64,000 nucleotides of DNA from Halorubrum rubrum. GTDB lineage: Archaea > Halobacteriota > Halobacteria > Halobacteriales > Haloferacaceae. Position numbers and translations under genes: made by a program. Under the pieces are notes generated by a model, which was not told the origin of the DNA, searched no databases, and saw only the letters and a program-made list of their open reading frames with translations. Positions 1-64,000 of this stretch are shown here, piece by piece. The stretch lies in NCBI RefSeq assembly GCF_024494685.1, contig NZ_JANHDM010000009.1, forward strand, positions 1-64,000, read 5' to 3'. Position 1 is the stretch's first letter; each line of letters begins with the position of its first letter.

Positions 1-68
1 AGCCCACCCGCGTGCCGGGAAGTACTGGAGTGAGCGATCCTCTGGGAACCGCGGTTCGCCGCCTCGCC
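1..68 (+). rRNA. rrf: 5S ribosomal RNA, 3' part
   Basis: The first 68 bases match, from memory, the 3' half of haloarchaeal 5S rRNA, including the AAGTACTGGAGTG block, the CCTCTGGGAA loop and the closing GGTTCGCCGCC strand that pairs with the missing 5' end. The gene enters from the left edge, so 16S and 23S should lie to the left. No tRNA-Cys, which often follows 5S in haloarchaeal operons, is visible downstream; a hairpin and T-run follow instead. Confidence 0.9.
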
Positions 69-90
69 ATTCATACTGTAGTCGTATTCG

Positions 91-122
91 GGCCCACGGT
101 CGTCGCGGCCGTGGGCTTTTTT
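91..122 (+). terminator. Hairpin plus T-run terminator after 5S rRNA
   Basis: GCCCACGG (92-99) pairs with CCGTGGGC (109-116) and six T residues follow (117-122). The position 23 bases after the 5S end makes it the likely rRNA operon terminator. The T-run is the usual archaeal signal; the stable stem is an extra. Confidence 0.75.
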
Positions 123-318
123 CATACGTGTCGACGAGCCGAACGGCCGTCGATCGGCGAGTCCGAGGTCCCGTGACGTCAGGATTTGAGGGAATTCGGT
201 GGTGATCGACACACGCACGGCGTTTCCTTCGAGTTCCGACCGCACGGATCGGCGGCGGCGCACCGGTTCCTGGAGGGTATCGGACGGTAGAGATCTCAGT
301 ATTGATTGTTTCACCAAT

Positions 319-330
319 AAGTTTATGGTA
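319..330 (+). promoter_or_regulatory. TATA element for leaderless gene at 355
   Basis: An AT-rich element (AATAAGTTTATGG) centred near 325 lies about 30 bases before the ATG at 355. That spacing is typical of leaderless haloarchaeal genes, and it is the reason the start at 355 is preferred over the longer frame starting at 199. Confidence 0.5.
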
Positions 331-354
331 TTTCTGTTTGAAGACAACACGTTC

Positions 355-1236
355 ATGACCGTCCCGACGACACGCGAGGTCGACGTCACGATCCGGGTCG
401 ATTCTATCGGATCGCCGTCCGTTCGGGACGGGGTATCGGGGGGGTCCGTCGTCTCGGTGTTGTTCGAGACGGGTCTCGAGGCGTGGCGACGGGCGTGGAA
501 CGATCGAGCGGGGGAGTCACCGCGGCGGGAGGCCGTCGTCGTGGCGAGCGATATCGCTCGTGGCGCGGCCGCGACGGCGACCACGCAGGTCCTTCCGGAG
601 CGGCGTCTCGCGTACACGATACTCGGACCTGACGCCGACGCCGATCGTCTCGAGGACCCGATCGGCGACGCGCTCGCGGAGTTCGAGGGTTCCGAACCAC
701 GAGTGCTACTCGACGATCTCGCGCCGTTCGCTGCCGCGCGCGGTTCCGCGGAGGCCGTCGGTGTGATCGAGACGGTCGCGACGGAGCCCGCCGTCGACTC
801 GGTCACGATCGGGTGGTCGCTCACGGCGGACTCGGCGTCCGCGCTGTCGCCGATTCTCGAACACGTTGACGAGATCGAGGGGATCGATTCGGAAGCGATG
901 GCGGCGATCGACCGACTCCAGCGGGAGGACCCGACCACCTTCGGATACGTGCGGCGGCATTGGGCCGAGGCTCAGCGGGGTATCGAGTCCTGCTCGCGGA
1001 ACTACCCGCAGTCGAAGCAGATACACGCCGCGCTCTCGGACCCCGAGACGACGCCGCGAACGCTCGGAGCGACGCTGTCCGGGCTCGTCTCGCTCGGCGT
1101 GCTCGACACGTGGGCGGAGACCGTCGGGTCGACGCGATACGACCTCACGGCGTACGACCCCGTCCGAATGGCGGCGATCGGCGTCGCGTTCGCGGCCGTC
1201 TCCGACGACGATCCGGACCGGGTCCTCGAAGAGTGA
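355..1236 (+). CDS. Haloarchaeal regulator-like protein (possibly TbsP/DUF5821 family)
   Basis: The protein is 293 residues and has no signal peptide or membrane segment. The N-terminal two thirds reads as an alpha/beta sensor-like domain. The last ~90 residues, from DPTTFGYVRRHW through ETTPRTLGATLSGL and RYDLTAYDPVR, look like a winged helix. This layout resembles the haloarchaeal TbsP/DUF5821 transcription regulators, but I recognise only the general plan, so the family is tentative. The frame stays open upstream to a GTG at 199, but that extension is basic and atypical, and the TATA spacing favours 355. It is the first gene after the rRNA operon and appears to be monocistronic. Confidence 0.6.
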   Translation: MTVPTTREVDVTIRVDSIGSPSVRDGVSGGSVVSVLFETGLEAWRRAWNDRAGESPRREAVVVASDIARGAAATATTQVLPERRLAYTILGPDADADRLEDPIGDALAEFEGSEPRVLLDDLAPFAAARGSAEAVGVIETVATEPAVDSVTIGWSLTADSASALSPILEHVDEIEGIDSEAMAAIDRLQREDPTTFGYVRRHWAEAQRGIESCSRNYPQSKQIHAALSDPETTPRTLGATLSGLVSLGVLDTWAETVGSTRYDLTAYDPVRMAAIGVAFAAVSDDDPDRVLEE

Positions 1237-1248
1237 CGCACGTGACGG

Positions 1249-1542
1249 TCATCGTTCGTCGTCGCCGGAGCGACGGGGAATCGTCAGATCGCAATCGACG
1301 ACCGATCCGTCGGGATCAAGGGTGACCGTCCCCAGCGTCACCGTGTCTCCGGTGTCGTATTCGGTCGCGATCGTCTCGAGGACGGATCGTCTGTCGAGTC
1401 GCTCCCAGACGACCTCCGCGACGAGCGACTGGAACGTCTCCGGGTCGGTCCATCCCGAGTCGATGTCCGTCGGGACGTGGACGAGGAACCGAAGCTCCTC
1501 CTCGGTGAGGCGCACGCCGACTCCGAAGGTGTCCGGGCACAT
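1249..1542 (-). CDS. Hypothetical small acidic protein
   Basis: This 97-residue acidic protein begins MCPDTFGVGVRLTEEELRFL. It has predicted helix and strand but no membrane segment and no motif I recognise. The frame is open to 1695, but the extension is basic and overlaps the divergent exporter gene, so the internal ATG at 1542 is preferred. It converges with the gene ending at 1236, 12 bases away. Composition fits a real haloarchaeal protein; function is unknown. Confidence 0.6.
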   Translation of the reverse strand: MCPDTFGVGVRLTEEELRFLVHVPTDIDSGWTDPETFQSLVAEVVWERLDRRSVLETIATEYDTGDTVTLGTVTLDPDGSVVDCDLTIPRRSGDDER

Positions 1543-1621
1543 GTCCTCTCTTTCGACTCCGCGATTCAAACCTCCGTCGACCTCCCGAAAGCGGTAACCG
1601 GGTCCGCCGGAAAGCGACCGT

Positions 1622-2518
1622 GTGACCTCAAGCAGAACCGCTCCGCGCGTGTCCCCGGAGCTGGGACTCGTGACCGCGGTTCTCGCGGTCAGCACGGGGG
1701 CGATCCTCGTCAGGTGGAGCGATGCGCCGAGCTCGGTCGCCGCCTTCTATCGGGTACTTTTCACCACCCTTCCGCTCCTTCCGGTCGCCGCGTGGCGGTA
1801 TCGCGAGGGGTTCGCCCGGATCGATCGACGCGATCTCGGCTTCGCGACGTTGTCGGGGGTCGCGTTGGCGGTCCACTTCGCCTCGTGGTTCGAGAGCCTC
1901 GAGTGGACGAGCGTCGCCGCGAGCGTCACCCTCGTTCAGGCACAGCCGGTGTTCGTCGCGCTCGGTGCGTGGCTGCTGCTTCGTGAGCGGGTCACTCGCC
2001 GGATCGCCGTCGGGATCGGGATCGCCGTGGGCGGGATCGTGGCCATGTCGCTCGGCGACTTCCTCGGCGGCGTCCTCGTCGGCCCGGCGCCGCTTTACGG
2101 CAACGCGTTGGCACTGATCGGAGCGGTGACGGCCGCAGGCTACGTCCTCGCCGGCCGGTCGCTACGACAGCGGCTCGCGTTGGTTCCGTACGTGGTCGTC
2201 GTCTACGGCGTCTGTACGGTCTCGCTTTTGGTGCTCGTGCTCGCACAGGGACACCCGCTCTCCGGCTATCCGCCCCGCGAGTGGGCGGTCTTCCTCGGTC
2301 TGGCGATCGGGCCGGGGCTGTTCGGACACACCGTGGTCAACTGGGCGCTCGGGTATCTCGAGTCGAGCGTCGTCTCGGTGTCGCTGCTCGGGGAGCCCGT
2401 GGGCGCGACGATCCTCGCGTTACTGCTCCTCGGCGAGGCTCCGACTCGCTTCACGGTCGTCGGCGGCGTGATCGTTCTCGCGGGGATCTATCTCACGACC
2501 ACGGGAACCGACGGATGA
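1622..2518 (+). CDS. EamA/DMT-family membrane transporter
   Basis: The 298-residue protein has about ten hydrophobic segments arranged as two similar halves, the hallmark of the drug/metabolite transporter (EamA) superfamily. Typical family signatures include SVAAFYRVLFTTLPLL near the start, VTLVQAQPVFVALGAWLLL at the end of the first half, and LGEPVGATILALLLLGE in the second. It should sit in the cytoplasmic membrane and export a small metabolite; the substrate cannot be read from sequence. The start is GTG. It is divergent from the small gene at 1249-1542. Confidence 0.88.
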   Translation: MTSSRTAPRVSPELGLVTAVLAVSTGAILVRWSDAPSSVAAFYRVLFTTLPLLPVAAWRYREGFARIDRRDLGFATLSGVALAVHFASWFESLEWTSVAASVTLVQAQPVFVALGAWLLLRERVTRRIAVGIGIAVGGIVAMSLGDFLGGVLVGPAPLYGNALALIGAVTAAGYVLAGRSLRQRLALVPYVVVVYGVCTVSLLVLVLAQGHPLSGYPPREWAVFLGLAIGPGLFGHTVVNWALGYLESSVVSVSLLGEPVGATILALLLLGEAPTRFTVVGGVIVLAGIYLTTTGTDG

Positions 2519-2565
2519 CTGGCGGGTGACCGACGGATCCGCCGGCACTGGCAGATGATCCCCGG

Positions 2566-3066
2566 TCAGGCCCCGCCGAACCGCGCCTTCGTTCGTCGGT
2601 GTCGGTCCCGAAACATTCCCTCGAACCCGACCTTCGCGAACGGCCCCGCGGCGTCGCCGAGCGCGCCGAGGGGGAGCCGGTACTCGACGGCGTCCACGAG
2701 CACCGTCTCGTCTCCGTCGGCGTAGAAGGCGTGGGTGTGCTCCCAGGTCCGGAACGGGCCGTCGACCATGTCGTCGACGAAGTACGCGCTTCCCTCGACC
2801 GGCGCGTCGCCGTCGGGTTCGCGTTCGACGATCCGCGAGATCCACCGCTGGCGGGGGACGACGCCGAACGGCCGGATCGACATCCGGATCTGCGAACCCG
2901 CCCTCAACACGTCGGGGTCGCGTTCGCCGTCCGGTCCCTCGACGGCCTCGATCCGCATGTTCATCCAGTCGGGCGTCAACTCGAGAAGTCCATCGACCGT
3001 CGAGTGGAACGCCCACACCTCGTCGATGGGGGTGGCGATCCGGGTTCTCCGGCGGTACGTCGGCAT
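2566..3066 (-). CDS. SRPBCC (START/Bet v1-like) domain protein
   Basis: The 166-residue protein starts MPTYRRRTRIATPIDEVWAF, the usual first strand and helix of the SRPBCC ligand-binding fold. The hydrophobic-groove pattern continues through TWEHTHAFYADGDETVLVDAVEYRLPLG-type strands and a final long helix. Such proteins bind lipophilic ligands or act as cyclases; no specific role can be assigned. A much longer frame extends upstream antisense to the glycosylase gene, but the MPTYRR start fits the fold. It is divergent from the glycosylase at 3235 and converges with the EamA gene. Confidence 0.8.
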   Translation of the reverse strand: MPTYRRRTRIATPIDEVWAFHSTVDGLLELTPDWMNMRIEAVEGPDGERDPDVLRAGSQIRMSIRPFGVVPRQRWISRIVEREPDGDAPVEGSAYFVDDMVDGPFRTWEHTHAFYADGDETVLVDAVEYRLPLGALGDAAGPFAKVGFEGMFRDRHRRTKARFGGA

Positions 3067-3234
3067 ACCGGATCTACGGCGTCGACGGGGAAAAGCCCCC
3101 CTCCAACGCGTCCGGATGTCGCCGCCCACGACCGGACGTCGCTGTTCCGTCCGGACGTCGACTTCCGGTTCGGCGCTCGTCGACGATCCGGGGTACCGAA
3201 ACCCCGATACGTTCGCGTCACCTCCCCGGATCCG

Positions 3235-4161
3235 ATGGAACGAGGAGCGATCGACGTCGCCGACCTCTCGGGACCCTTCGACCTCCAGGCGACCGTCGAG
3301 AGCGGACAGAGCTACCTGTGGAACCGCGCTGACGGCCGAACCTACGAGGACCTTCACGCCCACGGCGGCGACGAGTGGTACGAGACCGTCGTCTCCCCGA
3401 TCCCGGACCTCACGGACGAGCGAGTTCCCCTGCGGGTCCGACAGGTCGGCGGCGTCCGCGACGGAACGCTCGAGTGGGAGGCGTCGACGGACGCGGTGCC
3501 GCTTCTCACCCATCTGCTCCGACTCGACGACGACCTCGACGCGATACGTGACGCGACGCCCGACCTCCCGCTGCTTGAGCGGGCCTACGACAGGTACGAG
3601 GGAATGCGGTTGGTCCGGGACCCGGCGTTCCCCTGTCTCGTCTCGTTCATCTGCTCGGCACAGATGCGCGTCGCCCGGATCCACGGGATGCAACGCAGGC
3701 TCCGGGAGACGTACGGAGAAGCCGTCGACCTCGACGGGGAGACGTATCGCGCGTTCCCGAGGCCGGCACGGCTCGCGGCACGGAGCGAATCCGAGCTTCG
3801 TGACCTCTCGCTCGGATACCGAGCGCCCTACGTTCGGCGGACCGCGGAGATGGTCGCGTCCGGGGAGGCGGATCCGCGAGAGGCGGTCGGTCTCCCGTAC
3901 GAGGAGGCGCGGGAGTCGCTGACCCGGTTCGTCGGCGTCGGCGACAAGGTGGCCGACTGTGTCGCGCTCTTCTCTCTGGGATTTCTCGAGGCGGTGCCCC
4001 TCGACACGTGGATCACCACGACCATCGAGGAGTACTACCCCGACTGCGACCGCGGATCCTACGCGGAGACGTCCCGTGCCATTCGCGAGCGATTCGGCGA
4101 CGAGTACGCCGGATACGCCCAGACGTACGTGTTCTATCACCTCCGCGCCGGCGGGGAGTGA
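3235..4161 (+). CDS. OGG1-type HhH-GPD DNA glycosylase
   Basis: This 308-residue protein is expected to excise oxidised or alkylated bases such as 8-oxoguanine and to cleave the strand through a Schiff-base lysine. The HhH-GPD signature is clear: the GVGDKVADC hairpin carries the catalytic Lys238, and VPLDTWI carries the catalytic Asp257. The N-terminal ~100 residues (DLQATVESGQSYLWNR) match the OGG1 N-domain. The ATG at 3235 precedes that domain exactly; upstream in-frame sequence has no homology. It is probably monocistronic. Confidence 0.9.
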   Translation: MERGAIDVADLSGPFDLQATVESGQSYLWNRADGRTYEDLHAHGGDEWYETVVSPIPDLTDERVPLRVRQVGGVRDGTLEWEASTDAVPLLTHLLRLDDDLDAIRDATPDLPLLERAYDRYEGMRLVRDPAFPCLVSFICSAQMRVARIHGMQRRLRETYGEAVDLDGETYRAFPRPARLAARSESELRDLSLGYRAPYVRRTAEMVASGEADPREAVGLPYEEARESLTRFVGVGDKVADCVALFSLGFLEAVPLDTWITTTIEEYYPDCDRGSYAETSRAIRERFGDEYAGYAQTYVFYHLRAGGE

Positions 4162-4209
4162 CGCGCCGGCCGAAGCTTCATACTCGTTCGCACGGTACCC
4201 CTTCACGTG

Positions 4210-4587
4210 ATGGACTGTCGAGTCGTCGTGGAGGCTGCCGTCCCCGTTTACGACGTGGAGACTGCCGACGAGGCAGTCCGGATAGCGGTCTCGAAGACGG
4301 GAGAGATGTTGAATCCCGACCTCAACTACGTCGAGATCGACATGGGGAGTCGCACCTCCCCGTCAGGAGAGGAGCTCCCTCCCGCGTTCATCGCCGCCGA
4401 CGAGGCGCTCGTCGCGCTCGAACTCCGGATGGACGTGTTCAACGTCGACCGCGACGAACACGCCAGGCGGATCGCCAGAAAGGAGATCGGCCAACGGCTC
4501 CGAAACATCCCGCTCAAGGTCCTCTCCGTCGAGGCGATCGACGGGGGGGAAGCGACGGAACGCTCGTCGGCCGACGAGGACGAGTGA
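4210..4587 (+). CDS. DUF555 family protein
   Basis: The 125-residue protein matches the archaeal DUF555 (UPF0212) family: MDCRVVVEAAVPVYDVE at the start, then ALVALELRMDVFNVDRDEHA and RRIARKEIGQRLRNIPL. Function is unknown. Family members I recall from methanogens carry a CxxC zinc-ribbon pair after the DLNYVEIDMGS-like segment; here that site reads SRTSPSGEEL with no cysteine. A GTG at 4207 directly precedes the ATG at 4210, and either could be the start. Confidence 0.85.
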   Translation: MDCRVVVEAAVPVYDVETADEAVRIAVSKTGEMLNPDLNYVEIDMGSRTSPSGEELPPAFIAADEALVALELRMDVFNVDRDEHARRIARKEIGQRLRNIPLKVLSVEAIDGGEATERSSADEDE

Positions 4588-4652
4588 CCCTCCGCTCGCC
4601 GACGTGGTCGTCACTCGGGACGTAACGAACGACGGTAGCTACTCGACGAGTC

Positions 4653-4886
4653 TCAGTCCGCGGTGGGGGCCAGCGGCTCCGATTCCGCCTCCTCCATCGG
4701 CTCCGTGATCCCTTCGGTCAGTTTGAAAACGGCCGCCTTGTGATCCGTCTTCGATTTGTGTATCGATGTCGGCTTGACGCCGAGTTCTTCGTACGCGTCG
4801 AGGTCGAGGTCGTCATTCCAGAACTCGCACTGTTTTCGTACCTCGGCCAGGAGGCCGTGAAGGTGGATGAGCTCCTGTTTCTTCAT
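4653..4886 (-). CDS. UPF0058 family protein
   Basis: The 77-residue protein begins MKKQELIHLHGLLAEVRKQC, the diagnostic start of the UPF0058 family found across Euryarchaeota. It is helical and soluble, with a short acidic tail. No function is established. An AT-rich stretch near 4910-4925 provides a TATA-like element at suitable distance. Confidence 0.9.
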   Translation of the reverse strand: MKKQELIHLHGLLAEVRKQCEFWNDDLDLDAYEELGVKPTSIHKSKTDHKAAVFKLTEGITEPMEEAESEPLAPTAD

Positions 4887-4997
4887 GAGTAACGGTCCTT
4901 TGCTACCGGAGGCTTATATTACTATCCTGAGTCTAGTTACCACACCACCCGTCTATATAGTTCTCGGACCTCCGAACGCCGCTGGAATCCTCGGTTA

Positions 4998-5177
4998 TCA
5001 CTGGAACTGTCGGACCGTCTCGAGGTCCCGTTCGGTCAACATGAACTCCGTGAGCCGTCGGGTCGCGTGACAACTGGAACAGCTGAAGTTCGTGCGCAAT
5101 CCGGGCAGCCCGGCCGGATTTTCCTGCCACTCCTTGGCGCACTCCGGACACACGAGCCTGACGAACGCTTCGACCAT
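4998..5177 (-). CDS. Small double-CxxC zinc-ribbon protein
   Basis: This 59-residue protein reads MVEAFVRLVCPECAKEW and then NFSCSSCHATRR, giving two CxxC knuckles that should bind one zinc. The family is conserved in haloarchaea (recalled as DUF7836-like) and has no assigned function; its size fits a nucleic-acid or protein adaptor. The ATG at 5177 is chosen because the family starts MVEA and an AT-rich TATA-like tract lies just upstream (about 5200-5212). Confidence 0.8.
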   Translation of the reverse strand: MVEAFVRLVCPECAKEWQENPAGLPGLRTNFSCSSCHATRRLTEFMLTERDLETVRQFQ

Positions 5178-5270
5178 GGGGGCACGTACAGCCCGTCGGA
5201 TTAAAAATATATGTGACGAGATCACGTTTCACACGACTCGTTCGCCGACGGCAAGTCCCCTCCGCCGGGC

Positions 5271-6281
5271 TTACGCGGCCAGGTGATCGCTGGCCTCGAG
5301 CAGCTCCTTGTACCGGTTGCGGATCGTGACCTCGGAGATGTCGGCGACCTCGCTCACCTCGCTCTGGGTCACCTTCCGGTTCGACAGGAGGGCGGCGGCG
5401 TAGACGGCCGAGGCTGCGAGTCCGACCGGCGACTTCCCGCTCGTGATCCCCGCGTCCTTCGCGCTTCTCAGGAGCTCCCGTGCGAGGCGTTCGACCTCCT
5501 CGGGAAGGTCGAGCCGCGAGACGAACCGGGGCACGTAGCTCTCGGGATCGGCCGGCTGTACCTCCAGGCCGAGCTCCCGGACGACGTAGCGGTACGTCCG
5601 CGTGAGCTCCATCTTGTCGACGCGCGAGACCGCGGTGAACTCGTCGAGGCTCCGCGGGTTTCCGACCTGCCGGGCGGCGGCGTACAGCGCGGCGGTCGCG
5701 ACCCCCTCGATGGAGCGGCCGGGAAGGAGGTTCTCGCTCAGCGCGCGGCGGTAGATGACCGAGGCGGTCTCACGGACGTTGTCCGGCAGCCCGAGCGCGG
5801 AGGCCATCCGGTCGATCTCGCCGAGCGCCTGCTTCAGGTTGCGCTCCTTCGAGTTTCGGGTGCGGAATCGCTCGTTCCAGGTGCGGAGCCGCTGCATCTG
5901 TCGCCGCTGGCGGCTCGAGAGCGACTTCCCGTACCCGTCCCGGTCCTGCCAGCCGATGTTGGTCGAGAGCCCCTTGTCGTGCATCATGTTCGTCGTGGGC
6001 GCGCCCACGCGAGACTTGCTGTCCCGCTCGGCCGAGTCGAACGCGCGCCACTCCGGCCCGCGGTCGACCGAGTCCTCCTCGACGACGAGCCCGCAGTCTT
6101 CACACACCGTCTCGCCGTGTTCGGTGTCCGTCACGAGGCGGCCCGTACACTCCGGACAGCTCGTCACTCGGCTGGTTTCTGATTTCTCGGCCTCTGTGCT
6201 CTCCTCGTTCGCTCGCTCCGAAGGGGCGGTTCCGTCGACCGCCTCGTCCCGCTCGTACCGTCGAATGCGTGTCTCTGTCAT
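5271..6281 (-). CDS. tfb: Transcription initiation factor TFB (paralog 1)
   Basis: The 336-residue protein is an archaeal TFIIB homolog that bridges TBP-TATA and RNA polymerase. It has a CPEC...CEDC zinc ribbon (residues ~42-64), the B-reader/linker block ending MHDKGLSTNIGW, and two cyclin repeats (~140-230 and ~235-330), the second containing GKSPVGLAASAVYAAA and the recognition helix SEVADISEVTIRNRY. The N-terminal ~40 residues are acidic and unique to this paralog. A strong BRE/TATA lies at 6361-6378. A second TFB is at 33287-34261. Confidence 0.97.
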   Translation of the reverse strand: MTETRIRRYERDEAVDGTAPSERANEESTEAEKSETSRVTSCPECTGRLVTDTEHGETVCEDCGLVVEEDSVDRGPEWRAFDSAERDSKSRVGAPTTNMMHDKGLSTNIGWQDRDGYGKSLSSRQRRQMQRLRTWNERFRTRNSKERNLKQALGEIDRMASALGLPDNVRETASVIYRRALSENLLPGRSIEGVATAALYAAARQVGNPRSLDEFTAVSRVDKMELTRTYRYVVRELGLEVQPADPESYVPRFVSRLDLPEEVERLARELLRSAKDAGITSGKSPVGLAASAVYAAALLSNRKVTQSEVSEVADISEVTIRNRYKELLEASDHLAA

Positions 6282-6360
6282 GGGTGTTCTCCGATCGAAC
6301 TCCCGACGAAAATGCGGGGGCCGGGGGTGCCCGATTCGTTAACTATCAGTAATCGATATA

Positions 6361-6378
6361 GATATATAAACCTTTCGC
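6361..6378 (-). promoter_or_regulatory. BRE-TATA promoter of the first TFB gene
   Basis: Read on the minus strand, CGAAAGGTTTATATATC combines a purine-rich BRE with a strong TATA box. The inferred transcription start is near 6340, giving an unusually long leader of about 55-60 nt for a haloarchaeal gene. The second TFB shows the same layout. Confidence 0.7.
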
Positions 6379-6597
6379 TAACGAGTCCGGGTTGCTATCT
6401 CAGAAGACGCCGAAAACGCTCGATATCGGCGCTTAAAGTCTTTGATCGTCGATCGTCGAAACAGCATGTCACTCGGTAACTCACAGACAGGGATATATAA
6501 ATCATTACGTCGTAGATCTCGGTGAATGCGTTCCGGATCGACTTCCTCGCGGGGTCGATCGATCACTCGGTTCTTCGCCGAGCGATATTCGCGCGGG
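6379..6597. other. AT-rich intergenic region with a bidirectional TATA
   Basis: Together with the TFB leader this makes a ~315-bp gap. It is AT-rich, with a near-palindromic TATATAAAT at 6493-6502. On the minus strand this lies ~30 bases before an ATG at 6467 opening a 29-codon basic ORF (MLFRRSTIKDFKRRY...) that ends at 6378. On the plus strand it lies ~28 bases before an ATG at 6526 whose frame overlaps the next gene antisense. No established gene is seen. Confidence 0.4.
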
Positions 6598-6906
6598 TTA
6601 ATCCCAGGTGATCCAGACGAGAAACACCAATCCGACGGTCTGGAGCAGGTGAAGCGCCATCATCGCACGCCACGCCACCGAGGGGACTGCCTCCGAGGCG
6701 AACCACGCCGACAACATCGGATCGACGAGGTAGATGTAGAGCGCCAGCGCGTTCTCTCCGAGCAGAAATCCCCCGAACATCACCAGGCCGAGGGTGTGCT
6801 TCGAGCGGAACTGGAGGTAGTTCCGTCCCCACACCCACATGAGTGCGAGGAGCAGGACCACGTTCAGCCCCGCGGAGAACCGTGCCACGTCGAACCAGAG
6901 ACTCAT
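6598..6906 (-). CDS. Small three-helix membrane protein
   Basis: The 102-residue protein starts MSLWFDVARFSAGLNVV and contains three strongly hydrophobic segments, near residues 10-28, 40-62 and 78-98. It is a conserved-looking haloarchaeal membrane protein; I do not recognise a function. The ATG at 6906 is preferred to the upstream start because a TATA element (6931-6938) lies 27 bases before it. It is followed, in the same direction but further left, by the TFB intergenic region. Confidence 0.7.
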   Translation of the reverse strand: MSLWFDVARFSAGLNVVLLLALMWVWGRNYLQFRSKHTLGLVMFGGFLLGENALALYIYLVDPMLSAWFASEAVPSVAWRAMMALHLLQTVGLVFLVWITWD

Positions 6907-6929
6907 CGTACGCCAGGTATCGGTGTGGG

Positions 6930-6939
6930 TGTATAATCG
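6930..6939 (-). promoter_or_regulatory. TATA element for leaderless gene at 6906
   Basis: On the minus strand, GATTATACAC sits 26-30 bases before the ATG at 6906. This supports that start and a leaderless transcript. Confidence 0.55.
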
Positions 6940-7012
6940 CTTTCCCAAATGGGTCCGGATTTCCGGGTCGTTCCCCGTTGGCGTCACCGTCGACTCCGGT
7001 TCGGGGTTCGGG

Positions 7013-7550
7013 CTACCGGTTCCGGCTCACCGGGAACGCGACCCGATCGGGGTTGTCGTTGAACCGGCCGAGTATCCGTTCGTACAGCGCGTTCTTCACC
7101 CGCTGGCCGCGTCGCGGGTGCGTGAGGTACCGCAGACGGAGCTCCACCCACGACTCACCCTGTGTCACGTTGACGGTCGGCCCGTCGTGGACCTCCAGCT
7201 CGACGGGCGTCTCCGAGAGCGCGTCCCGGTAAGCGGCGACCCCGGCGACCATCTCCTCGCCGACCAGGTCCGTGGCCTCCTCGCGCGTGATCTCGCGTGC
7301 GAACTCGAGGTCGGTCTCGTAAGCGACCTGTACCGCGACCTCGTTCCACACGTACGGCGACCCGCCGCCGAAGTTGACCACGTCCGAGGAGAGCACGACG
7401 CTGTTCGGGACGGTCACGACCCGCCCCGACGGCTGGTTCGTGCTGACGAGCTCGCCGTTGATCTCCCACAGCGTCGTCACGAGGAACTCCACCTCGATCA
7501 CGTCGCCCTTGGCGTCGCCGATACGAACCCGGTCGCCGCCGCGCTCGCGG
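7013..7550 (-). pseudogene. MscS-family mechanosensitive channel, N-terminus lost
   Basis: The remaining ~175 codons encode the MscS beta domain and the cytosolic C-terminal domain: DRVRIGDAKGDVIEV, GRVVTVPNSVVLSSDVVNF and a final RLRYLTHPRRGQRVKN-like segment. All transmembrane helices, including the pore helix, are missing. Homology stops just upstream of GGDRVRIG, and the in-frame codons before it (ASRADRRSRER) are unlike MscS until a stop codon beyond the end of the M20 gene. The only plausible internal start is a GTG at 7501. It is a deletion remnant abutting the M20 gene and cannot form a channel. Confidence 0.8.
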
Positions 7551-7565
7551 GAACGGCGGTCGGCC

Positions 7566-8840
7566 CTACTCGCCCGCGCCAGTGGTCAGCGCGACCGCCC
7601 CCGCGAGGACCTCCGTCGCGGCCGCACACTCCGCCCAATCGGTCCACTCGCGCGGGTTGTGCGAGATCCCGTCGCGAGAGGGCGCGAACAGCAGCGACGC
7701 GTCGGTGACCCGCGCGATCCGCATCGCGTCGTGGGCGGCACCCGAGTGGAGATCGATCGCGGACCGGCCCGCCGCGTCGGCCGACTCGTGGGCGGCCTGC
7801 CGAAGCCGGTCACTCATCGGCTCGGGCGGGACGTCGAACGGGCGCTCGAAGTCCGTCTCCACGCCCCGCTCGCGTTCTAAGCGATCGAGCGACTCGCGGG
7901 CCGCCTCGGCGATCGCGTCCATCGACTCCGCCTCCACGTCGCGGACGTCCACGCCGGCCTCGACGCGGCCCGGAACCACGTTCGTCGCGTTCGGCGAGAC
8001 CGACAGCGATCCAACCGTGCCGACGGCGGTCTCGGAGGAGTCCGCGACCACGTCGTTGGCGGCGGCCTCGACGTCCAGCACGAACTCGCTCGCGGCCGCG
8101 AGCGCGTCGGTCCGCTCGTCCATCGCGGTCGCGCCCGCGTGGTTCGCCTCGCCGAGGATCGTCGCCTCGCAGTGGCTGATACCCGTGATCGTCGTGACGA
8201 TCCCGGCGTCGACGGCCGCCTCCTCGAGGGTGGTGTCCTGCTCGATGTGGAGCTCGTAGAACGCGTCCCACCCCGCCGGATCGAGCGTTTCCGTCCCCTC
8301 TCCGCGGTAGCCGATCCCCTCGAGCGCCTCGCCGAGCGTCTCGCCGTCGTCGTTCTCGTAGCCGAGCGCCTCCTCGAGGTCGGTCACGCCGGTCGCGACG
8401 CTCGATCCCAGCAGCCCGTTCCCGTAGGTCGCGCCCTCCTCCTCGGTGAAGCTGACGACGACGACCGGTCGCTCGGGTTCGACTCCGGCGTCGCGCATCG
8501 CGCGTACTGATTCGAGTGCGGCGTACACCCCGAGCGGGCCGTCGAAGATCCCGCCCTCGGGGACGCTGTCGAGGTGGCTCCCGCACGCGACGGGCGCGGC
8601 GTCGGGGTCCGCGGAGTCCGGCACCCACTCGCCGGCGACGTTGCCGATCGCGTCGACGGTCACGTCCATCCCGGCGTCCTCGAGCCGCTCGACGAGCCGG
8701 TCGCGCGCCCGGCGGTTCGCCTCGCTACCGGTGCGGTTCGTCCGGCCGTGTGACTCGGGGTCCTCGAGGTCGAGCCGGCCGAACGCCGCGTTCCCCTCGA
8801 TGTCCGCTCTGAGCCGGTCCTCGTCGACTGGGAGTTCCAT
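7566..8840 (-). CDS. M20-family Zn-dependent amidohydrolase (N-carbamoyl amino acid hydrolase/allantoate amidohydrolase type)
   Basis: The 424-residue protein is a dinuclear zinc hydrolase that would cleave N-carbamoyl-amino acids or related ureido compounds. Metal ligands are visible in order: the His and Asp of GSHLDSVPEGGIFDGPLGV, the Glu pair of FTEEEG, His in ELHIEQ, and a C-terminal His in GAAHDAM. The lid-domain motif ATILGEANHAGATAM is also present. The ATG at 8840 has a TATA element (8862-8870) at leaderless spacing. Its stop codon abuts the truncated MscS remnant. Confidence 0.87.
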   Translation of the reverse strand: MELPVDEDRLRADIEGNAAFGRLDLEDPESHGRTNRTGSEANRRARDRLVERLEDAGMDVTVDAIGNVAGEWVPDSADPDAAPVACGSHLDSVPEGGIFDGPLGVYAALESVRAMRDAGVEPERPVVVVSFTEEEGATYGNGLLGSSVATGVTDLEEALGYENDDGETLGEALEGIGYRGEGTETLDPAGWDAFYELHIEQDTTLEEAAVDAGIVTTITGISHCEATILGEANHAGATAMDERTDALAAASEFVLDVEAAANDVVADSSETAVGTVGSLSVSPNATNVVPGRVEAGVDVRDVEAESMDAIAEAARESLDRLERERGVETDFERPFDVPPEPMSDRLRQAAHESADAAGRSAIDLHSGAAHDAMRIARVTDASLLFAPSRDGISHNPREWTDWAECAAATEVLAGAVALTTGAGE

Positions 8841-8861
8841 ACGCCTAGGGTTCACCCACGG

Positions 8862-8870
8862 GATAAAAAC
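8862..8870 (-). promoter_or_regulatory. TATA element of the M20 hydrolase gene
   Basis: On the minus strand, GTTTTTATCC lies about 25-29 bases before the ATG at 8840. It supports that start over the longer frame beginning at 8855. Confidence 0.55.
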
Positions 8871-8971
8871 GGTTCGTCGTCGTCGAGTCGCCGGGTCGTG
8901 GCGTCGCCACCGGCGGGTCGTCGCGGCGCTCGAGGGAAAAGCACTTGCCGTCGCGAGTCGACCGCGCTCGT

Positions 8972-9193
8972 ATGGTACTAGCCGTCCCGCTGCAGGGTGG
9001 AGCCGTCGCGGCGTTCTCCCTGCTTTTCACCCTCCTGTTGTTCGCGGTGCACATCGCGATGATCGTCTGGACGTACAACGACGCGCAAAAGCGGAGCGGT
9101 CACCCGCCGGTCCTGTGGGCGATCGTGGTCTTCCTCGCGCCGCTGCTCGGGATCGTGTTGTACTTCATCATCGGTCGCGACGGCGGCTACTGA
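8972..9193 (+). CDS. Small PLDc_N-like two-helix membrane protein
   Basis: The 73-residue protein has a first membrane helix at ~12-35, a short charged loop (YNDAQKRSGH) and a second helix ending LLGIVLYFIIGR. This is the pattern of the PLDc_N/phospholipase-D-nuclease N-terminal domain, a small membrane module of unknown function common in haloarchaea. It converges with malQ. Confidence 0.75.
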   Translation: MVLAVPLQGGAVAAFSLLFTLLLFAVHIAMIVWTYNDAQKRSGHPPVLWAIVVFLAPLLGIVLYFIIGRDGGY

Positions 9194-9234
9194 GGATCGC
9201 GGACGACGCGCTCCGAGCGCTCACCGCGTCTCTC

Positions 9235-9266
9235 GCGCGCGAAACGAGACGTAGCGAGTCGCGCGC
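9235..9266. terminator. Hairpin between convergent genes
   Basis: GCGCGCGA (9235-9242) pairs with TCGCGCGC (9259-9266) around a 16-base loop, in the gap between genes ending at 9193 (+) and 9301 (-). There is no T-run, so a bidirectional terminator role is only inferred. Confidence 0.4.
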
Positions 9267-9300
9267 GCCGACGGTGGAGTGATCCGGTCGCGGGTCACCG

Positions 9301-10791
9301 TCACCGCACGTGGAACTCGCCGAGTTCGCGGAGCCGCCCGGCGAGGTCGTCGCTCAGCGCGTCGCGCTCGACGCGCCACTCCCAGTTGCCGTCGACGGTT
9401 CCGGGCTCGTTGAACCGCGCGTCGCTGCCGAGCCCGAGCAGGTCCTGGACGGTCGTCATCGCGATGATCGCCTCCGACCCCCACACCTCCTCGAGTATCG
9501 CCCACTCGATCGGCCGGTCGCCGCCGTAGCCGAGGTTGTAGTGGAGCGCGTCGCGCTGTTCGGGACCCAAGTCCTCGTAGTAGCCGACCCAGGTGTCGGT
9601 GTCGTGCGTGGAGGTGTAGCCGACGACGGACTCCGGGAAGTGCATCGGCTGGTACGGGTTGCCCGACTCGGTCCAGTTCGCGTACTGGGGCACCCGCATG
9701 CCGGGGAAGCCGAACTCGGCCATCAGGTCGTCCATCCGCGCGTCCTCGAACCCGAGGTCCTCCGCGATGAAGGGGGCCTCGCCGAACTCCCGTTCGACCG
9801 CCTCGAAGAGCGCCCGTCCCGGCCCGTCGTGCCACTCGCCCGCGGCCGGGTCGTCGGCGTCGGCGGGGATCGCCCAGTAGCGCACGAACCCGAGGAAGTG
9901 GTCGAGCCGGGCGACGTCCGCCAGCTCGAACAGCCTGCGGAACCGGTCCATCCACCAGCCGTAGTCGTCCTCGGCGAGCCGCTCCCAGTCGTAGACGGGG
10001 TTCCCCCAGCGCTGCCCGTCGTCGCCGGCGTTCGGCGGCACTCCCGCCACCGCGGCCGGGCGGTTCCCCTCGTCGAGCCGGAAGGCCTCGGGGTTCGCCC
10101 ACACGTCCGCGGAGTCGAGTGCGACGTAGATCGGCACGTCGCCGACGACCTCGACGCCCGCCTCGGCCGCGTGCTCGCGCAGGGCCGCCCACTGCCGGTC
10201 GAACGTCCACTGGCAGAACTCGTGGTACCGGATCTCCTCCGCGTGTTCCTCCCGCGCCGCCGCGAGCGCGTCCGGGTCGCGCGTGCGGAGCGGCTCCGGC
10301 CACTCGACCCAGGTGTCCTCCGGTCTGGCCGCCGAGAGCGCGCGGAACAGCGCGTACTCGCTAACCCACGGCTCCCGCTCGCGGAAGGCGTCGAACGCCT
10401 CCGTCGACGTCGGATCCGCCGCCGACTCGAACCGGTCGAACGCGGCCCGCAACAGCGGGAGCTTGTACTCGCGGACCGCCTCGTAGTCGACCCGGTCGGT
10501 CGGGAACGCCGGAACCGGATCCAGGTCGTCCGTCTTGAGCCAGCCGTCGTCGACGAGGCTCTCCAGGTCGATCAACAGCGGGTTTCCGGCGAACGCCGAG
10601 GGCGACTGGTACGGCGACTCCCCGGCGGCCCCGATGGTCGGTCCGAGCGGGCACACCTGCCAGTAGTCGACGCCGGCCTCGTCGAGAAACGAGAGGAACG
10701 CCGCCGCGCCGTCGCCGAGGTCGCCGATCCCGTGAGGCCCCGGCAGCGACGTGACGTGACAGAACACTCCGTCGGAGCGATCGAATCGCAT
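9301..10791 (-). CDS. malQ: 4-alpha-glucanotransferase (GH77)
   Basis: The 496-residue protein is a cytoplasmic amylomaltase that transfers alpha-1,4-glucan segments between maltodextrins and releases glucose. Family landmarks: the N-terminal SLPGPHGIGDLG, WQVCPLGPTIGAAGESPYQSPSAFAGNP, VARLDHFLGFVRYWAIP (nucleophile Asp of the RLDHF motif), EDLGFE (acid/base Glu), and STHDTDTW near the C-terminus. Length is typical of prokaryotic MalQ. Start ATG at 10791. It lies 127 bp downstream of the GH13 amylase in the same direction, so both could be co-transcribed for intracellular glucan breakdown. Confidence 0.95.
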   Translation of the reverse strand: MRFDRSDGVFCHVTSLPGPHGIGDLGDGAAAFLSFLDEAGVDYWQVCPLGPTIGAAGESPYQSPSAFAGNPLLIDLESLVDDGWLKTDDLDPVPAFPTDRVDYEAVREYKLPLLRAAFDRFESAADPTSTEAFDAFREREPWVSEYALFRALSAARPEDTWVEWPEPLRTRDPDALAAAREEHAEEIRYHEFCQWTFDRQWAALREHAAEAGVEVVGDVPIYVALDSADVWANPEAFRLDEGNRPAAVAGVPPNAGDDGQRWGNPVYDWERLAEDDYGWWMDRFRRLFELADVARLDHFLGFVRYWAIPADADDPAAGEWHDGPGRALFEAVEREFGEAPFIAEDLGFEDARMDDLMAEFGFPGMRVPQYANWTESGNPYQPMHFPESVVGYTSTHDTDTWVGYYEDLGPEQRDALHYNLGYGGDRPIEWAILEEVWGSEAIIAMTTVQDLLGLGSDARFNEPGTVDGNWEWRVERDALSDDLAGRLRELGEFHVR

Positions 10792-10918
10792 GGCTACGCC
10801 TGCGACGGCCACCGACTCAAGCGTTGCGTCCGCGCGTGTCGGGTCCCCGGCTCGAACCGATCTCCCCCGCCGGCGCGACGATCGTTGCCTCCCCACGCTA
10901 CGTCCCCGTGGCGCGACG

Positions 10919-12994
10919 CTACGTCCCCACCGACACGACCGCCACGTCGTCGACGCGGATCCGTTCTTCTCCCCCGGCGTCGGCCTCCACGCAGGGGTCG
11001 CCCGTGACGACGTCCAACCGCCCGTGGTCGGCGTCGACGGCGACGAGCGCCTCGCCCGGCGCGAAGTTGAGGACGACCACGAGCGCCTCCGACCCGTGCT
11101 CGCGGCGGAACGCCACCACGTCGTCGGGGTGGACCGCCGCGTCGTCGCCGGCGATCTGCCGCTCCCCCGACCCGCCGCCGGCGACGCGGTAGTCGACCCG
11201 CTCGAAATCCCCGGCCGGGCCGAGCGCCGGATGCGCGTCGTGAGCGGCCGACAGCCGCGCGTAGCGCTCGCGGACCTCCGGGCGAGCGTGCTCCCACGCG
11301 ATCGCGTCGCGCCGGCCGCGCTGGCCGATCTCCTGGCCGGCGTACACCATCGGCACGCCCGGCAGGGTGAACGTCGCCGCGGCCGCCGCGGCCGCCGCGT
11401 CGTCGCCGCACTCCACGCGGTAGCGGGTCTCGTCGTGGTTCTCGACGTACTGAAGGAAGCCGGCGCGGTCCGGGAACCCCACGGCGGCGCGCTTCTCGAC
11501 CGCGTCGATCACGGCGTCGGCCGGTTCGTGACCCCGACCGACCTGGCGGAGGGTGAAATACAGCGTCGCGTCGAAGTGGACGTCGAACATCCCCTCGTGG
11601 AACCGGGGGACGTACGGGATCGTCTCGTCCATCAACAGGAACTCCGGGTCGGCCGCCTTCACGCGGTCGCGGATCTCCCGCCAGAGCGAGTCGGGAACCG
11701 CCCACGCCATGTCACAGCGGAAGCCGTCGACGAGCGGGGCCCACTCGTCGACCACGTCGAGGAGGTACCGCCTGACCGTCAGGTTCGCGTGGTTCAGGTT
11801 CGCGATCAGCTCCCAGTCGAAGTAGGTGCCCGGCTCGCCCGACTCCTGCCACTCGTAGCGGTCGCGGTACGGCGAGTCGGGGTTTCCGTATGCGTCCCGG
11901 AACCACTCGTGATCGCGGGCGGTGTGGTTCAACACGAGGTCGAAGAGCACGCGCATCCCGCTGTCGTGGGCCGTCTCGACGAGCCGTTCGTAGTCCTCGC
12001 GGTCGCCGAGGTCGTCGGCGATGGAGAAGAAGTCCGTGATGTTGTAGCCGTGCGGCTTCCCGTCGTTCTCGAGCACCGGCGTGAGCCACAGCGTGTCGAC
12101 GCCCAACTCGGCGATCTCGGGGACCCGCGCTTCGATCGCGGCGAGCGTCTCCCCGTGCTCGGCGTCGGCGAAGGTCCGGACGTACACCTCGTAGACGCTC
12201 GCGTCCGCGGTCCACGCGGGCGGCCGGTTCTGCGGCGTCACCGCGAAGGACTCCCCCGCCGTCGGGTCGCCGAGAGCGTCGCCCCCGGCGAACGGGTCGG
12301 ATCCGCCGGCGTCGACGCGGTCGACCGAGACGGCGTCGGCGACGCTGACGCGGGCGTCCTCGTCGGGTTCGCGGGCGACCGCGACCGCGTGGACTCGGAG
12401 CCGGTCGGGGACCGATCCGGTCGGCAGCCGGAGGGTCGCTCCCCCCTCCGTTTCGGTCTCGGTCACCGCGTCGCGCGGGTTCGTCCGCCCGGCCGCGATC
12501 GCCGCGGCGACGTCGCGGTCGTCGATCACGAACTGTACGGCGAGCTCGTCGACCGCGAGCGACGAGGCCGGGTTCGGCGTCGCGGTCGCGCGCACGACGA
12601 CCTCCGCGTCTTCGACCTCGGCGTCGAGCCGGATCCGCGGCGGGCCGCCGTCGTCGGCGAGCCGGCCGGCCGCGTAGTCGATCCCGTCGCGGTCGGCCTC
12701 GCGGTCGCGGATCGCCTCGCCGCTGCCGCCGGCGACGTCGATCCCCTCGTAGGCCGCGGAGAACGCCAGCACGGTCAACAGGTGGTCGCCGTCCGGGGCC
12801 TCGAGTCCGAGCTGGTATCGACCCGGCACGTCCGGGGTGAACTCGGTCACGGGATCGGACCCGACGGTCGAGTCGCTCGTCGGCGGCGCGTCCGCGACCC
12901 GCCAGGCGTAGCGTCCGGTCGGGTCCGGGTCCCGCGGCGCGAGCTGTACCGTCTCGCCGGTCGAGACGAACCGTGGAGGTCCGGGATGGTGCAT
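10919..12994 (-). CDS. GH13 alpha-amylase family glycoside hydrolase
   Basis: The 691-residue protein lacks a signal peptide, so it is cytoplasmic. Residues ~1-260 form beta-rich domains, one starting with a PKD/Ig-like VQLAPRDPDPTGRYAWRV. The TIM barrel begins at SVYEVYVRTFAD. GH13 regions are visible: LFDLVLNHT, DGFRCDMAW (nucleophile Asp428), LLMDETIP (acid/base Glu457) and VENHDETR (Asp521). A C-terminal beta sandwich follows. It is probably a maltodextrin-acting amylase or neopullulanase-like enzyme feeding MalQ. It is divergent from the giant GH15 gene (226-bp gap). Confidence 0.92.
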   Translation of the reverse strand: MHHPGPPRFVSTGETVQLAPRDPDPTGRYAWRVADAPPTSDSTVGSDPVTEFTPDVPGRYQLGLEAPDGDHLLTVLAFSAAYEGIDVAGGSGEAIRDREADRDGIDYAAGRLADDGGPPRIRLDAEVEDAEVVVRATATPNPASSLAVDELAVQFVIDDRDVAAAIAAGRTNPRDAVTETETEGGATLRLPTGSVPDRLRVHAVAVAREPDEDARVSVADAVSVDRVDAGGSDPFAGGDALGDPTAGESFAVTPQNRPPAWTADASVYEVYVRTFADAEHGETLAAIEARVPEIAELGVDTLWLTPVLENDGKPHGYNITDFFSIADDLGDREDYERLVETAHDSGMRVLFDLVLNHTARDHEWFRDAYGNPDSPYRDRYEWQESGEPGTYFDWELIANLNHANLTVRRYLLDVVDEWAPLVDGFRCDMAWAVPDSLWREIRDRVKAADPEFLLMDETIPYVPRFHEGMFDVHFDATLYFTLRQVGRGHEPADAVIDAVEKRAAVGFPDRAGFLQYVENHDETRYRVECGDDAAAAAAAATFTLPGVPMVYAGQEIGQRGRRDAIAWEHARPEVRERYARLSAAHDAHPALGPAGDFERVDYRVAGGGSGERQIAGDDAAVHPDDVVAFRREHGSEALVVVLNFAPGEALVAVDADHGRLDVVTGDPCVEADAGGEERIRVDDVAVVSVGT

Positions 12995-13221
12995 GCCGGC
13001 CCATCGACGCCGAGGGTCTTCGGTGTTGCTCTCGACGCCAAACTGGCGCGTCGCCCCCGGCGGCCCGTGGCCCTCGCGCGAGCGCCCCTCGATCGGCGTC
13101 GGGAATTCCCGCGTTCGGCGTCGAGACGCTCCGAGGCAGCCGCCGCGACGTCAGCCGCGGACCGGCGAGCAGCTTCGCCCGGTCCGTCAAGGCTTTTGCT
13201 CCCGCGGCCGGCAGGACTCGC

Positions 13222-16200
13222 ATGCGACTGCGAACCGCGATCTCGGAACACAAACGTCGCCGCGGCGAACGCTACTCGACGGAGCGGCCCACCACCGTCG
13301 GGGCGTTCACCGGCGACGGCGGTCGGCTGGTCCACGTCGGACCGGACGGCGACGCTCACGACTGCTCGTACGCGCTCTCGGGCGTGGGCGGGACCGACCG
13401 GATCCGGATCGGGATCGCCGGCAGCGGCGGGGTCCGGTGGCTCGCCGACCTCGAGACCACCCGCCAGCACTACGACGGCGACACCCCGCTCGTCGAGACG
13501 GAGTACGACGCCGGCCGGTACACGGTCCACCAGTTCGACCTCGTCGTCGGCGACGCCCACCTCACGCACGTCGTCCTCCGCGGGTCGCCGCCGGCGAACG
13601 CCGACCTCGTCGCGAGCTGCGCGTTCGCGCCCGACATGGTCGAGGGCCGCGTCGGCAACCTCGTCCACGAGGGGGCCGGACCCGAGGGCGGAGACGTGAT
13701 CGAGGTGTTCCACCGTCGCGAACACGACTTCCTCACCGCCTCCACCGGCCTCACGGCGGCGCACGGCCAGCGCCAGGAGACGATCCCGCAACTGCTCGGC
13801 GAGGACGACGGCCGGACGCCACATCGCGGGGAGATCGACGAGCGCGAGGACACGAGTCTCACGCCCGACGTCGTCGTCCGTGCCCCCTTCGAGCGCGACG
13901 GCCGGATCGAGCGCGTCACCCTCGTCAGCCGCCCCGTCCTCGACGGGAACGGGACGTCCCCGGACGCGCCTCGGGACGGAACGCGGCTCGCCGAGGACGT
14001 CGACCGCGCCGACCGGCTCGAGGCGGTCTCGCGGGTCGCGACCGCCCACGCCGACACCGACAGCGTCCGCGAGGCGGCCGAGGCGCGCGCGCCGACGGTT
14101 CCCGACTCGGTGCCGCGGGGTCCGACGGTCGCGAGCGACCTCCGCGCGCTCGACCTCCTCGAGTCGCCCTCCGGCGGCCGGATCGCCGGGCCGGAGTTCG
14201 ACCACTTCTACGCGACCTCCGGCGGGTACGGCTACACCTGGTTCCGCGACGAGGCGGAGGCCTCGAGCGCCCTGCTCGCCGCGAGCGAGGAGCTCGGACT
14301 GGACGCGCGAGAGGGGCTCCTCGCGTCGGCGGCGTTCCTCTGTCGCACTCAGGACGCCGACGGGAGCTGGCCCCACCGCGTCTGGGCCGACTCCGGCAAG
14401 GTCGCGCCGGGGTGGGCGAACGCCCGGATCGAGTCGAGCGACGGGGCGACGCCCAACGACCAGCTCGACCAGCCGGCGTCGGCCGTCGCGTTCCTCGCGG
14501 AGCTCCGGCGGACGACGGAGGTCCCGGAGCCCCTCCGCGGCCGGATCGACGAGGCGATCGCCGACGCGGTCGCGTTCCTCCGGGAGACGACGCTCGTCGA
14601 CGGGCTCCCCCGCCGCTGTCAGAACTGCTGGGAGAACGCCATCGGGCGGTTCACGCACACGGGCGCGGTCTACCTCCGCGCCTTCGCGTCGGTGGCGCGC
14701 GCGCCGCTCGGGGCGGACCTGCGGGCCGCGGCCGCGACCGCCGCCGACGACGCGGCCGCCGGACTCCAGGACCGCTGGATCCCCGAACTCGAGCGGTTCC
14801 CGCAGCGCGCCAGCAACGGGGACGGCGACGAGCGCGCCGACGCCAGCACCTTCGCGCTCGCGGACGCGCTCGCCGAGTACGACGCGCTCGCTGCGGAGCG
14901 GCCGACCGTCGCCGGCGGCGACGGAGCCGCCGCCGACTCCCCGCTCGGTCCCGTCCCGGACGCGGTCGACCTCGACGCGCTCGTCTCGCAGGTGTCGACG
15001 CACGTCCGAACGTCGATCGACGCGCTCGGTCGCGAGACGGAGCACGTCGAGGGGCTGGTCCGGTTCGTCGGCGACGACTGGCGGACTGCGGAGCAGGGCG
15101 GCGCGAAGGTGTGGTCGATCGCGACGCTGTGGGGCGCGGTCGCCGCCGGCACCGTCGGCGGGATCCTCCTGTCGCGCGACGAGCGGGCGGAGCCGCTCTT
15201 CTCCGCGGCCCGCCGGCTGTACGCGCTGTGTGAGCCCGACGGCCCCTTCGCGAACGAGTCCGGGCTGCTCGCGGAGCAGGTCTTCGACGACGGCGACCTC
15301 GACAGCGCGACGCCCATCGCCTGGGCGCACGCCCTCCGGCTCGACGCGACGGCGACGCTCGCGCGACACGGGTCGCTGCCGGTGCCGCACGACCGTCCGA
15401 GCGGCCCGGAGGTCCCGCGGTGGACCACCGGCCGGAAGTTCGGCGTCGGGACGCCCGCCGATCACGCCGCGGACGACCCGGTCCCGGTCTGGTTCACGCT
15501 GACCGAGGGGGCGTTGACGGAGGCGCGGTTCCCCCGGATCGACGTGATGAACCTCCGGACGTTCGACTTCCTGATCGCCGACCCCGAGACGGGACACACG
15601 GTCCGGACGTTCGACGAGACGGGGCACGTGACGACGACCGAGACGATCACCCGGACCACGGAGCCGAGCGCCGAGGACGCGCTCGCGTACAGACAGACGA
15701 TCCGCGAGTCCGGAGACGGTCACGGCCACAGCTGGACGCTCACCGTGGAGTACGCGGTCGACACCGCGGGCGACGCGATCCTCGCGGACGTCGAGTTCGA
15801 GGGGGTCCGCGCGTACGACGTGTACGCGGTCGCCGACACCGCGCTCGCGAACGTCGGCACGGACGACCGGGGGGCCCGCGTCGGCGACGGTCCGTACCAC
15901 CTGCTCGCCCACGACGAGAACGGGAACCGCCCGCCGGGGAAGCTGGTCGACGACGAGGGCGAGCCGTTCGAGGTCGCCGCCGCGCTCACGAGTACCGACG
16001 GCTTCGACTGGGCGGGCGCATTCGCCGCGGGCGACGACGGGCTCGAGTCGCTGTTCGGCGACGGCGAGCGGGCGTCGGCCGACGAGGCCGGCGAGGCCGC
16101 GAACGGTAACGTCGTGCTCGCCGGCCTCGTCGGCGGCGGGACGACCGTCTCCGAGACGGTCGCGATCGGGTTCGCCGAGCGGGGCGACACCGCGGCGGCG

Positions 16201-17946
16201 CTCGGCGAGGCGGAGGGAGCGCTCTCGCGCGGCTTCGAGGCCGTCGAGTCGGCGTACGTCGACACCTGGCGGGAGTGGCTCGCCGGGCGAGAGTACCCGG
16301 ACGCCGTGACGGCCGACCCCGACCTCGAGGCGCAGTACCGGTTCGCGCTCATGACGCTCGCGGGCGTCGAGGACAAGCGTCACGACGGGGCCGGGATCGC
16401 CAGTCCCTCGGTCCCGTGGGGCGAGACGGAGTACGCCGAGGAGAACCGCGGGTACGGCTACAACTTCGTCTGGTCGCGCGACCTCTATCAGGTGTTCACC
16501 GCGCTGATCGAGGTGGGCGAGATCGAGCGCGGCGCGGACGCGCTCGCGTACCTGTACAACACCCAACAGGACGAGTCCGGGTTCCTCCCACAGAACACCT
16601 ACATCGACGGGCGCACCCGCTGGGGCGGCGAGCAGATGGACAACATCGCGTTCCCCTCCGTGATGGCGTGGCAGCTGTACGAACGCGGGGTGACGCTTTC
16701 CGACGCCGACTACGACTACGAGCAGGTCCGCCGCTCGGTCGCGTACGTGGCTCGAAACGGCCCGCAGACCGCCCAGGAGCGCTGGGAGGAGGAGGCGGGC
16801 TACTCGCCGTCGAGCATCGCGGCCGAGATCGCGGGGCTGACGTGTGCGGCCGCGCTCGCGCTCGCCGAGGCCGACCGGATCGAGTCGGCCGGCGACGGCG
16901 CCGGCGAGAGTGACGCCGCGTCCGGCGCGGACGACGCGAACACCCCCGAATCCCTCCGCGCGGACGCGCTCGCGTGGCTCGCGCTCGCCGACGACTGGGC
17001 CGACCGCGTCGAGGAGTGGTGTGCGACCGACACCGGAACGGACCGCCACGACGAGACGCCCTACTACCTCCGGATCACCGCCGACGGCGACCCGAACGCC
17101 GGCCGCCCGCGGACGATCGCCAACGACGGCCCGACCTACGACGAGCGCGAGATCGTCGACGGTGGCTTCCTCGAGCTCGTCCGACTCGGCGTGAAGCCCG
17201 CCGACGACCCGGTCGTTCGCAACTCCGTCGCCGTCGTCGACGACTCGATCCGGGTCGACACCCCGCACGGCCCCGCCTGGTACCGTTACGTCGGCGACGC
17301 CTACGGCGAGCTCGGCTACGGCGACCCCGGCGGTCCGTGGGCCGGCACCGGCGACGGGCGGGGGCGGCTCTGGCCCATCTTCACCGGCGAGCGCGGCGAG
17401 TACGAGCTTCGCGCCCGCGCCGACGGCCCCGACGACTTCGGCGGCACCGACGAGGCGGCGCTCGAGCCGGCCGCGCTGCTCGAGACGATGGCCGGCTTCG
17501 GCAACGACGGCCGGATGCTCCCCGAGCAGGTGTGGGACCGCGACCATCCGACCGACTACGGCTGGGAGTTCGGCGAGGGGACCGGGGGGGCGACACCGCT
17601 CGCCTGGTCGATGGCGGGGTTCATCCGGCTCGCCCACGGCGTCGACGCCGGCGAGCCCGTCGAGACGCCGACGGTCGTCCGCGACCGCTTCGTCGAGCGC
17701 GACCGGCCCGCGGGTCCGGAGCTGACCGCCGACGCCGAACTCGAAGACGACGCGGTCGTCGTCGCGGGCGAGACGACCGGCGAGCGGGTCGCGGTCGTCA
17801 CCGCCGACGAGTCGGCGCTCGCGACGACGACGGACGGCGCGTTCGAGGTTCGGCTCGCGGAGGACACCCGGACCGTCGTGGTCGCTGCCGCCACGGACGA
17901 GGAGTTCGAGGCCGCGGGCACCGCGGTCGAGCGGATCTGGCTGTAG
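13222..17946 (+). CDS. Tandem GH15 glucoamylase, two catalytic modules in one chain
   Basis: The 1574-residue protein carries two GH15 modules. Module 1 (about 1-715) has GYGYTWFRDEAEA near 334, a candidate general acid Glu471 in NCWENAIGRF and a candidate base Glu685 in LLAEQVF. Module 2 starts with a glucodextranase-like N domain at ~735 (GRKFGVGTPADH), then GYGYNFVWSRDLYQ near 1079, Glu1189 in QERWEEEAGYS and Glu1435 in MLPEQVWD. A small C-terminal beta domain ends it. GH15 enzymes release glucose from alpha-glucan ends; known haloarchaeal members, as I recall, carry one module. No signal peptide is visible. The last codons lie in a 60-bp tandem duplication. Confidence 0.92.
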   Translation: MRLRTAISEHKRRRGERYSTERPTTVGAFTGDGGRLVHVGPDGDAHDCSYALSGVGGTDRIRIGIAGSGGVRWLADLETTRQHYDGDTPLVETEYDAGRYTVHQFDLVVGDAHLTHVVLRGSPPANADLVASCAFAPDMVEGRVGNLVHEGAGPEGGDVIEVFHRREHDFLTASTGLTAAHGQRQETIPQLLGEDDGRTPHRGEIDEREDTSLTPDVVVRAPFERDGRIERVTLVSRPVLDGNGTSPDAPRDGTRLAEDVDRADRLEAVSRVATAHADTDSVREAAEARAPTVPDSVPRGPTVASDLRALDLLESPSGGRIAGPEFDHFYATSGGYGYTWFRDEAEASSALLAASEELGLDAREGLLASAAFLCRTQDADGSWPHRVWADSGKVAPGWANARIESSDGATPNDQLDQPASAVAFLAELRRTTEVPEPLRGRIDEAIADAVAFLRETTLVDGLPRRCQNCWENAIGRFTHTGAVYLRAFASVARAPLGADLRAAAATAADDAAAGLQDRWIPELERFPQRASNGDGDERADASTFALADALAEYDALAAERPTVAGGDGAAADSPLGPVPDAVDLDALVSQVSTHVRTSIDALGRETEHVEGLVRFVGDDWRTAEQGGAKVWSIATLWGAVAAGTVGGILLSRDERAEPLFSAARRLYALCEPDGPFANESGLLAEQVFDDGDLDSATPIAWAHALRLDATATLARHGSLPVPHDRPSGPEVPRWTTGRKFGVGTPADHAADDPVPVWFTLTEGALTEARFPRIDVMNLRTFDFLIADPETGHTVRTFDETGHVTTTETITRTTEPSAEDALAYRQTIRESGDGHGHSWTLTVEYAVDTAGDAILADVEFEGVRAYDVYAVADTALANVGTDDRGARVGDGPYHLLAHDENGNRPPGKLVDDEGEPFEVAAALTSTDGFDWAGAFAAGDDGLESLFGDGERASADEAGEAANGNVVLAGLVGGGTTVSETVAIGFAERGDTAAALGEAEGALSRGFEAVESAYVDTWREWLAGREYPDAVTADPDLEAQYRFALMTLAGVEDKRHDGAGIASPSVPWGETEYAEENRGYGYNFVWSRDLYQVFTALIEVGEIERGADALAYLYNTQQDESGFLPQNTYIDGRTRWGGEQMDNIAFPSVMAWQLYERGVTLSDADYDYEQVRRSVAYVARNGPQTAQERWEEEAGYSPSSIAAEIAGLTCAAALALAEADRIESAGDGAGESDAASGADDANTPESLRADALAWLALADDWADRVEEWCATDTGTDRHDETPYYLRITADGDPNAGRPRTIANDGPTYDEREIVDGGFLELVRLGVKPADDPVVRNSVAVVDDSIRVDTPHGPAWYRYVGDAYGELGYGDPGGPWAGTGDGRGRLWPIFTGERGEYELRARADGPDDFGGTDEAALEPAALLETMAGFGNDGRMLPEQVWDRDHPTDYGWEFGEGTGGATPLAWSMAGFIRLAHGVDAGEPVETPTVVRDRFVERDRPAGPELTADAELEDDAVVVAGETTGERVAVVTADESALATTTDGAFEVRLAEDTRTVVVAAATDEEFEAAGTAVERIWL

Positions 17947-18049
17947 GCCGTTCGGCCCGGAGCGTGTCCGGCCGCGGACGCCCCGGTCGAGCGGATCTGG
18001 CTGTAGGCCGTTCGGCCCGGAGCGTGTCCGGCCGCGGACGCCCCGGTCG
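17924..18049. repeat. 60-bp tandem duplication spanning the GH15 stop codon
   Basis: A 60-bp unit occurs 2.1 times without mismatch. It contains the last codons and stop of the GH15 gene (CGAGCGGATCTGGCTGTAG) plus downstream DNA with two small hairpins: GGCC-GTTC-GGCC and CCGGA-GCGTG-TCCGG. The second copy is therefore non-coding. Perfect identity indicates a recent event. It may double a terminator-like structure. Confidence 0.95.
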
Positions 18050-18117
18050 CCGTCGGCTCCGGCCGCGTTCGCTCACACCCAACGGTTATCATCGGCTCCC
18101 GTCTATACCGGCCACCC

Positions 18118-19188
18118 ATGGAGATCCCCCCCTTCGAACTCGAACGCTGGCTCGACGAGTACGAACCGGACGCCGACCTGATGCTCGCCGAGAGCGGCGT
18201 TCGGAGCCTCCCGGTCGACCGGTTCGACCTCGACGTGGGCGAGCTCGGCTACGTCATTCCCACCGACGGGGAGCCCGCGTTCCGCGCGGAGATCGCCGAT
18301 CGCTACGGCCGCGACGCGGAGGAGGTCGTCCTCACCTGCGGGACACAGGAGGCGGACTACCTCACGTTCATGTCGCTCTTGGACGAGGGGGACCACAGCG
18401 TCGTCGTCTCGCCGACCTACCAGTCGCTCGCGAGCGTGCCCGACTCGATCGGCGAGGTGACGGAGGTCCGGACGGAGCCGCCCGAGTGGGACCTCTCCGT
18501 CGACGCCGTCGCGGAAGCGATGCGACCCGACACCCGACTCGTCGTCCTCACGAACCCGAGCAACCCGACGGGGAAGTACCTCGACCCGGAGACGATGCGG
18601 GCGCTGTACGACCTCGTCGCGGACGAGGACGCGTACCTCCTCGTCGACGAGGTGTACCGGATGCTGGCCGACGACCCGCACGCGCCGGCCGCAGCGCTCG
18701 GGCCGCGGGCGATCTCGGCCGCCGGCGTCTCGAAGTCGTACGGGCTGGCGGGAGCACGCGTGGGGTGGGTCGTCGCTGACGCGGAGATCGCGGACGCGGT
18801 ACGGAAGTGGAAGGACTACACGACGATCTCGCCGCCGCTCGTCGGGAGCCACGTCGCGAGACAGGCGCTCGGCGAGCAGGAGGCCGACATCCTCGAGGCG
18901 AACCGCGCGCACGCGAGGGCGAACCGGGAACGCGTCGCCGCGTTCCTCGATCGCCACGGTCTCGAGTGGTTCGAGCCGACCGGCGTGAACGGGTTCCCGA
19001 CCGTCCCAGACGGGTTCGAGAACGGCAAGGAGTTCTGTCGGTCGGTGTTCGACGCCGAGAGCGTCGTTCTCGCGCCCGGCGAGGTCTTCGGGCATCCCGA
19101 CCGCTTCCGGATCGGCTTCGGTCTCCACACCGAGGAACTCGAGGACGGGCTCGACCGGATCGGCCGCCACATCGAGGCCGAGCGCTGA
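18118..19188 (+). CDS. Class I/II PLP aminotransferase
   Basis: The 356-residue fold-type I PLP enzyme has the expected landmarks: TCGTQEADYLTFMSLL (cofactor phosphate region), LTNPSNPTGKYLDPE, LLVDEVYRML with the Asp that contacts the pyridine nitrogen, and GVSKSYGLAGARVGW with the Schiff-base Lys206. FRIGFGL holds the C-terminal carboxylate-binding Arg. Substrate is unknown; it is shorter than aspartate aminotransferases and resembles archaeal alanine/capreomycidine-synthase-like members. Start ATG at 18118. Confidence 0.88.
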   Translation: MEIPPFELERWLDEYEPDADLMLAESGVRSLPVDRFDLDVGELGYVIPTDGEPAFRAEIADRYGRDAEEVVLTCGTQEADYLTFMSLLDEGDHSVVVSPTYQSLASVPDSIGEVTEVRTEPPEWDLSVDAVAEAMRPDTRLVVLTNPSNPTGKYLDPETMRALYDLVADEDAYLLVDEVYRMLADDPHAPAAALGPRAISAAGVSKSYGLAGARVGWVVADAEIADAVRKWKDYTTISPPLVGSHVARQALGEQEADILEANRAHARANRERVAAFLDRHGLEWFEPTGVNGFPTVPDGFENGKEFCRSVFDAESVVLAPGEVFGHPDRFRIGFGLHTEELEDGLDRIGRHIEAER

Positions 19189-19252
19189 CGCGCCTCCGGT
19201 GGCGTCGTAGCGCGTGAACGGCGGTCGTCGGGCCGTCGATCGCCGGCCGCGG

Positions 19253-19753
19253 TCACCCGAGCGCGACCACGTCGACCTCGTGCGTTCGGCTCCCGTCCGT
19301 CCGCTCCGCCCCCGCCGCCCCTTCCGGCCCTTCCTCCGCCGCCGTCCCCGCGTCGACCGGGATCTCGACGGTCCCGCCGACCGCCTCTCTGACCGCCTCT
19401 CGCCAGTCGGCCACGGCCTCGGCGTGCCGTTCGCGGTGGGTTTCCACGTCCGCGTCGGGGTACTCCGCGGCCGTCTCGTCGACCTCGGGGTACGGCGGCG
19501 GGTCCGCGACGAGGTCGGCCGGGTCGACGTGGACCGGTCCGCCCGGACCGTCGACGTCGGCCTCGGGAACCCCCTCCACGCGGTGGAGCCGCGCGCGCAT
19601 CCGCCCGGAGTACGGCGGCGTCACCCGGAGGACGACCCGGCGGTCGGTCCGGAGGTCGGCCTCGAGGGCGTTCGCCACGTCCTCGCGGTGAACCGCGATC
19701 GACCGCATCCGGGTCGGGTCCGCCCCTTCGCCGGAGCGTTCGGGATCACTCAT
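19253..19753 (-). CDS. Conserved haloarchaeal hypothetical protein
   Basis: The 166-residue acidic protein contains RSIAVHREDVANALEADLR, a VVLRVTPPYSGRMRARLH core and an aspartate-rich C-terminus. I recall similar proteins next to the MutS-like gene in other haloarchaea (DUF8009-like), but no function is known to me. It overlaps the end of the upstream MutS-like gene by 8 bp, so the two are very probably translationally coupled. Confidence 0.7.
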   Translation of the reverse strand: MSDPERSGEGADPTRMRSIAVHREDVANALEADLRTDRRVVLRVTPPYSGRMRARLHRVEGVPEADVDGPGGPVHVDPADLVADPPPYPEVDETAAEYPDADVETHRERHAEAVADWREAVREAVGGTVEIPVDAGTAAEEGPEGAAGAERTDGSRTHEVDVVALG

Positions 19754-21542
19754 CCGCCGATCGGCCGCCCTCCGGCGTCCAGCGCGCGTCCGAGAGGGTT
19801 CGTTGGACGGCCTCCTCGCCGACCGCGCTCGCGAGGTGTTCGAACCCCCCGCGGACCGCCCGGTCGGTCGCGTTCGCGACGAGCCGCGAGACGATGAACT
19901 CCGGGGTCGACTTACCGACCGTACCGAACCGCGGCTGGTAGTCGACGCGCAGCTCGAGGTCGTTCGTGAGCCCCTCGGCGAATATCCCGTCGATCCGCGC
20001 GGGCTCGGGCAGCGGGCTGAGATCGTCGGCGAGGTGGGTGACGTACACGCCGAGCGCGCCGCGGTCGACCGTGAGATCGACGAGGCCGTTGAGGAGGTCG
20101 GCGGCCCGCCCCGGCTCCGTGATCGCCTCGAACTCGTCGACGAGCATCAGGGTCCGTCCCTCCTCCACGAGCGGCGGGACGACGGACCGCAACGTCGACT
20201 CCAGCACGCCGGCGTTGAAGGAGGCGTGCCGGCGGTGGAAGACGATCCGGTCGAACGTCCCGACCTCCGCCTCCTCGGCGGGCACCGGGAGCCCCATCGA
20301 CGCGAGCAGCGCCACCGCACACAGCGTCTCCAGGAGCGTCGTCTTCCCGCCGGAGTTCGCGCCCGTGAGGACGCTCACCCGGTCGCCCGTCGGCGGGGAG
20401 TCGGCGACCGAGACGCCCGCGCCGCCGGCGAGCGAGTGGTCCCCCACCGCGTACGAAACCGGCTGGACGTCGCCGTCGACGAAGGGACTCCGAGCGTTTC
20501 GGACCGCGAGGCCGTCCTCGACGAGGCGCGGCCGGACCAGGTCGTACTCGGCCGCGAACCGGCCGAGCGAGAGGTCGACGGCGACGTCGGAGACGACCTC
20601 CACGGCCCGAGCGACGTCGCCGCCGGCGTCGCCGATCCGATCGCGGAGGTCGGCCGCGACGGTCGCCTCGCGCTCGTCGGCCGCGTCGGACAGCTCCTCG
20701 ACGAGTCCGCGGAGCGTGGCCGAGACGAAGTCGGCGGCGTCGAGCGCGTCGTCGGGGGCGGCCGCCCGGACCGTCGCGGGGTCGACGCCCGTCTCCGTCG
20801 CGACGTGGTCGACGGTCGCCGACTCCAACGCCTCGAAGTCGCGGAGCGACCCGTCCCGAACCACCTCGAGCACGTCGAACGCCGAGTCCGCGAGGTCCTC
20901 GGCCGCCGTGCGCCGCTCGCGGAGCCGGTCGAGTTCGTCGTCCGCGCCGGGGGCCACCGCGACGTCGTCGTCGTCGAGCGAGCCGCGCACGTCGCCGAGC
21001 GCCTCCGCGGCCTCCCGGAGCGCGTCGTCGTCGAGGTCGGCGAGCGCGTCGAAGGCCTCGCCCGTCAGCCCGACCTCACGGAGGGCGAGCGCGGTCTCGA
21101 CGGCCGCGCGGTCGGTGCCGTCCGCCTCGTCGTAGGCCGCGAACGCGTCGATCACGCGGGCACGTTCCCCGTCGTCGAGGGCGCGCCAGGCGTCGCGGGC
21201 GGCGACCACCTCCGCGAGCCTCGTCTCGATCGCGTCGCGGTCCAGCGAGGGCGTGAGGACGCGGATCCGGTCGGCGGCGTGCTCGGTGAGGGCGTACCCC
21301 GCCGCGAGCGCCAGGAGGTCGTCGTACACCTCGCGCGTGTCGCCGGTCGCGAGGACGCCCATCCCGGCCTCCCCGTTCGCCCGACGGAGGATCCGCGTGG
21401 CGCGCCCGCGGTGGAGCCCGGCGTCGACGAGCGCGCGAACGTCGGCCGACTCGATCGCCTCGACGGCCCGCTCGACGCCGAGTTCGGCGGTCAGAAGCTC
21501 GCTCGTCTTCGGGCCGATCCCCCAGTAGTCCTCGAGTCGCAT
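19746..21542 (-). CDS. MutS-like ATPase with N-terminal HhH (archaeal MutS5 group)
   Basis: The 598-residue protein starts with a helix-hairpin-helix (DYWGIGPKTSELLTAELG). The middle (~120-340) is a long helical lever-like region. The C-terminal ATPase has Walker A TGANSGGKTTLLETL, followed by a Q-loop-like region, a Walker B LMLVDEFEAITEPG and YVTHLADDL. It lacks the MutS mismatch-recognition domain and the Smr nuclease, as in the archaeal MutS5/MutS2-like group. Role is probably branched-DNA or recombination related. The frame is open upstream to 21656, but homology starts at the ATG at 21542. Confidence 0.85.
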   Translation of the reverse strand: MRLEDYWGIGPKTSELLTAELGVERAVEAIESADVRALVDAGLHRGRATRILRRANGEAGMGVLATGDTREVYDDLLALAAGYALTEHAADRIRVLTPSLDRDAIETRLAEVVAARDAWRALDDGERARVIDAFAAYDEADGTDRAAVETALALREVGLTGEAFDALADLDDDALREAAEALGDVRGSLDDDDVAVAPGADDELDRLRERRTAAEDLADSAFDVLEVVRDGSLRDFEALESATVDHVATETGVDPATVRAAAPDDALDAADFVSATLRGLVEELSDAADEREATVAADLRDRIGDAGGDVARAVEVVSDVAVDLSLGRFAAEYDLVRPRLVEDGLAVRNARSPFVDGDVQPVSYAVGDHSLAGGAGVSVADSPPTGDRVSVLTGANSGGKTTLLETLCAVALLASMGLPVPAEEAEVGTFDRIVFHRRHASFNAGVLESTLRSVVPPLVEEGRTLMLVDEFEAITEPGRAADLLNGLVDLTVDRGALGVYVTHLADDLSPLPEPARIDGIFAEGLTNDLELRVDYQPRFGTVGKSTPEFIVSRLVANATDRAVRGGFEHLASAVGEEAVQRTLSDARWTPEGGRSADE

Positions 21543-21704
21543 GGGTGGACGTCTCGGCGCGGCCGCTTGGTGTTTTCGTCCGGTCGCGTCGGGTCGCGCC
21601 TCCTCGACCGAGCCGCGACCCCCATCGGTCCGGTGCGCTCCTCGTCGCCTCGGCACGCGTCGCTCCGCCCGACTCGAGCTATCACGCGTGATACTCCGAC
21701 GCTC

Positions 21705-21713
21705 GATTTTATC
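21705..21713 (+). promoter_or_regulatory. TATA element of the htr2-sop2 operon
   Basis: GATTTTATCC lies about 30-36 bases before the ATG at 21743, following a short palindromic tract ATCACGCGTGAT (21681-21692) that could bind a regulator. Both assignments are inference from position. Confidence 0.5.
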
Positions 21714-21742
21714 CGTGGAACGGCCCTTCGTATCCGCTATCG

Positions 21743-23431
21743 ATGGGATTCGAACCGCTGTCTCGACTCCGAGCCAGTTACGGCGTGAAGCTCGCGTCGT
21801 CGCTGGTCGGGGTGATGGGCGTCTCGGTCGCGTACGGGGTCGTCGTTTACGGCCGTACGGGGGATATCGGTCCCGCGGGGGAGGAGATCCGCTCCGGGTT
21901 GGTCGGCATGACGTTGCTCACCGTGATAGGGCTCGCGCTGATCGGGGTGACCGTGGGGTCGAACACGGTCGTCTCGCTGCGACAGCTCACCCGGAAGGCC
22001 GAGCGGATGGCCGACGGCGACCTCGACGTCGCCCTCGAGACCGGACGGACGGACGAGATCGGTCGACTCTTCGCTGCCTTCGACGGGATGCGCGGCTCGC
22101 TCAAACGCGAGATCCGCGAGGCCGAGGAGGCGAGGGCGGACGCCGAAGCGGCGCGACGTGAGGCGGACGAACGGGCCGCGACGATAGAGCGCAAGGCGAC
22201 CGCCTACGAGGAGGCGATGCGGGCGCTCGCCGACGGCGACCTCACCCGACGGGTCGACCCCGACTGCGAGAGCGACCCGATCCGTCGGGTCGGAACCGCG
22301 TTCAACGAGATGGCGGCGGAGCTCGAGGGGACGGTCGCGTCCGTCGCGTCGGTCGCCGAGGACACCGCGACCGTCGCCGGGACGGTCGACGACCGGACCG
22401 AGAACCTGCGGTCGACGACGGGGACGGTCTCCGGAGCCGTCTCCGAGATCGCGGACGGGGCGCGAACCCAGCGCGACGACCTGCGAGCGACGACCGACGA
22501 GGCCGAGTCGCTCGCCTCCTCTGCGGAGGAGGTCGCGGCGACGGTGAGCGAGGTCGCCGAGACGGCCGAACACGCCGCGGCGGTCGGCGAGGAGGGCCAG
22601 GAGGCGGCCGAGGCGGCGCTCGACCAGATGGACGCCGTCGAGGCGGTCACCTCCGAGACGACCGAGGACGTCGAGGCGCTCGCCGAGGAGATCGAGGAGA
22701 TCGGCGAGGTCGTCGACACGATCGCCGAGATCGCGGAACAGACCAACATGCTCGCGCTCAACGCCTCGATCGAGGCGGCGCGCTCGGACGCCGACGGCGC
22801 GGGATTCGCGGTCGTCGCCGAGGAGGTCAAGAGCCTCGCGGAGCGGACCCAGGAGTCCGCCGCCGAGATCGAAGACCGGATCGGCGCGGTCCAGGCGCGC
22901 GCCGAGGCGAGCGTGGAGTCGATCGCGGAGACCGAAGATCGGATCGAGACCGGCGTCGAGACGGTCGAGACCTCGATCGACGCGCTCGAGCGGCTCGCGG
23001 ACGCCTCCGAGCGGACCGACGAGAGCATGACCGAGATCACCCGTGCGACGGAGTCGCAGGCGGACACGGTCGACACCGTCGTCGGCCACGTCGAGGACGT
23101 CGCGGCAATCAGCGCGCAGACCGCGAGCGCCGCCGGCGACGTCACCGGCGCGGTCGACGAACAGGAGCGGACTCTCGCCGCCGTCGAGAACGCGGCAGAG
23201 GCCCTCTCGAGCCGCGCCGGCCGCCTCCGGCGCACCGTCGAGCGCTTCGAGTACGACGCCGACGAGGCGGACGAAGCCGGCGGCGTCGACGTCGACCTGG
23301 AGGGGACGCCCTCCGAGGGGGTGGCGACCTCCGACGGCGGCCGGGACCTCGCTCTCGGCGACGACTCCGGGGGCGACGGGGGACGCTCCGGCTTCGACTT
23401 CGCCGGCGACGGTCCGGGGGAGGTGAACTGA
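21743..23431 (+). CDS. htr2: Sensory rhodopsin II transducer HtrII (methyl-accepting)
   Basis: The 562-residue phototaxis transducer passes light signals from sensory rhodopsin II to CheA/CheW. Two membrane helices (~14-36 and ~52-74) enclose only a ~15-residue loop, so there is no extracellular chemoreceptor domain, like the Natronomonas type. Asn74 (VGSNTVVSL) sits where the Natronomonas HtrII residue contacts the receptor. HAMP domains follow (~75-240), then the signalling tip [19 protein letters not shown]. It is one base upstream of the rhodopsin gene, so it is co-transcribed. Confidence 0.95.
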
Positions 23432-23432
23432 G

Positions 23433-24170
23433 ATGCTCGCGAACGTGACCGTCTGGGCGTGGATCGGCGCGGTGGGGATGCTCGCCGGGACGGTTCCCTC
23501 GCTGTGGCTGTGGTACCGGCGGCCCTCGGAGGCGAGGTACTACGCGACGCTCGCCGGCGTCACGGGGATCGCGGCGGTCGCGTACGCCGCGATGGGACTC
23601 GGCGTCGGGACCGTCACAACGCTCGGCGGGACGTTGCCGGCCGCGCGGTACGCCGACTGGCTGCTCACGACGCCGCTTCTGATCGCCTACCTCGCGCTGC
23701 TCGTCCGGGCCGACCGGCGGACGATCGCGACGCTGATCGCCGTCGACGTGGTCGTCATCGCGGGCGGCGTCGTCGCGACGGCGACGACCGGTTCGGTCTC
23801 GTGGGCGGCGTTCGCCCTCGCCTCCGTCGCGTATCTCGGGCTCGTCTACGGGCTGCTCGTGAAGCTCCCGCGGTCGGCCGCGGCGCGGGCGGACCGCGTG
23901 CGCGCCGTCTTCTACACGCTCCGGAACATCACGGTCGTCCTCTGGACGCTGTACCCCGTCGTCTGGCTGCTCGCGCCGACCGGCTTCGACCTGCTCACGC
24001 CCGCGACGGAGATGCTCGTGTTCGTCTACCTCGATTTCGTCTCGAAGGTCGGGTTCGCGCTCGTGGCCGTCGGGGGCGCGGACGCGCTCGCGTACGTCGG
24101 AACCGACGCGAGTCGCGAGGTCGAGGACGGAGCCGAGCCGTCTCCGACGGGCGCGGAGTCGGCGGACTGA
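23433..24170 (+). CDS. sop2: Sensory rhodopsin II
   Basis: The 245-residue seven-helix retinal protein is the blue-light phototaxis receptor. By direct residue count, the retinal Lys is 205 (DFVSKVGF), the counter-ion Asp is 75 (ARYADW), Arg72 and Asp201 are present, and the proton-donor position 86 is Tyr, so it is not a proton pump. Tyr174 and Tyr199, key for signal transfer in the Natronomonas protein, are retained. Position 204 is Ser where that protein has Thr. It follows htr2 after one base. Confidence 0.95.
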   Translation: MLANVTVWAWIGAVGMLAGTVPSLWLWYRRPSEARYYATLAGVTGIAAVAYAAMGLGVGTVTTLGGTLPAARYADWLLTTPLLIAYLALLVRADRRTIATLIAVDVVVIAGGVVATATTGSVSWAAFALASVAYLGLVYGLLVKLPRSAAARADRVRAVFYTLRNITVVLWTLYPVVWLLAPTGFDLLTPATEMLVFVYLDFVSKVGFALVAVGGADALAYVGTDASREVEDGAEPSPTGAESAD

Positions 24171-24225
24171 GGGGAGGAGCGACCGGGAGAGGGACGCCGG
24201 CAGAGGGTCGTTTTCGCCGTCCGCT

Positions 24226-25374
24226 TCACCGCGACTGCCGGTAGATGAGGTTGCGCTGGATGTCGTTCGCGCCCTCGTATATCACCGGTATCCGGGCGTC
24301 GCGGTGGACGCGGGCGATCCGTCGGTCCGCGAGGACCGAGCGCCCGCCGTGGAGCTTCATCCCCTTCTCGGCGCAGTCGACCGCGACCTCCGTGGACTTC
24401 GTCTTCGTCAGCGCCGCCCAGTAGCCGGCGTCCTCGCCGTTCGCGACCTTCTCGCAGGCGCGCCAGTTGAGCGCGCGGGCGGCCTCGAAGCCGATGCGCA
24501 TGTCGGCGAGGGTGTGTTGGACCGCCTGGAACTCGTTGACGGTTCGGCCGAACGCGTTACGGTCGTGGACGAACGCCTCCGCCTCCTCGATGGCGGCGGC
24601 GGCGAGCCCGAGCCCGTGGCCACCGACGATCACCCGGCCGTGGTTGAAGAAGTCGGCGAGGACGTAGAAGCCGCCGCCCTCGCTGCCGATGACGTTCCGC
24701 TCGGGGACGAAACAGTCGTCGAGGACGATGTGGCCCTGCTTCGACGCGCGCATCCCCATCTTCTCGGGGATGTGCTCGGCCTCGTACCCCTCCGAATCGG
24801 TCTCGACGACGAAGAGCGTGTAGTTGGAGTAGCGGTCCTCGCCGTCGCCGGTCTTCGCGTAGACGGTGAGCCAGTCGGCCTCCACCGCGTTACCGACCCA
24901 GTACTTCTCGCCGGTGATCTCGTAGCCCCCTTCGACCTTCTCCGCCTCGGTGGTCATCCCCGCGAGATCGGAGCCGGTCTCCGGTTCCGAGACCGCGAGC
25001 CCCGAGATCTGGTCGTTCTCGGCGACCGGACGGAGGTACTCCTCCTTTTGTTCGTCGGTGCCGTACCGCTCGAGCATCTCACAGCCGAAGCTGGCGAGCT
25101 GGAGGGTGAGCGCGATGCCGGCGTCGGCGCGGTAGAACTCCTCCGCGATCGCGAGCACCTGCGCGAGGTCGAGCCCCCTCCCGCCGTACGCCTCGCCGAT
25201 GTCCTGCGCGACGAGCCCCGCGTCCATCCCCGCCTCGAGGACGTCCCAGGGATACTCGCCCGACTCGTAGTACGCCTCCGCGTTCGGCGCGACGTGCTCG
25301 TCGGCGAACTCGCGGGCCTCGTGTTTGATCTCCCGTGCGCGTTCCGGCACGACGCTCTCGTCGAGTAGGTCCAT
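24226..25374 (-). CDS. Acyl-CoA dehydrogenase
   Basis: The 382-residue flavoenzyme catalyses the first beta-oxidation-type step. It shows the N-terminal helical domain, the FAD/acyl-CoA segment ISGLAVSEPETGSDLAGM, KYWVGNA, and the C-terminal helical domain with ARVHRDARIPVIYEGANDIQ, whose Glu is in the catalytic-base position of short/medium-chain members. ATG at 25374 has a TTTTATCAC element ~27 bases upstream. It lies 83 bp after purA in the same direction but with its own promoter. Substrate chain length is unknown. Confidence 0.93.
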   Translation of the reverse strand: MDLLDESVVPERAREIKHEAREFADEHVAPNAEAYYESGEYPWDVLEAGMDAGLVAQDIGEAYGGRGLDLAQVLAIAEEFYRADAGIALTLQLASFGCEMLERYGTDEQKEEYLRPVAENDQISGLAVSEPETGSDLAGMTTEAEKVEGGYEITGEKYWVGNAVEADWLTVYAKTGDGEDRYSNYTLFVVETDSEGYEAEHIPEKMGMRASKQGHIVLDDCFVPERNVIGSEGGGFYVLADFFNHGRVIVGGHGLGLAAAAIEEAEAFVHDRNAFGRTVNEFQAVQHTLADMRIGFEAARALNWRACEKVANGEDAGYWAALTKTKSTEVAVDCAEKGMKLHGGRSVLADRRIARVHRDARIPVIYEGANDIQRNLIYRQSR

Positions 25375-25457
25375 GCCCGCAGTCCGACCCACCGTGATAA
25401 AACGTTCGTGGAACAACGAAAAACGTTGGGTTCGTTTATCCGTTCGAGCGAATCCGC

Positions 25458-26819
25458 TTACGCGTCGGACGCCGAGAACGGGTTCGAAAGCTCGATCGTC
25501 TCCTCGCGGTCCGGCCCGACGCCGATCGCGTACACCGCGGCGTCCATCTCGTCGGCGACGAACTCCGTGTAGGTCCGCGTCGCCTCGGGGAGCGCCCCGT
25601 ACCCCTCCGCCGCGACCGCGGTCCAGTCGACTTCCGACCAGGTGTCGAACTCGCGGTACACCGGCTCACACCGCTCCCACTGTAGCGTCGTCGTGGGAAC
25701 GGTGTCGAGCCGTTCGCCGTCGAGGTCGTAGCCGACGCAGACGTGAAGCTCCTCGAGGTCGGCGAGCACGTCGACGTGGTTGATCGCGACGCCCGTGAAC
25801 CCCGAGACGCGCGAGGCGTGGCGCAACATCGGGAGGTCGAGCCAGCCGATCCGTCGCGGTCGGCCGGTGACCGTCCCGAACTCTCCGCCCTTCTCGCGGA
25901 TGTCCTCGGCGAGGGACTCCTCGCGGTCGTCGCCGTCGAGCTCCGTGGGCATCGGTCCCGAGCCGACCCGCGAGAGGTACGCCTTCACGATGCCGACGAC
26001 CTCGCCCGACCCGACGGTCGTGACGCCGAGCCCGGAGCCGACGGTCGCGCCGCCGGCGGTCGGGTTCGAGGAGGTGACGAAGGGGTAGTTGCCGTGGTCG
26101 ACGTCGATGGAGGTCCCCTGTGCGCCCTCGAAGAGGATCCGGTCGCCCGCCTCTCGGCGACGGTGGAGGAAGTCGCTGCAGTTGACGGTCATCCCGTCGT
26201 CGGCGAGTCGGTCGCCGAACTCGACGAACTCCTCGAAGAGCGCGTCCACGTCGAAGGCGTCCGCGTGTTCGGAGGCGTCCACGTCGAGGCCGTACACGCC
26301 CTCGGCGACGGCGCGGTTGTGCGAGACGGCGTACTCGAGCCGCTCGCGGAGCACGTCCGGATCGAGCAGGTCGCCGATCCGGATCCCGCGTCGACCCGCC
26401 TTGTCCTCGTAGGTGGGGCCGATCCCGCGACCCGTGGTGCCCACCTCGTCTCCGGCGTCGTCGTCGGCTTTGACCGCCTCCTCGATGCCGTCGAGGACCC
26501 GGTGGTACGGGAGGATGACGTGCGCCCGGCGCGCGACCCGTACGTCGGGGTCGAGCCCGCGCTCGCGGAGCCCGTCGATCTCCGAGAAGAGCGTCCGCGG
26601 GTTGACCACGCAGCCGTTGCCCAACACGCCGATCGTGCCCCGAACGGCCCCGCTCGGCACCAGCGATAACTTGTACTCCTCGCCGCCTTCGACGACGGTG
26701 TGGCCGGCGTTGTCGCCGCCCTGATAACGGACTACGACGTCCGCGTCCCCTCCCCACCGGTCGACGAGCGCGCCCTTGCCCTCGTCTCCCAGTTGGGAGC
26801 CGACGATGGTGACTGTCAT
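25458..26819 (-). CDS. purA: Adenylosuccinate synthetase
   Basis: The 453-residue enzyme joins IMP and aspartate with GTP in AMP synthesis. It starts MTVTIVGSQLGDEGKGALVD, the GTP-binding signature with the catalytic Asp12. Then come GGDNAGHTV with the catalytic His, TTGRGIGPTYEDKAGRRGIR, FEGAQGTSIDVDHGNYPFVT and the aspartate-loop region VTGRPRRIGWLDL. Length is typical. The promoter is in the AT-richer gap to the right. purC is also in this window (49106-50167) but is not linked. Confidence 0.96.
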   Translation of the reverse strand: MTVTIVGSQLGDEGKGALVDRWGGDADVVVRYQGGDNAGHTVVEGGEEYKLSLVPSGAVRGTIGVLGNGCVVNPRTLFSEIDGLRERGLDPDVRVARRAHVILPYHRVLDGIEEAVKADDDAGDEVGTTGRGIGPTYEDKAGRRGIRIGDLLDPDVLRERLEYAVSHNRAVAEGVYGLDVDASEHADAFDVDALFEEFVEFGDRLADDGMTVNCSDFLHRRREAGDRILFEGAQGTSIDVDHGNYPFVTSSNPTAGGATVGSGLGVTTVGSGEVVGIVKAYLSRVGSGPMPTELDGDDREESLAEDIREKGGEFGTVTGRPRRIGWLDLPMLRHASRVSGFTGVAINHVDVLADLEELHVCVGYDLDGERLDTVPTTTLQWERCEPVYREFDTWSEVDWTAVAAEGYGALPEATRTYTEFVADEMDAAVYAIGVGPDREETIELSNPFSASDA

Positions 26820-27162
26820 ACCGCTACCCCCTTCCGACCGGGGGGTAAAACAGATTACGGTCCGTCGTCGCGATCATGGCACGAACGTGTATGAATCCCG
26901 CACACACTGTCGGAAGATATCGTCGTTCGTGCCATCCCACTGGTGGAGCGGTCTTCCGTCCGATCAACAAAACGGGTATCGAAGCGCGGAAGCTACTCGA
27001 AACGTGCCGTACCCGTCCGTATCGATCTCGTTTCTCAGTCTCCCGTGTTCCCTGAATATCCGTTGTCCCCGAAATCCAATTCATCTGATACATTCCGCGT
27101 TTCGAACTAGTATCGTGTCGGTTATCATAACGTTTAACATGGACCGGTAGCACCCACGGGTT
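26820..27162. other. Lower-GC intergenic region, two divergent promoters
   Basis: This 343-bp gap is visibly richer in A and T than its surroundings. It holds the purA promoter region (a TAATCTGTTTTA stretch near 26845-26856 on the minus strand) and, at the right end, CGTTTAAC (27131-27138), 25-32 bases before the TBP-like gene. Frames crossing it do not look coding. It marks the left edge of a compositional islet. Confidence 0.5.
27131..27139 (+). promoter_or_regulatory. TATA element of the TBP-like gene
   Basis: AACGTTTAACATGG contains a TATA-like core about 28 bases before the ATG at 27163, consistent with a nearly leaderless transcript. Confidence 0.45.
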
Positions 27163-27588
27163 ATGTCGACGAACACGATCCCGCTGGAAGAGATCCGCGC
27201 TCAGGCGGCCGATCTCCCCGTCGATCTCTACGAGGGTGACGCCACTGCGTATGCCAGGTTCGATCAGGCGTTCTCGCTCGAATCCGTCGCGATCGCGTTG
27301 GGTGAGTCTGACTGTCTGTACGATGAGGCGACGTTTCCCGGTGTCGTGTATCAGCCGGACAATCTTCCGACGACGGTTGTCGTCTCCGGAGATGGGACCG
27401 TCCTTTCCATCGATGCGACGGAGGAAGCACACGCGAGGTCGGCAGTCTCGAACGTGATCGATACGTTAGACGACCTCGGGTTGATCGTGGACGCTCGCAC
27501 CCCGGAGATCTCCACGAACGTACGAACCGTCCCGTTCTCGTTGACTCCTCCGTCCGTAGAGACGCTGGGCTACGACGATGACTCGTGA
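27163..27588 (+). CDS. TBP-like protein with one complete TBP repeat
   Basis: The 141-residue protein aligns by eye with the first half of archaeal TBP: FDQAFSLESVAIALGESDC, then FPGVVY (residues 58-63, the DNA-intercalating stirrup motif of TBP), TTVVVSGDGTVLSID, and a helix ending DTLDDLGLIVD. After this it enters the start of a second repeat (TPEISTNVRTVPFSL, like TBP's PEIxVQNIV) and stops about 15 residues later, so the second stirrup is absent. The phenylalanine expected in the first repeat's IFxSGK strand is lost. It may be a decayed TBP or a regulator. The propeller gene follows after 90 bp. Confidence 0.75.
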   Translation: MSTNTIPLEEIRAQAADLPVDLYEGDATAYARFDQAFSLESVAIALGESDCLYDEATFPGVVYQPDNLPTTVVVSGDGTVLSIDATEEAHARSAVSNVIDTLDDLGLIVDARTPEISTNVRTVPFSLTPPSVETLGYDDDS

Positions 27589-27678
27589 CGTCTGCCACGC
27601 CCGGGTCTCGCCGATCCAGCATCGGCGGACGTGGTCGGAAACCAACTCACCTCGCCGCTGGATTCAGGTGATCGGAAC

Positions 27679-28683
27679 ATGAAACGAGAGCAAGCTGAGG
27701 GGGATGCTGGGGAACTGCTGTGGACCTTCGAAATCGGAAGCCCGATCGCTTCCTCGCCGACGGTGGTCGACGAGACCGTCTACGTTGGAAGTGACGACGG
27801 ATTCCTGTACGCGATAGACACGAACACCGGCGCCCCACTGTGGCGTTTCGAAACTGACGCTCCAGTGGTGAGTTCGCCAACCGTGCGAGACGGGACGGTC
27901 TACGTCGGGAGCGTCGACGCGAGACTGTATGCTGTAGACGCAAGCACTGGCACCGAGCGGTGGCACTTCGAGGCTGAGTACCGAATCGACTCCTCGCCGG
28001 CGGTGGTCGATGGGACGGTCTATATCGGAAGCTGGGACGAACGTTTGTACGCAGTGGATGCGGCTACCGGGATCGAGACGTGGACGTTCGAGACCGGGGG
28101 AGAGATCTCAGCTTCGCCGGTGGTCGCCGACGGGACTGTCTACGTCGGGAGCTGGGACGAAAACTTGTACGCGGTACACGCTACTACTGGTGACGAGCAG
28201 TGGGCCTTCGAAACTGATGGCTACGTTACTTCGCCGACGGTGGCCGACGGGACTGTCTACGTCGGGACCAACTCTCCTACCGGGGTGTCGTATCTATATG
28301 CGGTGTACGCAACCATCGGGACCGAGCAGTGGCGCTTCGAAACCGGGGATGCGGTCGGTTCATCGCCAGCCGTAGGAACGGGCATCGTATACGTCGGGGA
28401 CGATGGCGGTCACCTGTCTGCGGTGGCTACCGACGACGGTACCGTACACTGGACCTTCAAAACCGGGAGTTGGATCCATTCGTCGCCTGCGGTGGTCAGC
28501 GATACCGTTTACGTCGGAAGTGCCGACGAGAACCTGTATGCGGTGGATGCGGCCACTGGTACCGAACGGTGGACTGTCCACACCGACGGCGAGATCTCGT
28601 CCTCACCGACGGTGGTAGACGGGACGGTCTACGTCGGGAGCGAAGACGGATCCCTGTACGCGGTGAGGGCGTCACGGAACTGA
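27679..28683 (+). CDS. Eight-repeat PQQ-like beta-propeller protein
   Basis: The 334-residue protein consists almost entirely of eight tandem ~40-residue repeats of the form WxFETGxxIxSSPTVVDGTVYVGSxDxxLYAVD, the PQQ-binding-like (BamB/quinoprotein) propeller pattern. It has no signal peptide or lipobox, so it is probably cytoplasmic, unlike most relatives. The repeats are also similar at DNA level, pointing to recent expansion or gene conversion. A GTG at 27631 could add 16 residues, but the ATG at 27679 precedes the first repeat more closely. It follows the TBP-like gene, and partnership is inferred. Confidence 0.85.
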   Translation: MKREQAEGDAGELLWTFEIGSPIASSPTVVDETVYVGSDDGFLYAIDTNTGAPLWRFETDAPVVSSPTVRDGTVYVGSVDARLYAVDASTGTERWHFEAEYRIDSSPAVVDGTVYIGSWDERLYAVDAATGIETWTFETGGEISASPVVADGTVYVGSWDENLYAVHATTGDEQWAFETDGYVTSPTVADGTVYVGTNSPTGVSYLYAVYATIGTEQWRFETGDAVGSSPAVGTGIVYVGDDGGHLSAVATDDGTVHWTFKTGSWIHSSPAVVSDTVYVGSADENLYAVDAATGTERWTVHTDGEISSSPTVVDGTVYVGSEDGSLYAVRASRN

Positions 28684-28844
28684 GCCGCCGTCGGCGATCC
28701 CCTCTGCTGGCGACGATCTGATCTCGAACGCCCGGTATACCACGTACGTGAGTACGGCGGCCGGCCGGATCCGTGATCCGAACCGTTAACTACTCGCATG
28801 TCAAACCGTGAGCCGGAATTCGTTCGCCGTCCCTCGACAGCAAC

Positions 28845-28853
28845 TTTTAAAAA
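28845..28853 (+). promoter_or_regulatory. TATA element for leaderless wHTH gene at 28879
   Basis: CTTTTAAAAAG lies 26-34 bases before the ATG at 28879. It rules out the in-frame ATG at 28798, which lies upstream of this TATA box. Confidence 0.65.
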
Positions 28854-28878
28854 GGGGCATGACGAGTTAACATATGGC

Positions 28879-29184
28879 ATGATAGATCGACTCGAGAAAG
28901 AGGTAGATATGCTGGAGCGGCACCTCCAGGTGCTGCGGATGGTCATCGAGAACGAACCGATCGGGATCGTCAAGATGTCCAACGAGACGGGCTATCCCCA
29001 CCACAAGGTCCGTTACTCGCTTCGGGTCCTCGAGGAGGAGAACCTCATCGAACCCTCCAGTCAGGGCGCGATCACGACCGAGCGCACTCACGAGTTCGTC
29101 GACGAACTCGACGAGAAGCTCGACGACACGGTCGAGAAGCTCGGCTCGATGCGGATCGACGACGCCGCCGAAGTCGAGAACTGA
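28879..29184 (+). CDS. Small winged-helix transcriptional regulator
   Basis: The 101-residue protein opens MIDRLEKEVDMLERHLQVLRMV, a helical dimerisation segment. A winged helix follows, with IVKMSNETGYPHHKVRYSLRVLEEENLIEPS covering the HTH, recognition helix and wing, then a C-terminal helix. It is conserved in haloarchaea; targets are unknown. An in-frame ATG at 28798 would add 27 residues but lies ahead of the TATA box, so 28879 is chosen. It converges with the coiled-coil gene. Confidence 0.8.
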   Translation: MIDRLEKEVDMLERHLQVLRMVIENEPIGIVKMSNETGYPHHKVRYSLRVLEEENLIEPSSQGAITTERTHEFVDELDEKLDDTVEKLGSMRIDDAAEVEN

Positions 29185-29272
29185 TCGACTGACCCGTTTC
29201 GACACGCCGTCCGAACGACACGCCGGCCGAGTTTTCCCGACGACGGGAGTCGCGACTCCGTACGGTTCCGCT

Positions 29273-31696
29273 CTACAGGTCCGGGACTGTCAGGTGGAAC
29301 CCGCCCTCGCGCGACTCCACCAGACACAGGTGGTAGCCGCGTTTCCGCGAGAGCTTCACGAAACTCTTCCGTTTCGACCGGTTGAACAGTCCGCCGCCGA
29401 CCGCGTCGCTCGCGGCCTCCAGCGCGTCCGGTTCGAAGAAGCTCGCCGTCACCGCGAACGCCCCGGCGAACGCCTCGTTCGACTCCGCGATGACTCCGCC
29501 GTTCGCGACGAGCGACTCCAGGGTCGCGCCCGCCGTCGGCGCGCGCGAGTCGTTGAGCTCGGCGACGAAGAGCGGGTTGCCCATGCGGTCGCGCAACACC
29601 AGGTCGAACGATCGCTGCTCGCGAACCTCCTCGCCGTTCTCCTGGATGACGACGGAGACGGATCCCCCGATCTCGGCGCGGTCGATCTCGGGGAGCGCGT
29701 CGTAGAGGTCACGCAGCGCGCTCCCGTTGCCCGTCTCGCCGACCTCGAAGGGGAGCTCCTCGACGAGCCACCGGGTGAAGCCGTACTCCATCGTGCCCCG
29801 TAGGAACGACTCGAACGGATCGCCGTCGACGAGCAGCCCTTCGGTCTCGAAGCTCGTGTGGTGTTCGATCCGGAGGTTCTGTCGAAGCTCGTCGCGGCTC
29901 ACGGTCCCGTCGTGAGCGTCCTCGAGCGTCGCGCCGCCCTTCGACTCGTACCTGATGAACAGGTTGGTTCCCTCGCGCGCCTCGGCGGTCGACAGACTTC
30001 GTTCGCCCTCGGGGAGCCGCGACTCGGCCCGATCGAGCTGGTCGCGGAGGCGCTCCGCCTCCGTGCGGAGCCGTTCGATCTCGCTCTCGAGCCGGTCACG
30101 CTCCGCCTCGAGTTCGTCCCGCTCCGCCGTCACCTCCTCCAGTGCCTCGCGGACATCGTCACGCTCCGCCTCGAGCTCGTCGCGCTCGGCTTCCATCCGC
30201 TCGCGGGCGGATTCGGCGGTCGAAAGCGCGGATTCGAGCTCCTCGATCCGTTCGCGGACCTCGCTCGGAACGCGCCCCGAGACGGCGGTCCGCCCCGATC
30301 CGGACCGCTCCGTCGACCGCGGGCTCGGCGACGACCGCTCGGCGGAACCGTCTCCGGCCGTCGATCCCCCCGAGGCGGTTCCGTCCGTCCGGGACTGCTC
30401 CGGGGGTCCCGCCGATCCGCCGGATCGGCCCGAGGGACTTCCACTCCGCCGATCCCCTCGTGACGGCGACCCGGCCGACGGGTCCTCGCCGCACTCGCTG
30501 GTTTCGGACGGGTCGAGCGCGGGGATCGATTTCGTTTCGCGCCACTGTGCCTCCTCGGAGAAGACGTCGTCCGAGGGATCCGTCGGCCTGGCCGACGCCT
30601 CGGCCCGCCGTCCGGGTTGCCCTCCCGTCGCGTTCCGGTCCGTCGCCGCAGCGTTCCGGTCCGCCGTGGCGTCGTCTCGGTCTTTCCTCGAGGCGGTCTC
30701 GGATCCCGTGGTCGAACGGGATCGACCGACGCGATCGTCGGACCCGGTCGCGGTCGACGACGACGTAGCGAGGCCCTCGTCGCCGTCCTCCGCGTCGTTC
30801 CCGTCGCGGTTCCGCTTCGTCTCCGTCGACGCGGAGCCGTCCGTCTCCATCGCGGTCGAGACGTCCCTCGATTCCCCTTGCTGACTGTCGGAGTCGACAC
30901 TGTTGCCGTCGGACCGTTCGACTCGCCGGCGGTCGTCCTCGTCGGACGCGTGGTCGGCGTCGTCGGTCCCGCCGGAGACGTTCGCTCGGGTCGCGGGTTC
31001 GCCCCGGTCGTCCGCGTCTCCGCCTTGCTTAGCGTCCGCGTCTCCGCCTTGCTCGGCGTCCGCGTCTCTGCCTTGCTCGGCGTCCGCGTCTCCGCCTTGC
31101 TCGGCGTCCGCGTCTCCGCCGTCGTCCGCGGCCACATCGACCCCGGCACCCCGAGCGGCCTCCGGGATCTCTCGGACGTCGAGGTCGGCCTCGTAGACGG
31201 TGTATATCCCGATCTCGTCGTTCGCGAGATCGAACGCGTCCTCGCCGGTCTCGAGCCGGCGCGCGTTCCCGACGAAGGCGGCCGCCATCGACTCGCCGGC
31301 GGTGTAGGCGACGTAGTAGTCGCCGGAGAGCACGTTCTCGGAGAGTTCGACGTAGCCGGTAAAGCCCCCCTGGGAGAGCTTCCGGTCCGCCTCCGAGAGC
31401 GGCGTGTCCTTCGTGTAGTACTGCGCTCGCTGTTCGCCGCCCTCCTCTTGCATCGCGAAAAGCACCGGAAGCGCCTGGTGGGGCGCCTCGTAGACCGTTC
31501 CGGAGGCGTCGGCGAACGCGTCGAGATCCGCGTCGACGGTCCCGACGACGCGACCGTCGAGCATGAACAGCCACCCGGTACCGTCGGTCGCCGCCCCCGA
31601 GAAGCCGCGGTCGGCGAACCGGCGGAGGTCGTCGAATCCGTCGTCGAACCCTCGCGCGTCCCACCCGGTGATGTCCTCCCTTCGCTGTGCGTCCAT
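29273..31696 (-). CDS. Large acidic coiled-coil protein with repeat-rich disordered middle
   Basis: The protein is 807 residues. Residues 1-185 form a globular domain (MDAQRREDITGWDARGFDDG...). Residues ~190-460 are disordered, rich in Asp, Ser and Gly, and include about four copies of DADAEQGG. A coiled coil of ELEAERDEL-type heptads follows (~470-545), and then a ~260-residue C-terminal alpha/beta domain (FIRYESKGGATLEDAH ... LVLRDRMGNPLFVAELND). I recall this as a haloarchaea-specific family (DUF7527-like) without known function. A TATA-like TATTT ~27 bases upstream supports the ATG at 31696. Confidence 0.75.
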   Translation of the reverse strand: MDAQRREDITGWDARGFDDGFDDLRRFADRGFSGAATDGTGWLFMLDGRVVGTVDADLDAFADASGTVYEAPHQALPVLFAMQEEGGEQRAQYYTKDTPLSEADRKLSQGGFTGYVELSENVLSGDYYVAYTAGESMAAAFVGNARRLETGEDAFDLANDEIGIYTVYEADLDVREIPEAARGAGVDVAADDGGDADAEQGGDADAEQGRDADAEQGGDADAKQGGDADDRGEPATRANVSGGTDDADHASDEDDRRRVERSDGNSVDSDSQQGESRDVSTAMETDGSASTETKRNRDGNDAEDGDEGLATSSSTATGSDDRVGRSRSTTGSETASRKDRDDATADRNAAATDRNATGGQPGRRAEASARPTDPSDDVFSEEAQWRETKSIPALDPSETSECGEDPSAGSPSRGDRRSGSPSGRSGGSAGPPEQSRTDGTASGGSTAGDGSAERSSPSPRSTERSGSGRTAVSGRVPSEVRERIEELESALSTAESARERMEAERDELEAERDDVREALEEVTAERDELEAERDRLESEIERLRTEAERLRDQLDRAESRLPEGERSLSTAEAREGTNLFIRYESKGGATLEDAHDGTVSRDELRQNLRIEHHTSFETEGLLVDGDPFESFLRGTMEYGFTRWLVEELPFEVGETGNGSALRDLYDALPEIDRAEIGGSVSVVIQENGEEVREQRSFDLVLRDRMGNPLFVAELNDSRAPTAGATLESLVANGGVIAESNEAFAGAFAVTASFFEPDALEAASDAVGGGLFNRSKRKSFVKLSRKRGYHLCLVESREGGFHLTVPDL
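31010..31122. repeat. 24-bp coding tandem repeat
   Basis: The unit GTCCGCGTCTCCGCCTTGCT plus CGGC recurs about 4.6 times with a few substitutions. On the minus strand it encodes DADAEQGG repeats inside the disordered part of the coiled-coil protein. Whole-codon length means copy-number change would not shift the frame. Confidence 0.9.
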
Positions 31697-31849
31697 CTTA
31701 CCGGTATTCCCCGGCACCGACCCAAATACTTTCCGGACCGTGAGACGGCCGTCAGACAGCGGATCGACCGGATCCGCTCCCGTCGGTCGTGGCGGATCGT
31801 CCGCGGATCGCTTCGCCTCGTCCGCCGGTCGCTCCGCGTCGATGATCGA

Positions 31850-32344
31850 TCACTCGTCGGGGGTCGATCGCTCCGCGTCGGCCACGGTCGCTATCGCCTC
31901 ACAGCCGAGGGCTACCACGTCGGCGTCGAACTCGCCCGCCCGCAGCTCCGCGGGAGTGTACCACGACCACGCCTCGGCGTCCGCCTCGTCGTCGCCGCGG
32001 GGATCGATCTGACGGGTCGGAACCCGCGCGTAATAGAGGTGATCGATGTGCTGGTGGCTCACCGATCCATCGGGATGGACGTCGATGTCGTGAAGCATCT
32101 GGTGGGCCGGCTCCGGAAGCGGCCGCCCGTTCGGCGTCTCGACGTCCGCGCGGTCGGCGACGAGTTCCGCCTCGAGTCCGGTCTCCTCACGCACCTCACG
32201 GATCGCCGTCTCGTGTGGCAGCTCGTCGCGCTCGATGTGCCCGCCCGGAGGGAGGCGGATCCCCAGCCGCTCGTGTTCGTGAAGGGCCGTCGCGCCGTCG
32301 TTGACGACGTAGGTGGTCGCCGTGAAGTGGCGTGTCGTCTCCAT
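31850..32344 (-). CDS. Nudix hydrolase
   Basis: The 164-residue protein has a complete Nudix box: GGHIERDELPHETAIREV followed by REETGLEAEL. The catalytic EE pair is intact, so it should hydrolyse a nucleoside diphosphate-linked compound using magnesium. METTRHFTATTYVVND is a typical first strand. The substrate cannot be told. Its start lies ~150 bp from the IMPase gene, which diverges from it. Confidence 0.9.
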   Translation of the reverse strand: METTRHFTATTYVVNDGATALHEHERLGIRLPPGGHIERDELPHETAIREVREETGLEAELVADRADVETPNGRPLPEPAHQMLHDIDVHPDGSVSHQHIDHLYYARVPTRQIDPRGDDEADAEAWSWYTPAELRAGEFDADVVALGCEAIATVADAERSTPDE

Positions 32345-32497
32345 ACGGACCCCTCGACTCGCCGCGGCTTGTGCGTTCGGGACCCGGTCGACACGTCACC
32401 GCCCCGTCGACGCGTCTCGTCAGCTCAGGGATACGTCTCGTCGCTTCGTGGACGCGTTACACCGGGTTCTTTCACCGCCGTGGCCGATCGGCGGACC

Positions 32498-33271
32498 ATG
32501 ACGGATCTGGACGTCGTCGAAGCGGTCGCTCACGCGGCGGTCCTGGCCGGCGGCGCGGAGCTCCGCGATCGGTATCGGAACGGTGACGCCGCCGGCGAGT
32601 ACGGCGCGACCGACGTGAAGGCGGCGGCCGACGCGGCGGCGGAGGCGCGGATGCTCCCGGTGGTCCGCCGGGCGTTCCCCGATCACCCGGTGTTCGCCGA
32701 GGAGGCCGGCCGCCTCGACGGAACCGGCCCCTATCGCTGGGTGATCGACCCGCTCGACGGCACCAACGACTTCGCGGCGGGGCTGCCGACCTTCGCCGCG
32801 TCGGTCGCGGTCCTCGAGGACGAGGAACCGGCGATCGCGGCCGTCAGGATCCCGGCGACCGAGGAGACGTACCTCGCGCGCCGGGACGCCGGCGTCACCT
32901 ACGAGGGCGAGCGGGCGACGGCCGACAGCGACGTCGCCCTCGAGGCGAGCACGGTCGCGACGATCGTCGGACGCGACGTCCCGCGTGACCCCGACCTCTC
33001 CCGGCGGGCCGACGCGATCCGGGCGGCGCTGTCCGACGCGGTGAAGCGGGCCATCGACAGCTGGGCTCCGACGGTCCACTCCGGGCTCTTCGCCCGCGGG
33101 CGGATCCAGGGCCTCGTCCAGTTCCATCCCGACGAGGAGGAGCGCGCCGTCACCGAGCTGTTCGCGTCGGAGTCCGGCGCGGCGGTCCGCCGCGAGGGGT
33201 CGCTGTACGTCGCGGCGTGTGACGAAGCGCGGCTGGACGCGCTCTGGACGGCGATCGGCGACGTGCGGTGA
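32498..33271 (+). CDS. Inositol monophosphatase/FBPase family phosphatase
   Basis: The 257-residue protein shows the metal-binding triad of the family: FAEEAG, then WVIDPLDGTNDFAAGLP, then a third Asp in AIDSWAPTVHSGLFARG-like context (family GSAALDLxxVAxG, here divergent). In archaea this family includes fructose-1,6-bisphosphatases and inositol phosphatases; the exact substrate is not evident. The ATG at 32498 fits the N-terminal helix MTDLDVVEAVAHAAVLAGG. It converges with the second TFB gene, 15 bases away. Confidence 0.87.
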   Translation: MTDLDVVEAVAHAAVLAGGAELRDRYRNGDAAGEYGATDVKAAADAAAEARMLPVVRRAFPDHPVFAEEAGRLDGTGPYRWVIDPLDGTNDFAAGLPTFAASVAVLEDEEPAIAAVRIPATEETYLARRDAGVTYEGERATADSDVALEASTVATIVGRDVPRDPDLSRRADAIRAALSDAVKRAIDSWAPTVHSGLFARGRIQGLVQFHPDEEERAVTELFASESGAAVRREGSLYVAACDEARLDALWTAIGDVR

Positions 33272-33286
33272 GGCGGCGGTCGGGTT

Positions 33287-34261
33287 TCAGTCCATCGTGA
33301 TGCCGTCCTCGGCCTCGAGCAGCTCGTGGTAGCGGTTCCGGATCGTGACCTCGGAGATGTTCGCCACCTCGCTCACCTCGCTCTGGGTCACCTTCTCGTT
33401 GGTGAGGAGGGCGGCGGCGTAGACGGCGGCGGCCGCGAGGCCGACCGGCGACTTCCCGGAGTGGATCCCCTGTGCCTTCGCGGTGTCGAGGAGCTGCCGT
33501 GCGCGACGCTCCGACTCGTCCGAGAGCCCGAGGTCGGAGGCGAACCGCGGCACGTAGCTCTCGGGGTCCGCGGGCTGGATCTCCAGTTTGAGCTCGCGGA
33601 CGACGTAGCGGTACGTCCGGGCGATCTCGTCCTTCTCGACGCGGGAGACGCCGGCGATCTCGTCGAGGCTCCGGGGCGTCCCGGCCTGTCTGGCGGCGGC
33701 GTACAGCGACGCCGTGGAGACGCCCTCGATGGAGCGGCCGGGGAGGAGGTCCTCGTCGAGCGCGCGGCGGTAGATGACCGAGGCGGTCTCACGGACGTTG
33801 TCCGGCAGCCCGAGCGCGGAGGCCATCCGGTCGATCTCGCCGAGCGCCTGCTTCAGGTTGCGCTCCTTCGAGTCGCGCGTCCGGAACCGCTCGTTCCAGG
33901 TGCGGAGCCGCTGCATCTTCTCGCGCTGGCGGCTCGAGAGCGACTTCCCGTAGGCGTCCTTGTCCTGCCAGCCGATGTTGGTCGAGAGCCCCTTGTCGTG
34001 CATCATGTTCGTCGTGGGCGCGCCCACGCGGGACTTCTCGTCCTTCTCGCGGGAGTCGAACGCGCGCCACTCCGGCCCGCGGTCTATCTCGTCCTCCTCG
34101 ACGACGAGCCCGCAGTCCGCACACACCGTCTCGCCGTGTTCGGTGTCCGTCGCGAGCTGGCCGCCGCACTCGGGGCAGCGCAGCTCCTCGTCCGCGGATG
34201 ACTCGGTTTCCTGTTCCTCGTCGGCGTGTTCCGCCGTGTAGGTTCGAACGTTGTCGCTCAT
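33287..34261 (-). CDS. tfb: Transcription initiation factor TFB (paralog 2)
   Basis: This 324-residue TFB has a CPEC...CADC zinc ribbon (~30-50), the MHDKGLSTNIGW linker and two cyclin repeats ending SEVANISEVTIRNRYHELLE. It differs from paralog 1 mainly in the N-terminal ~28 residues and in charge changes across the cyclin repeats (for example SLYAAARQAGTPRSLDEIAG). The paralogs share a 115-bp identical DNA block (33759-33873 here, 5740-5854 there). Its promoter (34340-34356) leaves a leader of about 55 nt, like paralog 1. Confidence 0.97.
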   Translation of the reverse strand: MSDNVRTYTAEHADEEQETESSADEELRCPECGGQLATDTEHGETVCADCGLVVEEDEIDRGPEWRAFDSREKDEKSRVGAPTTNMMHDKGLSTNIGWQDKDAYGKSLSSRQREKMQRLRTWNERFRTRDSKERNLKQALGEIDRMASALGLPDNVRETASVIYRRALDEDLLPGRSIEGVSTASLYAAARQAGTPRSLDEIAGVSRVEKDEIARTYRYVVRELKLEIQPADPESYVPRFASDLGLSDESERRARQLLDTAKAQGIHSGKSPVGLAAAAVYAAALLTNEKVTQSEVSEVANISEVTIRNRYHELLEAEDGITMD

Positions 34262-34339
34262 TGTGTTTGGATCGGAGGGACCGCGGAACCGAAAGATGGG
34301 TCTACGTTCGGTTTTCCTCACCTCTCGGTAAGGACGCGA

Positions 34340-34356
34340 CTTATTTAAATCTTCGC
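34340..34356 (-). promoter_or_regulatory. BRE-TATA promoter of the second TFB gene
   Basis: Read on the minus strand, GCGAAGATTTAAATAAG provides a BRE and a TATA box about 80 bases before the ATG at 34261. The remainder of the 335-bp gap to 34596 contains the palindrome at 34477 and no gene. Confidence 0.65.
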
Positions 34357-34476
34357 TTCGATATCGAAGGTGAAAAGACGTCGAGAACTCGTTCCTGAGG
34401 CGCTCAAAATCCGATTTCACGATCGGACTTCCGTCACGATTCTTCGTGACCGACCGACGTGATCTGACGTCCGGAT

Positions 34477-34490
34477 CCGATATATATCGG
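34477..34490. promoter_or_regulatory. 14-bp perfect palindrome, possible operator/TATA
   Basis: CCGATATATATCGG is a perfect palindrome ~105 bases upstream of the M24 peptidase start and ~215 bases upstream of the TFB start. It contains a TATA-like core, so it could be a promoter with an overlapping operator. The role is inferred from form only. Confidence 0.35.
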
Positions 34491-34596
34491 TTTCGTCCGC
34501 GTTCCGTCCTCGATCCTCCTCCGCTCGTGTCTCCTCCCCCGTTCTCGCCGTTTCCGTGAAGCCAATCGATTTACCGTTCGCCCCGCCAGAACCGCC

Positions 34597-35811
34597 ATGA
34601 ACCGGACGCGACTCGACCGCCTCCTCGGCGACCTCGACACCGACGGCTACCTGCTCGACGCCTCACAGAACGACGCGAACCAGCTGTACCTCTCGGGCTT
34701 TTCGGGCCCCGACCCCTTCCTCACCCTCTACGCCGACGGCGCGGTCCACCTGCTCGTCTCCGGGCTCGAGTACGGCCGCGCGCGGACGGAGGCGGCCGCC
34801 GACACGGTCGAACGCCACGCCGACTACGACTACGAGTACGGCGGGCGCGAGGAGCGCTACGACATGTACGCCCGGTTCGTGACGGACAAGGGCGTGAGGT
34901 CGGTCTCCGTGCCGCCGCGCGGTCCGGTCGGGACGGCCGACGCGCTCAGGGAGCGCGGGATCGACGTCGTCGTGGACGGCGACGACGCGCTCGGCGTGGT
35001 CCGGGCGGTCAAGACCGCCGAGGAGGTCGACGCGATACGGGAGGCCCAGCGCGCGAACGAGGCGGCGATGCGCGCCGCGGAATCGCTGCTCGCCGAGGCC
35101 GACGTCGCCGGCGACGGGAACGGAGGGGTACCCGGCGGGGAGGCGGGCGGCGACGCCGAGAACGCCGTCGAGCCGGGAACGCTCCTCCGCGACGGGGAGC
35201 CGCTCACCAGCGAGCGGGTCGCGGAGGAGATCGAGGTCACGCTGTTGCGGCACGGCTGCGCGCTCGACGAGACCATCGTCGCCGGCGGCGCGCAGGCCGC
35301 GGACCCCCACGACCGCGGGTCGGGACCCCTCCGGGCGAACGAGCCGATCATCGTCGACGTCTTCCCGCGGTCGAAGGCGACGAGGTACCACGCCGACATG
35401 ACGCGGACGTTCTGCGTCGGCGAGCCCGACCCCGCGGCCCGCGAGTGGTACGACCTCACCGAGCGGGCGCTTGAGGCCGCCCTCGACGCCGTGGAGCCGG
35501 GCGCGACCGGCGAGGCGGTCCACGCCGCCGCCTGCGAGGTGTACGAGGCCGCGGGCGAGCCGACCTTCCGGACCGATCCCGAGACCGAGACGGGCTTCAT
35601 CCACTCGACGGGCCACGGGATCGGCCTCGACGTCCACGAGTCGCCCCGGCTCGCGAGCGGTGCCGGCGAGCTGGAGCCGGGCCACGTCGTCACGGTCGAG
35701 CCCGGCCTCTACGACCCCGCGGTGGGCGGCGTCCGGCTCGAGGACCTCGTCGTCGTCACCGAGGACGGCCACGAGAACCTCACCGAGTACCCGATCGAGT
35801 TCGTGGTCTGA
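34597..35811 (+). CDS. M24 Xaa-Pro aminopeptidase-like metallopeptidase
   Basis: The 404-residue protein has a creatinase-like N-terminal domain (DGYLLDASQNDANQLYLSGFSG) and a pita-bread M24 domain. Metal ligands are visible: VDVFPRS...ADMTRTF (two Asp), STGHGIGLDVHE (His), VTVEPGLYD (Glu) and VRLEDLVVV (Glu). It is likely to remove N-terminal residues before proline, although substrate is not proven. An insertion rich in Gly and Glu (about 170-190, GNGGVPGGEAGGDAEN) looks like a disordered loop. A second, different M24 gene begins at 63235. Confidence 0.9.
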   Translation: MNRTRLDRLLGDLDTDGYLLDASQNDANQLYLSGFSGPDPFLTLYADGAVHLLVSGLEYGRARTEAAADTVERHADYDYEYGGREERYDMYARFVTDKGVRSVSVPPRGPVGTADALRERGIDVVVDGDDALGVVRAVKTAEEVDAIREAQRANEAAMRAAESLLAEADVAGDGNGGVPGGEAGGDAENAVEPGTLLRDGEPLTSERVAEEIEVTLLRHGCALDETIVAGGAQAADPHDRGSGPLRANEPIIVDVFPRSKATRYHADMTRTFCVGEPDPAAREWYDLTERALEAALDAVEPGATGEAVHAAACEVYEAAGEPTFRTDPETETGFIHSTGHGIGLDVHESPRLASGAGELEPGHVVTVEPGLYDPAVGGVRLEDLVVVTEDGHENLTEYPIEFVV

Positions 35812-35904
35812 GCGGCTCCATCGGTCGGCCACGACCTCGGAACCGACGGGACGCCTCCTCGGAACCCACAAGACGTATGACGCCTCCCGCGAGAGGATCC
35901 GGGC

Positions 35905-36276
35905 GTGAACGCTGACGACACCCTCCTCAACGCGGTCATCGGCGCGGTCGCGACGATCGCCCTCTCGTTTACCGGGATCTCGCCCGTCCTCGGCGGCGCG
36001 CTCGCCGGCTACCTCGACGGCGGCGACTCCGGCGACGGGCTCCGGATCGGCGCGATCTCCGGCGCGATAGCGTCGATCCCGGTCGTCGGGTTCCTGCTTC
36101 TCGTGCTCCTCGTGCTCCCGTTTCTGGGAGTCTTCGGGTTCCCGCTCGAGGTCGGCATCGCCGCCGGAGGCGTCGTCGTCTTCGGGGTGATCGTCGTGGT
36201 CGGCGGGATCGCCTACACCGTGGCGCTGAGCGCGCTCGGCGGTCTCCTCGGCGTGTACCTGAAAGAGGAGCTGTGA
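35905..36276 (+). CDS. DUF5518-like small membrane protein
   Basis: The 123-residue protein has four hydrophobic segments with a glycine-rich pattern (AGYLDGGDSGDGLRIGAISG) characteristic of the haloarchaeal DUF5518 membrane family. Function is unknown. The start is GTG at 35905; MNADDTLLNAVIGAV leads straight into the first helix. Confidence 0.8.
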   Translation: MNADDTLLNAVIGAVATIALSFTGISPVLGGALAGYLDGGDSGDGLRIGAISGAIASIPVVGFLLLVLLVLPFLGVFGFPLEVGIAAGGVVVFGVIVVVGGIAYTVALSALGGLLGVYLKEEL

Positions 36277-36398
36277 AGCGGGCGGCGGCGTTCGGAGACT
36301 CCGGGCGATCTGTCCGGCATGAGAACCTCGAAGGTGGTTATATTCTCATTGAGGGGTTGATCTTACGGTCAAATCGATAACATTTCCGGTATAATCTG

Positions 36399-36750
36399 CG
36401 TGCTAGTGGTACGGGTGTTTCGGGGGAGCGTTGGATGGATAGAAGGGGATCGTTGCTGGGGCGGTGATGACCACCAAAGCCCCAGTCGCGAGGACTCGTG
36501 CGACTCGCTGTGCGCTTCGGTCGCTCGCGGTGCTCGCTCCCTCAGTGCGTGCTTCGTCGGACTTCGCCCTCGCGACTGCCCCTCTGAGTCCCGCCCGCAC
36601 CTCACACCTCCCCAGCCTCGTCGCTCACTGCTCGCGGTTTCACCGCTCGCTGCCGAGGTGCTCACTTCGTTCGCACCTCGCACCGTTCGCGACGTCCCTC
36701 GCGGGCTCCTCGTGCCCCTCCGGGGCACTCGGAGGCGCGCCACTGCTCAG
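36399..36750 (+). repeat. Dispersed hairpin-rich non-coding element, copy A
   Basis: This copy starts at GTGGTACGGGTGTTTC and ends near GGAGGCGCGCCACTG. It fills most of the 599-bp gap 36277-36875. It shares ordered blocks with copies near 48.7 and 61.7 kb: CAAAGCCCCAGTCGCGAGGACTCG, TGCCCCTNTGAGTCCC, ACCTCNCNCCTCCCCA and GGCGCGCCAC. It carries many short inverted repeats and no credible ORF. The sequence between 36277 and 36399 is AT-rich without a recognised feature. Confidence 0.8.
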
Positions 36751-36842
36751 GCGATCGCTCGCACCTTCGCCTGTATCCAACGAACGCCCCTCACGACGCC
36801 GGCGAGCCGGCGTCGGCCGAAGCGAGCACGAGTCTCGGCCTC

Positions 36843-36852
36843 GCGTTTTATC
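36843..36852 (+). promoter_or_regulatory. TATA element for leaderless gene at 36876
   Basis: CGTTTTATCCC lies 25-33 bases before the ATG at 36876 and supports that small gene as real. Confidence 0.55.
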
Positions 36853-36875
36853 CCGTCGCTGGCCGTCGTCCCGGT

Positions 36876-37073
36876 ATGTCGAAACCGCAGCCGAGCTATC
36901 GGGTTCTGCGGCTCCTGTGTGCGAACCTGGCCGGGATGGTCGCGTTCCTCGCGGCGTACGTCGTCGCCCGCGACCCCGGCGTGGCAGTCGCCGCCGCCGC
37001 CGTGATCGCCGCCATCGGCTACGTCGCCTCGAGCGCCGTCGTCGACTACGCGGTCGGCGAGGGAGACGGCTGA
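36876..37073 (+). CDS. Small two-helix membrane protein
   Basis: The 65-residue protein has two hydrophobic helices (about 10-28 and 35-58: LLCANLAGMVAFLAAYVVA and AVAAAAVIAAIGYVASSAVV) joined by a short RDPG turn. Charges suggest both termini are cytoplasmic. No function is recognised. The TATA box at 36843-36852 and composition support it. Confidence 0.7.
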   Translation: MSKPQPSYRVLRLLCANLAGMVAFLAAYVVARDPGVAVAAAAVIAAIGYVASSAVVDYAVGEGDG

Positions 37074-37161
37074 TCGGGTCGGGGTCGAAAAACGGGGTGT
37101 GATCGGGTGTCGACGATCGGCCGTCGGCGATCGGGCCTCGAAGGGTGGTCGTCGGGCCGTC

Positions 37162-37560
37162 TCAGAACGCGCCCGAGTGGACGGCGACGTCGGCCTGAAG
37201 CTCCTCGCGAACCGCCGAGTGGACGTGACAGATGTCCTCCGCGCGCTCGACGATCTCCGCGGCGGCCTCGTCGTCGAGGTCGGCCTCGACGTGGAGGTCG
37301 AAGGCGATCGATTCGAGGTCGTCGTCGTCGTCGAGCTCGGCACTCGCGTCGATCTGAACCTTGCCGAGGTCGTCCTCGCCGCGCTGGCCGCCGCCGACGC
37401 GGAACGCGGGGATGAAACAGGAGGCGTACGTCGCGACGAGCGCGGCGTTCGGGTTCGGGCCGGTCTCGTCGGTCGCGTCGATCTGAAGGTCGAAGTCGCC
37501 GACCTGGCTCGTACACGCGTACCCCTCCTCACAGACGGTCGTGGTCTCGATGTCGGACAT
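37162..37560 (-). CDS. OsmC/Ohr family protein
   Basis: The 132-residue protein fits the OsmC family of thiol peroxidases that reduce organic hydroperoxides. The first reactive cysteine is in ALVATYASCFIPAF and the second in ERAEDICHVHSAV. An acidic insert (ELDDDDDLES) reflects halophilic adaptation. Start ATG at 37560. It and the MBL hydrolase to its right are transcribed in the same direction, 69 bp apart. Confidence 0.87.
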   Translation of the reverse strand: MSDIETTTVCEEGYACTSQVGDFDLQIDATDETGPNPNAALVATYASCFIPAFRVGGGQRGEDDLGKVQIDASAELDDDDDLESIAFDLHVEADLDDEAAAEIVERAEDICHVHSAVREELQADVAVHSGAF

Positions 37561-37629
37561 GTCGTCTGCGAGATGGGCTCGCGCGCGCCTAAAACTTCCT
37601 ATCGATTCCGATAGCGTCCGATACCCCGT

Positions 37630-38355
37630 TCAGGATTCGAGCACGTAGGTCTCGTCTCCCTCCAGGATCACGGGTTCCGCGGCCGCGCCGGCCGCCTTCA
37701 CCTCGTTGACGAACTCCCGGGTGTCGATCTCGATCGGCGGGAACGTGTCGTAGTGCATCGGGAACACCACGTCCGCGCCCACCCAGTCGGCCGCGATGCC
37801 GGCCCCGGCCGGGCCCATCGTGAAGTGGTCGCCGACGGGCAGCGCCGCGGCGTCCGGCTCGAGGTACGGCGCGATCACGTCGACCATCTCGGACATGAGT
37901 CCCGTGTCGCCGGCGTGGTAGAACGTCGTACAGTCGGGGTCCGCCTCCTGGGTCGGCTTCTTGTCGCCGATCACGAAGCCGGCGGGCATCCCCGCGGAGG
38001 TACCGTATCCCGTGTCGATCCCGTTCGAGTGGTCCGCGCGCACCATCGTCACCCACGCGTCGCCGCACTCGACGGTGCCGCCGATGTTCATCCCCATGCC
38101 GCCGACGGCGTCCTCGTGGCCGAAGGTGTCCTGGACGTACCCCGTCAGCTCGGGGGTGGCGACCACCGTCGCGTCCTCGTACCGGTCGACGTCGCCGATG
38201 TGGTCGGCGTGTCCGTGCGTCAAGAGGAGGTAGTCCGGGTCGAGCTCTTCGGGGTCGACGTCAGTCTGCGGGTTGTCGAAGAAGGGGTCGATCAGTAGTT
38301 CGGTCTCGTCGACGACGACGTGCCACGTCGAGTGGCCGTGCCAAGTGAGCTCCAT
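37630..38355 (-). CDS. UPF0173-type metallo-beta-lactamase-fold hydrolase
   Basis: The 241-residue protein matches the UPF0173 metal-dependent hydrolase group: [13 protein letters not shown] at the start, [12 protein letters not shown] (HxHxDH zinc motif), the third histidine in [20 protein letters not shown] and a final [12 protein letters not shown]. Two metals are expected; the substrate is unknown. Length is typical of the group. Start ATG at 38355. Confidence 0.92.
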
Positions 38356-38507
38356 GGTCCGGTCGGTACGTCTCGGCGGAGACTAATAAACCTCGACGCC
38401 CCGGAAGACGGATCCGCGGGTCGGGCGGGTCACGAGTCCGACGGATCCGACGACCCGCGTTCGATCCGACGAAAGCGCTAACGGACGGGAGCGCGAACGT
38501 CGACCGG

Positions 38508-39691
38508 ATGCCCTCCGAGCCCAGCACCTGCGGCGCGCCGTCCGCGTGTCCGGCGTGCGGCGAGTCGGTGCCCGCCGGGGCGAGCTTCTGTCCGGCTGCG
38601 GCGCCGACCTCGACGACGCTTCCCTCCCCGCCCGCTGTCCCGACTGCGACGAGCGATTCGCGGCCGACGACCGGTTCTGTTCGAACTGCGGCGCGGCGCG
38701 GTCGGGACGGCGGGCGGCGAACTCGACCGCGTCGGCGCCCCGCCGAGGGGCCGGCTCGGACCCGTCCGCCTCCCGTTCGGGTCGATCCACGTCTCCGGGC
38801 TCGCCCTCGGACGAGAGCCAGCGCGCCTTCCGTCGGCGGGTTCAAGAGCACCTCGACGCCGGCTGGGAGATCGAACGGGACGACGGCGACCGCGCCGTCC
38901 TCGTCGACAGGGGGATCGGCTCCACCGGCGTCCACGTCCTCCTGTTTCTGACCACCGGCGGCGTCGGAAATCTCCTGTACGGCTGGTGGCACTACTCCGA
39001 ACTGGCCGAGCGGCTCCGGATCGTCCGGGGAGACTCGACGCCGCCTCGCCCCCCGTCGAACGCCGGCGGGGGTACGGTCGAGACCGTCTCCACGTATCTG
39101 CTCAGCGGGCTGCTGTTGCTGATCGGCGGCTGGATCGCGGCGGTCGCGGCCGTCGGCGGATCGCAGGGATTCGCGCTGATAGGGGTCGGATTCGCCCTGC
39201 TCGGTGCCGGGACGGCCCCGCCGGTCCGTCGGCGGCTGGGCCGCCGGCACGGCCTCACGGAGTTCGGCCGGCTCCGCACCGTCGACCACCGGGTGCTCCG
39301 GTCGACGGAGCGAGTCGAGGAGCCCTGCGTCGTCTGCGGGGAGGCGTTCGACCGCGGGCTCGTTCGCCGGCGGCGCGACGAGACGGTGGTGGCGGGCGTT
39401 CCCCTCGTGACTCACGACGAGCGATGCAACCACTACTGCGTCCGATGCGCTCGCGAGGAGCTGTTCGGGCTCGACGAGGACGCGGTCGACGACGCGACGG
39501 ACGCCGACCGGGAGACCGCGGGATCGAAGCGAGCGGGGCCAGGACCGGCGCGGTCGAGGTCGGGATCGGAGGCAGGGCCGAGGTCGTCGGAAGCGGCGGA
39601 AGCGGAGGCCTCGGAAGCGGCGGAAGCGGAGGCCTCGGAAGCGGCGGAGGCATCGCCGGAGGCGGATACGGATCCGGCGCGGGAGCGGTGA
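38508..39691 (+). pseudogene. Zinc-ribbon membrane protein with a one-base frameshift
   Basis: Two overlapping frames together make one protein. Frame 1 from the ATG at 38508 gives CPACGESVPAGASFCP; frame 2 continues SGCGADLDDASLPARCPDCDERF...FCSNCG. Adding one G at about 38594 (CCGGCT to CCGGGCT) restores FCPGCGAD and a ~394-residue protein. It would have two or three N-terminal zinc ribbons, an RRRVQEHLDAGWEIERDDG domain, two membrane helices (~200-245), a C-terminal cysteine domain (CVVCGEAF...CVRCAREE) and a Glu/Ala repeat tail. It is either a real mutation or a base-call error in a G run. Confidence 0.8.
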
Positions 39692-39780
39692 CGGCGGTCG
39701 GATCCGCGGACGCGGTCGGCCCCGCCGGCAACAACGGACCCATCCCGGAAGACTATAACCGTCACGGTCGATTCGGTGGT

Positions 39781-40524
39781 ATGCACTACGCACGGTTCCG
39801 CGACCCGGCCGGATCGATTCGAAAGGGCCGCTACGATCCCGAGACCGAGACGGTCGCGTTCGGCGACGACGTGTACGACTTCGACGACCCCGACATCGAC
39901 GTACTGCCGCCCGTCGACCCCTCGAAGATCGTCTGTATCGGCCGCAACTACGCGGAACACGCCGCCGAACTCGGCAACGAGGTGCCCGACCGACCGCTGC
40001 TCTTCTTGAAGGGACCGAACGCGCTCGCGGGCCACGGCGACACCGTCACCGCCCCCGAGGGGAAAGACCGGATCGACTGGGAGGCGGAGTTCGTCGTCGT
40101 GATCGGCGAGTCGTGTAAGGACGTCGCGGCCGAGGACGCGATGGACGTCGTCGAGGGGTTCACCTGTATGAACGACGTCTCGAACCGGGACGACCAGAAC
40201 CGCGAGCAGAACTGGGTGCGCGGGAAGGCGTTCGACAACTCGGCCCCGCTCGGCCCCGTCGTCGCGACGCCCGACGAGGTGCCCGACGAGGCGAGCGTCG
40301 AGCTCCACGTGAACGGCGAGCAGAAACAGGACGGCCACCTCGGCCAGCTGATCTTCGACGTGCCGACGCTGATCGAGGAGATCACGACGTACCTGACCCT
40401 GGAGGAGGGCGACGTGATCGCCACGGGTACTCCCGACGGCGTCGGCCCGCTCTCCGACGGCGACACGGTCGAGGTGACCGTCGAGGGCGTCGGCACGCTC
40501 GAACACGACGTTCGGATCCCCTGA
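39781..40524 (+). CDS. Fumarylacetoacetate hydrolase family protein
   Basis: The 247-residue protein is a FAH-superfamily enzyme, probably acting on 2-oxo acids or ring-cleavage products. Family landmarks: KIVCIGRNYAEHAAELG, RPLLFLKGPNAL, the metal-binding segment IDWEAEFVVVIG, GFTCMNDVSNRD, and DVIATGTPDGVGPL near the end. Substrate is unknown; it is not near aromatic catabolism genes here. Start ATG at 39781, 90 bp after the zinc-ribbon gene. Confidence 0.92.
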   Translation: MHYARFRDPAGSIRKGRYDPETETVAFGDDVYDFDDPDIDVLPPVDPSKIVCIGRNYAEHAAELGNEVPDRPLLFLKGPNALAGHGDTVTAPEGKDRIDWEAEFVVVIGESCKDVAAEDAMDVVEGFTCMNDVSNRDDQNREQNWVRGKAFDNSAPLGPVVATPDEVPDEASVELHVNGEQKQDGHLGQLIFDVPTLIEEITTYLTLEEGDVIATGTPDGVGPLSDGDTVEVTVEGVGTLEHDVRIP

Positions 40525-40710
40525 GATCGGAGTCGAACTGCTTCCGTCATCGCGGTTCTCGCCGACCGTACCTCGTCGCACGCCACGATACGGACCGGTC
40601 GCACACCACGTTTCCGGTGAATTGGTGGGGACGGTCGATCGGACACCACGACGGTCCTCGGCCCGCCACGTTCGATCACGCTTAAGGTCGGCCGTCGCCG
40701 ACCAACGGGC

Positions 40711-41805
40711 ATGCAACCACGGGATCTCTCGGATCACTCCCCGTACGTCCCCGGCAGGGGCGTCGAGGAGGTCGCCCGCGAGCTCGGGATCGACCGGTCG
40801 GAGCTGATCACGCTCTCCTCGAACGAGAACCCCCACGGCCCGAGTCCGGCGGCCGTCGAGGCGATCCGCGAGCACGCCGACCGGGTGAACACCTACCCGA
40901 AGTCCTCGCACGCGGACCTCACCGACCGGATCGCCGAGGAGTGGGACGTGGCCGCGGAGCAGGTGTGGGTCTCGCCGGGCGCGGACGGCTCGATCGACTA
41001 CCTCTCGCGGGCGGCCCTGGAGCCCGACGACCGGGTGTTGGTGCCCGATCCCGGCTTCGCCTACTACGCGATGTCCGCCCGGTACCACCACGCGGGCGTC
41101 GAGACGTACCCGCTCTCGATCGACGACGGGTTCACGCAGACCGCAGAGCGCGTCCTGAGCGCCTACGGCGGCGAGCGGATCGTCTACCTCACCTCGCCGC
41201 ACAACCCGTCGGGATCCGTGATCCCCCTGGCGGCGATCGAGACGATCGCGGACGCGACCGCCGAGGAGACCCTCGTCGTCGTCGACGAGGCGTACGGCGA
41301 GTTCGCGGACGTCGACAGCGCGATCCCGCTCGTGAACGACCGGGACGACGTCGCCGTCCTCCGGACGTTCTCGAAGGCGTACGGGCTCGCCGGCCTCCGG
41401 ATCGGCTACAGCGTGGTGCCAGAAGCGTGGGGGGAGGCGTACGCCCGCGTCAACACCCCGTTCGCGGCGAGCGAGCTGGCGTGTCGGGCCGCGCTGGCCG
41501 CGCTCGACGATCCGGATCACGTCGCGGAGTCCGTCGAGACCGCGCGGTGGGCCCGCGAGCACGTCTCGAACGAGCTCGATGCCGAGACGTTCGAATCGGC
41601 CGGGAACTTCGTGCTCGCGCGGGTCGGCGACGGGAGCGCCGTCGCCGAGGCCGCCAGGGAGCGCGGCGTCATCGTCAGGGACTGTACCTCCTTCGGCCTC
41701 CCCGACTGCGTGCGGATCTCCACCGGCACCCGCGAGGACACGCGGGAGGCGGTCGAGCGCCTCAACGACGTGCTCGCGGACCTCGAACCCGAGGCGGAAG
41801 CGTGA
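40711..41805 (+). CDS. hisC: Histidinol-phosphate aminotransferase
   Basis: The 364-residue PLP enzyme converts imidazole-acetol phosphate and glutamate to histidinol phosphate. It opens in HisC style with SPYVPGRGVEEVARELG and LSSNENPHGPSP, then VSPGADGSIDYLSRAAL, TSPHNPSGSVIP, LVVVDEAYGEF, and FSKAYGLAGLRIGY with the PLP Lys222; CVRISTGT carries the carboxylate-binding Arg. Its stop overlaps the AK6-like gene's GTG start, and the phosphatidyltransferase follows, so three genes may form an operon. Confidence 0.93.
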   Translation: MQPRDLSDHSPYVPGRGVEEVARELGIDRSELITLSSNENPHGPSPAAVEAIREHADRVNTYPKSSHADLTDRIAEEWDVAAEQVWVSPGADGSIDYLSRAALEPDDRVLVPDPGFAYYAMSARYHHAGVETYPLSIDDGFTQTAERVLSAYGGERIVYLTSPHNPSGSVIPLAAIETIADATAEETLVVVDEAYGEFADVDSAIPLVNDRDDVAVLRTFSKAYGLAGLRIGYSVVPEAWGEAYARVNTPFAASELACRAALAALDDPDHVAESVETARWAREHVSNELDAETFESAGNFVLARVGDGSAVAEAARERGVIVRDCTSFGLPDCVRISTGTREDTREAVERLNDVLADLEPEAEA

Positions 41806-42380
41806 CTAGAAACGCGGGAGACACGCCGGATGCCGACCGCACCGGCGACCCTGATCGCGACGACGACCGCCCCGACCGCGTCGCCGTCACCGGCACGCCG
41901 GGGACCGGGAAGTCGACCGCGACGGACCTCCTCGCCGACGAGTACGACGTGATCCACCTCAACGAGCGGATCAAGGGGAACGACGACCTCTGGACCGAGC
42001 GCGACGCCGAGCGCGACACCCTCGTCGCCGACCTCGACGCGGTTGCCGAGCACCTCGGCGACTGGACCGGCGTGCTCGACTCGCATCTGGCCCATCACTT
42101 CGAAGTCGACCGGGTCGTCGTCCTGCGCTGTCGTCCCGAAACCGTCGAGGAACGGCTCCGCGGCCGCGGCGAACCGGCGGCGACCGCGGCGGAGAACGCC
42201 GAGTCGGAGGCGCTCGACGTGATCCTCTCGGAGGCCGTCGCGGCACACGGCGCGGAGAACGTCTACGAGGTGGACACGACCGACCGGAAACCCGAGGCGG
42301 TCGCCGACGCGGTCCGCGCCGCGATCGAGGGCCGGATCGAACCGAGCGCCGGAGCCGTCGACTTCACCGACTACTTATGA
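41802..42380 (+). CDS. AK6/Fap7-type adenylate kinase family NTPase
   Basis: The 192-residue protein has a P-loop GTPGTGKST, then DVIHLNERIKGND, a VLDSHLAHHF segment (the Walker-B-like DxH motif of AK6/hCINAP) and VVLRCRPETVEERLRGRG. Eukaryotic and archaeal relatives combine adenylate kinase activity with a role in small-subunit rRNA maturation. An acidic 25-residue N-terminal extension (DADRTGDPDRDDDRPD) is unusual. The start is GTG in a GTGA overlap with hisC. Confidence 0.87.
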   Translation: MTRNAGDTPDADRTGDPDRDDDRPDRVAVTGTPGTGKSTATDLLADEYDVIHLNERIKGNDDLWTERDAERDTLVADLDAVAEHLGDWTGVLDSHLAHHFEVDRVVVLRCRPETVEERLRGRGEPAATAAENAESEALDVILSEAVAAHGAENVYEVDTTDRKPEAVADAVRAAIEGRIEPSAGAVDFTDYL

Positions 42381-42438
42381 GCCGGCCGGGCGTTGCGGAC
42401 GGTCGAACCATGTGTTCGTCGACGGGGGAGATCCGAGC

Positions 42439-43041
42439 GTGACGCTGGATCGGTTTCGGTCGGTCGCGGACCGTCTGCTCGGTCCGTGGGTACGAGCCGC
42501 CGACCGGCTTGGGCTCTCGCCCGATCAGGTGAGCGTGCTCGCGTTCGGCGCGGCCCTCCTCGCGGCCGGCGCGTTCGCGGTCGCGGACCCCGCGTTCTAC
42601 GTTCTCGGATCGCTTCTCGTGTTGCTCAACGGCTGGTTGGACCTCGTCGACGGCGCGCTCGCCCGCGAGCAGGCGGTCGCCTCGGACGGCGGCGACCTGT
42701 TGGATCACGTGCTCGACCGCTACGCCGACATCGCCGTCATCGCGGGGTTCACCGCCGGGATCGACGCGTACGCGGTGGGCTTTCTCGCGGTGACCGGCGT
42801 GTTGATGACGTCGTACATGGGGACTCAGATCCAGGCGGTCGGGATCGGTCGCGAGTACGGCGGACTGCTCGGACGCGCCGACCGCCTGGCGCTGATGGGG
42901 ATCGTGGGCGTCGTCGCCGCCGTCTACTCCGCCCCGATCGTCGCCGGGTTGAACGCGGTCGGCCTGTTGCTCGCCCTCTTCGCCGCCGTCGGCCACCTGA
43001 CCGCACTCCAGCGCTTTCTCGGCGCGTGGAGCGATTTATAA
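42439..43041 (+). CDS. CDP-alcohol phosphatidyltransferase
   Basis: The 200-residue integral membrane enzyme attaches a polar alcohol to a CDP-activated archaeal lipid. The CDP-OH signature is complete: DLVDGALAR, then G-DLLD-HVLD, with four conserved aspartates. About six membrane helices flank it. The alcohol could be glycerol phosphate, inositol phosphate or serine. The start may be the GTG at 42439 or a GTG at 42412. Part of its catalytic core (42676-42798) has a nearly identical stray copy at 45076-45198. Confidence 0.9.
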   Translation: MTLDRFRSVADRLLGPWVRAADRLGLSPDQVSVLAFGAALLAAGAFAVADPAFYVLGSLLVLLNGWLDLVDGALAREQAVASDGGDLLDHVLDRYADIAVIAGFTAGIDAYAVGFLAVTGVLMTSYMGTQIQAVGIGREYGGLLGRADRLALMGIVGVVAAVYSAPIVAGLNAVGLLLALFAAVGHLTALQRFLGAWSDL

Positions 43042-43069
43042 AGAGGAGACCGGCGTACGCGGGGCGTGC

Positions 43070-44242
43070 TTAGCAGACGAGGTTATTCGCGAACAGATTT
43101 TCGTCGCCGTCGTCGACCAGCTGCTCGCCGTCGTTCCCGCAGATGCGGTTTCTCGAGAGCCCGCTGTCGTCGGCGTTGATAACGAGACCGTCGCCCCCGT
43201 TGCCATTGATGTTGTTCTTCCGGAACGGAAAGCTGCTTCCGGCGAGGACGACGCCGTCGCCGTCGTTGCCCGTCGCGCGATTGAACTTGACCTTGGCGCC
43301 TGTGGATGCGACGCGGAACCCGCCGCCGCCGTTCGAGACGGCGACGTTGCGGAGGCAGTCGCGATCGACTCCGACGTCGAATCCGACGCCGTCGTTCGAC
43401 ACCGCTGCGTTCTTCGTGAACGTTCCGACCGACGCGTTGACGCCGTCACCTCCGTTTCCGACGAACGTGTTTCCGCTCACGCTCGCGACGTCTCCGCTAG
43501 AAGAGAGCCCGTGACTTCCGTTCCCGACGATTACGTTGCCGCTGAGTGTCGGCGTCGGCGCGTCCTCCAAGTCGATTCCCGCGCCGTCGGCGTTCGCGAC
43601 GTAGTTGTCCACGAACCGCACCCGGCCGTCGAACACGTTCGTCACTCCCACCGAAATCCCCGCCCCCCTCGCGGGACCCGTGACGAAGTTGTTCGATATT
43701 CTGTGAGAGCCCATCAGATCGTCATAGAACTGCATCGTCGCCGCAACGTTCCGGGCGAACACGTTGTCGGCTTGGTTCTCGAATATCTGCAGACCTCCCG
43801 CTATGGTGTTGTCCACCGCGCGCAGGCCGCCGACGGACTCGCTATTGAAACCCTGTATGACGTTGTTCCTGACAACTGAACCGGCCAAGTCGTCAATGCC
43901 AATACTCCCGTCCGGAAGGTGCAGATTCTGCAGCGTGAGATTCACGATACTCGGTCCGTCGTAGCTCCCTCCTCCGACGCCGCCGCCCGTGGTGGTGTAG
44001 CCGTTCCCGTCGATCGTCACGTCTTCGACGCCGGGTCTGATCCGGACTCGTCCGTCGAAGTCGGCGGTCTGGACGAACGTCGTCCCCGAATCATCCGGCG
44101 TGACGGTGATCGGCTCGCCGAACTCGACCGCACCGTCGGCGGCGCTCGCCGTCCCGACCAGTCCCATCGACGCGCCGACGCCCGCCGCGCTCGCTTTTAG
44201 TACGTCTCGCCTCGACGCGTCGTCCCTGAAGGATTCAAACAC
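43070..44242 (-). CDS. Tat-secreted right-handed beta-helix protein
   Basis: The 390-residue protein begins with a twin-arginine signal (DDASRRDVLKASAAGVG, cleavage near ASA-AD at ~35), so it is exported folded. The rest is a right-handed parallel beta-helix built from N-rich NosD/pectate-lyase-like turns such as GNGSHGLSSSGD, GNGGDGVNAS and NGNGGDGLVINADD. No catalytic residues are evident; it could be an adhesin or polysaccharide-active protein. The start is GTG at 44242, supported by a TATA box at 44261-44270. Confidence 0.87.
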   Translation of the reverse strand: MFESFRDDASRRDVLKASAAGVGASMGLVGTASAADGAVEFGEPITVTPDDSGTTFVQTADFDGRVRIRPGVEDVTIDGNGYTTTGGGVGGGSYDGPSIVNLTLQNLHLPDGSIGIDDLAGSVVRNNVIQGFNSESVGGLRAVDNTIAGGLQIFENQADNVFARNVAATMQFYDDLMGSHRISNNFVTGPARGAGISVGVTNVFDGRVRFVDNYVANADGAGIDLEDAPTPTLSGNVIVGNGSHGLSSSGDVASVSGNTFVGNGGDGVNASVGTFTKNAAVSNDGVGFDVGVDRDCLRNVAVSNGGGGFRVASTGAKVKFNRATGNDGDGVVLAGSSFPFRKNNINGNGGDGLVINADDSGLSRNRICGNDGEQLVDDGDENLFANNLVC

Positions 44243-44260
44243 AATTCTATATGTCTTCTA

Positions 44261-44270
44261 TACTATATTT
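44261..44270 (-). promoter_or_regulatory. TATA element of the beta-helix gene
   Basis: AAATATAGTA on the minus strand lies 19-28 bases before the GTG at 44242. The surrounding ~100 bases are strongly AT-rich. Confidence 0.5.
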
Positions 44271-44379
44271 TGTTAGTTTGTCCTTAGTGGATCGCTCAAC
44301 GGACAGCACGGAGGCGAATCAACGTCGTTCAACCGTGCGAAAAGGGCGCACACGCATCCGATAATCAAATATTTACCTG

Positions 44380-44560
44380 AATTGAGGCGCTAAGGCCCCT
44401 TCCTCAACGAACGAGCGAAGCGAGTGAGTAGGGAGGGGATACAGCGTTCACAAGAGCAGAGCTCTTGTGCGCGGACGAGACGCTGCGCGTCTCGTCAACG
44501 CCGCACGGTTCTCAAACACGTTCGACGCTCGGCCTACAGGCCCACGCAATCGAAACAACT
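44380..44560. other. Possible IS200/IS605-type end sequence upstream of RHH gene
   Basis: This part of a 318-bp gene-free stretch contains GAGGCGCTAAGGCCCC, a GAACGAGCGAAGCGAGTGAG block and two hairpins: AGAGCAGAGCTCTTGT and GACGAGACGCTGCGCGTCTCGTC (44473-44495). Similar AAGCGAGTGAGTAGGGAGG strings flank haloarchaeal TnpB elements in my memory. Ahead of it (44271-44379) is AT-rich DNA with no feature. Confidence 0.4.
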
Positions 44561-44710
44561 ATGCGCACAGATACGCATAATGCGTATGTAGTGAGGCGGA
44601 AGAACATCACCATCCGCGAAGACCAAGCCGAGTGGGTCGAGGAAAACCACCTCAACCTCTCGTCGTTCGTTCGCGGACAACTTGACGAACTCATCGAAGA
44701 ACGCTCGTGA
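44561..44710 (+). CDS. Small ribbon-helix-helix protein linked to tnpB
   Basis: The 49-residue protein reads MRTDTHNAYVVRRKNITIRED then QAEWVEENHLNLSSFVRGQL, a basic strand followed by two helices, the MetJ/Arc-like DNA-binding layout. Proteins like this precede tnpB in haloarchaeal IS200/IS605-type elements, by recollection. Its TGA overlaps the GTG of the tnpB remnant, as in an intact pair. It might still bind DNA although its partner is destroyed. Confidence 0.65.
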   Translation: MRTDTHNAYVVRRKNITIREDQAEWVEENHLNLSSFVRGQLDELIEERS

Positions 44711-44808
44711 ACTACAACTACAGGTATCGACTTCGACCGTCCGACGCTCTCGAAGAACAGTTAGCGTGGACTGTCGATGTTCCACTCGCGGACGGTGACG
44801 GATCGTAG
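44707..44808 (+). pseudogene. tnpB: TnpB (IS200/IS605 family) N-terminal remnant
   Basis: GTG at 44707 opens VNYNYRYRLRPSDALEEQLA then WTVD, which matches the extreme N-terminus of haloarchaeal TnpB/InsQ RNA-guided nucleases. After ~24 codons the similarity stops at about 44778, and the frame ends at 44806-44808 in unrelated DNA. RuvC and zinc-finger parts are absent, so there is no activity. Confidence 0.75.
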
Positions 44809-44886
44809 CGAACGGTCGAGCACGGTCACCCGCGAAGGAACTTTAAAAGCGTCCGGGCGGAGCTTCCCGGAGAGGAACTCCAAGAG

Positions 44887-45075
44887 CTTCCTGGCCCACG
44901 TCTCCGAGGAGACCACGAGGTGGTCGCCTGCGTACGTTCCCCGGTCGGTCCGCACGCGCACGCCGTCGCCGACGGGCTCCCAGTCGAGTACGCGTTCCCG
45001 AGCACGGACCGTTCCGCCGTGAGCCTGCGCGCGCCTGACGTGCGCCGTGCTCGCCCGCTCGATCGCGCACAGGAT
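44887..45075 (-). pseudogene. FAD-dependent oxidoreductase (sarcosine oxidase-like) fragment
   Basis: On the minus strand ~63 codons read AHVRRAQAHGGTVRARERVL then DWEPVGDGVRVRTDRGTYAG and DHLVVSSETWA. This matches the middle of monomeric sarcosine oxidase/DAO-family flavoproteins, just after the FAD-binding N-terminus. Both ends are missing: the right side runs into the phosphatidyltransferase copy and the left side ends at unrelated DNA. From 44809 to 44886 no gene is recognised. Confidence 0.65.
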
Positions 45076-45198
45076 GTCGCCTCGGACGGGGGCGATCTGC
45101 TGGATCACGTGCTCGACCGCTACGCCGACATCGCCGTCATCGCGGGGTTCTCCGCCGGGATCGACGCGTACGCGGTGGGCTTTCTCGCGGTGACCGGC
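45076..45198 (+). repeat. Duplicate of the phosphatidyltransferase core
   Basis: These 123 bp match 42676-42798 with four mismatches and no gap, in the same orientation. They correspond to about 41 codons from the CDP-OH motif onward. There is no start and no downstream part, so it is a non-functional fragment. The cupin gene ends 24 bp further right. Confidence 0.95.
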
Positions 45199-45221
45199 AG
45201 CTTCGCCGACGCGCGCTCGAC

Positions 45222-45767
45222 TCACTCCGGGCCGGGCGTGAGCCGGTCGACCGTCGCCCCGCAGGCCGTACACGAGAGCACGTAGTCGTCGCCGTCGACC
45301 TCGTAGGTTCGGTCGACCTTCGCGCCGCAGGCGGGACACGGCTCCTCGATGACCGCGCCGTCGTCGTCTTTCGGCGCACCGACGGCGATGACGTGGGCGG
45401 GCGTCTCCCCGACCGCGCGCGCCAGGTTCGTCGTCTCCGGCGGAACGAAGACCGCCTCGCCGGCCGTCACCGAGACGACGCCGTCTGCCAGTTCGACCGC
45501 GAGTTCCCCCTCGAGGACGTAGAACAGCTCCTCGTGGTTCGGGTGTCGGTGAGTGCCCCACGGGAGCCGTTGGCCGGGGTCGGCGACGTAGTAGTTGAAC
45601 CCGAACTCGGTCACGCCGAGGGCCTCGTCGACCTCCTTCTTGTGGCTGGTGGGGTTTGGCGCGTCCGGCAGCCCCTCGACGGCGACCTTCGTGACCTCGC
45701 CGTCGGTCGCGTCCGGGTCGCCGTCGATCGCGTCCGGATCATCGTCGGGTTCGTCGGAGTCCGTCAT
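45222..45767 (-). CDS. Cupin protein with C-terminal zinc ribbon
   Basis: The 181-residue protein has a single cupin barrel with metal-binding residues in THRHPNHEELFYVLEGE (two His and Glu) and a second motif around GEAVFVPPETTNLARAVG. A zinc ribbon CPACGAKV...CTACGATV follows at the C-terminus. The first ~25 residues are an Asp-rich low-complexity tail. Probably a small-molecule-binding or regulatory cupin; the substrate is unknown. Start ATG at 45767, divergent from the DUF7120-like gene. Confidence 0.83.
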   Translation of the reverse strand: MTDSDEPDDDPDAIDGDPDATDGEVTKVAVEGLPDAPNPTSHKKEVDEALGVTEFGFNYYVADPGQRLPWGTHRHPNHEELFYVLEGELAVELADGVVSVTAGEAVFVPPETTNLARAVGETPAHVIAVGAPKDDDGAVIEEPCPACGAKVDRTYEVDGDDYVLSCTACGATVDRLTPGPE

Positions 45768-45866
45768 GATCGGGGATCGACGCTCGCCGGCTTAAGACTC
45801 CCGCGCCGTCGATCCGACCACGGAGTCGATCTCGGTCGCCGAGACCGAGTCCGCCCCGGCCATCGA

Positions 45867-45876
45867 GTTTAAAAGT
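45867..45876 (+). promoter_or_regulatory. TATA element for leaderless gene at 45898
   Basis: AGTTTAAAAGT lies 22-31 bases before the ATG at 45898, giving a leaderless or nearly leaderless transcript. Confidence 0.6.
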
Positions 45877-45897
45877 ATCCGCCCGAAAGGGTGAGCC

Positions 45898-46134
45898 ATG
45901 CCGACCTTCGAACTGAACCTCTCGGACGACGTGTACGCCGATTTCCAGCAGCTCGCCGACTCCGAGTTCGTTACCGAAGAACAGGCCGCAGAGGAGCTGA
46001 TCGCCTCCGGTATCGAGGCGTACAACGTCAGCGTCGTCGACGACGACCCCCGCGACGAGATGCTCGACGGCGCGGAGAACAACATGTTCGACACCGCGGA
46101 GGATCCGGGCAGCCTCGAGGACGACCGGCTGTAG
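45898..46134 (+). CDS. Small RHH-like haloarchaeal protein (DUF7120-like)
   Basis: The 78-residue protein begins MPTFELNLSDDVYADFQQLA, a strand-helix pattern close to ribbon-helix-helix domains. A second helix (TEEQAAEELIASGIEAYN) and a disordered acidic tail follow. It is a conserved haloarchaeal family with no function I know of. It may be a DNA-binding or partner protein. It converges with the MFS gene. Confidence 0.7.
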   Translation: MPTFELNLSDDVYADFQQLADSEFVTEEQAAEELIASGIEAYNVSVVDDDPRDEMLDGAENNMFDTAEDPGSLEDDRL

Positions 46135-46163
46135 GCCGGATCCCTGGAGCCCGCTCCCTTCTC

Positions 46164-47348
46164 TCAGTACCCCAGCTCGAGCAGCCGGTTCGCCAGCAGC
46201 GTGACGAGCGCGAGCGTCATCACCGCCGCGAGCAGGCCGAACGCGACGGCCCACCCCGCGACGTCGGAGACCGCCCCGACGACGACGCTGCCCGACGCGC
46301 CGAACACCATGTAGACGGTGCGCACGAGCCCGAACCCGGCCCCGCGCTCGGCGTCCGAGAGCAGGTCCATGAACCGCGACTGGAGCGGGGCTCCCCACGA
46401 CATCGCCAGCCCGACGAGGAGGACGCCGGGAACGATGGGTGCGAGCCCGGACCCCTCGCGGGCCGCGACGACGAGGAGCGCGTACCCGACCACGCCGGAC
46501 GCCATCGTGAGAATCACGGTCTCGTCCCGGCCGATCCGGTCGGAGAGCGACCCGGTCAGCGGCTGGCTGCCGCCGTGGACGAGGAAGTACAGCGAGAACA
46601 GAAGCGCCGACAGCGCACCGGAGAGTCCGCCGCCGACCTCGAGGAACGTCGGCAGGAAGGAGGCGGTGGCCTGCCAGGTGAACGCGCCGAGCGTCGCCAG
46701 CCCGGTCGTGTAGAGGATCGACGGCCGCGAGAGCAGTTCGACGAGCGGGCCGACCGCGAACCGCTCGCGCATGGGCTGGTCGGGCCGGCGCGGTTCCGTC
46801 GGCCGGATCCGCCACGCGAACAGCGCGAACACGGGGACCGCGACGGCGACGCCGAGCAGGACGCCCGCGCGCCAGCCGTGACGCGCCCCGACGAGCGCGG
46901 CCGCGGGCGGGGCGGCGAGCCCGGCGATCGGGCCGCCGGCGACGTGGACGCCGATCGCACGCCCGATGTCGTCGAACTGTCGGGTCAGGAAGGTGGTCGC
47001 GACCGAGTAGTGGAGGCCGGCACCCGCACCGAGGACGACGGTGAACAGCACGAACGCGAGGATGGACGGCGAGGCGGCGATGAGCAGCGAGGCGACCGCG
47101 GTCGAGCCGACGGCGACGAGGATCACCGTTCGCTCGCCGTAGCGGTCGCCGAGGATTCCCGAGGGGAACTGCGAGAGCGCGTACGCGAGCCACATTCCCG
47201 AGAGCGCGAGCCCGACGGTCGCGTTCGTGACCTCGAAGGCGGCGGTGATCTCCGGGACGAGCGGGCTGATGGCCAGCCGAGCGACCATCGTCGCGGTGAA
47301 CGCGAGGGTACAGAGCCCGAGCGCCGTGTGTGCGTACCGCCAGTTCAC
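46164..47348 (-). CDS. Major facilitator superfamily transporter
   Basis: The 394-residue protein has twelve hydrophobic segments with the MFS signature between helices 2 and 3 (SGILGDRYGERTVIL) and its repeat in the second half (LTGSLSDRIGRDETVIL). The substrate is unknown; the size fits the drug/sugar-phosphate exporters. The start is GTG at 47348. Confidence 0.9.
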   Translation of the reverse strand: MNWRYAHTALGLCTLAFTATMVARLAISPLVPEITAAFEVTNATVGLALSGMWLAYALSQFPSGILGDRYGERTVILVAVGSTAVASLLIAASPSILAFVLFTVVLGAGAGLHYSVATTFLTRQFDDIGRAIGVHVAGGPIAGLAAPPAAALVGARHGWRAGVLLGVAVAVPVFALFAWRIRPTEPRRPDQPMRERFAVGPLVELLSRPSILYTTGLATLGAFTWQATASFLPTFLEVGGGLSGALSALLFSLYFLVHGGSQPLTGSLSDRIGRDETVILTMASGVVGYALLVVAAREGSGLAPIVPGVLLVGLAMSWGAPLQSRFMDLLSDAERGAGFGLVRTVYMVFGASGSVVVGAVSDVAGWAVAFGLLAAVMTLALVTLLANRLLELGY

Positions 47349-47499
47349 GGCCGCCCTACCGGACCCGTATCAAAGCGGGTTCCGATCTCGGCGGCGGTCG
47401 CCGGGATCGGCCTCCCCCGGTGGGGACTTCCCTGTTGGGGGCGCGATCCCGCGAGCACCCGTCAGGGCGCGAGACGGAACGCGAGGCAGTTACGAGCGG

Positions 47500-47635
47500 C
47501 ACGAGGGACGAACGGAGTGAGTCCCTCGATACGCGAGCGGCGAAGCCGCGAGCGCGAGCAACGAGGCCGGGGAGGCGTGAGCTGCGGGGCGGTCCCGTGA
47601 GCGGAGCGGGCTCGGGAACCTGCTACTCGTCGAAC
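47500..47635 (-). repeat. Weak partial copy of the dispersed element (copy D)
   Basis: AACGAGGCCGGGGAGGCGTGAGCTGCGG resembles GCGAGGTTGGGGAGGCGTGAGGTGCGG of copy C in the same orientation, flanked by similar short inverted repeats such as GAGCGGCGAAGCCGCGAGC. Only this block is convincing. It occupies the 293-bp gap between the MFS gene and map. Confidence 0.4.
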
Positions 47636-47641
47636 GTGGAT

Positions 47642-48553
47642 CTACCCGTCATCGAATCCGTGGATACCCGCCGTCGTCACCTCGACCCCGTCCTCGGTGA
47701 CGAGGATGGTGTGTTCCGCCTGGCTCACGAGCGCGTCGTCGGCCTCCTTGAGGACGGGGTAGCCCTTGACCACGTTCGCCTGTTTGAGCCGGCGTAGCGC
47801 CATCCCGGCGCGGTCGTCGGAGAGCCAGCGGGCGGCGAAGGGGAGCCCGTCGAACTCCCGGATCTCCTCGAGTACCTGTCGCGCCCTGCGGTCGCGGACG
47901 CTCCGCTCGCGTTCGAGTTCGAAGATCTCCTCGTCGGTTCCCTCGCCGACCTTGCCGCGGCCGTCGGTCGCGAACGGCTCGATGGCGACCGCCTGGCCGG
48001 GCTCCAGCTCGACGGAGCGGTCGACGCCGCGGTTGGGGACGTTCGGCCCCGTGTGGGCGTCGTACCGCTCGACGCCGTGTCCGGAGAGGTTCAACACCGG
48101 GGTGTAGCCGTACCCCCGGATCACGTCCTCGATCGCCCTCCCGACGACGCCCACCTCGACGCCGGGGCCCGCCTCGTCGATCGCGGCCTCCAGGGCCATC
48201 TCCGCGGCCTCAACGAGCTCGACGGTGCCGGTGTGGTCGACGGTGACTGCGGCGTCGGCGATGTAGCCGTCGACGTGGACGCCGACGTCGAGACACACCA
48301 TCTCCTCGCCGAACTCCGTCTCGTCGTCGCGGGACGGGGTCGCGTGCGAGGCCTCGGGACCGACGCTGAGGTTGACGGGGAACGCCAGCCCCGCCCCCTC
48401 CTCGCGAACGAAGTCCTCCACCCACTCGGCGACCTCGAGCTGCGTTCGGCCCGGCTCGACCATCGACCTGGCCTCGTTCATCGCCTCGACCAGCACCGCG
48501 CCGGCCTCCCGGTAGCTCTCGACCGCGTCGTCGTCGAGGGGTCCGTGACTCAT
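47642..48553 (-). CDS. map: Methionine aminopeptidase, type II
   Basis: The 303-residue enzyme removes the initiator methionine from nascent proteins. Five metal ligands of the M24A fold are recognisable: Asp in CLDVGVHVDGYIADAAV (two), His in NLSGHGVERYDAH, Glu in AIEPFATDGRG and a final Glu in TILVTEDGVEVT. The substrate-pocket histidine lies in EASHATPSRDD. The type II insertion domain (~155-240) is present. ATG at 48553 is preferred over the in-frame start at 48580. Confidence 0.93.
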   Translation of the reverse strand: MSHGPLDDDAVESYREAGAVLVEAMNEARSMVEPGRTQLEVAEWVEDFVREEGAGLAFPVNLSVGPEASHATPSRDDETEFGEEMVCLDVGVHVDGYIADAAVTVDHTGTVELVEAAEMALEAAIDEAGPGVEVGVVGRAIEDVIRGYGYTPVLNLSGHGVERYDAHTGPNVPNRGVDRSVELEPGQAVAIEPFATDGRGKVGEGTDEEIFELERERSVRDRRARQVLEEIREFDGLPFAARWLSDDRAGMALRRLKQANVVKGYPVLKEADDALVSQAEHTILVTEDGVEVTTAGIHGFDDG

Positions 48554-48715
48554 GGGTTCGGGTTCGTCGAGGGGCCGCAAAGAGGTTGCGGGAGCGGAAC
48601 GGTCGGCGGGCGACGCTCGCCTCTCCGCTCACTCGTCGCGGTTCGCCTCCCGCGGGCTCCGTCGAACTCCCGTTCTTGGGGCGTCTCTCAGTCCGAAACG
48701 ACCGGTCGCCGGAAC

Positions 48716-49025
48716 CTGCTTGTGGTACGGGTGTTTCAGTAGTGATCGGGGTGAGTAGAACGGGACCCTTGCTGTCGCGGTGACGATCCCCAAAGCCCCA
48801 GTCGCGAGGACTCGCGCGGCTCGCTGTGGTCCTCGTCACTCGCTCCGCTCGTTCCTGCGGTCCTTGCTTCGCCGGGCTTCGTCCTCGCGACTGCCCCTTT
48901 GAGTCCCACCCACCCCGCACCGCACCGCACCTCACGCCTCCCCAACCTCGCTGCTCACTGCGTTCGCAGCGTCCCTCGCGGGCTCCTCGTGCCCTGTCGG
49001 GCACTCGGAGGCGCGCCACCGCGAT
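48716..49025 (+). repeat. Dispersed hairpin-rich non-coding element, copy B
   Basis: It begins GCTTGTGGTACGGGTGTTTCAG and ends GGAGGCGCGCCACCGCG. It fills most of the 552-bp gap between map and purC. Together with copy C it defines the family: both start with GCTTGTNGTACGGGTGTTTCAGTAG, share a GCCGGGCTTCGTCCTCG block and TTTGAGTCCCACC, and end at GGCGCGCCACCGC. No ORF is credible. 48554-48715 and 49026-49105 show no other feature. Confidence 0.85.
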
Positions 49026-49105
49026 CAGTCGGTGTTTTGTCTGTACTGAACGATCGGGAGAGAGACTCATCGGGGGGGAACCGACTCGCTCCGACGAACG
49101 AGTCC

Positions 49106-50167
49106 CTACCCGTCCAGCGACCGGACGGCCGAGACCGCCTCGTCGACGGGGGGTGCGTCGAACCAGTCGGTCCCGGTGTAGGCGTTCGCGCCGGCGGCGT
49201 ACATCGCCGAGACCGTCTCGAGAACGTCGTCCGGTAGGTCGATCGGTCGCTCCTCGCAGAGTTCGCGCCAGTCGGCGAGGTCGCGGTCGGCGACCGCGGC
49301 CTTCGCCTCGCCGACCGCCGTGACCCACTCGGGGTCGACGCGTTTGTACCACTGGCGGACGACCTCCTTCGAGACCTGCTGGCCGTCGTAGGAGAACCGG
49401 TTCTCGTCGAAGGTGCCGACCACGTCGGCGACGCGGAGCTCCCCGTCGACGTAGAGACACTCGATCTTGCCGTCCTCGTGGACGAACCCGGCCGCCTCGG
49501 CGCGGTCGGTGACGACGCGGTTCACGTCGCGCGCGAGGTCGGCGAGCCGGTCGACGTCGGCCCGGCCGGCGATCCGGTCGGCCTCCTCGCGCGAGAGGTA
49601 GCGGTCCTGCTCCTCGTACTTCGTCGAGAACTCCACCACCGGCTCGGGGAGGTCCACGGACCCGTCCGGCCACTCCTCGAAGGGGAGGTCGAAGTCGGCG
49701 GGATCGCGTCGGCTCCGGAGGCTCGACCCCACGGGGACCGTGTTCCGGAAGACGACCTCCAGGGGGACGAGGTAGTTCTCCCCGCCCGCGGCGTGGAACG
49801 CGTCGTAGTCGTATCCCGCGTCGGGACCCGCGTACGGGAGGTCCGGCACCTGCGTCAACGCGATCGCCATCTCCGTCGGCGGCGCGTCGGCCTCGGCGAG
49901 CGGGACGACCGCGTCCTCGGGGTCGGTTCCCGACTCGACCGCGACGGGGTCGACGACGCCGCGGTAGTGAGTCGGGACGCCGGCGTCGGCCAGCCGCTCG
50001 AAGTTGAACGCGCCCATCGCGCAGAGGCTCGCGCCCTTGCGCGGGATCGCGTCGGGCATCCGTCCCCAGTCGAACACGGAATAGGCGTCGGTGAACGCGA
50101 ACCGGCCGCGGCCGAGGCCGTCGGCGGTCGCGGGCTCGACGACGCGGAACTCCTTGACGCTCGTCAT
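49106..50167 (-). CDS. purC: SAICAR synthetase
   Basis: The 353-residue enzyme couples CAIR with aspartate and ATP in purine synthesis. Landmarks include [24 protein letters not shown] (ATP-grasp-like start), [32 protein letters not shown], and the metal/nucleotide segment [29 protein letters not shown], followed by [11 protein letters not shown]. It is longer than bacterial PurC, as in other haloarchaea. Start ATG at 50167. Confidence 0.93.
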
Positions 50168-50334
50168 ACCGGATCCGCGACCGCCTCCCAAATGAAGCTT
50201 TCAGTTACGTGGTCACCTCGACGGCCCGCCGAGCCTATCGATCCGCATTCGTGGATCGCCTCGACGGATGAGCCGCCGTCGGGCCGGCCGTCGGCATCGA
50301 AAGGCCCTCACGCCTCCCCGTCGCAGGTGGGCGT

Positions 50335-50940
50335 ATGAACGAGACGCGCGAGACGGGCGCGGTCGTCGTCCTCCGGTACGGCCACCGACCTGGGCGGGAC
50401 GACCGTATGACGACGCACGTGGGCCTGACCGCGCGGGCGCTCGGCGCGGACCGGGTGATCCTCCCGGACAACGCCGGCCAGTCCGCGGAGACGGTGCGGG
50501 GGGTCACGGACCGGTTCGGCGGCCCGTTCGCGGTCGAGTTGCGCGACGACCAGAAGGCGATCGTCCGGAACTGGGAGGGCGTCGTCGTCCACCTCACGAT
50601 GTACGGCGAGCGGATCCAGGACGTCGAGGCGGCGATCCGCCGGGCGGTCCGCGGCGGCGACGAGGTCGTCGACGGCGACGGCGGCGACGGCCGCGACGAG
50701 GGAGGCCGGGACCTCCTCGTCGTCGTCGGCGGCGAGAAGGTGCCGTGGGCGCTCTACGAGCGGGCCGACTTCAACGTAGGCGTGACGAACCAGCCGCACT
50801 CGGAGGTCGCCGGCCTCGCCGTCTTCCTCGACAGGCTCTTCGAGGGCGAGGAACTCGACCGCGAGTGGGTCGACGCCGACCGCCGCGTGGTGCCCGAGGC
50901 GACCGGTAAGACGGTGGTCGACGCGGACGACGACGGGTAG
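50335..50940 (+). CDS. trm56: tRNA (cytidine(56)-2'-O)-methyltransferase aTrm56
   Basis: The 201-residue SPOUT-class enzyme methylates C56 in the T-loop of archaeal tRNAs. It starts with the signature VVVLRYGHRPGRDDR, then MTTHVGLTARALGAD, VVVHLTMYGERIQDV, and the trefoil-knot SAM-binding end VVVGGEKVPWALYERADFNVGVTNQPHSEVAGLAVFLD. A Gly/Asp-rich insert (GDGGDGRDEGG) breaks the middle, likely a surface loop. It is divergent from purC. Confidence 0.93.
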   Translation: MNETRETGAVVVLRYGHRPGRDDRMTTHVGLTARALGADRVILPDNAGQSAETVRGVTDRFGGPFAVELRDDQKAIVRNWEGVVVHLTMYGERIQDVEAAIRRAVRGGDEVVDGDGGDGRDEGGRDLLVVVGGEKVPWALYERADFNVGVTNQPHSEVAGLAVFLDRLFEGEELDREWVDADRRVVPEATGKTVVDADDDG

Positions 50941-50988
50941 TTCGGGCGGGCCGTCGGATCTCGACCGCCCGGCCCTTCGGGCGCGGAT

Positions 50989-52465
50989 CTACCGGCCCTC
51001 ACAGCCGTACTCGGTGCGTTCCCGGTCGATCAGCTCGGGCGTTCCCCGCAGGATGCCGCGCATGTTCGACATCGGCTCGCCGACCTTGATCCCGTGTTCC
51101 GTGATCTCGAACTCGCGGATCGTCCGCTCGAAGTCACTGGTCCGCTTCTTCAACACGCCGATCGCCTTGCGCATCTCCCCGTGTATCTCCAGGTGCCGTA
51201 AGAAGACGATGTTGTCGGCGAGGTAGCTGATGTTCTCCATCGTCGCCCGGAACTCCCCCGTGACGTTGCGCGTCTCGTCGACGAAGACGGCGGTCACGCC
51301 CATGTTCTTGAGGTAGCGGCCGAGCGCGTGCATATGCTGGAGCATCGTTGTCTCCTCGCCACGGAGGGTGAGCCGGTACCCCGAGATCCCGTCGATCATC
51401 ACGATGTCGGCGTCGCGCTCCTCGACCTCCTCGCGAACCATTCGCGCGAACTCCTGGGGCGACCGTTCCAGCGCCTCCACTTCGGTCACGTCGAGGGTCC
51501 CCTTCTCGATCATCCGGTCGACGGGGATGTTGACCGCCCGCGACCGGTGAGGAACGTCTCCTTCGTCTCCTCGAAGAGGTAGATGGCCGACCGCTCCCCG
51601 CGGCCGGCGGCCTCCTTCATGAACTGCGTGGCGAGCGTCGTCTTGCCGACGCCGGTCGGACCGCTGACGATGCTCACGGTCCCGCGCTCGAGCCCGCCGG
51701 CGAGCAGCTCGTCCACCTCGGGGATGCCCGAGGAAATGGTCTCGAGTTCGTACTCACCGACGTGCTCGCCCGGCTGGAGCGCCGGATAGGCCGCGATCCC
51801 CCGGTCGGTGATCCGGTAGGCGTGGTCGCTGCCCTGCGTCGAGGAGCCGCGGAACTTCGGCACGCGGATCGACTTCCCGTGCGCCTCGGTACCCAACACG
51901 ATCGTCCCGTCCGTGATGAACTCGAGGTCGTCGCTCGGCAGCGACGGCGTGTCCTGGACGGTGAACAGCACGGTCGCGTTCCGCCCCTTGAGAAAGCGCA
52001 TGAATCGGACGACCTGCTTGCGGAACTGGTAGTCGTCGTCGGTCAGGAACCGCAGCTGTGTCAGGGAATCGACGACGACCCGGTCCGGATCGACCTCGGA
52101 GATCCCCTCGACGATCCGTTCGGTGAGCGCCTCCCGTTCGACCTCCGAGGGGGCGAACACTTCGTACGACTGGTCCTCGGTGAAGACGTCCGCGTTCGGG
52201 CTCAGATCGAGAAAGTCGATCGCCTCGGTGTCGAACCCCAGGGCCGCGGCGTTCGCCTTCAGGTCGCCGAGGTCCTCCTCGAGGTTGATGAAGAGCGCCG
52301 CCTCGCCTCGTTCGACGCCCTCGTCGAGGAAGCGGAGGCCGAGGATCGTCTTCCCGCTTCCCGCCCGTCGATCATGTAGCTCCGCTCCCGGATCAGCCCG
52401 CCGGACAGGATCTCGTCGAGCCCGGCGACGCCGGTCGAGGCCCGCTCGGGGAGTGATGGTGACAT
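50989..52465 (-). pseudogene. KaiC-like double-ATPase gene with two frameshifts
   Basis: Three frames together make a ~490-residue KaiC/RadA-like protein. Piece 1 (52465 to ~52375) has MSPSLPERASTGVAGLDEIL up to the first P-loop. Piece 2 (to ~51537) carries GSGKTILGLRFLDEG, Walker B VVVDSLTQL and the second P-loop GPTGVGKTTLA. Piece 3 (to 50989) has MVREEVEERDADIVMIDGIS and VFVDETRNV. Break 1 lies in a CGGGCGGG tract (~52363-52370) inside the Walker A loop; break 2 (~51541-51543) looks like one lost C in FLTRSRAVN. A TATA box at 52489-52497 supports the start. Relatives act in signalling; this copy is broken unless the indels are sequencing errors. Confidence 0.85.
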
Positions 52466-52488
52466 CCCGTCGGCGTTCGGCGAGTAGA

Positions 52489-52497
52489 GTTATAAAG
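52489..52497 (-). promoter_or_regulatory. TATA element of the KaiC-like gene
   Basis: On the minus strand CTTTATAAC lies 24-32 bases before the ATG at 52465. The promoter is intact although the gene is frameshifted. Confidence 0.6.
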
Positions 52498-52567
52498 GAC
52501 GACGCCGCGGCGAGCGGCAATGTAGAGGGACAACCATTAGTGGACGTGTCCGGTTTTATTATGGGAT

Positions 52568-54034
52568 ATGGGCTCGGGTTCCGAGGAGGTCGACGGGGAC
52601 GCCGTCCGCGACTCCGGCGACCGCGGGGAGAGACCCGGCCTGCTGCTTTTCATGCGACCGGGACGCGACCGCGACCTGCTCGTCGAGGCACTGAGCGGGC
52701 GGTATCGGGTCGAGACGGCGACGGACGCGGCCGCGCTCGAGTCGACCTTCGACTGCTGTCTCCTCGACGCGGCCGGGTTCGAGCGGGCGGCCGGAGCCAT
52801 CGAGCCGCGGCGGGAGCGGGCGGCCCCCGCGTTCCTCCCGTTCGTCCTTCTGGTTCCCGAGGACGCGAGCGGCCCGGCCGCGGAGCGCGCGTGGGAGCGC
52901 GTCGACGACGTCGTCGACCTCCCGGTGAAACGCGCCGAGCTGGCCGCCCGAGTCGCGAACCTAGTCGAGCGCCGGGAGACCTCCTTGCGGCTCGCGGAGA
53001 CGGTCGAGGAGCTGCGGCTGAAAGAGCGGGCGATGGACGAGGCTCCGGTCGGTATCACCCTCGCGGAGCCGGGGACGGAGGACAACCCGCTGACCTACGC
53101 GAACGCGGAGTTCGAGCGGCTGACCGGGTACGGCTCCGAGATGCTCGGCGAGGACTGTCGGTTCCTCCAGGGCGAGGAGACCGACGAGGAGACGACGGCG
53201 CGGGTCCGGGAGGCGATAGACGCCGAGGAGCCGGTCTCCGTGGACGTCCTGAACTACCGGGCGAACGGTCGGACGTTCTGGAACCGGCTCACGGTCGCGC
53301 CGATACGCGACGCGGAGGGGACCGTCACGGACTACGTCGGGTTCCAGACGGACATCACCGACCGGAAGATCCGCGAGCGCAGGCTGGAGGTGATGAACCG
53401 CGTGCTCGACCACAACCTCCGGAACAAGATGAACCCCATCGACGGCTACGCGGAGCTCCTCCGCGAGGAGGTCGACGACGAGCACGAGCGATCGATCGAG
53501 GTGATAGCGGAGACGACGGACGACCTCATGCGGATCGCGGAGGCGGTCCGGAAGATCGAACACACGCTGTCGTCGTCCGACGCCGCGGCGCCCGCGACCG
53601 CGTTGCGCGACCGGCTCTCGGAGCTCGTGAACACGTTCGAGGGGCGGTACCCGAACGCGACCTTCGAGCTGTCCGTCCCCGAGGACGACCCGCTCGAGGT
53701 CACCGTTCTCGGGTTGCTGACCGCGATCGAGGAGGGCGTCGAGAACGCGGTGAAACACAACGGTGCCCCGAACCCGTCCGTCGAGATCCGGGTCGACCGC
53801 CCGGAGCCGGGGTGGATCGCGGTCGAGATCGAGGACGACGGTCCGGGGATCCCGGACCACGAGACGCACGTGCTCAGACTCGGCGAGACGTCGCTGAAAC
53901 ACGCCGACCGGCTGGGCCTCTGGCTGATGTACTGGGTCGTGAGCAAGGCGGGCGGAGACTTCTCCGTGAGCACCGGCGGGGGGGCGGGCACGACCCTTCG
54001 ACTGTCCGTCCCGACGGACCCGACCGAGTCGTGA
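52568..54034 (+). CDS. LOV-domain histidine kinase with receiver-like N-terminus
   Basis: The 488-residue soluble kinase has a receiver-like domain (~24-135, Asp67, Lys121), then a PAS domain (~155-268) with LOV photoreceptor features: GEDCRFLQGEETDEE holds the adduct-forming Cys197, and Asn229 (LNYRANG), Asn239 (FWNRL) and Gln260 (GFQTD) sit at the usual FMN contacts. A His-box follows (MNRVLDHNLRNKMNP, His282), then an HATPase domain with VENAVKHN and EDDGPGIP. Blue-light sensing is therefore likely. It is divergent from the KaiC-like gene. Confidence 0.9.
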   Translation: MGSGSEEVDGDAVRDSGDRGERPGLLLFMRPGRDRDLLVEALSGRYRVETATDAAALESTFDCCLLDAAGFERAAGAIEPRRERAAPAFLPFVLLVPEDASGPAAERAWERVDDVVDLPVKRAELAARVANLVERRETSLRLAETVEELRLKERAMDEAPVGITLAEPGTEDNPLTYANAEFERLTGYGSEMLGEDCRFLQGEETDEETTARVREAIDAEEPVSVDVLNYRANGRTFWNRLTVAPIRDAEGTVTDYVGFQTDITDRKIRERRLEVMNRVLDHNLRNKMNPIDGYAELLREEVDDEHERSIEVIAETTDDLMRIAEAVRKIEHTLSSSDAAAPATALRDRLSELVNTFEGRYPNATFELSVPEDDPLEVTVLGLLTAIEEGVENAVKHNGAPNPSVEIRVDRPEPGWIAVEIEDDGPGIPDHETHVLRLGETSLKHADRLGLWLMYWVVSKAGGDFSVSTGGGAGTTLRLSVPTDPTES

Positions 54035-54070
54035 GGGCCACCCGGAGCCGGTAGCGGGGGCGACGAGCGC

Positions 54071-55030
54071 CTACAGCGCCCGCTTCGACCGGAGCCGAGC
54101 GAGCCGAACTCGCGCCTCCTGTCGGCTCGTCCCGCGCACCCGACCGGTCTCGTCGTCCGCCATCGAGACGAACGAGAGTCGGTCGAAGAGCGGCGGCCAG
54201 TCGGCCGCGCCGGCGGCCTCGCCCGCGAACGCGACCGCGTTCGCGAGGCCGTCGCGTTCCGTCTCGCCGGCGCGGGCCACCGCGGCGTCGGCGGCGCGCC
54301 GGCGGTCGGCGACGAACAGCCGGTCGCCGACGACCGCCGGGATCCACGCCGGGAGCGCGACGATCCAGACGAGGAGGCCGGCGGCGGCGTACGCCGGTGC
54401 CGGGATCCGCTCGCGGTCGGGCTCGTACCCGTGGATCCGGTTGACGCGGCGGTCCGCCGGGCTGCGGTCGGACCGGCGACCGACGAGAAGCGTCGCGAGC
54501 AGCGTCACCCACTCCACGACGACGAGTCCGGGTAACAGCGCGGTCGTAAAGGCCGCCTCGCGGGTGCGAAGTCTGACCACCGCGTGGCGCAACGCGGCGT
54601 CGCGGTCCGCCGCCGGCAACGAGAGGAGCCGCGTGGAGACGACGAGCCGCGACCCCCGGTAGCCGTCGGCGACGGCGACGTTGGCCGCCTCGGCCCGGAC
54701 GGCCGTCACCGGCGGCGGGTCGACGCCGACCGACTCCGCGACCGCGTCGACGCGCGACTCGATGAACGCGGCGGGACGGTCGTCGAGGTCGGCCGCGGGG
54801 AGCCGGGCGATCCGCCGGTCGACGAGGACCGGACCGAGCGCGGCCGAGGTCGCGAGCCCGACGAGGGCGGTCGCGAGCCCGACGACCCCGCCGCCGACAT
54901 CGAGGCCGACGGCGACGCCGAGGAGCCACGCGAGGGGGACGACCGGGATCGTCGCGAGGACGACCGGAACGGTCGCGAGCGCGAGCGCGCCGACTGCCGT
55001 GGACGCCCGATCGATCGCACCGGAGTTCAT
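54071..55030 (-). CDS. M48-peptidase-like membrane protein lacking the HExxH site
   Basis: The 319-residue protein has two N-terminal membrane helices (~12-70), a soluble segment, two more helices (~170-190 and ~220-245) and a basic C-terminus, the layout of HtpX/M48 peptidases. The segment NVAVADGYRGSRLVVSTRLL aligns with HtpX. The following zinc site, HELAH in active members, reads ALRHAVVRLRT, so the catalytic Glu and second His are gone. It is probably a pseudo-peptidase. Start ATG at 55030, divergent from tfe. Confidence 0.7.
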   Translation of the reverse strand: MNSGAIDRASTAVGALALATVPVVLATIPVVPLAWLLGVAVGLDVGGGVVGLATALVGLATSAALGPVLVDRRIARLPAADLDDRPAAFIESRVDAVAESVGVDPPPVTAVRAEAANVAVADGYRGSRLVVSTRLLSLPAADRDAALRHAVVRLRTREAAFTTALLPGLVVVEWVTLLATLLVGRRSDRSPADRRVNRIHGYEPDRERIPAPAYAAAGLLVWIVALPAWIPAVVGDRLFVADRRRAADAAVARAGETERDGLANAVAFAGEAAGAADWPPLFDRLSFVSMADDETGRVRGTSRQEARVRLARLRSKRAL

Positions 55031-55161
55031 ACGAGGGAGGCGTGGCGCGGGCGGCGTATAGCTCTGCCGGAGGCCGTCGATCCCGTCGGAGGGCGACCGG
55101 CCGGAGGCGTCGGATCCGCCTTCCGGAGCTTTTAACCTCGCTCCGCCGCCAGATCACGGTA

Positions 55162-55686
55162 ATGGCTTTTGAGGACCTGTTGAACGACCCCGTCATCCAG
55201 AAGTACCTCCACGAACTCGTGGGGCCGACGGGGATGCCGGTCGCGGCCGCACCCCCGGACGGCGAGGTGACCGACGAGGAGTTGGCCGAGGAGCTCGGCT
55301 TGGAGCTCAACGACGTCCGCCGCGCGCTCTTCATCCTCTACGAGAACGACCTCGCCACCTACCGGCGGGTCCGCGACGAGGACTCCGGCTGGCTCACGTA
55401 CCTCTGGACGTTCCACTACGACAACATCCCGGAGAACCTCCAGGAGGAGATGTACCGGCTGCTCGACGCCCTGGAGGACCGCGAGGAGTACGAGCGCACC
55501 CACGAGTTCTACCTCTGTGAGGTGTGTTCGCTCCGGTTCGAGTTCGGCGAGGCGATGGACTTCGGTTTCGAGTGTCCCGAGTGCGGCTCGCCGCTCGACG
55601 CGATGGAGAACGATCGGCTCCAGGAGGCGCTGTCGGCGCGCCTCGACGAGCTTCGAGACGAGCTCAACGCGGACGTGACCGGCTGA
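55162..55686 (+). CDS. tfe: Transcription initiation factor E alpha (TFE)
   Basis: The 174-residue TFE helps open promoter DNA with TBP and TFB. The N-terminal winged helix (TDEELAEELGLELNDVRRALFILYENDL) is followed by a C-terminal zinc ribbon, CEVCSLRFEF...CPECGSPL. The length matches archaeal TFE. It starts a cluster: its stop overlaps the DUF2110 start by one base (TGATG), and the DUF5803-like gene follows after 14 bp. Confidence 0.95.
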   Translation: MAFEDLLNDPVIQKYLHELVGPTGMPVAAAPPDGEVTDEELAEELGLELNDVRRALFILYENDLATYRRVRDEDSGWLTYLWTFHYDNIPENLQEEMYRLLDALEDREEYERTHEFYLCEVCSLRFEFGEAMDFGFECPECGSPLDAMENDRLQEALSARLDELRDELNADVTG

Positions 55687-56402
55687 TGGTCGTTCTCGCG
55701 ACCAAGTGCTACGTCGAGGGCGACGCCCGCGACCGCGCGCTCGACGGGATGTACTCGCTCGTCGACAACGACGTCGGCGAGCTCGCCGTCGAGTGGACGG
55801 TCGGCGTCCGCGAGGACGGGTTCGTCCAGGTCGACGTGACCGGCGAGGACGCCACGGTCGCCCGAAACGTCCTCGCGGAGACGTGGGGCGAGGTCGTCGC
55901 CCACGACGAGGGGTTCGTCCCCGGCGAGACGTACGTCGGCACCCTCGAGTCGTGGGACGCGGACGGCTTCGTCCTCGACGCGGGCGAGGAGGTTCACCTT
56001 CCGGCCGACGAGCTGGGGCTGGGCGTCGGTTCGCCCGAACAGGTCGTCGAGCGGTTCGGGCTCGTCCAGCACCTTCCCATGAAGTTCGTCCACGGCGGGG
56101 AGAGCGGCGGTCCGGACGCGGGGACGGACGCCGACGACGCGGGCGCACACCGGCTCGCCGACGCCGAGCGCGACCGCCTCTACGACTGGCAGCGAGGTCC
56201 GGGACGGCTGAACGTCAACTCCGCGACGCGCGGGGAGGTGCGCGCGACCGTGAACCGCGCGGGCCACGCGCGTGACATCGTCACCGTCGAGCGGCTCGGC
56301 CTCCTCGAGCAGAGCATCGTCTGTACCGAGAACACGGACCCGCCGGGACTGCTGGCCGCGATCGGCTCGTATCTCCCGGCGGAGATGCGCTGTGTCGTCT
56401 GA
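55686..56402 (+). CDS. DUF2110 family protein
   Basis: The 238-residue protein belongs to the archaeal DUF2110 family usually coupled to tfe. It opens MVVLATKCYVEGDARDRALDG and contains an S1-like barrel (VGTLESWDADGFVLDAG), then a basic segment with LNVNSATRGEVRATVNRAGH. A link to transcription or RNA is inferred from neighbourhood only. It is translationally coupled to tfe (TGATG). Confidence 0.85.
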   Translation: MVVLATKCYVEGDARDRALDGMYSLVDNDVGELAVEWTVGVREDGFVQVDVTGEDATVARNVLAETWGEVVAHDEGFVPGETYVGTLESWDADGFVLDAGEEVHLPADELGLGVGSPEQVVERFGLVQHLPMKFVHGGESGGPDAGTDADDAGAHRLADAERDRLYDWQRGPGRLNVNSATRGEVRATVNRAGHARDIVTVERLGLLEQSIVCTENTDPPGLLAAIGSYLPAEMRCVV

Positions 56403-56416
56403 GGTGAGTTGAACAC

Positions 56417-57190
56417 GTGAATCGACGCTTCGCGCTCGCGGTGGCGCTCGTCGCGCTGCTCGCCGCCAGTGCCGGCTGCCTCGACTACGCGACCGGCGGC
56501 GGCGAGGTCACCAACGAAACCCTCGACGCGGAACCGCCGCGCGGGTACGACTTCGACACCGACCGAGACGCCGCCTTCGAGCTCTCGACGGACGCGCGCT
56601 ACACGGTCGTCTACGACCTCTCCGGCCGCGACGAGATCCGACTGTACCGACAGACCCCGTACGCCGGCGACCAGCCGCTGGAGTTCGAGGCGTTCCGGTA
56701 CCGCTACCCCGACGGCGAGGTGGTGGCGGGAAGCGAGTTCCGCGCCCGCGGGGGCGAGGTCGAGCGGACCCCCGACGAGACGTGGATCCGCCTCGGCGAC
56801 GACATGGAGGGCGGAAAGGTCGCCTTCTCGGGCGCCGGGTCGCCCCGGCGGTTCACGTCGCTAGCGTACGTCGAGGGCTCGTACGCCGTGACGCTCCCGG
56901 CCGGGTTCAGCACGGACTTCCCGCTCGTCGGGCACGTCTCGCCGCGAAGCTACGAGGTGGAGACGGTCGGCGACCGCGACCGGATCGTCTGGGAGGAGGT
57001 GACGGGGTCGATCGTCGTCCAGGCGTACCGCGAGACGGACCTCGTGATCTTCGGCGGGATCCTCGCCGTCGCGGTCCTCGTCGCGATCGTGGGAACGCTC
57101 CGGTTCAAACGCCAGCTCGAGGAGCTCCGCGAGCGCCGCCGCGAGATGGGCCTCGACGTGTACGACGACGAGGACGACGGGTTCCTCTAG
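56417..57190 (+). CDS. Lipoprotein with C-terminal membrane anchor (DUF5803-like)
   Basis: The 257-residue protein has a signal peptide ending in a lipobox (LLAASAGC, Cys near 21), an external beta-rich domain of ~190 residues, one membrane helix (LVIFGGILAVAVLVAIVGTL, ~210-230) and a charged cytoplasmic tail. It fits a conserved haloarchaeal family following tfe/DUF2110. Function is unknown. The start is GTG at 56417. Confidence 0.8.
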   Translation: MNRRFALAVALVALLAASAGCLDYATGGGEVTNETLDAEPPRGYDFDTDRDAAFELSTDARYTVVYDLSGRDEIRLYRQTPYAGDQPLEFEAFRYRYPDGEVVAGSEFRARGGEVERTPDETWIRLGDDMEGGKVAFSGAGSPRRFTSLAYVEGSYAVTLPAGFSTDFPLVGHVSPRSYEVETVGDRDRIVWEEVTGSIVVQAYRETDLVIFGGILAVAVLVAIVGTLRFKRQLEELRERRREMGLDVYDDEDDGFL

Positions 57191-57282
57191 GCGGGCGACG
57201 TCGACGCCGCCCCGCCCCGTCCCGCCACCGATGCGATCCGACCGCCGGCGGCCTTTTTTACTCGCCGCGCGTGGGTTCGCGC

Positions 57283-57969
57283 ATGAACGCCGCGATCGTC
57301 ACCGTCGGGGACGAGCTCCTCGTCGGAGACACCGAGAACACGAACGCGACGTGGCTCTGCGGCCGACTCGACGACCGGGGCGTCGCGGTCCGGCGGGTGA
57401 CCGTCGTCCCGGACGAGGTCGGGGAGATAGCCCGCGTCGTCAACGAGTACCACGCGGAGTACGACGCCGTGATCGTCACCGGCGGACTCGGGCCGACTCA
57501 CGACGACGTGACGATGGAGGCGGTCGCCGCCGCCTTCGGCCGGGAGGTCGTCGAGAACGAGGAGGCGGCCGCGTGGCTCGAAAAGCGGGGATACAGCGCC
57601 GACGACCTCGTCGCGGAGACGACGCACCTGCCCGCCGGCTGCCGGCCGCTCCCCAACGAGGCGGGGGTCGCGCCGGGCGCGGTCGTCGAGTCGGCCTACG
57701 TGCTTCCGGGCGTCCCGACCGAGATGAAGGCGATGTTCGAGCGCGTCGAGTCGGCGTTCGACGGCGTCCCGACCCACGCGGTCGTCGTCGCCGTCGACGA
57801 GCCGGAGAGCACGCTCATCGACCGATTCTCCGAACTCAGAGAGCGGTTCGACGTGCGCGTGGGGTCGTATCCCGGCGAGAGCGTCAGGGTGAAGATAACC
57901 GCGGACGACGCGGCGGAGGCCGAACGGGCCGCCGCGTGGCTGCGGGACCGGGCGGAACTGGTGGAGTGA
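57283..57969 (+). CDS. CinA-like molybdopterin-binding domain protein
   Basis: The 228-residue protein matches the MoCF/CinA N-terminal domain: MNAAIVTVGDELLVGDTENTNATWL, VIVTGGLGPTHDDVTMEAVAAAF and VLPGVPTEMKAMFE. The C-terminal deamidase domain of bacterial CinA is absent, as in many archaea. It may act as a nucleotide pyrophosphatase or in cofactor salvage. ATG at 57283 is followed directly by the domain; a T-rich TTTTTTA at 57254-57260 lies ~25 bases upstream. Confidence 0.88.
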   Translation: MNAAIVTVGDELLVGDTENTNATWLCGRLDDRGVAVRRVTVVPDEVGEIARVVNEYHAEYDAVIVTGGLGPTHDDVTMEAVAAAFGREVVENEEAAAWLEKRGYSADDLVAETTHLPAGCRPLPNEAGVAPGAVVESAYVLPGVPTEMKAMFERVESAFDGVPTHAVVVAVDEPESTLIDRFSELRERFDVRVGSYPGESVRVKITADDAAEAERAAAWLRDRAELVE

Positions 57970-58010
57970 GGAAGGGGACGAGCCGGGAGCGCCGGCGTCG
58001 GTCGTCGGGT

Positions 58011-58124
58011 TCAGCGCGCGAGATAGGCGACCCACACGGCGGTGACGATCAGGCTGACGGCGAGCACGGCGAGCGCGGTCGCCTCGATCGGGAGCGGCTC
58101 GGGCTGGACGGCGGACAGGATCAT
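58011..58124 (-). CDS. 37-residue single-helix membrane protein
   Basis: This small ORF reads MILSAVQPEPLPIEATALAV then LAVSLIVTAVWVAYLAR, with one clear membrane helix (~15-34) and a positive C-terminus, so N-out/C-in is likely. It is supported by a TATA box (58149-58156) at leaderless spacing and by filling the gap between the CinA-like and NAD-kinase-like genes exactly. No function is known. It is a candidate micropeptide. Confidence 0.6.
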   Translation of the reverse strand: MILSAVQPEPLPIEATALAVLAVSLIVTAVWVAYLAR

Positions 58125-58148
58125 GTCCGGAGGTTGTCCGGGTTCCGG

Positions 58149-58156
58149 CTTAAAGG
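58149..58156 (-). promoter_or_regulatory. TATA element of the 37-residue gene
   Basis: On the minus strand CCTTTAAGCC lies 25-32 bases before the ATG at 58124. This is the main argument that the tiny ORF is expressed. Confidence 0.5.
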
Positions 58157-58274
58157 TTGATCTTCGGCCGTCGGACACCGGCCGGCGCGTTCAACCTGAT
58201 CGCCCGCCGGAGCGGTCCGCGATCGGGTGATCTCACCGGAGATCCGTTAAGTGGTCGCCCCCGCAACGTCGGGT

Positions 58275-59372
58275 ATGCACGTCGGCGTCGTGATGAACCC
58301 GATCGCCGGGATGGGCGGTCGCGTGGGACTGAAGGGGACCGACGGGAAGGTCGAGGAGGCCCGCGCGAGGGGCGCGGAGCCGCGCGCGCCGGACCGAGCG
58401 CGGCGGGCGATGGAGCGGCTCGCCGTGGTCGCGCCGGAGACGACCGTCTCGACGGTCGCCGACCCGATGGGCGAGCGGATCGTCCGCGAGGCGGGGTTCG
58501 ACCCGGTTCGGGTCGTCGACCCGTTCGAGGACGACCAGGGGCGGAACGGGGCCGAGAGGGAAACCACCGCCGACCACACCCGCCGTGCGGTGGGGGCCTT
58601 TCTGGCGGAGGGCGTCGACCTCGTGTTGTTCGTCGGCGGCGACGGAACCGCGACGGACGTGTCGGCGGCACTGGAGGGCACGGATACGCCGATGCTCGGC
58701 GTCCCCGCGGGGGTGAAGGTGTACTCGTCGGTGTTCGCGGTCTCGCCGGAGGACGCCGCGGAGGTCGCGGCGACGTTCTCGCGGACCGAGCGCCGCGAGG
58801 TGATGGACATCGACGAGGACGCCTACCGCGAGGGCGAGGTCCACCCCGAGCTTCGCGGGGTCGCACACGTCCCGGTCGCCGAGGACCTCCAGTCGTCGAA
58901 ACAGACCGCGAGCGGCACCGTCGAGTCGCTGGCGGAGGGGGTCGCCGAGGACGTCCGGGCGCGGGAGGGAGAGGGAGTCACCTACGTCCTCGGGCCCGGA
59001 TCGACGGTGGGCGCGATCAAGGCCGAACTCGGCTTTTCTCCCTCCCCGATCGGCGTCGACGTCTGGCGCGACGGCGAGGTGGTCGCGCTCGACGCGACCG
59101 AGTCGGAGATCCTCGCGGAGCTCGGTGAGGAGAACGTCATCGTCGTCTCGCCGATCGGCGGGCAGGGGTTCGTCTTCGGCCGGGGGAATCCGCAGCTCTC
59201 GCCGGCGGTGATCCGCGAGTGCGACGTGACGATCGTCGCGTCCCGCGCGAAACTCGACGACGTCCGGGCGCTTCGCGTCGACACGGACGACCCGGAACTC
59301 GACGACGAACTCGCGGGGTGGGTTCGCGTCCGCGTCGGAAAGTTCGAGACGCGGATGATGAAGATCGTGTGA
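58275..59372 (+). CDS. ATP-NAD kinase family protein
   Basis: The 365-residue protein fits the archaeal ATP-NAD kinase-like group (COG3199): MHVGVVMNPIAGMGGRVGLKG, then the GGDGT motif in LVLFVGGDGTATDVS, TPMLGVPAGVKVYSSVF, and VSPIGGQGFVFGRGNPQLS. The usual product would be NADP+, although members of this subgroup may phosphorylate other substrates. Length is typical of the subgroup. Start ATG at 58275. Confidence 0.87.
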   Translation: MHVGVVMNPIAGMGGRVGLKGTDGKVEEARARGAEPRAPDRARRAMERLAVVAPETTVSTVADPMGERIVREAGFDPVRVVDPFEDDQGRNGAERETTADHTRRAVGAFLAEGVDLVLFVGGDGTATDVSAALEGTDTPMLGVPAGVKVYSSVFAVSPEDAAEVAATFSRTERREVMDIDEDAYREGEVHPELRGVAHVPVAEDLQSSKQTASGTVESLAEGVAEDVRAREGEGVTYVLGPGSTVGAIKAELGFSPSPIGVDVWRDGEVVALDATESEILAELGEENVIVVSPIGGQGFVFGRGNPQLSPAVIRECDVTIVASRAKLDDVRALRVDTDDPELDDELAGWVRVRVGKFETRMMKIV

Positions 59373-59508
59373 GACGGTCCGTCGTTCCCCTCGCCCACGC
59401 GATGCGGACCGGGCGGTAGCGGCACGCTCCGGCGGGGAGGATCCGGGATCCGGCCCGTTCGCGCCCTCCGTTCGATTTTTACCGTCAACACGCATCCCTC
59501 CGGTATCG

Positions 59509-61584
59509 ATGGCCTGGCAGACGACGCCGTACACGGTGCCTCTGCTCGTGGCGGGGCTGGCGTCGTTCGCCATCGCGACGTACGTCTTCGCGCGTCGGTT
59601 CCAGGGACCGAAGCGGCTCGTGTGGCCCTTCCTCGGCGTCACCCTCGGTGGGGGCGTGTGGTCCACGGCGTACGCGGCACAGCTGTCTGCGACCACGCTC
59701 GAGGCGACGCTGTTTTGGAACCGGTTCGTCTGGCTCGGCGTCGGTACGCTGAGCGTCGCGTGGCCGACGTTCGTGCTGGCGTACACCGAGCGTTCGGCTT
59801 GGTTCCGCCCCGAGCGGCTGGCGGCGATCTGTCTGGTCCCGGCGACCGTCGTCGTCGCGGTGTGGTCCCTCGGCGCCGACCCCCTGTTCTATCGGTCCCC
59901 CTCGCTCGAGACCGTCGACGGCGGATATCTCGTGGTCCGGTTCGCCCCGACGGTCGCGTTCCTGGCGTTCCTCGCGTACAGTTACGTCGTGAACCTGATC
60001 ACGTTTCTCGTGCTCGGGTACGCCGCGGCCGACCGGGACGGCGTCTACCGGCGGCAGGCGACGCTGTTGCTCGCGGCCGGCGTGATCCCGATGGCCGTCA
60101 GCGTTCTCAACGCGTGGTCGTCGCTGGGGCCCGCGTTCGTGGACCTCACGCCCATCGCCTTCGCCGTGACCGCGGGGATCGTCGCCTGGGTGGTGTTCCG
60201 ATACCGGCTGCTCGATCTCTCGCCGGTCGCCCGGCGAGCCGTGTTCGAGGACCTCGATGACGGCGTGGTGGTCCTCGACGGTGACGACCGGGTCGTCGAC
60301 GCGAACGGTCGGGCCCGCGGGCTGTTCGAGTCCCTCGAGTTCGGTCGGCCGGTCGAGACGGCGTTCGAGGACGGGGAGTCGGTCGTCGACGCCGTCGGCC
60401 GCGCCGAAACCGGCGGGGACGGCCGAGTGACCGTCGACACCGGGAACGGTCCCCGGTTTCTCACCGTCACGGAACACGCGCTCTCCACGACCGACCCCGG
60501 CGTCGGAAGCGGGGGGAGCGTCCTCCTGTTCCGCGACGTCACCGAACACGAGACGCTCCAGCGCCGGTATCGGGCGCTCATCGAGAAGTCTCCGAACGTC
60601 ATCGCCGTCTGCGGAACCGACGGCCTGTTCCGGTACGTGAGCCCGTCGGTCGACCGTCTTCTCGGCCGCGAGGCGGCGACGATCGAGGGGCGACCGGTCC
60701 TCGATCTCGTCCACCCGGAGGACCGGCGCGAGAGCCAGCGCCGGTTCGAATCCGCGCTCGAAACGGGCGAATCGCAGGTGTTCGAACTTCGGATCGCCCA
60801 CGCGAACGGCGACTGGCGTACCTTCGAGACGACCGTCGAGCCGCTCTTCGAGAACGCCGCGGACGAGGTGGTGATAACCGCGATGGACGTGACCGAGGGG
60901 CGGAGACACGAACAGCGGCTTCAGGTCCTCAACCGCGTTCTCAGACACGATCTGAAGAACGACGCGAACGTGATCGGCGGGTACGCCGACCTCCTCCGGG
61001 ACCACGTCGACGCGGAGGGAGAAGAACACCTCGACGTGATCGACCGAAAGGTGGAGACGCTGACACACCTCAGCGACCAGGCTCGCGAGATCGACGTGGC
61101 GCTCCACGACGAGTTCGACCGGACGGAGATCGACCTCGCGTCGCTGCTTCCGCGGTTGTGCGACTCGCTCGAGACCGCGTTTCCCGAGACGTCGGTGTCG
61201 CTGTCGACGCCCGAGCGGGCCGTGGTGTCGGCCGACGAACTTCTCGGGTCCGCGGTGCGGAACGTGTTGGAGAACGCGGTGGTTCACCACGACGAACCCG
61301 TGGCGAACATCGAGGTGCGCGTCGAGCCGGACGACGACGGGTACCGCGTCGAGATCGGAGACGACGGTCCGGGAATCCCGCCGATCGAGCGGACGGTGTT
61401 CTCGGAGGGACGCGAGACGGCTCTCGAGCACGCGAGCGGGCTCGGCCTCTGGCTCGTCCACTGGATCGTCACGGGGTCGGGTGGCCGGTTGACCATCGAG
61501 ACTCGCGATCCCACCGGAACGCTCGTCTCCATGTGGTTCCCGGCGGCCGATGGGAAGACCGGAGAGGTAGGCGGCAACACGTGA
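59509..61584 (+). CDS. Membrane histidine kinase: 7TM sensor, two PAS domains
   Basis: The 691-residue kinase has seven hydrophobic segments in residues ~10-240 (histidine-kinase N-terminal 7TM sensor), a short PAS-like domain (~245-345), a second PAS (~350-465, RRYRALIEKSPNVIAV), a His-box LNRVLRHDLKND with the phospho-acceptor His480, and an HATPase domain with VRNVLENAVVHH, GDDGPGIP and GLGLWLVHWIV. The signal is unknown. No response regulator is adjacent; haloarchaeal kinases are often orphans. Start ATG at 59509. Confidence 0.92.
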   Translation: MAWQTTPYTVPLLVAGLASFAIATYVFARRFQGPKRLVWPFLGVTLGGGVWSTAYAAQLSATTLEATLFWNRFVWLGVGTLSVAWPTFVLAYTERSAWFRPERLAAICLVPATVVVAVWSLGADPLFYRSPSLETVDGGYLVVRFAPTVAFLAFLAYSYVVNLITFLVLGYAAADRDGVYRRQATLLLAAGVIPMAVSVLNAWSSLGPAFVDLTPIAFAVTAGIVAWVVFRYRLLDLSPVARRAVFEDLDDGVVVLDGDDRVVDANGRARGLFESLEFGRPVETAFEDGESVVDAVGRAETGGDGRVTVDTGNGPRFLTVTEHALSTTDPGVGSGGSVLLFRDVTEHETLQRRYRALIEKSPNVIAVCGTDGLFRYVSPSVDRLLGREAATIEGRPVLDLVHPEDRRESQRRFESALETGESQVFELRIAHANGDWRTFETTVEPLFENAADEVVITAMDVTEGRRHEQRLQVLNRVLRHDLKNDANVIGGYADLLRDHVDAEGEEHLDVIDRKVETLTHLSDQAREIDVALHDEFDRTEIDLASLLPRLCDSLETAFPETSVSLSTPERAVVSADELLGSAVRNVLENAVVHHDEPVANIEVRVEPDDDGYRVEIGDDGPGIPPIERTVFSEGRETALEHASGLGLWLVHWIVTGSGGRLTIETRDPTGTLVSMWFPAADGKTGEVGGNT

Positions 61585-61689
61585 CCAGGCGTTGGTGAAC
61601 TCCACAGTTGGTGACACTCATACACCGTTCCGGTCCCACGAGAGACTGTGGGATCGTACAGTACAGGCGAAGGAATGAGCGATTCTGCC

Positions 61690-62052
61690 GTGCGGTGGCG
61701 CGCCCGGGAGCGGGCCGGAGGCCCGCGACCGGAACGCGAGGGACGCGGCGAACGAAGTGAGCCGCGAGGTTGGGGAGGCGTGAGGTGCGGTGCTGTGCGG
61801 GGCGGGGTGGGACTCAAAGGGGCAGCTACGAGGACGAAGCCCGGCGACGTAAGCAGCGTGGCGCTACGCGCCACGGGCAGCCGGCGGCGGAGCCGCCGGC
61901 GACACCGCAGCGAAGGAGCAAAGCGACTGAGCGAGGAGCGCAGCGAGCCGCGCGAGTCCTCGCGGCTGGGGCTTTGGACGTCGTCACCGCGCCAGCAACG
62001 ATCCCGTTCTCATCACCCCGATCTCTACTGAAACACCCGTACTACAAGCAGA
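61690..62052 (-). repeat. Dispersed hairpin-rich non-coding element, copy C
   Basis: This is the copy in opposite orientation, filling most of the 542-bp gap between the histidine kinase and asparaginase genes. Read on the minus strand it starts GCTTGTAGTACGGGTGTTTCAG and ends GGCGCGCCACCGCACG. Relative to B it carries an extra ~60 bp made of two clear hairpins: CCGGCGGCTCCGCCGCCGG and CGTGGCGCGTAGCGCCACG. No ORF is credible. 61585-61689 and 62053-62126 show no recognised feature. Confidence 0.85.
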
Positions 62053-62126
62053 CTGTATAGATCGGACGTTTCGGACGACGCTATGCGTAAGAAGGGACGG
62101 GAATCGACACGGCCGACCCGCCGAGA

Positions 62127-63092
62127 TCACTCGCCCGGTCGTTCGAAGACGTCGTCGAGACGGTCCGCCGCGAGCCCGACGATCGTCCGGATCCGCGTCT
62201 TCTGGAGGTTCAGGTCGCTGTAGTAGCACCCGAGATCCTGAAGCGTCCGCTCGCTTCCGCGGAAGCCGTAGGTGTCCCGCGCGAGTCGACCCTCAGGACA
62301 CCGCGTGGTCGCGACGATCGGGACGCCGTTTTCGGCGACGGACTCCAACTCGGGGATGATCGTCGGGGGGATGTGCCCGGCACCCGTCGCCGCGAGACAG
62401 AGCGCGTCGCTCTCGCGGGCGGGGGCGAGCTGTGCCGGCGGCACGTCCGCGGTCACGAAGGCGGCGTGTACGTCGTTCGTGAGATCGTCGTACTCGACGG
62501 CGAGGTCCGGATCGGGCGACGCGGGCGTCCGCCGCCACGTGACGCGCGACTCGTCGATGACTCCGAGCGGGCCGAACTCCGGCGACCGAAACGTGTCGAG
62601 GTTCATCGAGTTCGTCTTCGTCACTTCTCGAGCCGCGTGGATCCGGTCGTTGAACGCGACGAGCACGCGTCCGGACGCGCGGTCGCTCGTCGCCGTCCTC
62701 ACGCTCGCGAGGAGGTTGGCGGGGCCGTCCGGGCTCGGTAGCGATGGGTTTCGCATCGCCCCCGTGAAGACGACCGGCGTCTCGCCGTCGTAACAGAGGT
62801 CGACGAAGTACGCCGACTCCTCGAGCACGTCCGTCCCCTGCGTGACGACGATCCCCTCGACGTCTCCGTCCCCGTCGAGTTCCGCGAGGAACCGCGCGAG
62901 GTCTCCCATCTGCTCGACCGTGAAGTGCGCGCTCGGAACGTTGGAGAACTCCCGCGTGTCGACGTCCGCGACGTCGGCCAGTTCGGGAACGGCGGAGACG
63001 AGGTCCTCGCCGGTGAGCTCCGGGCTCGCGTCCCCGCCGGAGTCCGGCGTCGAGGCGATCGTGCCGCCGGTAGAGACGACGGTTACCGTCAT
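62127..63092 (-). CDS. Type I/II asparaginase family amidohydrolase
   Basis: The 321-residue protein is an L-asparaginase-type enzyme: VVSTGGTIAS carries the nucleophile Thr, and GIVVTQGTDVLEESAYF carries the second catalytic Thr-Asp pair; VFTGAMRNPSLPSPDGPANL and the Lys-containing TKTNSMNLDTF are also characteristic. It has no signal peptide and is cytoplasmic. Start ATG at 63092 fits the first beta strand. It is divergent from the partial M24 gene. Confidence 0.92.
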   Translation of the reverse strand: MTVTVVSTGGTIASTPDSGGDASPELTGEDLVSAVPELADVADVDTREFSNVPSAHFTVEQMGDLARFLAELDGDGDVEGIVVTQGTDVLEESAYFVDLCYDGETPVVFTGAMRNPSLPSPDGPANLLASVRTATSDRASGRVLVAFNDRIHAAREVTKTNSMNLDTFRSPEFGPLGVIDESRVTWRRTPASPDPDLAVEYDDLTNDVHAAFVTADVPPAQLAPARESDALCLAATGAGHIPPTIIPELESVAENGVPIVATTRCPEGRLARDTYGFRGSERTLQDLGCYYSDLNLQKTRIRTIVGLAADRLDDVFERPGE

Positions 63093-63185
63093 GCCCCCTC
63101 CTGTCCGGCGAACTCGCATAAGCGTTCTCCCCTCTACGGGGGCGTCCGTCGCAGATCGGTAAACGGTTTCCGTAGTTCTCGTACA

Positions 63186-63199
63186 CGAAATATTTTACC
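63186..63199 (+). promoter_or_regulatory. BRE-TATA promoter of the M24 (DoeA-like) gene
   Basis: CACGAAATATTTTACC combines a BRE (CGAAA) with a TATA box about 40 bases before the ATG at 63235, giving an inferred leader of ~13-18 nt. Confidence 0.6.
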
Positions 63200-63234
63200 T
63201 CCGCGCGAGAGAGGGGACCGGTAGAGCCCGGACC

Positions 63235-64000
63235 ATGCCACACGATGTCTTTCCCCGATCGGAGTACGAATCGCGGGTCGACCGCACCAAGGAGCGCCTC
63301 CGCGAGCGCGATCTCGACGCCATCGTCGTCTCGGATCCGGCGAACATGAACTACCTCGCGGGCTACGACGGCTGGTCCTTCTACGTCCACCAGGCCGTCG
63401 TCGTCACGCGCGAGTATCCCGAGCCGGTGTGGGTCGGCCGCGACATGGACCGGAACGGCGCGCGCGCCACGACGTGGCTCGCCGAGGAGAACATGCGCGC
63501 GTACAGCGACGACCACGTCCACTCCCCGTACGACCTCCACCCGATGGACTACCTCGCGGACGTGCTCGAGGACCTGGGGGTCGACGCCGGCCGCATCGGC
63601 GTGGAGATGGACGCCTCCTACTTCACGGCGAAGTCGTACACTCGGCTCCAGTCGCAGCTGCCGAACGCGGAGTTCGTCGACGCCGACCTCCTCGTCAACT
63701 GGCTCCGGATACGCAAGTCCGACCGCGAGATCGCGTACATGGAGGAGGCCGCCCGCATCTCCGAGGAGGCGATGCTCGCGGGGCTCGACGCCATCGAGGC
63801 GGGCGTCCCGGAGTACGAGGCCGCCGCCGCGATCTACGACCGGCTGGTCCGCGGCACCGACGAGTACGGCGGCGACTACCCCGCGATCGTCCCGCTCATG
63901 CCCTCGGGCGACCACACGGGGACGCCCCACCTCACCTGGACCGACCGAGAGTTCGAGGAGGGCGACCCCGTCCTCATCGAGCTGTCGGGGTGTCGCCACC
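63235..64000 (+). CDS. M24 family hydrolase, ectoine hydrolase (DoeA)-like, partial
   Basis: The frame runs off the right edge after 255 codons. It shows the creatinase-like N-terminal domain (DLDAIVVSDPANMNYLAGYDGW, FYVHQAVVV) and the start of the M24 barrel (IRKSDREIAYMEEAARISEEA). The segment PAIVPLMPSGDHTGTPHLTW resembles ectoine hydrolase DoeA more than proline peptidases, by recollection. If so it would open the ring of the compatible solute ectoine. Metal ligands should lie beyond the window, so the substrate is unproven. Confidence 0.75.
   Translation, partial: MPHDVFPRSEYESRVDRTKERLRERDLDAIVVSDPANMNYLAGYDGWSFYVHQAVVVTREYPEPVWVGRDMDRNGARATTWLAEENMRAYSDDHVHSPYDLHPMDYLADVLEDLGVDAGRIGVEMDASYFTAKSYTRLQSQLPNAEFVDADLLVNWLRIRKSDREIAYMEEAARISEEAMLAGLDAIEAGVPEYEAAAAIYDRLVRGTDEYGGDYPAIVPLMPSGDHTGTPHLTWTDREFEEGDPVLIELSGCRH

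Follow-up and report, generated by a model that had tools for sequence, protein, structure and literature searches.

The 64,000-nucleotide stretch of the Halorubrum rubrum genome analysed here (the window) encodes a free-standing protein with a single TBP lobe, and this protein, which we call half-TBP, belongs to a family of single origin that traces back to the C-terminal TBP lobe of haloarchaea. TBP ranks among the best-conserved proteins that archaea and eukaryotes have, and its origin is held to lie in the duplication of one lobe; the half-TBP lineage has taken the reverse route, back to one free-standing lobe that selection has kept and that has spread between genomes, which opens the way to testing directly what one TBP lobe does alone. 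The loss of the parts with which TBP grips DNA suggests that one half of this universal transcription factor was put to a different use, perhaps in controlling genes or defending the genome.

Results

The reading frame starts with an ATG at position 27163 and stops with a TGA at 27586-27588 (Table 1), and PF00352 is the only Pfam family that its 141 residues match, at residues 28-104, with an E-value of 6.6e-9 and 35.9 bits, above the gathering cut-off of 22.9; in particular, there is no fusion to an RNase H domain. By sequence, its closest relatives in the PDB are archaeal TBPs. When the entire 3.2-Mb genome was searched with PF00352 in six frames, it yielded two normal two-lobe TBPs as well as the single-lobe half-TBP, and no second lobe near the latter; a second lobe is also absent from its relatives. 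An earlier reading of the DNA by sequence only had described a 141-residue, single-lobe TBP-like protein at 27163-27588, and in this it was right. An AlphaFold model, built from an alignment of two near-identical sequences, has a mean pLDDT of 44, and for this reason neither surfaces nor a dimer can be inferred from it. When it is submitted to Foldseek, TBPs lead the hits (1pcz and 1ais; probability 1.0, E about 0.03) and the matches to archaeal TBPs cover one lobe, in line with the sequence result. The proposed check for a TBP lobe thus came out positive by PF00352 and by the PDB relatives, with the weak model in agreement. A TTTAA within a block conserved in the orthologue upstream of the gene is a candidate promoter of a leaderless transcript.

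Which of the two lobes is it? Separate N-lobe and C-lobe profiles were built from 41 full haloarchaeal TBPs. The window protein reaches 45.7 bits with the C-lobe profile and 24.7 bits with that of the N-lobe, and all 15 half-TBPs, the window member included, prefer the former. The NCBIfam models place half-TBP mostly on repeat two, for example at positions 106-185 of 186, and the haloarchaeal C-lobe signature NLNAxAIGLGL is retained in most of the relatives. The sequence-only reading had taken the lobe for repeat one, and on this point it has to be corrected. Namely, the FPGVVY stirrup that it assigned to the first repeat is indeed found at residues 58-63, but the lobe derives from repeat two, and the PEIxxxV that it read as the entry to a second repeat, while present at residues 114-120, is not conserved in most relatives and is no remnant of a repeat. 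What is more, in hhalign, columns 28-130 of the half-TBP family align with positions 80-188 of full TBP with a probability of 99.8%, and this profile-profile alignment begins at the final helix of the first lobe and runs to where the second lobe ends. Judging by these alignments, it is most likely that an ancestral TBP shed lobe one apart from its last helix, with the N-terminal helix of half-TBP presumably being what is left of it.

Table 1. Positions of half-TBP, its parts and related genes in the window.
Feature	Position	Strand	Basis
Half-TBP and beta-propeller segment	26933..28759	.	Present in the window and G137 at the same site; absent in close relatives
TTTAA, about 28 nt 5' of the ATG (candidate promoter)	27133..27137	+	Sequence comparison; within orthologue-conserved block
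Half-TBP coding sequence, 141 aa, single TBP lobe	27163..27588	+	Open reading frame; PF00352 6.6e-9; 96% orthologue; dN/dS 0.145
N-terminal helix segment (residues 8-30), family-wide	27184..27252	+	hhalign match to helix H2 of the absent N-lobe
TBP lobe, C-lobe type (residues 28-104)	27244..27474	+	PF00352 and lobe profiles
Stirrup FPGVVY (residues 58-63)	27334..27351	+	Phe is the yeast F190 equivalent, invariant in 15/15 half-TBPs
C-terminal tail (residues 111-141), VPFxxxPPxVETxG in the window subfamily	27493..27585	+	Low-confidence in the model
PQQ/BamB-like beta-propeller protein	27631..28683	+	PF13360 1.3e-58; 42 bp 3' of half-TBP, same segment
TFB gene, the closer of the window's two	33290..34420	-	Gene in the window
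TFE-alpha gene	55042..55686	+	tfe orthologue head-to-head with half-TBP in G094 and G097

Single-lobe half-TBPs were found in 15 genomes (the window's and 14 others), which fall into four families of the order: the window's own family (8 of 170 genomes), f4 (5 of 146), f17 (1 of 28) and f16 (one). The nearest relative is that of Halorubrum sp. 48-1-W (G137), 96% identical to the window protein, followed by G279 (60%), G097 (46%) and G094 (38%); G108, G401, G491, G493, G490 and G367 contribute further members, and the remaining four, in G090, G184, G159 and G086, carry C-terminal zinc ribbons, which in the first two are double and above the Pfam cut-off, in G159 a weaker match, and in G086 a cysteine pattern read from the sequence. 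The genes of these zinc-ribbon members lie at L011:1237-1878, L041:1183-1896, L019:1246-1956 and L089:1342-1998, and we found no description of a single TBP lobe combined with C-terminal zinc ribbons. In a maximum-likelihood tree all 15 half-TBPs fall on one side of one branch, beside the C-lobes and with a support of 100/99; some of their branches are long, so that the inner order of the tree is uncertain. The family has in common an N-terminal helix segment, one lobe of C-lobe type and a single origin, and the proposed search for a conserved truncation found orthologues that are single-lobe and not full length.

The distribution is patchy and partly horizontal. At the chosen cut-off, with the top candidates per genome scored, there was no half-TBP among 125 genomes of family f7 and no additional one in a phylum-wide sample of 295 genomes, both of which are weak negatives; the weakest matches of the family search (about 1e-28 to 1e-29) turned out to be full TBPs and not half-TBPs. 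No relatives were found in viral contigs or phages, and no place on plasmids matched at least 80% of the query, and a viral or plasmid source was rejected on these grounds. As a warning for annotation, not all haloarchaeal matches to PF00352 are TBPs.

In the window, half-TBP has purA, the beta-propeller gene and a wHTH gene as neighbours, and no transcription or defence operon. The sequence-only reading had placed it next to multiple TFBs, and there are indeed two TFB genes in the window, one near 5.3 kb and one near 33.3 kb, but the nearer is some 6 kb off and not adjacent. In close relatives, purA directly adjoins the wHTH gene, with flanks that are roughly 89-94% identical. The 1.83-kb half-TBP segment has a GC content of 0.603 versus 0.696 for the window, and G137 carries it at the same site, though in purA the window has closer relatives than G137; consequently, a gain or exchange of the segment is a more economical account than numerous losses, neither being proved.

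Elsewhere the contexts are different. In G094 and G097 half-TBP lies head-to-head with TFE-alpha and adjoins Trm56, which counts as one observation since both genomes are of the same genus; there it stands alone between trm56 and tfe, and in the window a KaiC-like ATPase, a PAS histidine kinase and other genes occupy this interval (50335-55686). In G108, G401, G491 and G493 it is the final gene of a Mre11-Rad50-NurA-x-HerA operon, directly downstream of HerA. The near-identical operon, with a protein of 235 aa before HerA that matches no Pfam or PADLOC family, recurs at L069:9809-18136, L066, L093 and L094 in two families. The HerA-linked half-TBPs of G108 and G401, which belong to different families, are 93% identical in amino acids, and such near-identity points to horizontal transfer. 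In G490 half-TBP follows sngA, sngB and a helicase in the Shango order (SngA 3.8e-83 and SngB 6e-172 by PADLOC, the helicase identified by reading its sequence), and an HNH gene and then Mre11-Rad50-NurA lie downstream of it. All of these, the last gene being NurA-like, are on one strand at L092:3587-18762, possibly a composite defence locus. Finally, half-TBP lies downstream of a Cdc6-like ATPase in G367, between sepF and uvrA in G090 (uvrA read from sequence), and between a protoglobin transducer and a HEAT/zinc-ribbon protein in G279.

Are half-TBPs, then, components or regulators of defence or mobile islands, carried as cargo by cassettes that move horizontally, where they would adjust how the cassette is transcribed or detect foreign DNA? 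The Mre11-Rad50-NurA-HerA and Shango neighbourhoods in five genomes, the 93% identity across families and the absence of the 1.8-kb segment from close relatives all fit such a role, but the window, TFE-linked and zinc-ribbon members are outside recognised defence operons and half-TBP itself has no PADLOC model match, so that we consider it possible, if on the improbable side.

Another role could be that of a decoy: having kept the TFB-binding face of the C-lobe, half-TBP would titrate TFB away from TBP and act as a negative regulator, in a genome that has several TFBs. Two acids of TBP, C.L3.2 and C.L3.4, contact TFB (PMC7221094). Both are Glu in six members, namely the four HerA-linked ones and the zinc-ribbon members of G184 and G086, but the window protein has Asp (E to D) and Ala (E to A); the second is Ala also in its orthologue and Ser in the TFE-linked members. 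From these residues, TFB binding would be a real possibility for the members with both Glu and less so for the window member. For the latter, the decoy is weakened because one of the two acids is lost, and the first is only a conservative Asp throughout the window subfamily, which makes this explanation a doubtful one.

As for DNA, the roles of the TBP contact residues are those that we take from established structural work, in yeast TBP numbering, with Asn159 and Thr215 as the minor-groove contacts of the C-lobe. Asn159, Lys211 and Thr215 are missing in all 15 half-TBPs (the window member has Asp at the first and Ile at the last), and the Gly that follows Thr215 is Asp in 13 of them. The stirrup phenylalanine, F190, is retained throughout; F207 is retained in nine of the 15 and lost in the window clade, with Ser in the window, and the loss of the IFxSGK phenylalanine noticed by the sequence-only reading, also to Ser, is borne out. 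TBP has an intercalating Phe pair per lobe; of these the window protein, having no N-lobe, offers the F190 equivalent only. The mean number of K+R per lobe is 2.3 versus 5.2 for C-lobes, and the window protein has no Lys at all. Since Asn159, Lys211, Thr215 and most of the basic charge are lost, TBP-like binding of TATA by half-TBP appears unlikely.

The same residues bear on a pseudo-TBP homodimer, in which two half-TBPs would rebuild a symmetric saddle on a special class of promoters. TBP saddles are two-fold pseudo-symmetric, and the first phenylalanine is invariant and the second kept in most members, but because the DNA-contact residues are lost, together with more than half of the basic charge and, in the window clade, the second phenylalanine, we regard such a dimer as distinctly unlikely.

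Finally, dN/dS was calculated by NG86. Between the window gene and its 96% identical orthologue in G137 it is 0.145, with 11 of 16 nucleotide differences at third positions; it is 0.29 against G279, and 0.22-0.23 and 0.13 inside the HerA-linked group. More distant pairs give 0.38-0.57, which is near saturation and less informative. By this measure the window half-TBP is under purifying selection, and the orthologue comparison that had been suggested (about 0.15 and 0.29) agrees with a stand-alone protein that forms one clade across four haloarchaeal families and has a dN/dS of about 0.15-0.3 in the window and its nearest relatives. Moreover, the window and G137 are 96.2% identical in DNA over half-TBP, 90.5% over purA next door and 85% over the intergenic stretch, which speaks against decay, with a recent exchange of the segment also possible. 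That the gene is a decaying paralogue, as had been proposed, or a local nonsense truncation of a TBP, is hardly credible: it is short and patchy and has lost functional residues, and haloarchaeal TBPs with degenerate lobes are known (TbpC-like, PMC4230888), but the single-lobe form with its N-terminal segment is common to 15 genomes, four families and one clade, dN/dS is 0.13-0.29 in the informative pairs, there are no internal stops, and half-TBP is better conserved than purA. A local frameshift or nonsense truncation was also rejected directly, there being no second lobe in six frames and a 96% single-lobe orthologue at the same site.

Discussion

On balance, we think it somewhat probable that half-TBP is a TBP C-lobe repurposed as a protein-binding adaptor with putative partners. 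Namely, its members keep the lobe core and the stirrup, have lost the DNA contacts, have added an N-terminal helix and vary in their tails, and they are found repeatedly near large ATPases or TFE. The homology to the C-lobe, the dN/dS values, the loss of contacts and the contexts beside TFE, HerA, Shango and the Cdc6-like ATPase count for this reading, from which we infer both role and partners. An ancestral TBP would have been left with only the last helix of lobe one in front of lobe two, and alone the remaining lobe would no longer recognise TATA. The retained stirrup and lobe helices, together with the tail or the zinc ribbons, would then serve for docking onto partners, which for the TFE-linked and window subfamily may be a component of transcription initiation, and for the operon-linked subfamily DNA-end-processing or helicase ATPases. 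Against this, the window neighbours belong to neither a transcription nor a defence operon, and the invariant F190 fits a remaining nucleic-acid role. Lone TBP lobes can bind nucleic acid, for example in RNase HIII (PMC12917281). More generally, a lone TBP lobe, blind to TATA, might be a new class of basal-factor derivative and serve as an exchangeable adaptor, used by one subfamily in TFE/TFB initiation and by another with DNA-end-processing and defence ATPases, an extension that we put forward only tentatively and hold to be rather unlikely. The recurrent placement after HerA, Shango and the Cdc6-like ATPase and beside TFE would connect a general transcription factor with DNA processing or defence.

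How does half-TBP compare with known systems? With canonical archaeal TBP it has the PF00352 lobe family in common, but it has one lobe where TBP has two in tandem that form a saddle, it lacks the three contact residues and most of the basic ones (and F207 in the window clade), and the two TFB-contact acids are unlike those of TBP in the window member, but E and E in six others. TbpC-like haloarchaeal TBPs have lost the N-lobe Phe pair and kept that of the C-lobe (PMC4230888); they retain both lobes, in contrast to half-TBP, where the N-lobe is gone except for its last helix. A single TBP lobe, regarded as a prototype, is also the N-terminal substrate-binding domain of bacterial RNase HIII (PMC7221094, PMC12917281). 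There it is fused to a nuclease, whereas half-TBP is free-standing, without a nuclease domain, and is a secondarily reduced C-lobe. In five cases half-TBP is the next gene downstream of the ATPase or helicase genes of Shango (SngABC) or Mre11-Rad50-NurA-HerA operons, a placement seen in other members only, as the window half-TBP is outside any such operon; none of the descriptions of these systems that we found includes a TBP-like component. In the literature outside subscription, searches for archaeal TBPs with one lobe turned up bacterial single lobes and the degenerate two-lobe TbpC only, and no account of a free-standing paralogue of this kind in archaea.

Some further observations are worth recording. 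In the window, a methyl-accepting transducer with a microbial rhodopsin gene directly after it (21743-24170) forms a sensory rhodopsin-transducer pair. On the Natrinema plasmid NZ_CP082247.1 (L075:2701-3500) there is a TBP that lacks annotation; with a stop inside it and a broken C-lobe, it is apparently a pseudogene. On the Halorussus aquaticus plasmid NZ_CP100403.1 (L074:5677-6219), a 180-aa 'hypothetical protein' reads as a divergent two-lobe TBP; it is flanked on one side by an SNF2/PLD helicase, for which HKD+Snf2 is the best PADLOC model, and on the other by a type IIG-like methyltransferase. McrC is adjacent, and from its sequence the 180-aa protein, which we abbreviate no further, would be another TBP paralogue in a defence island.
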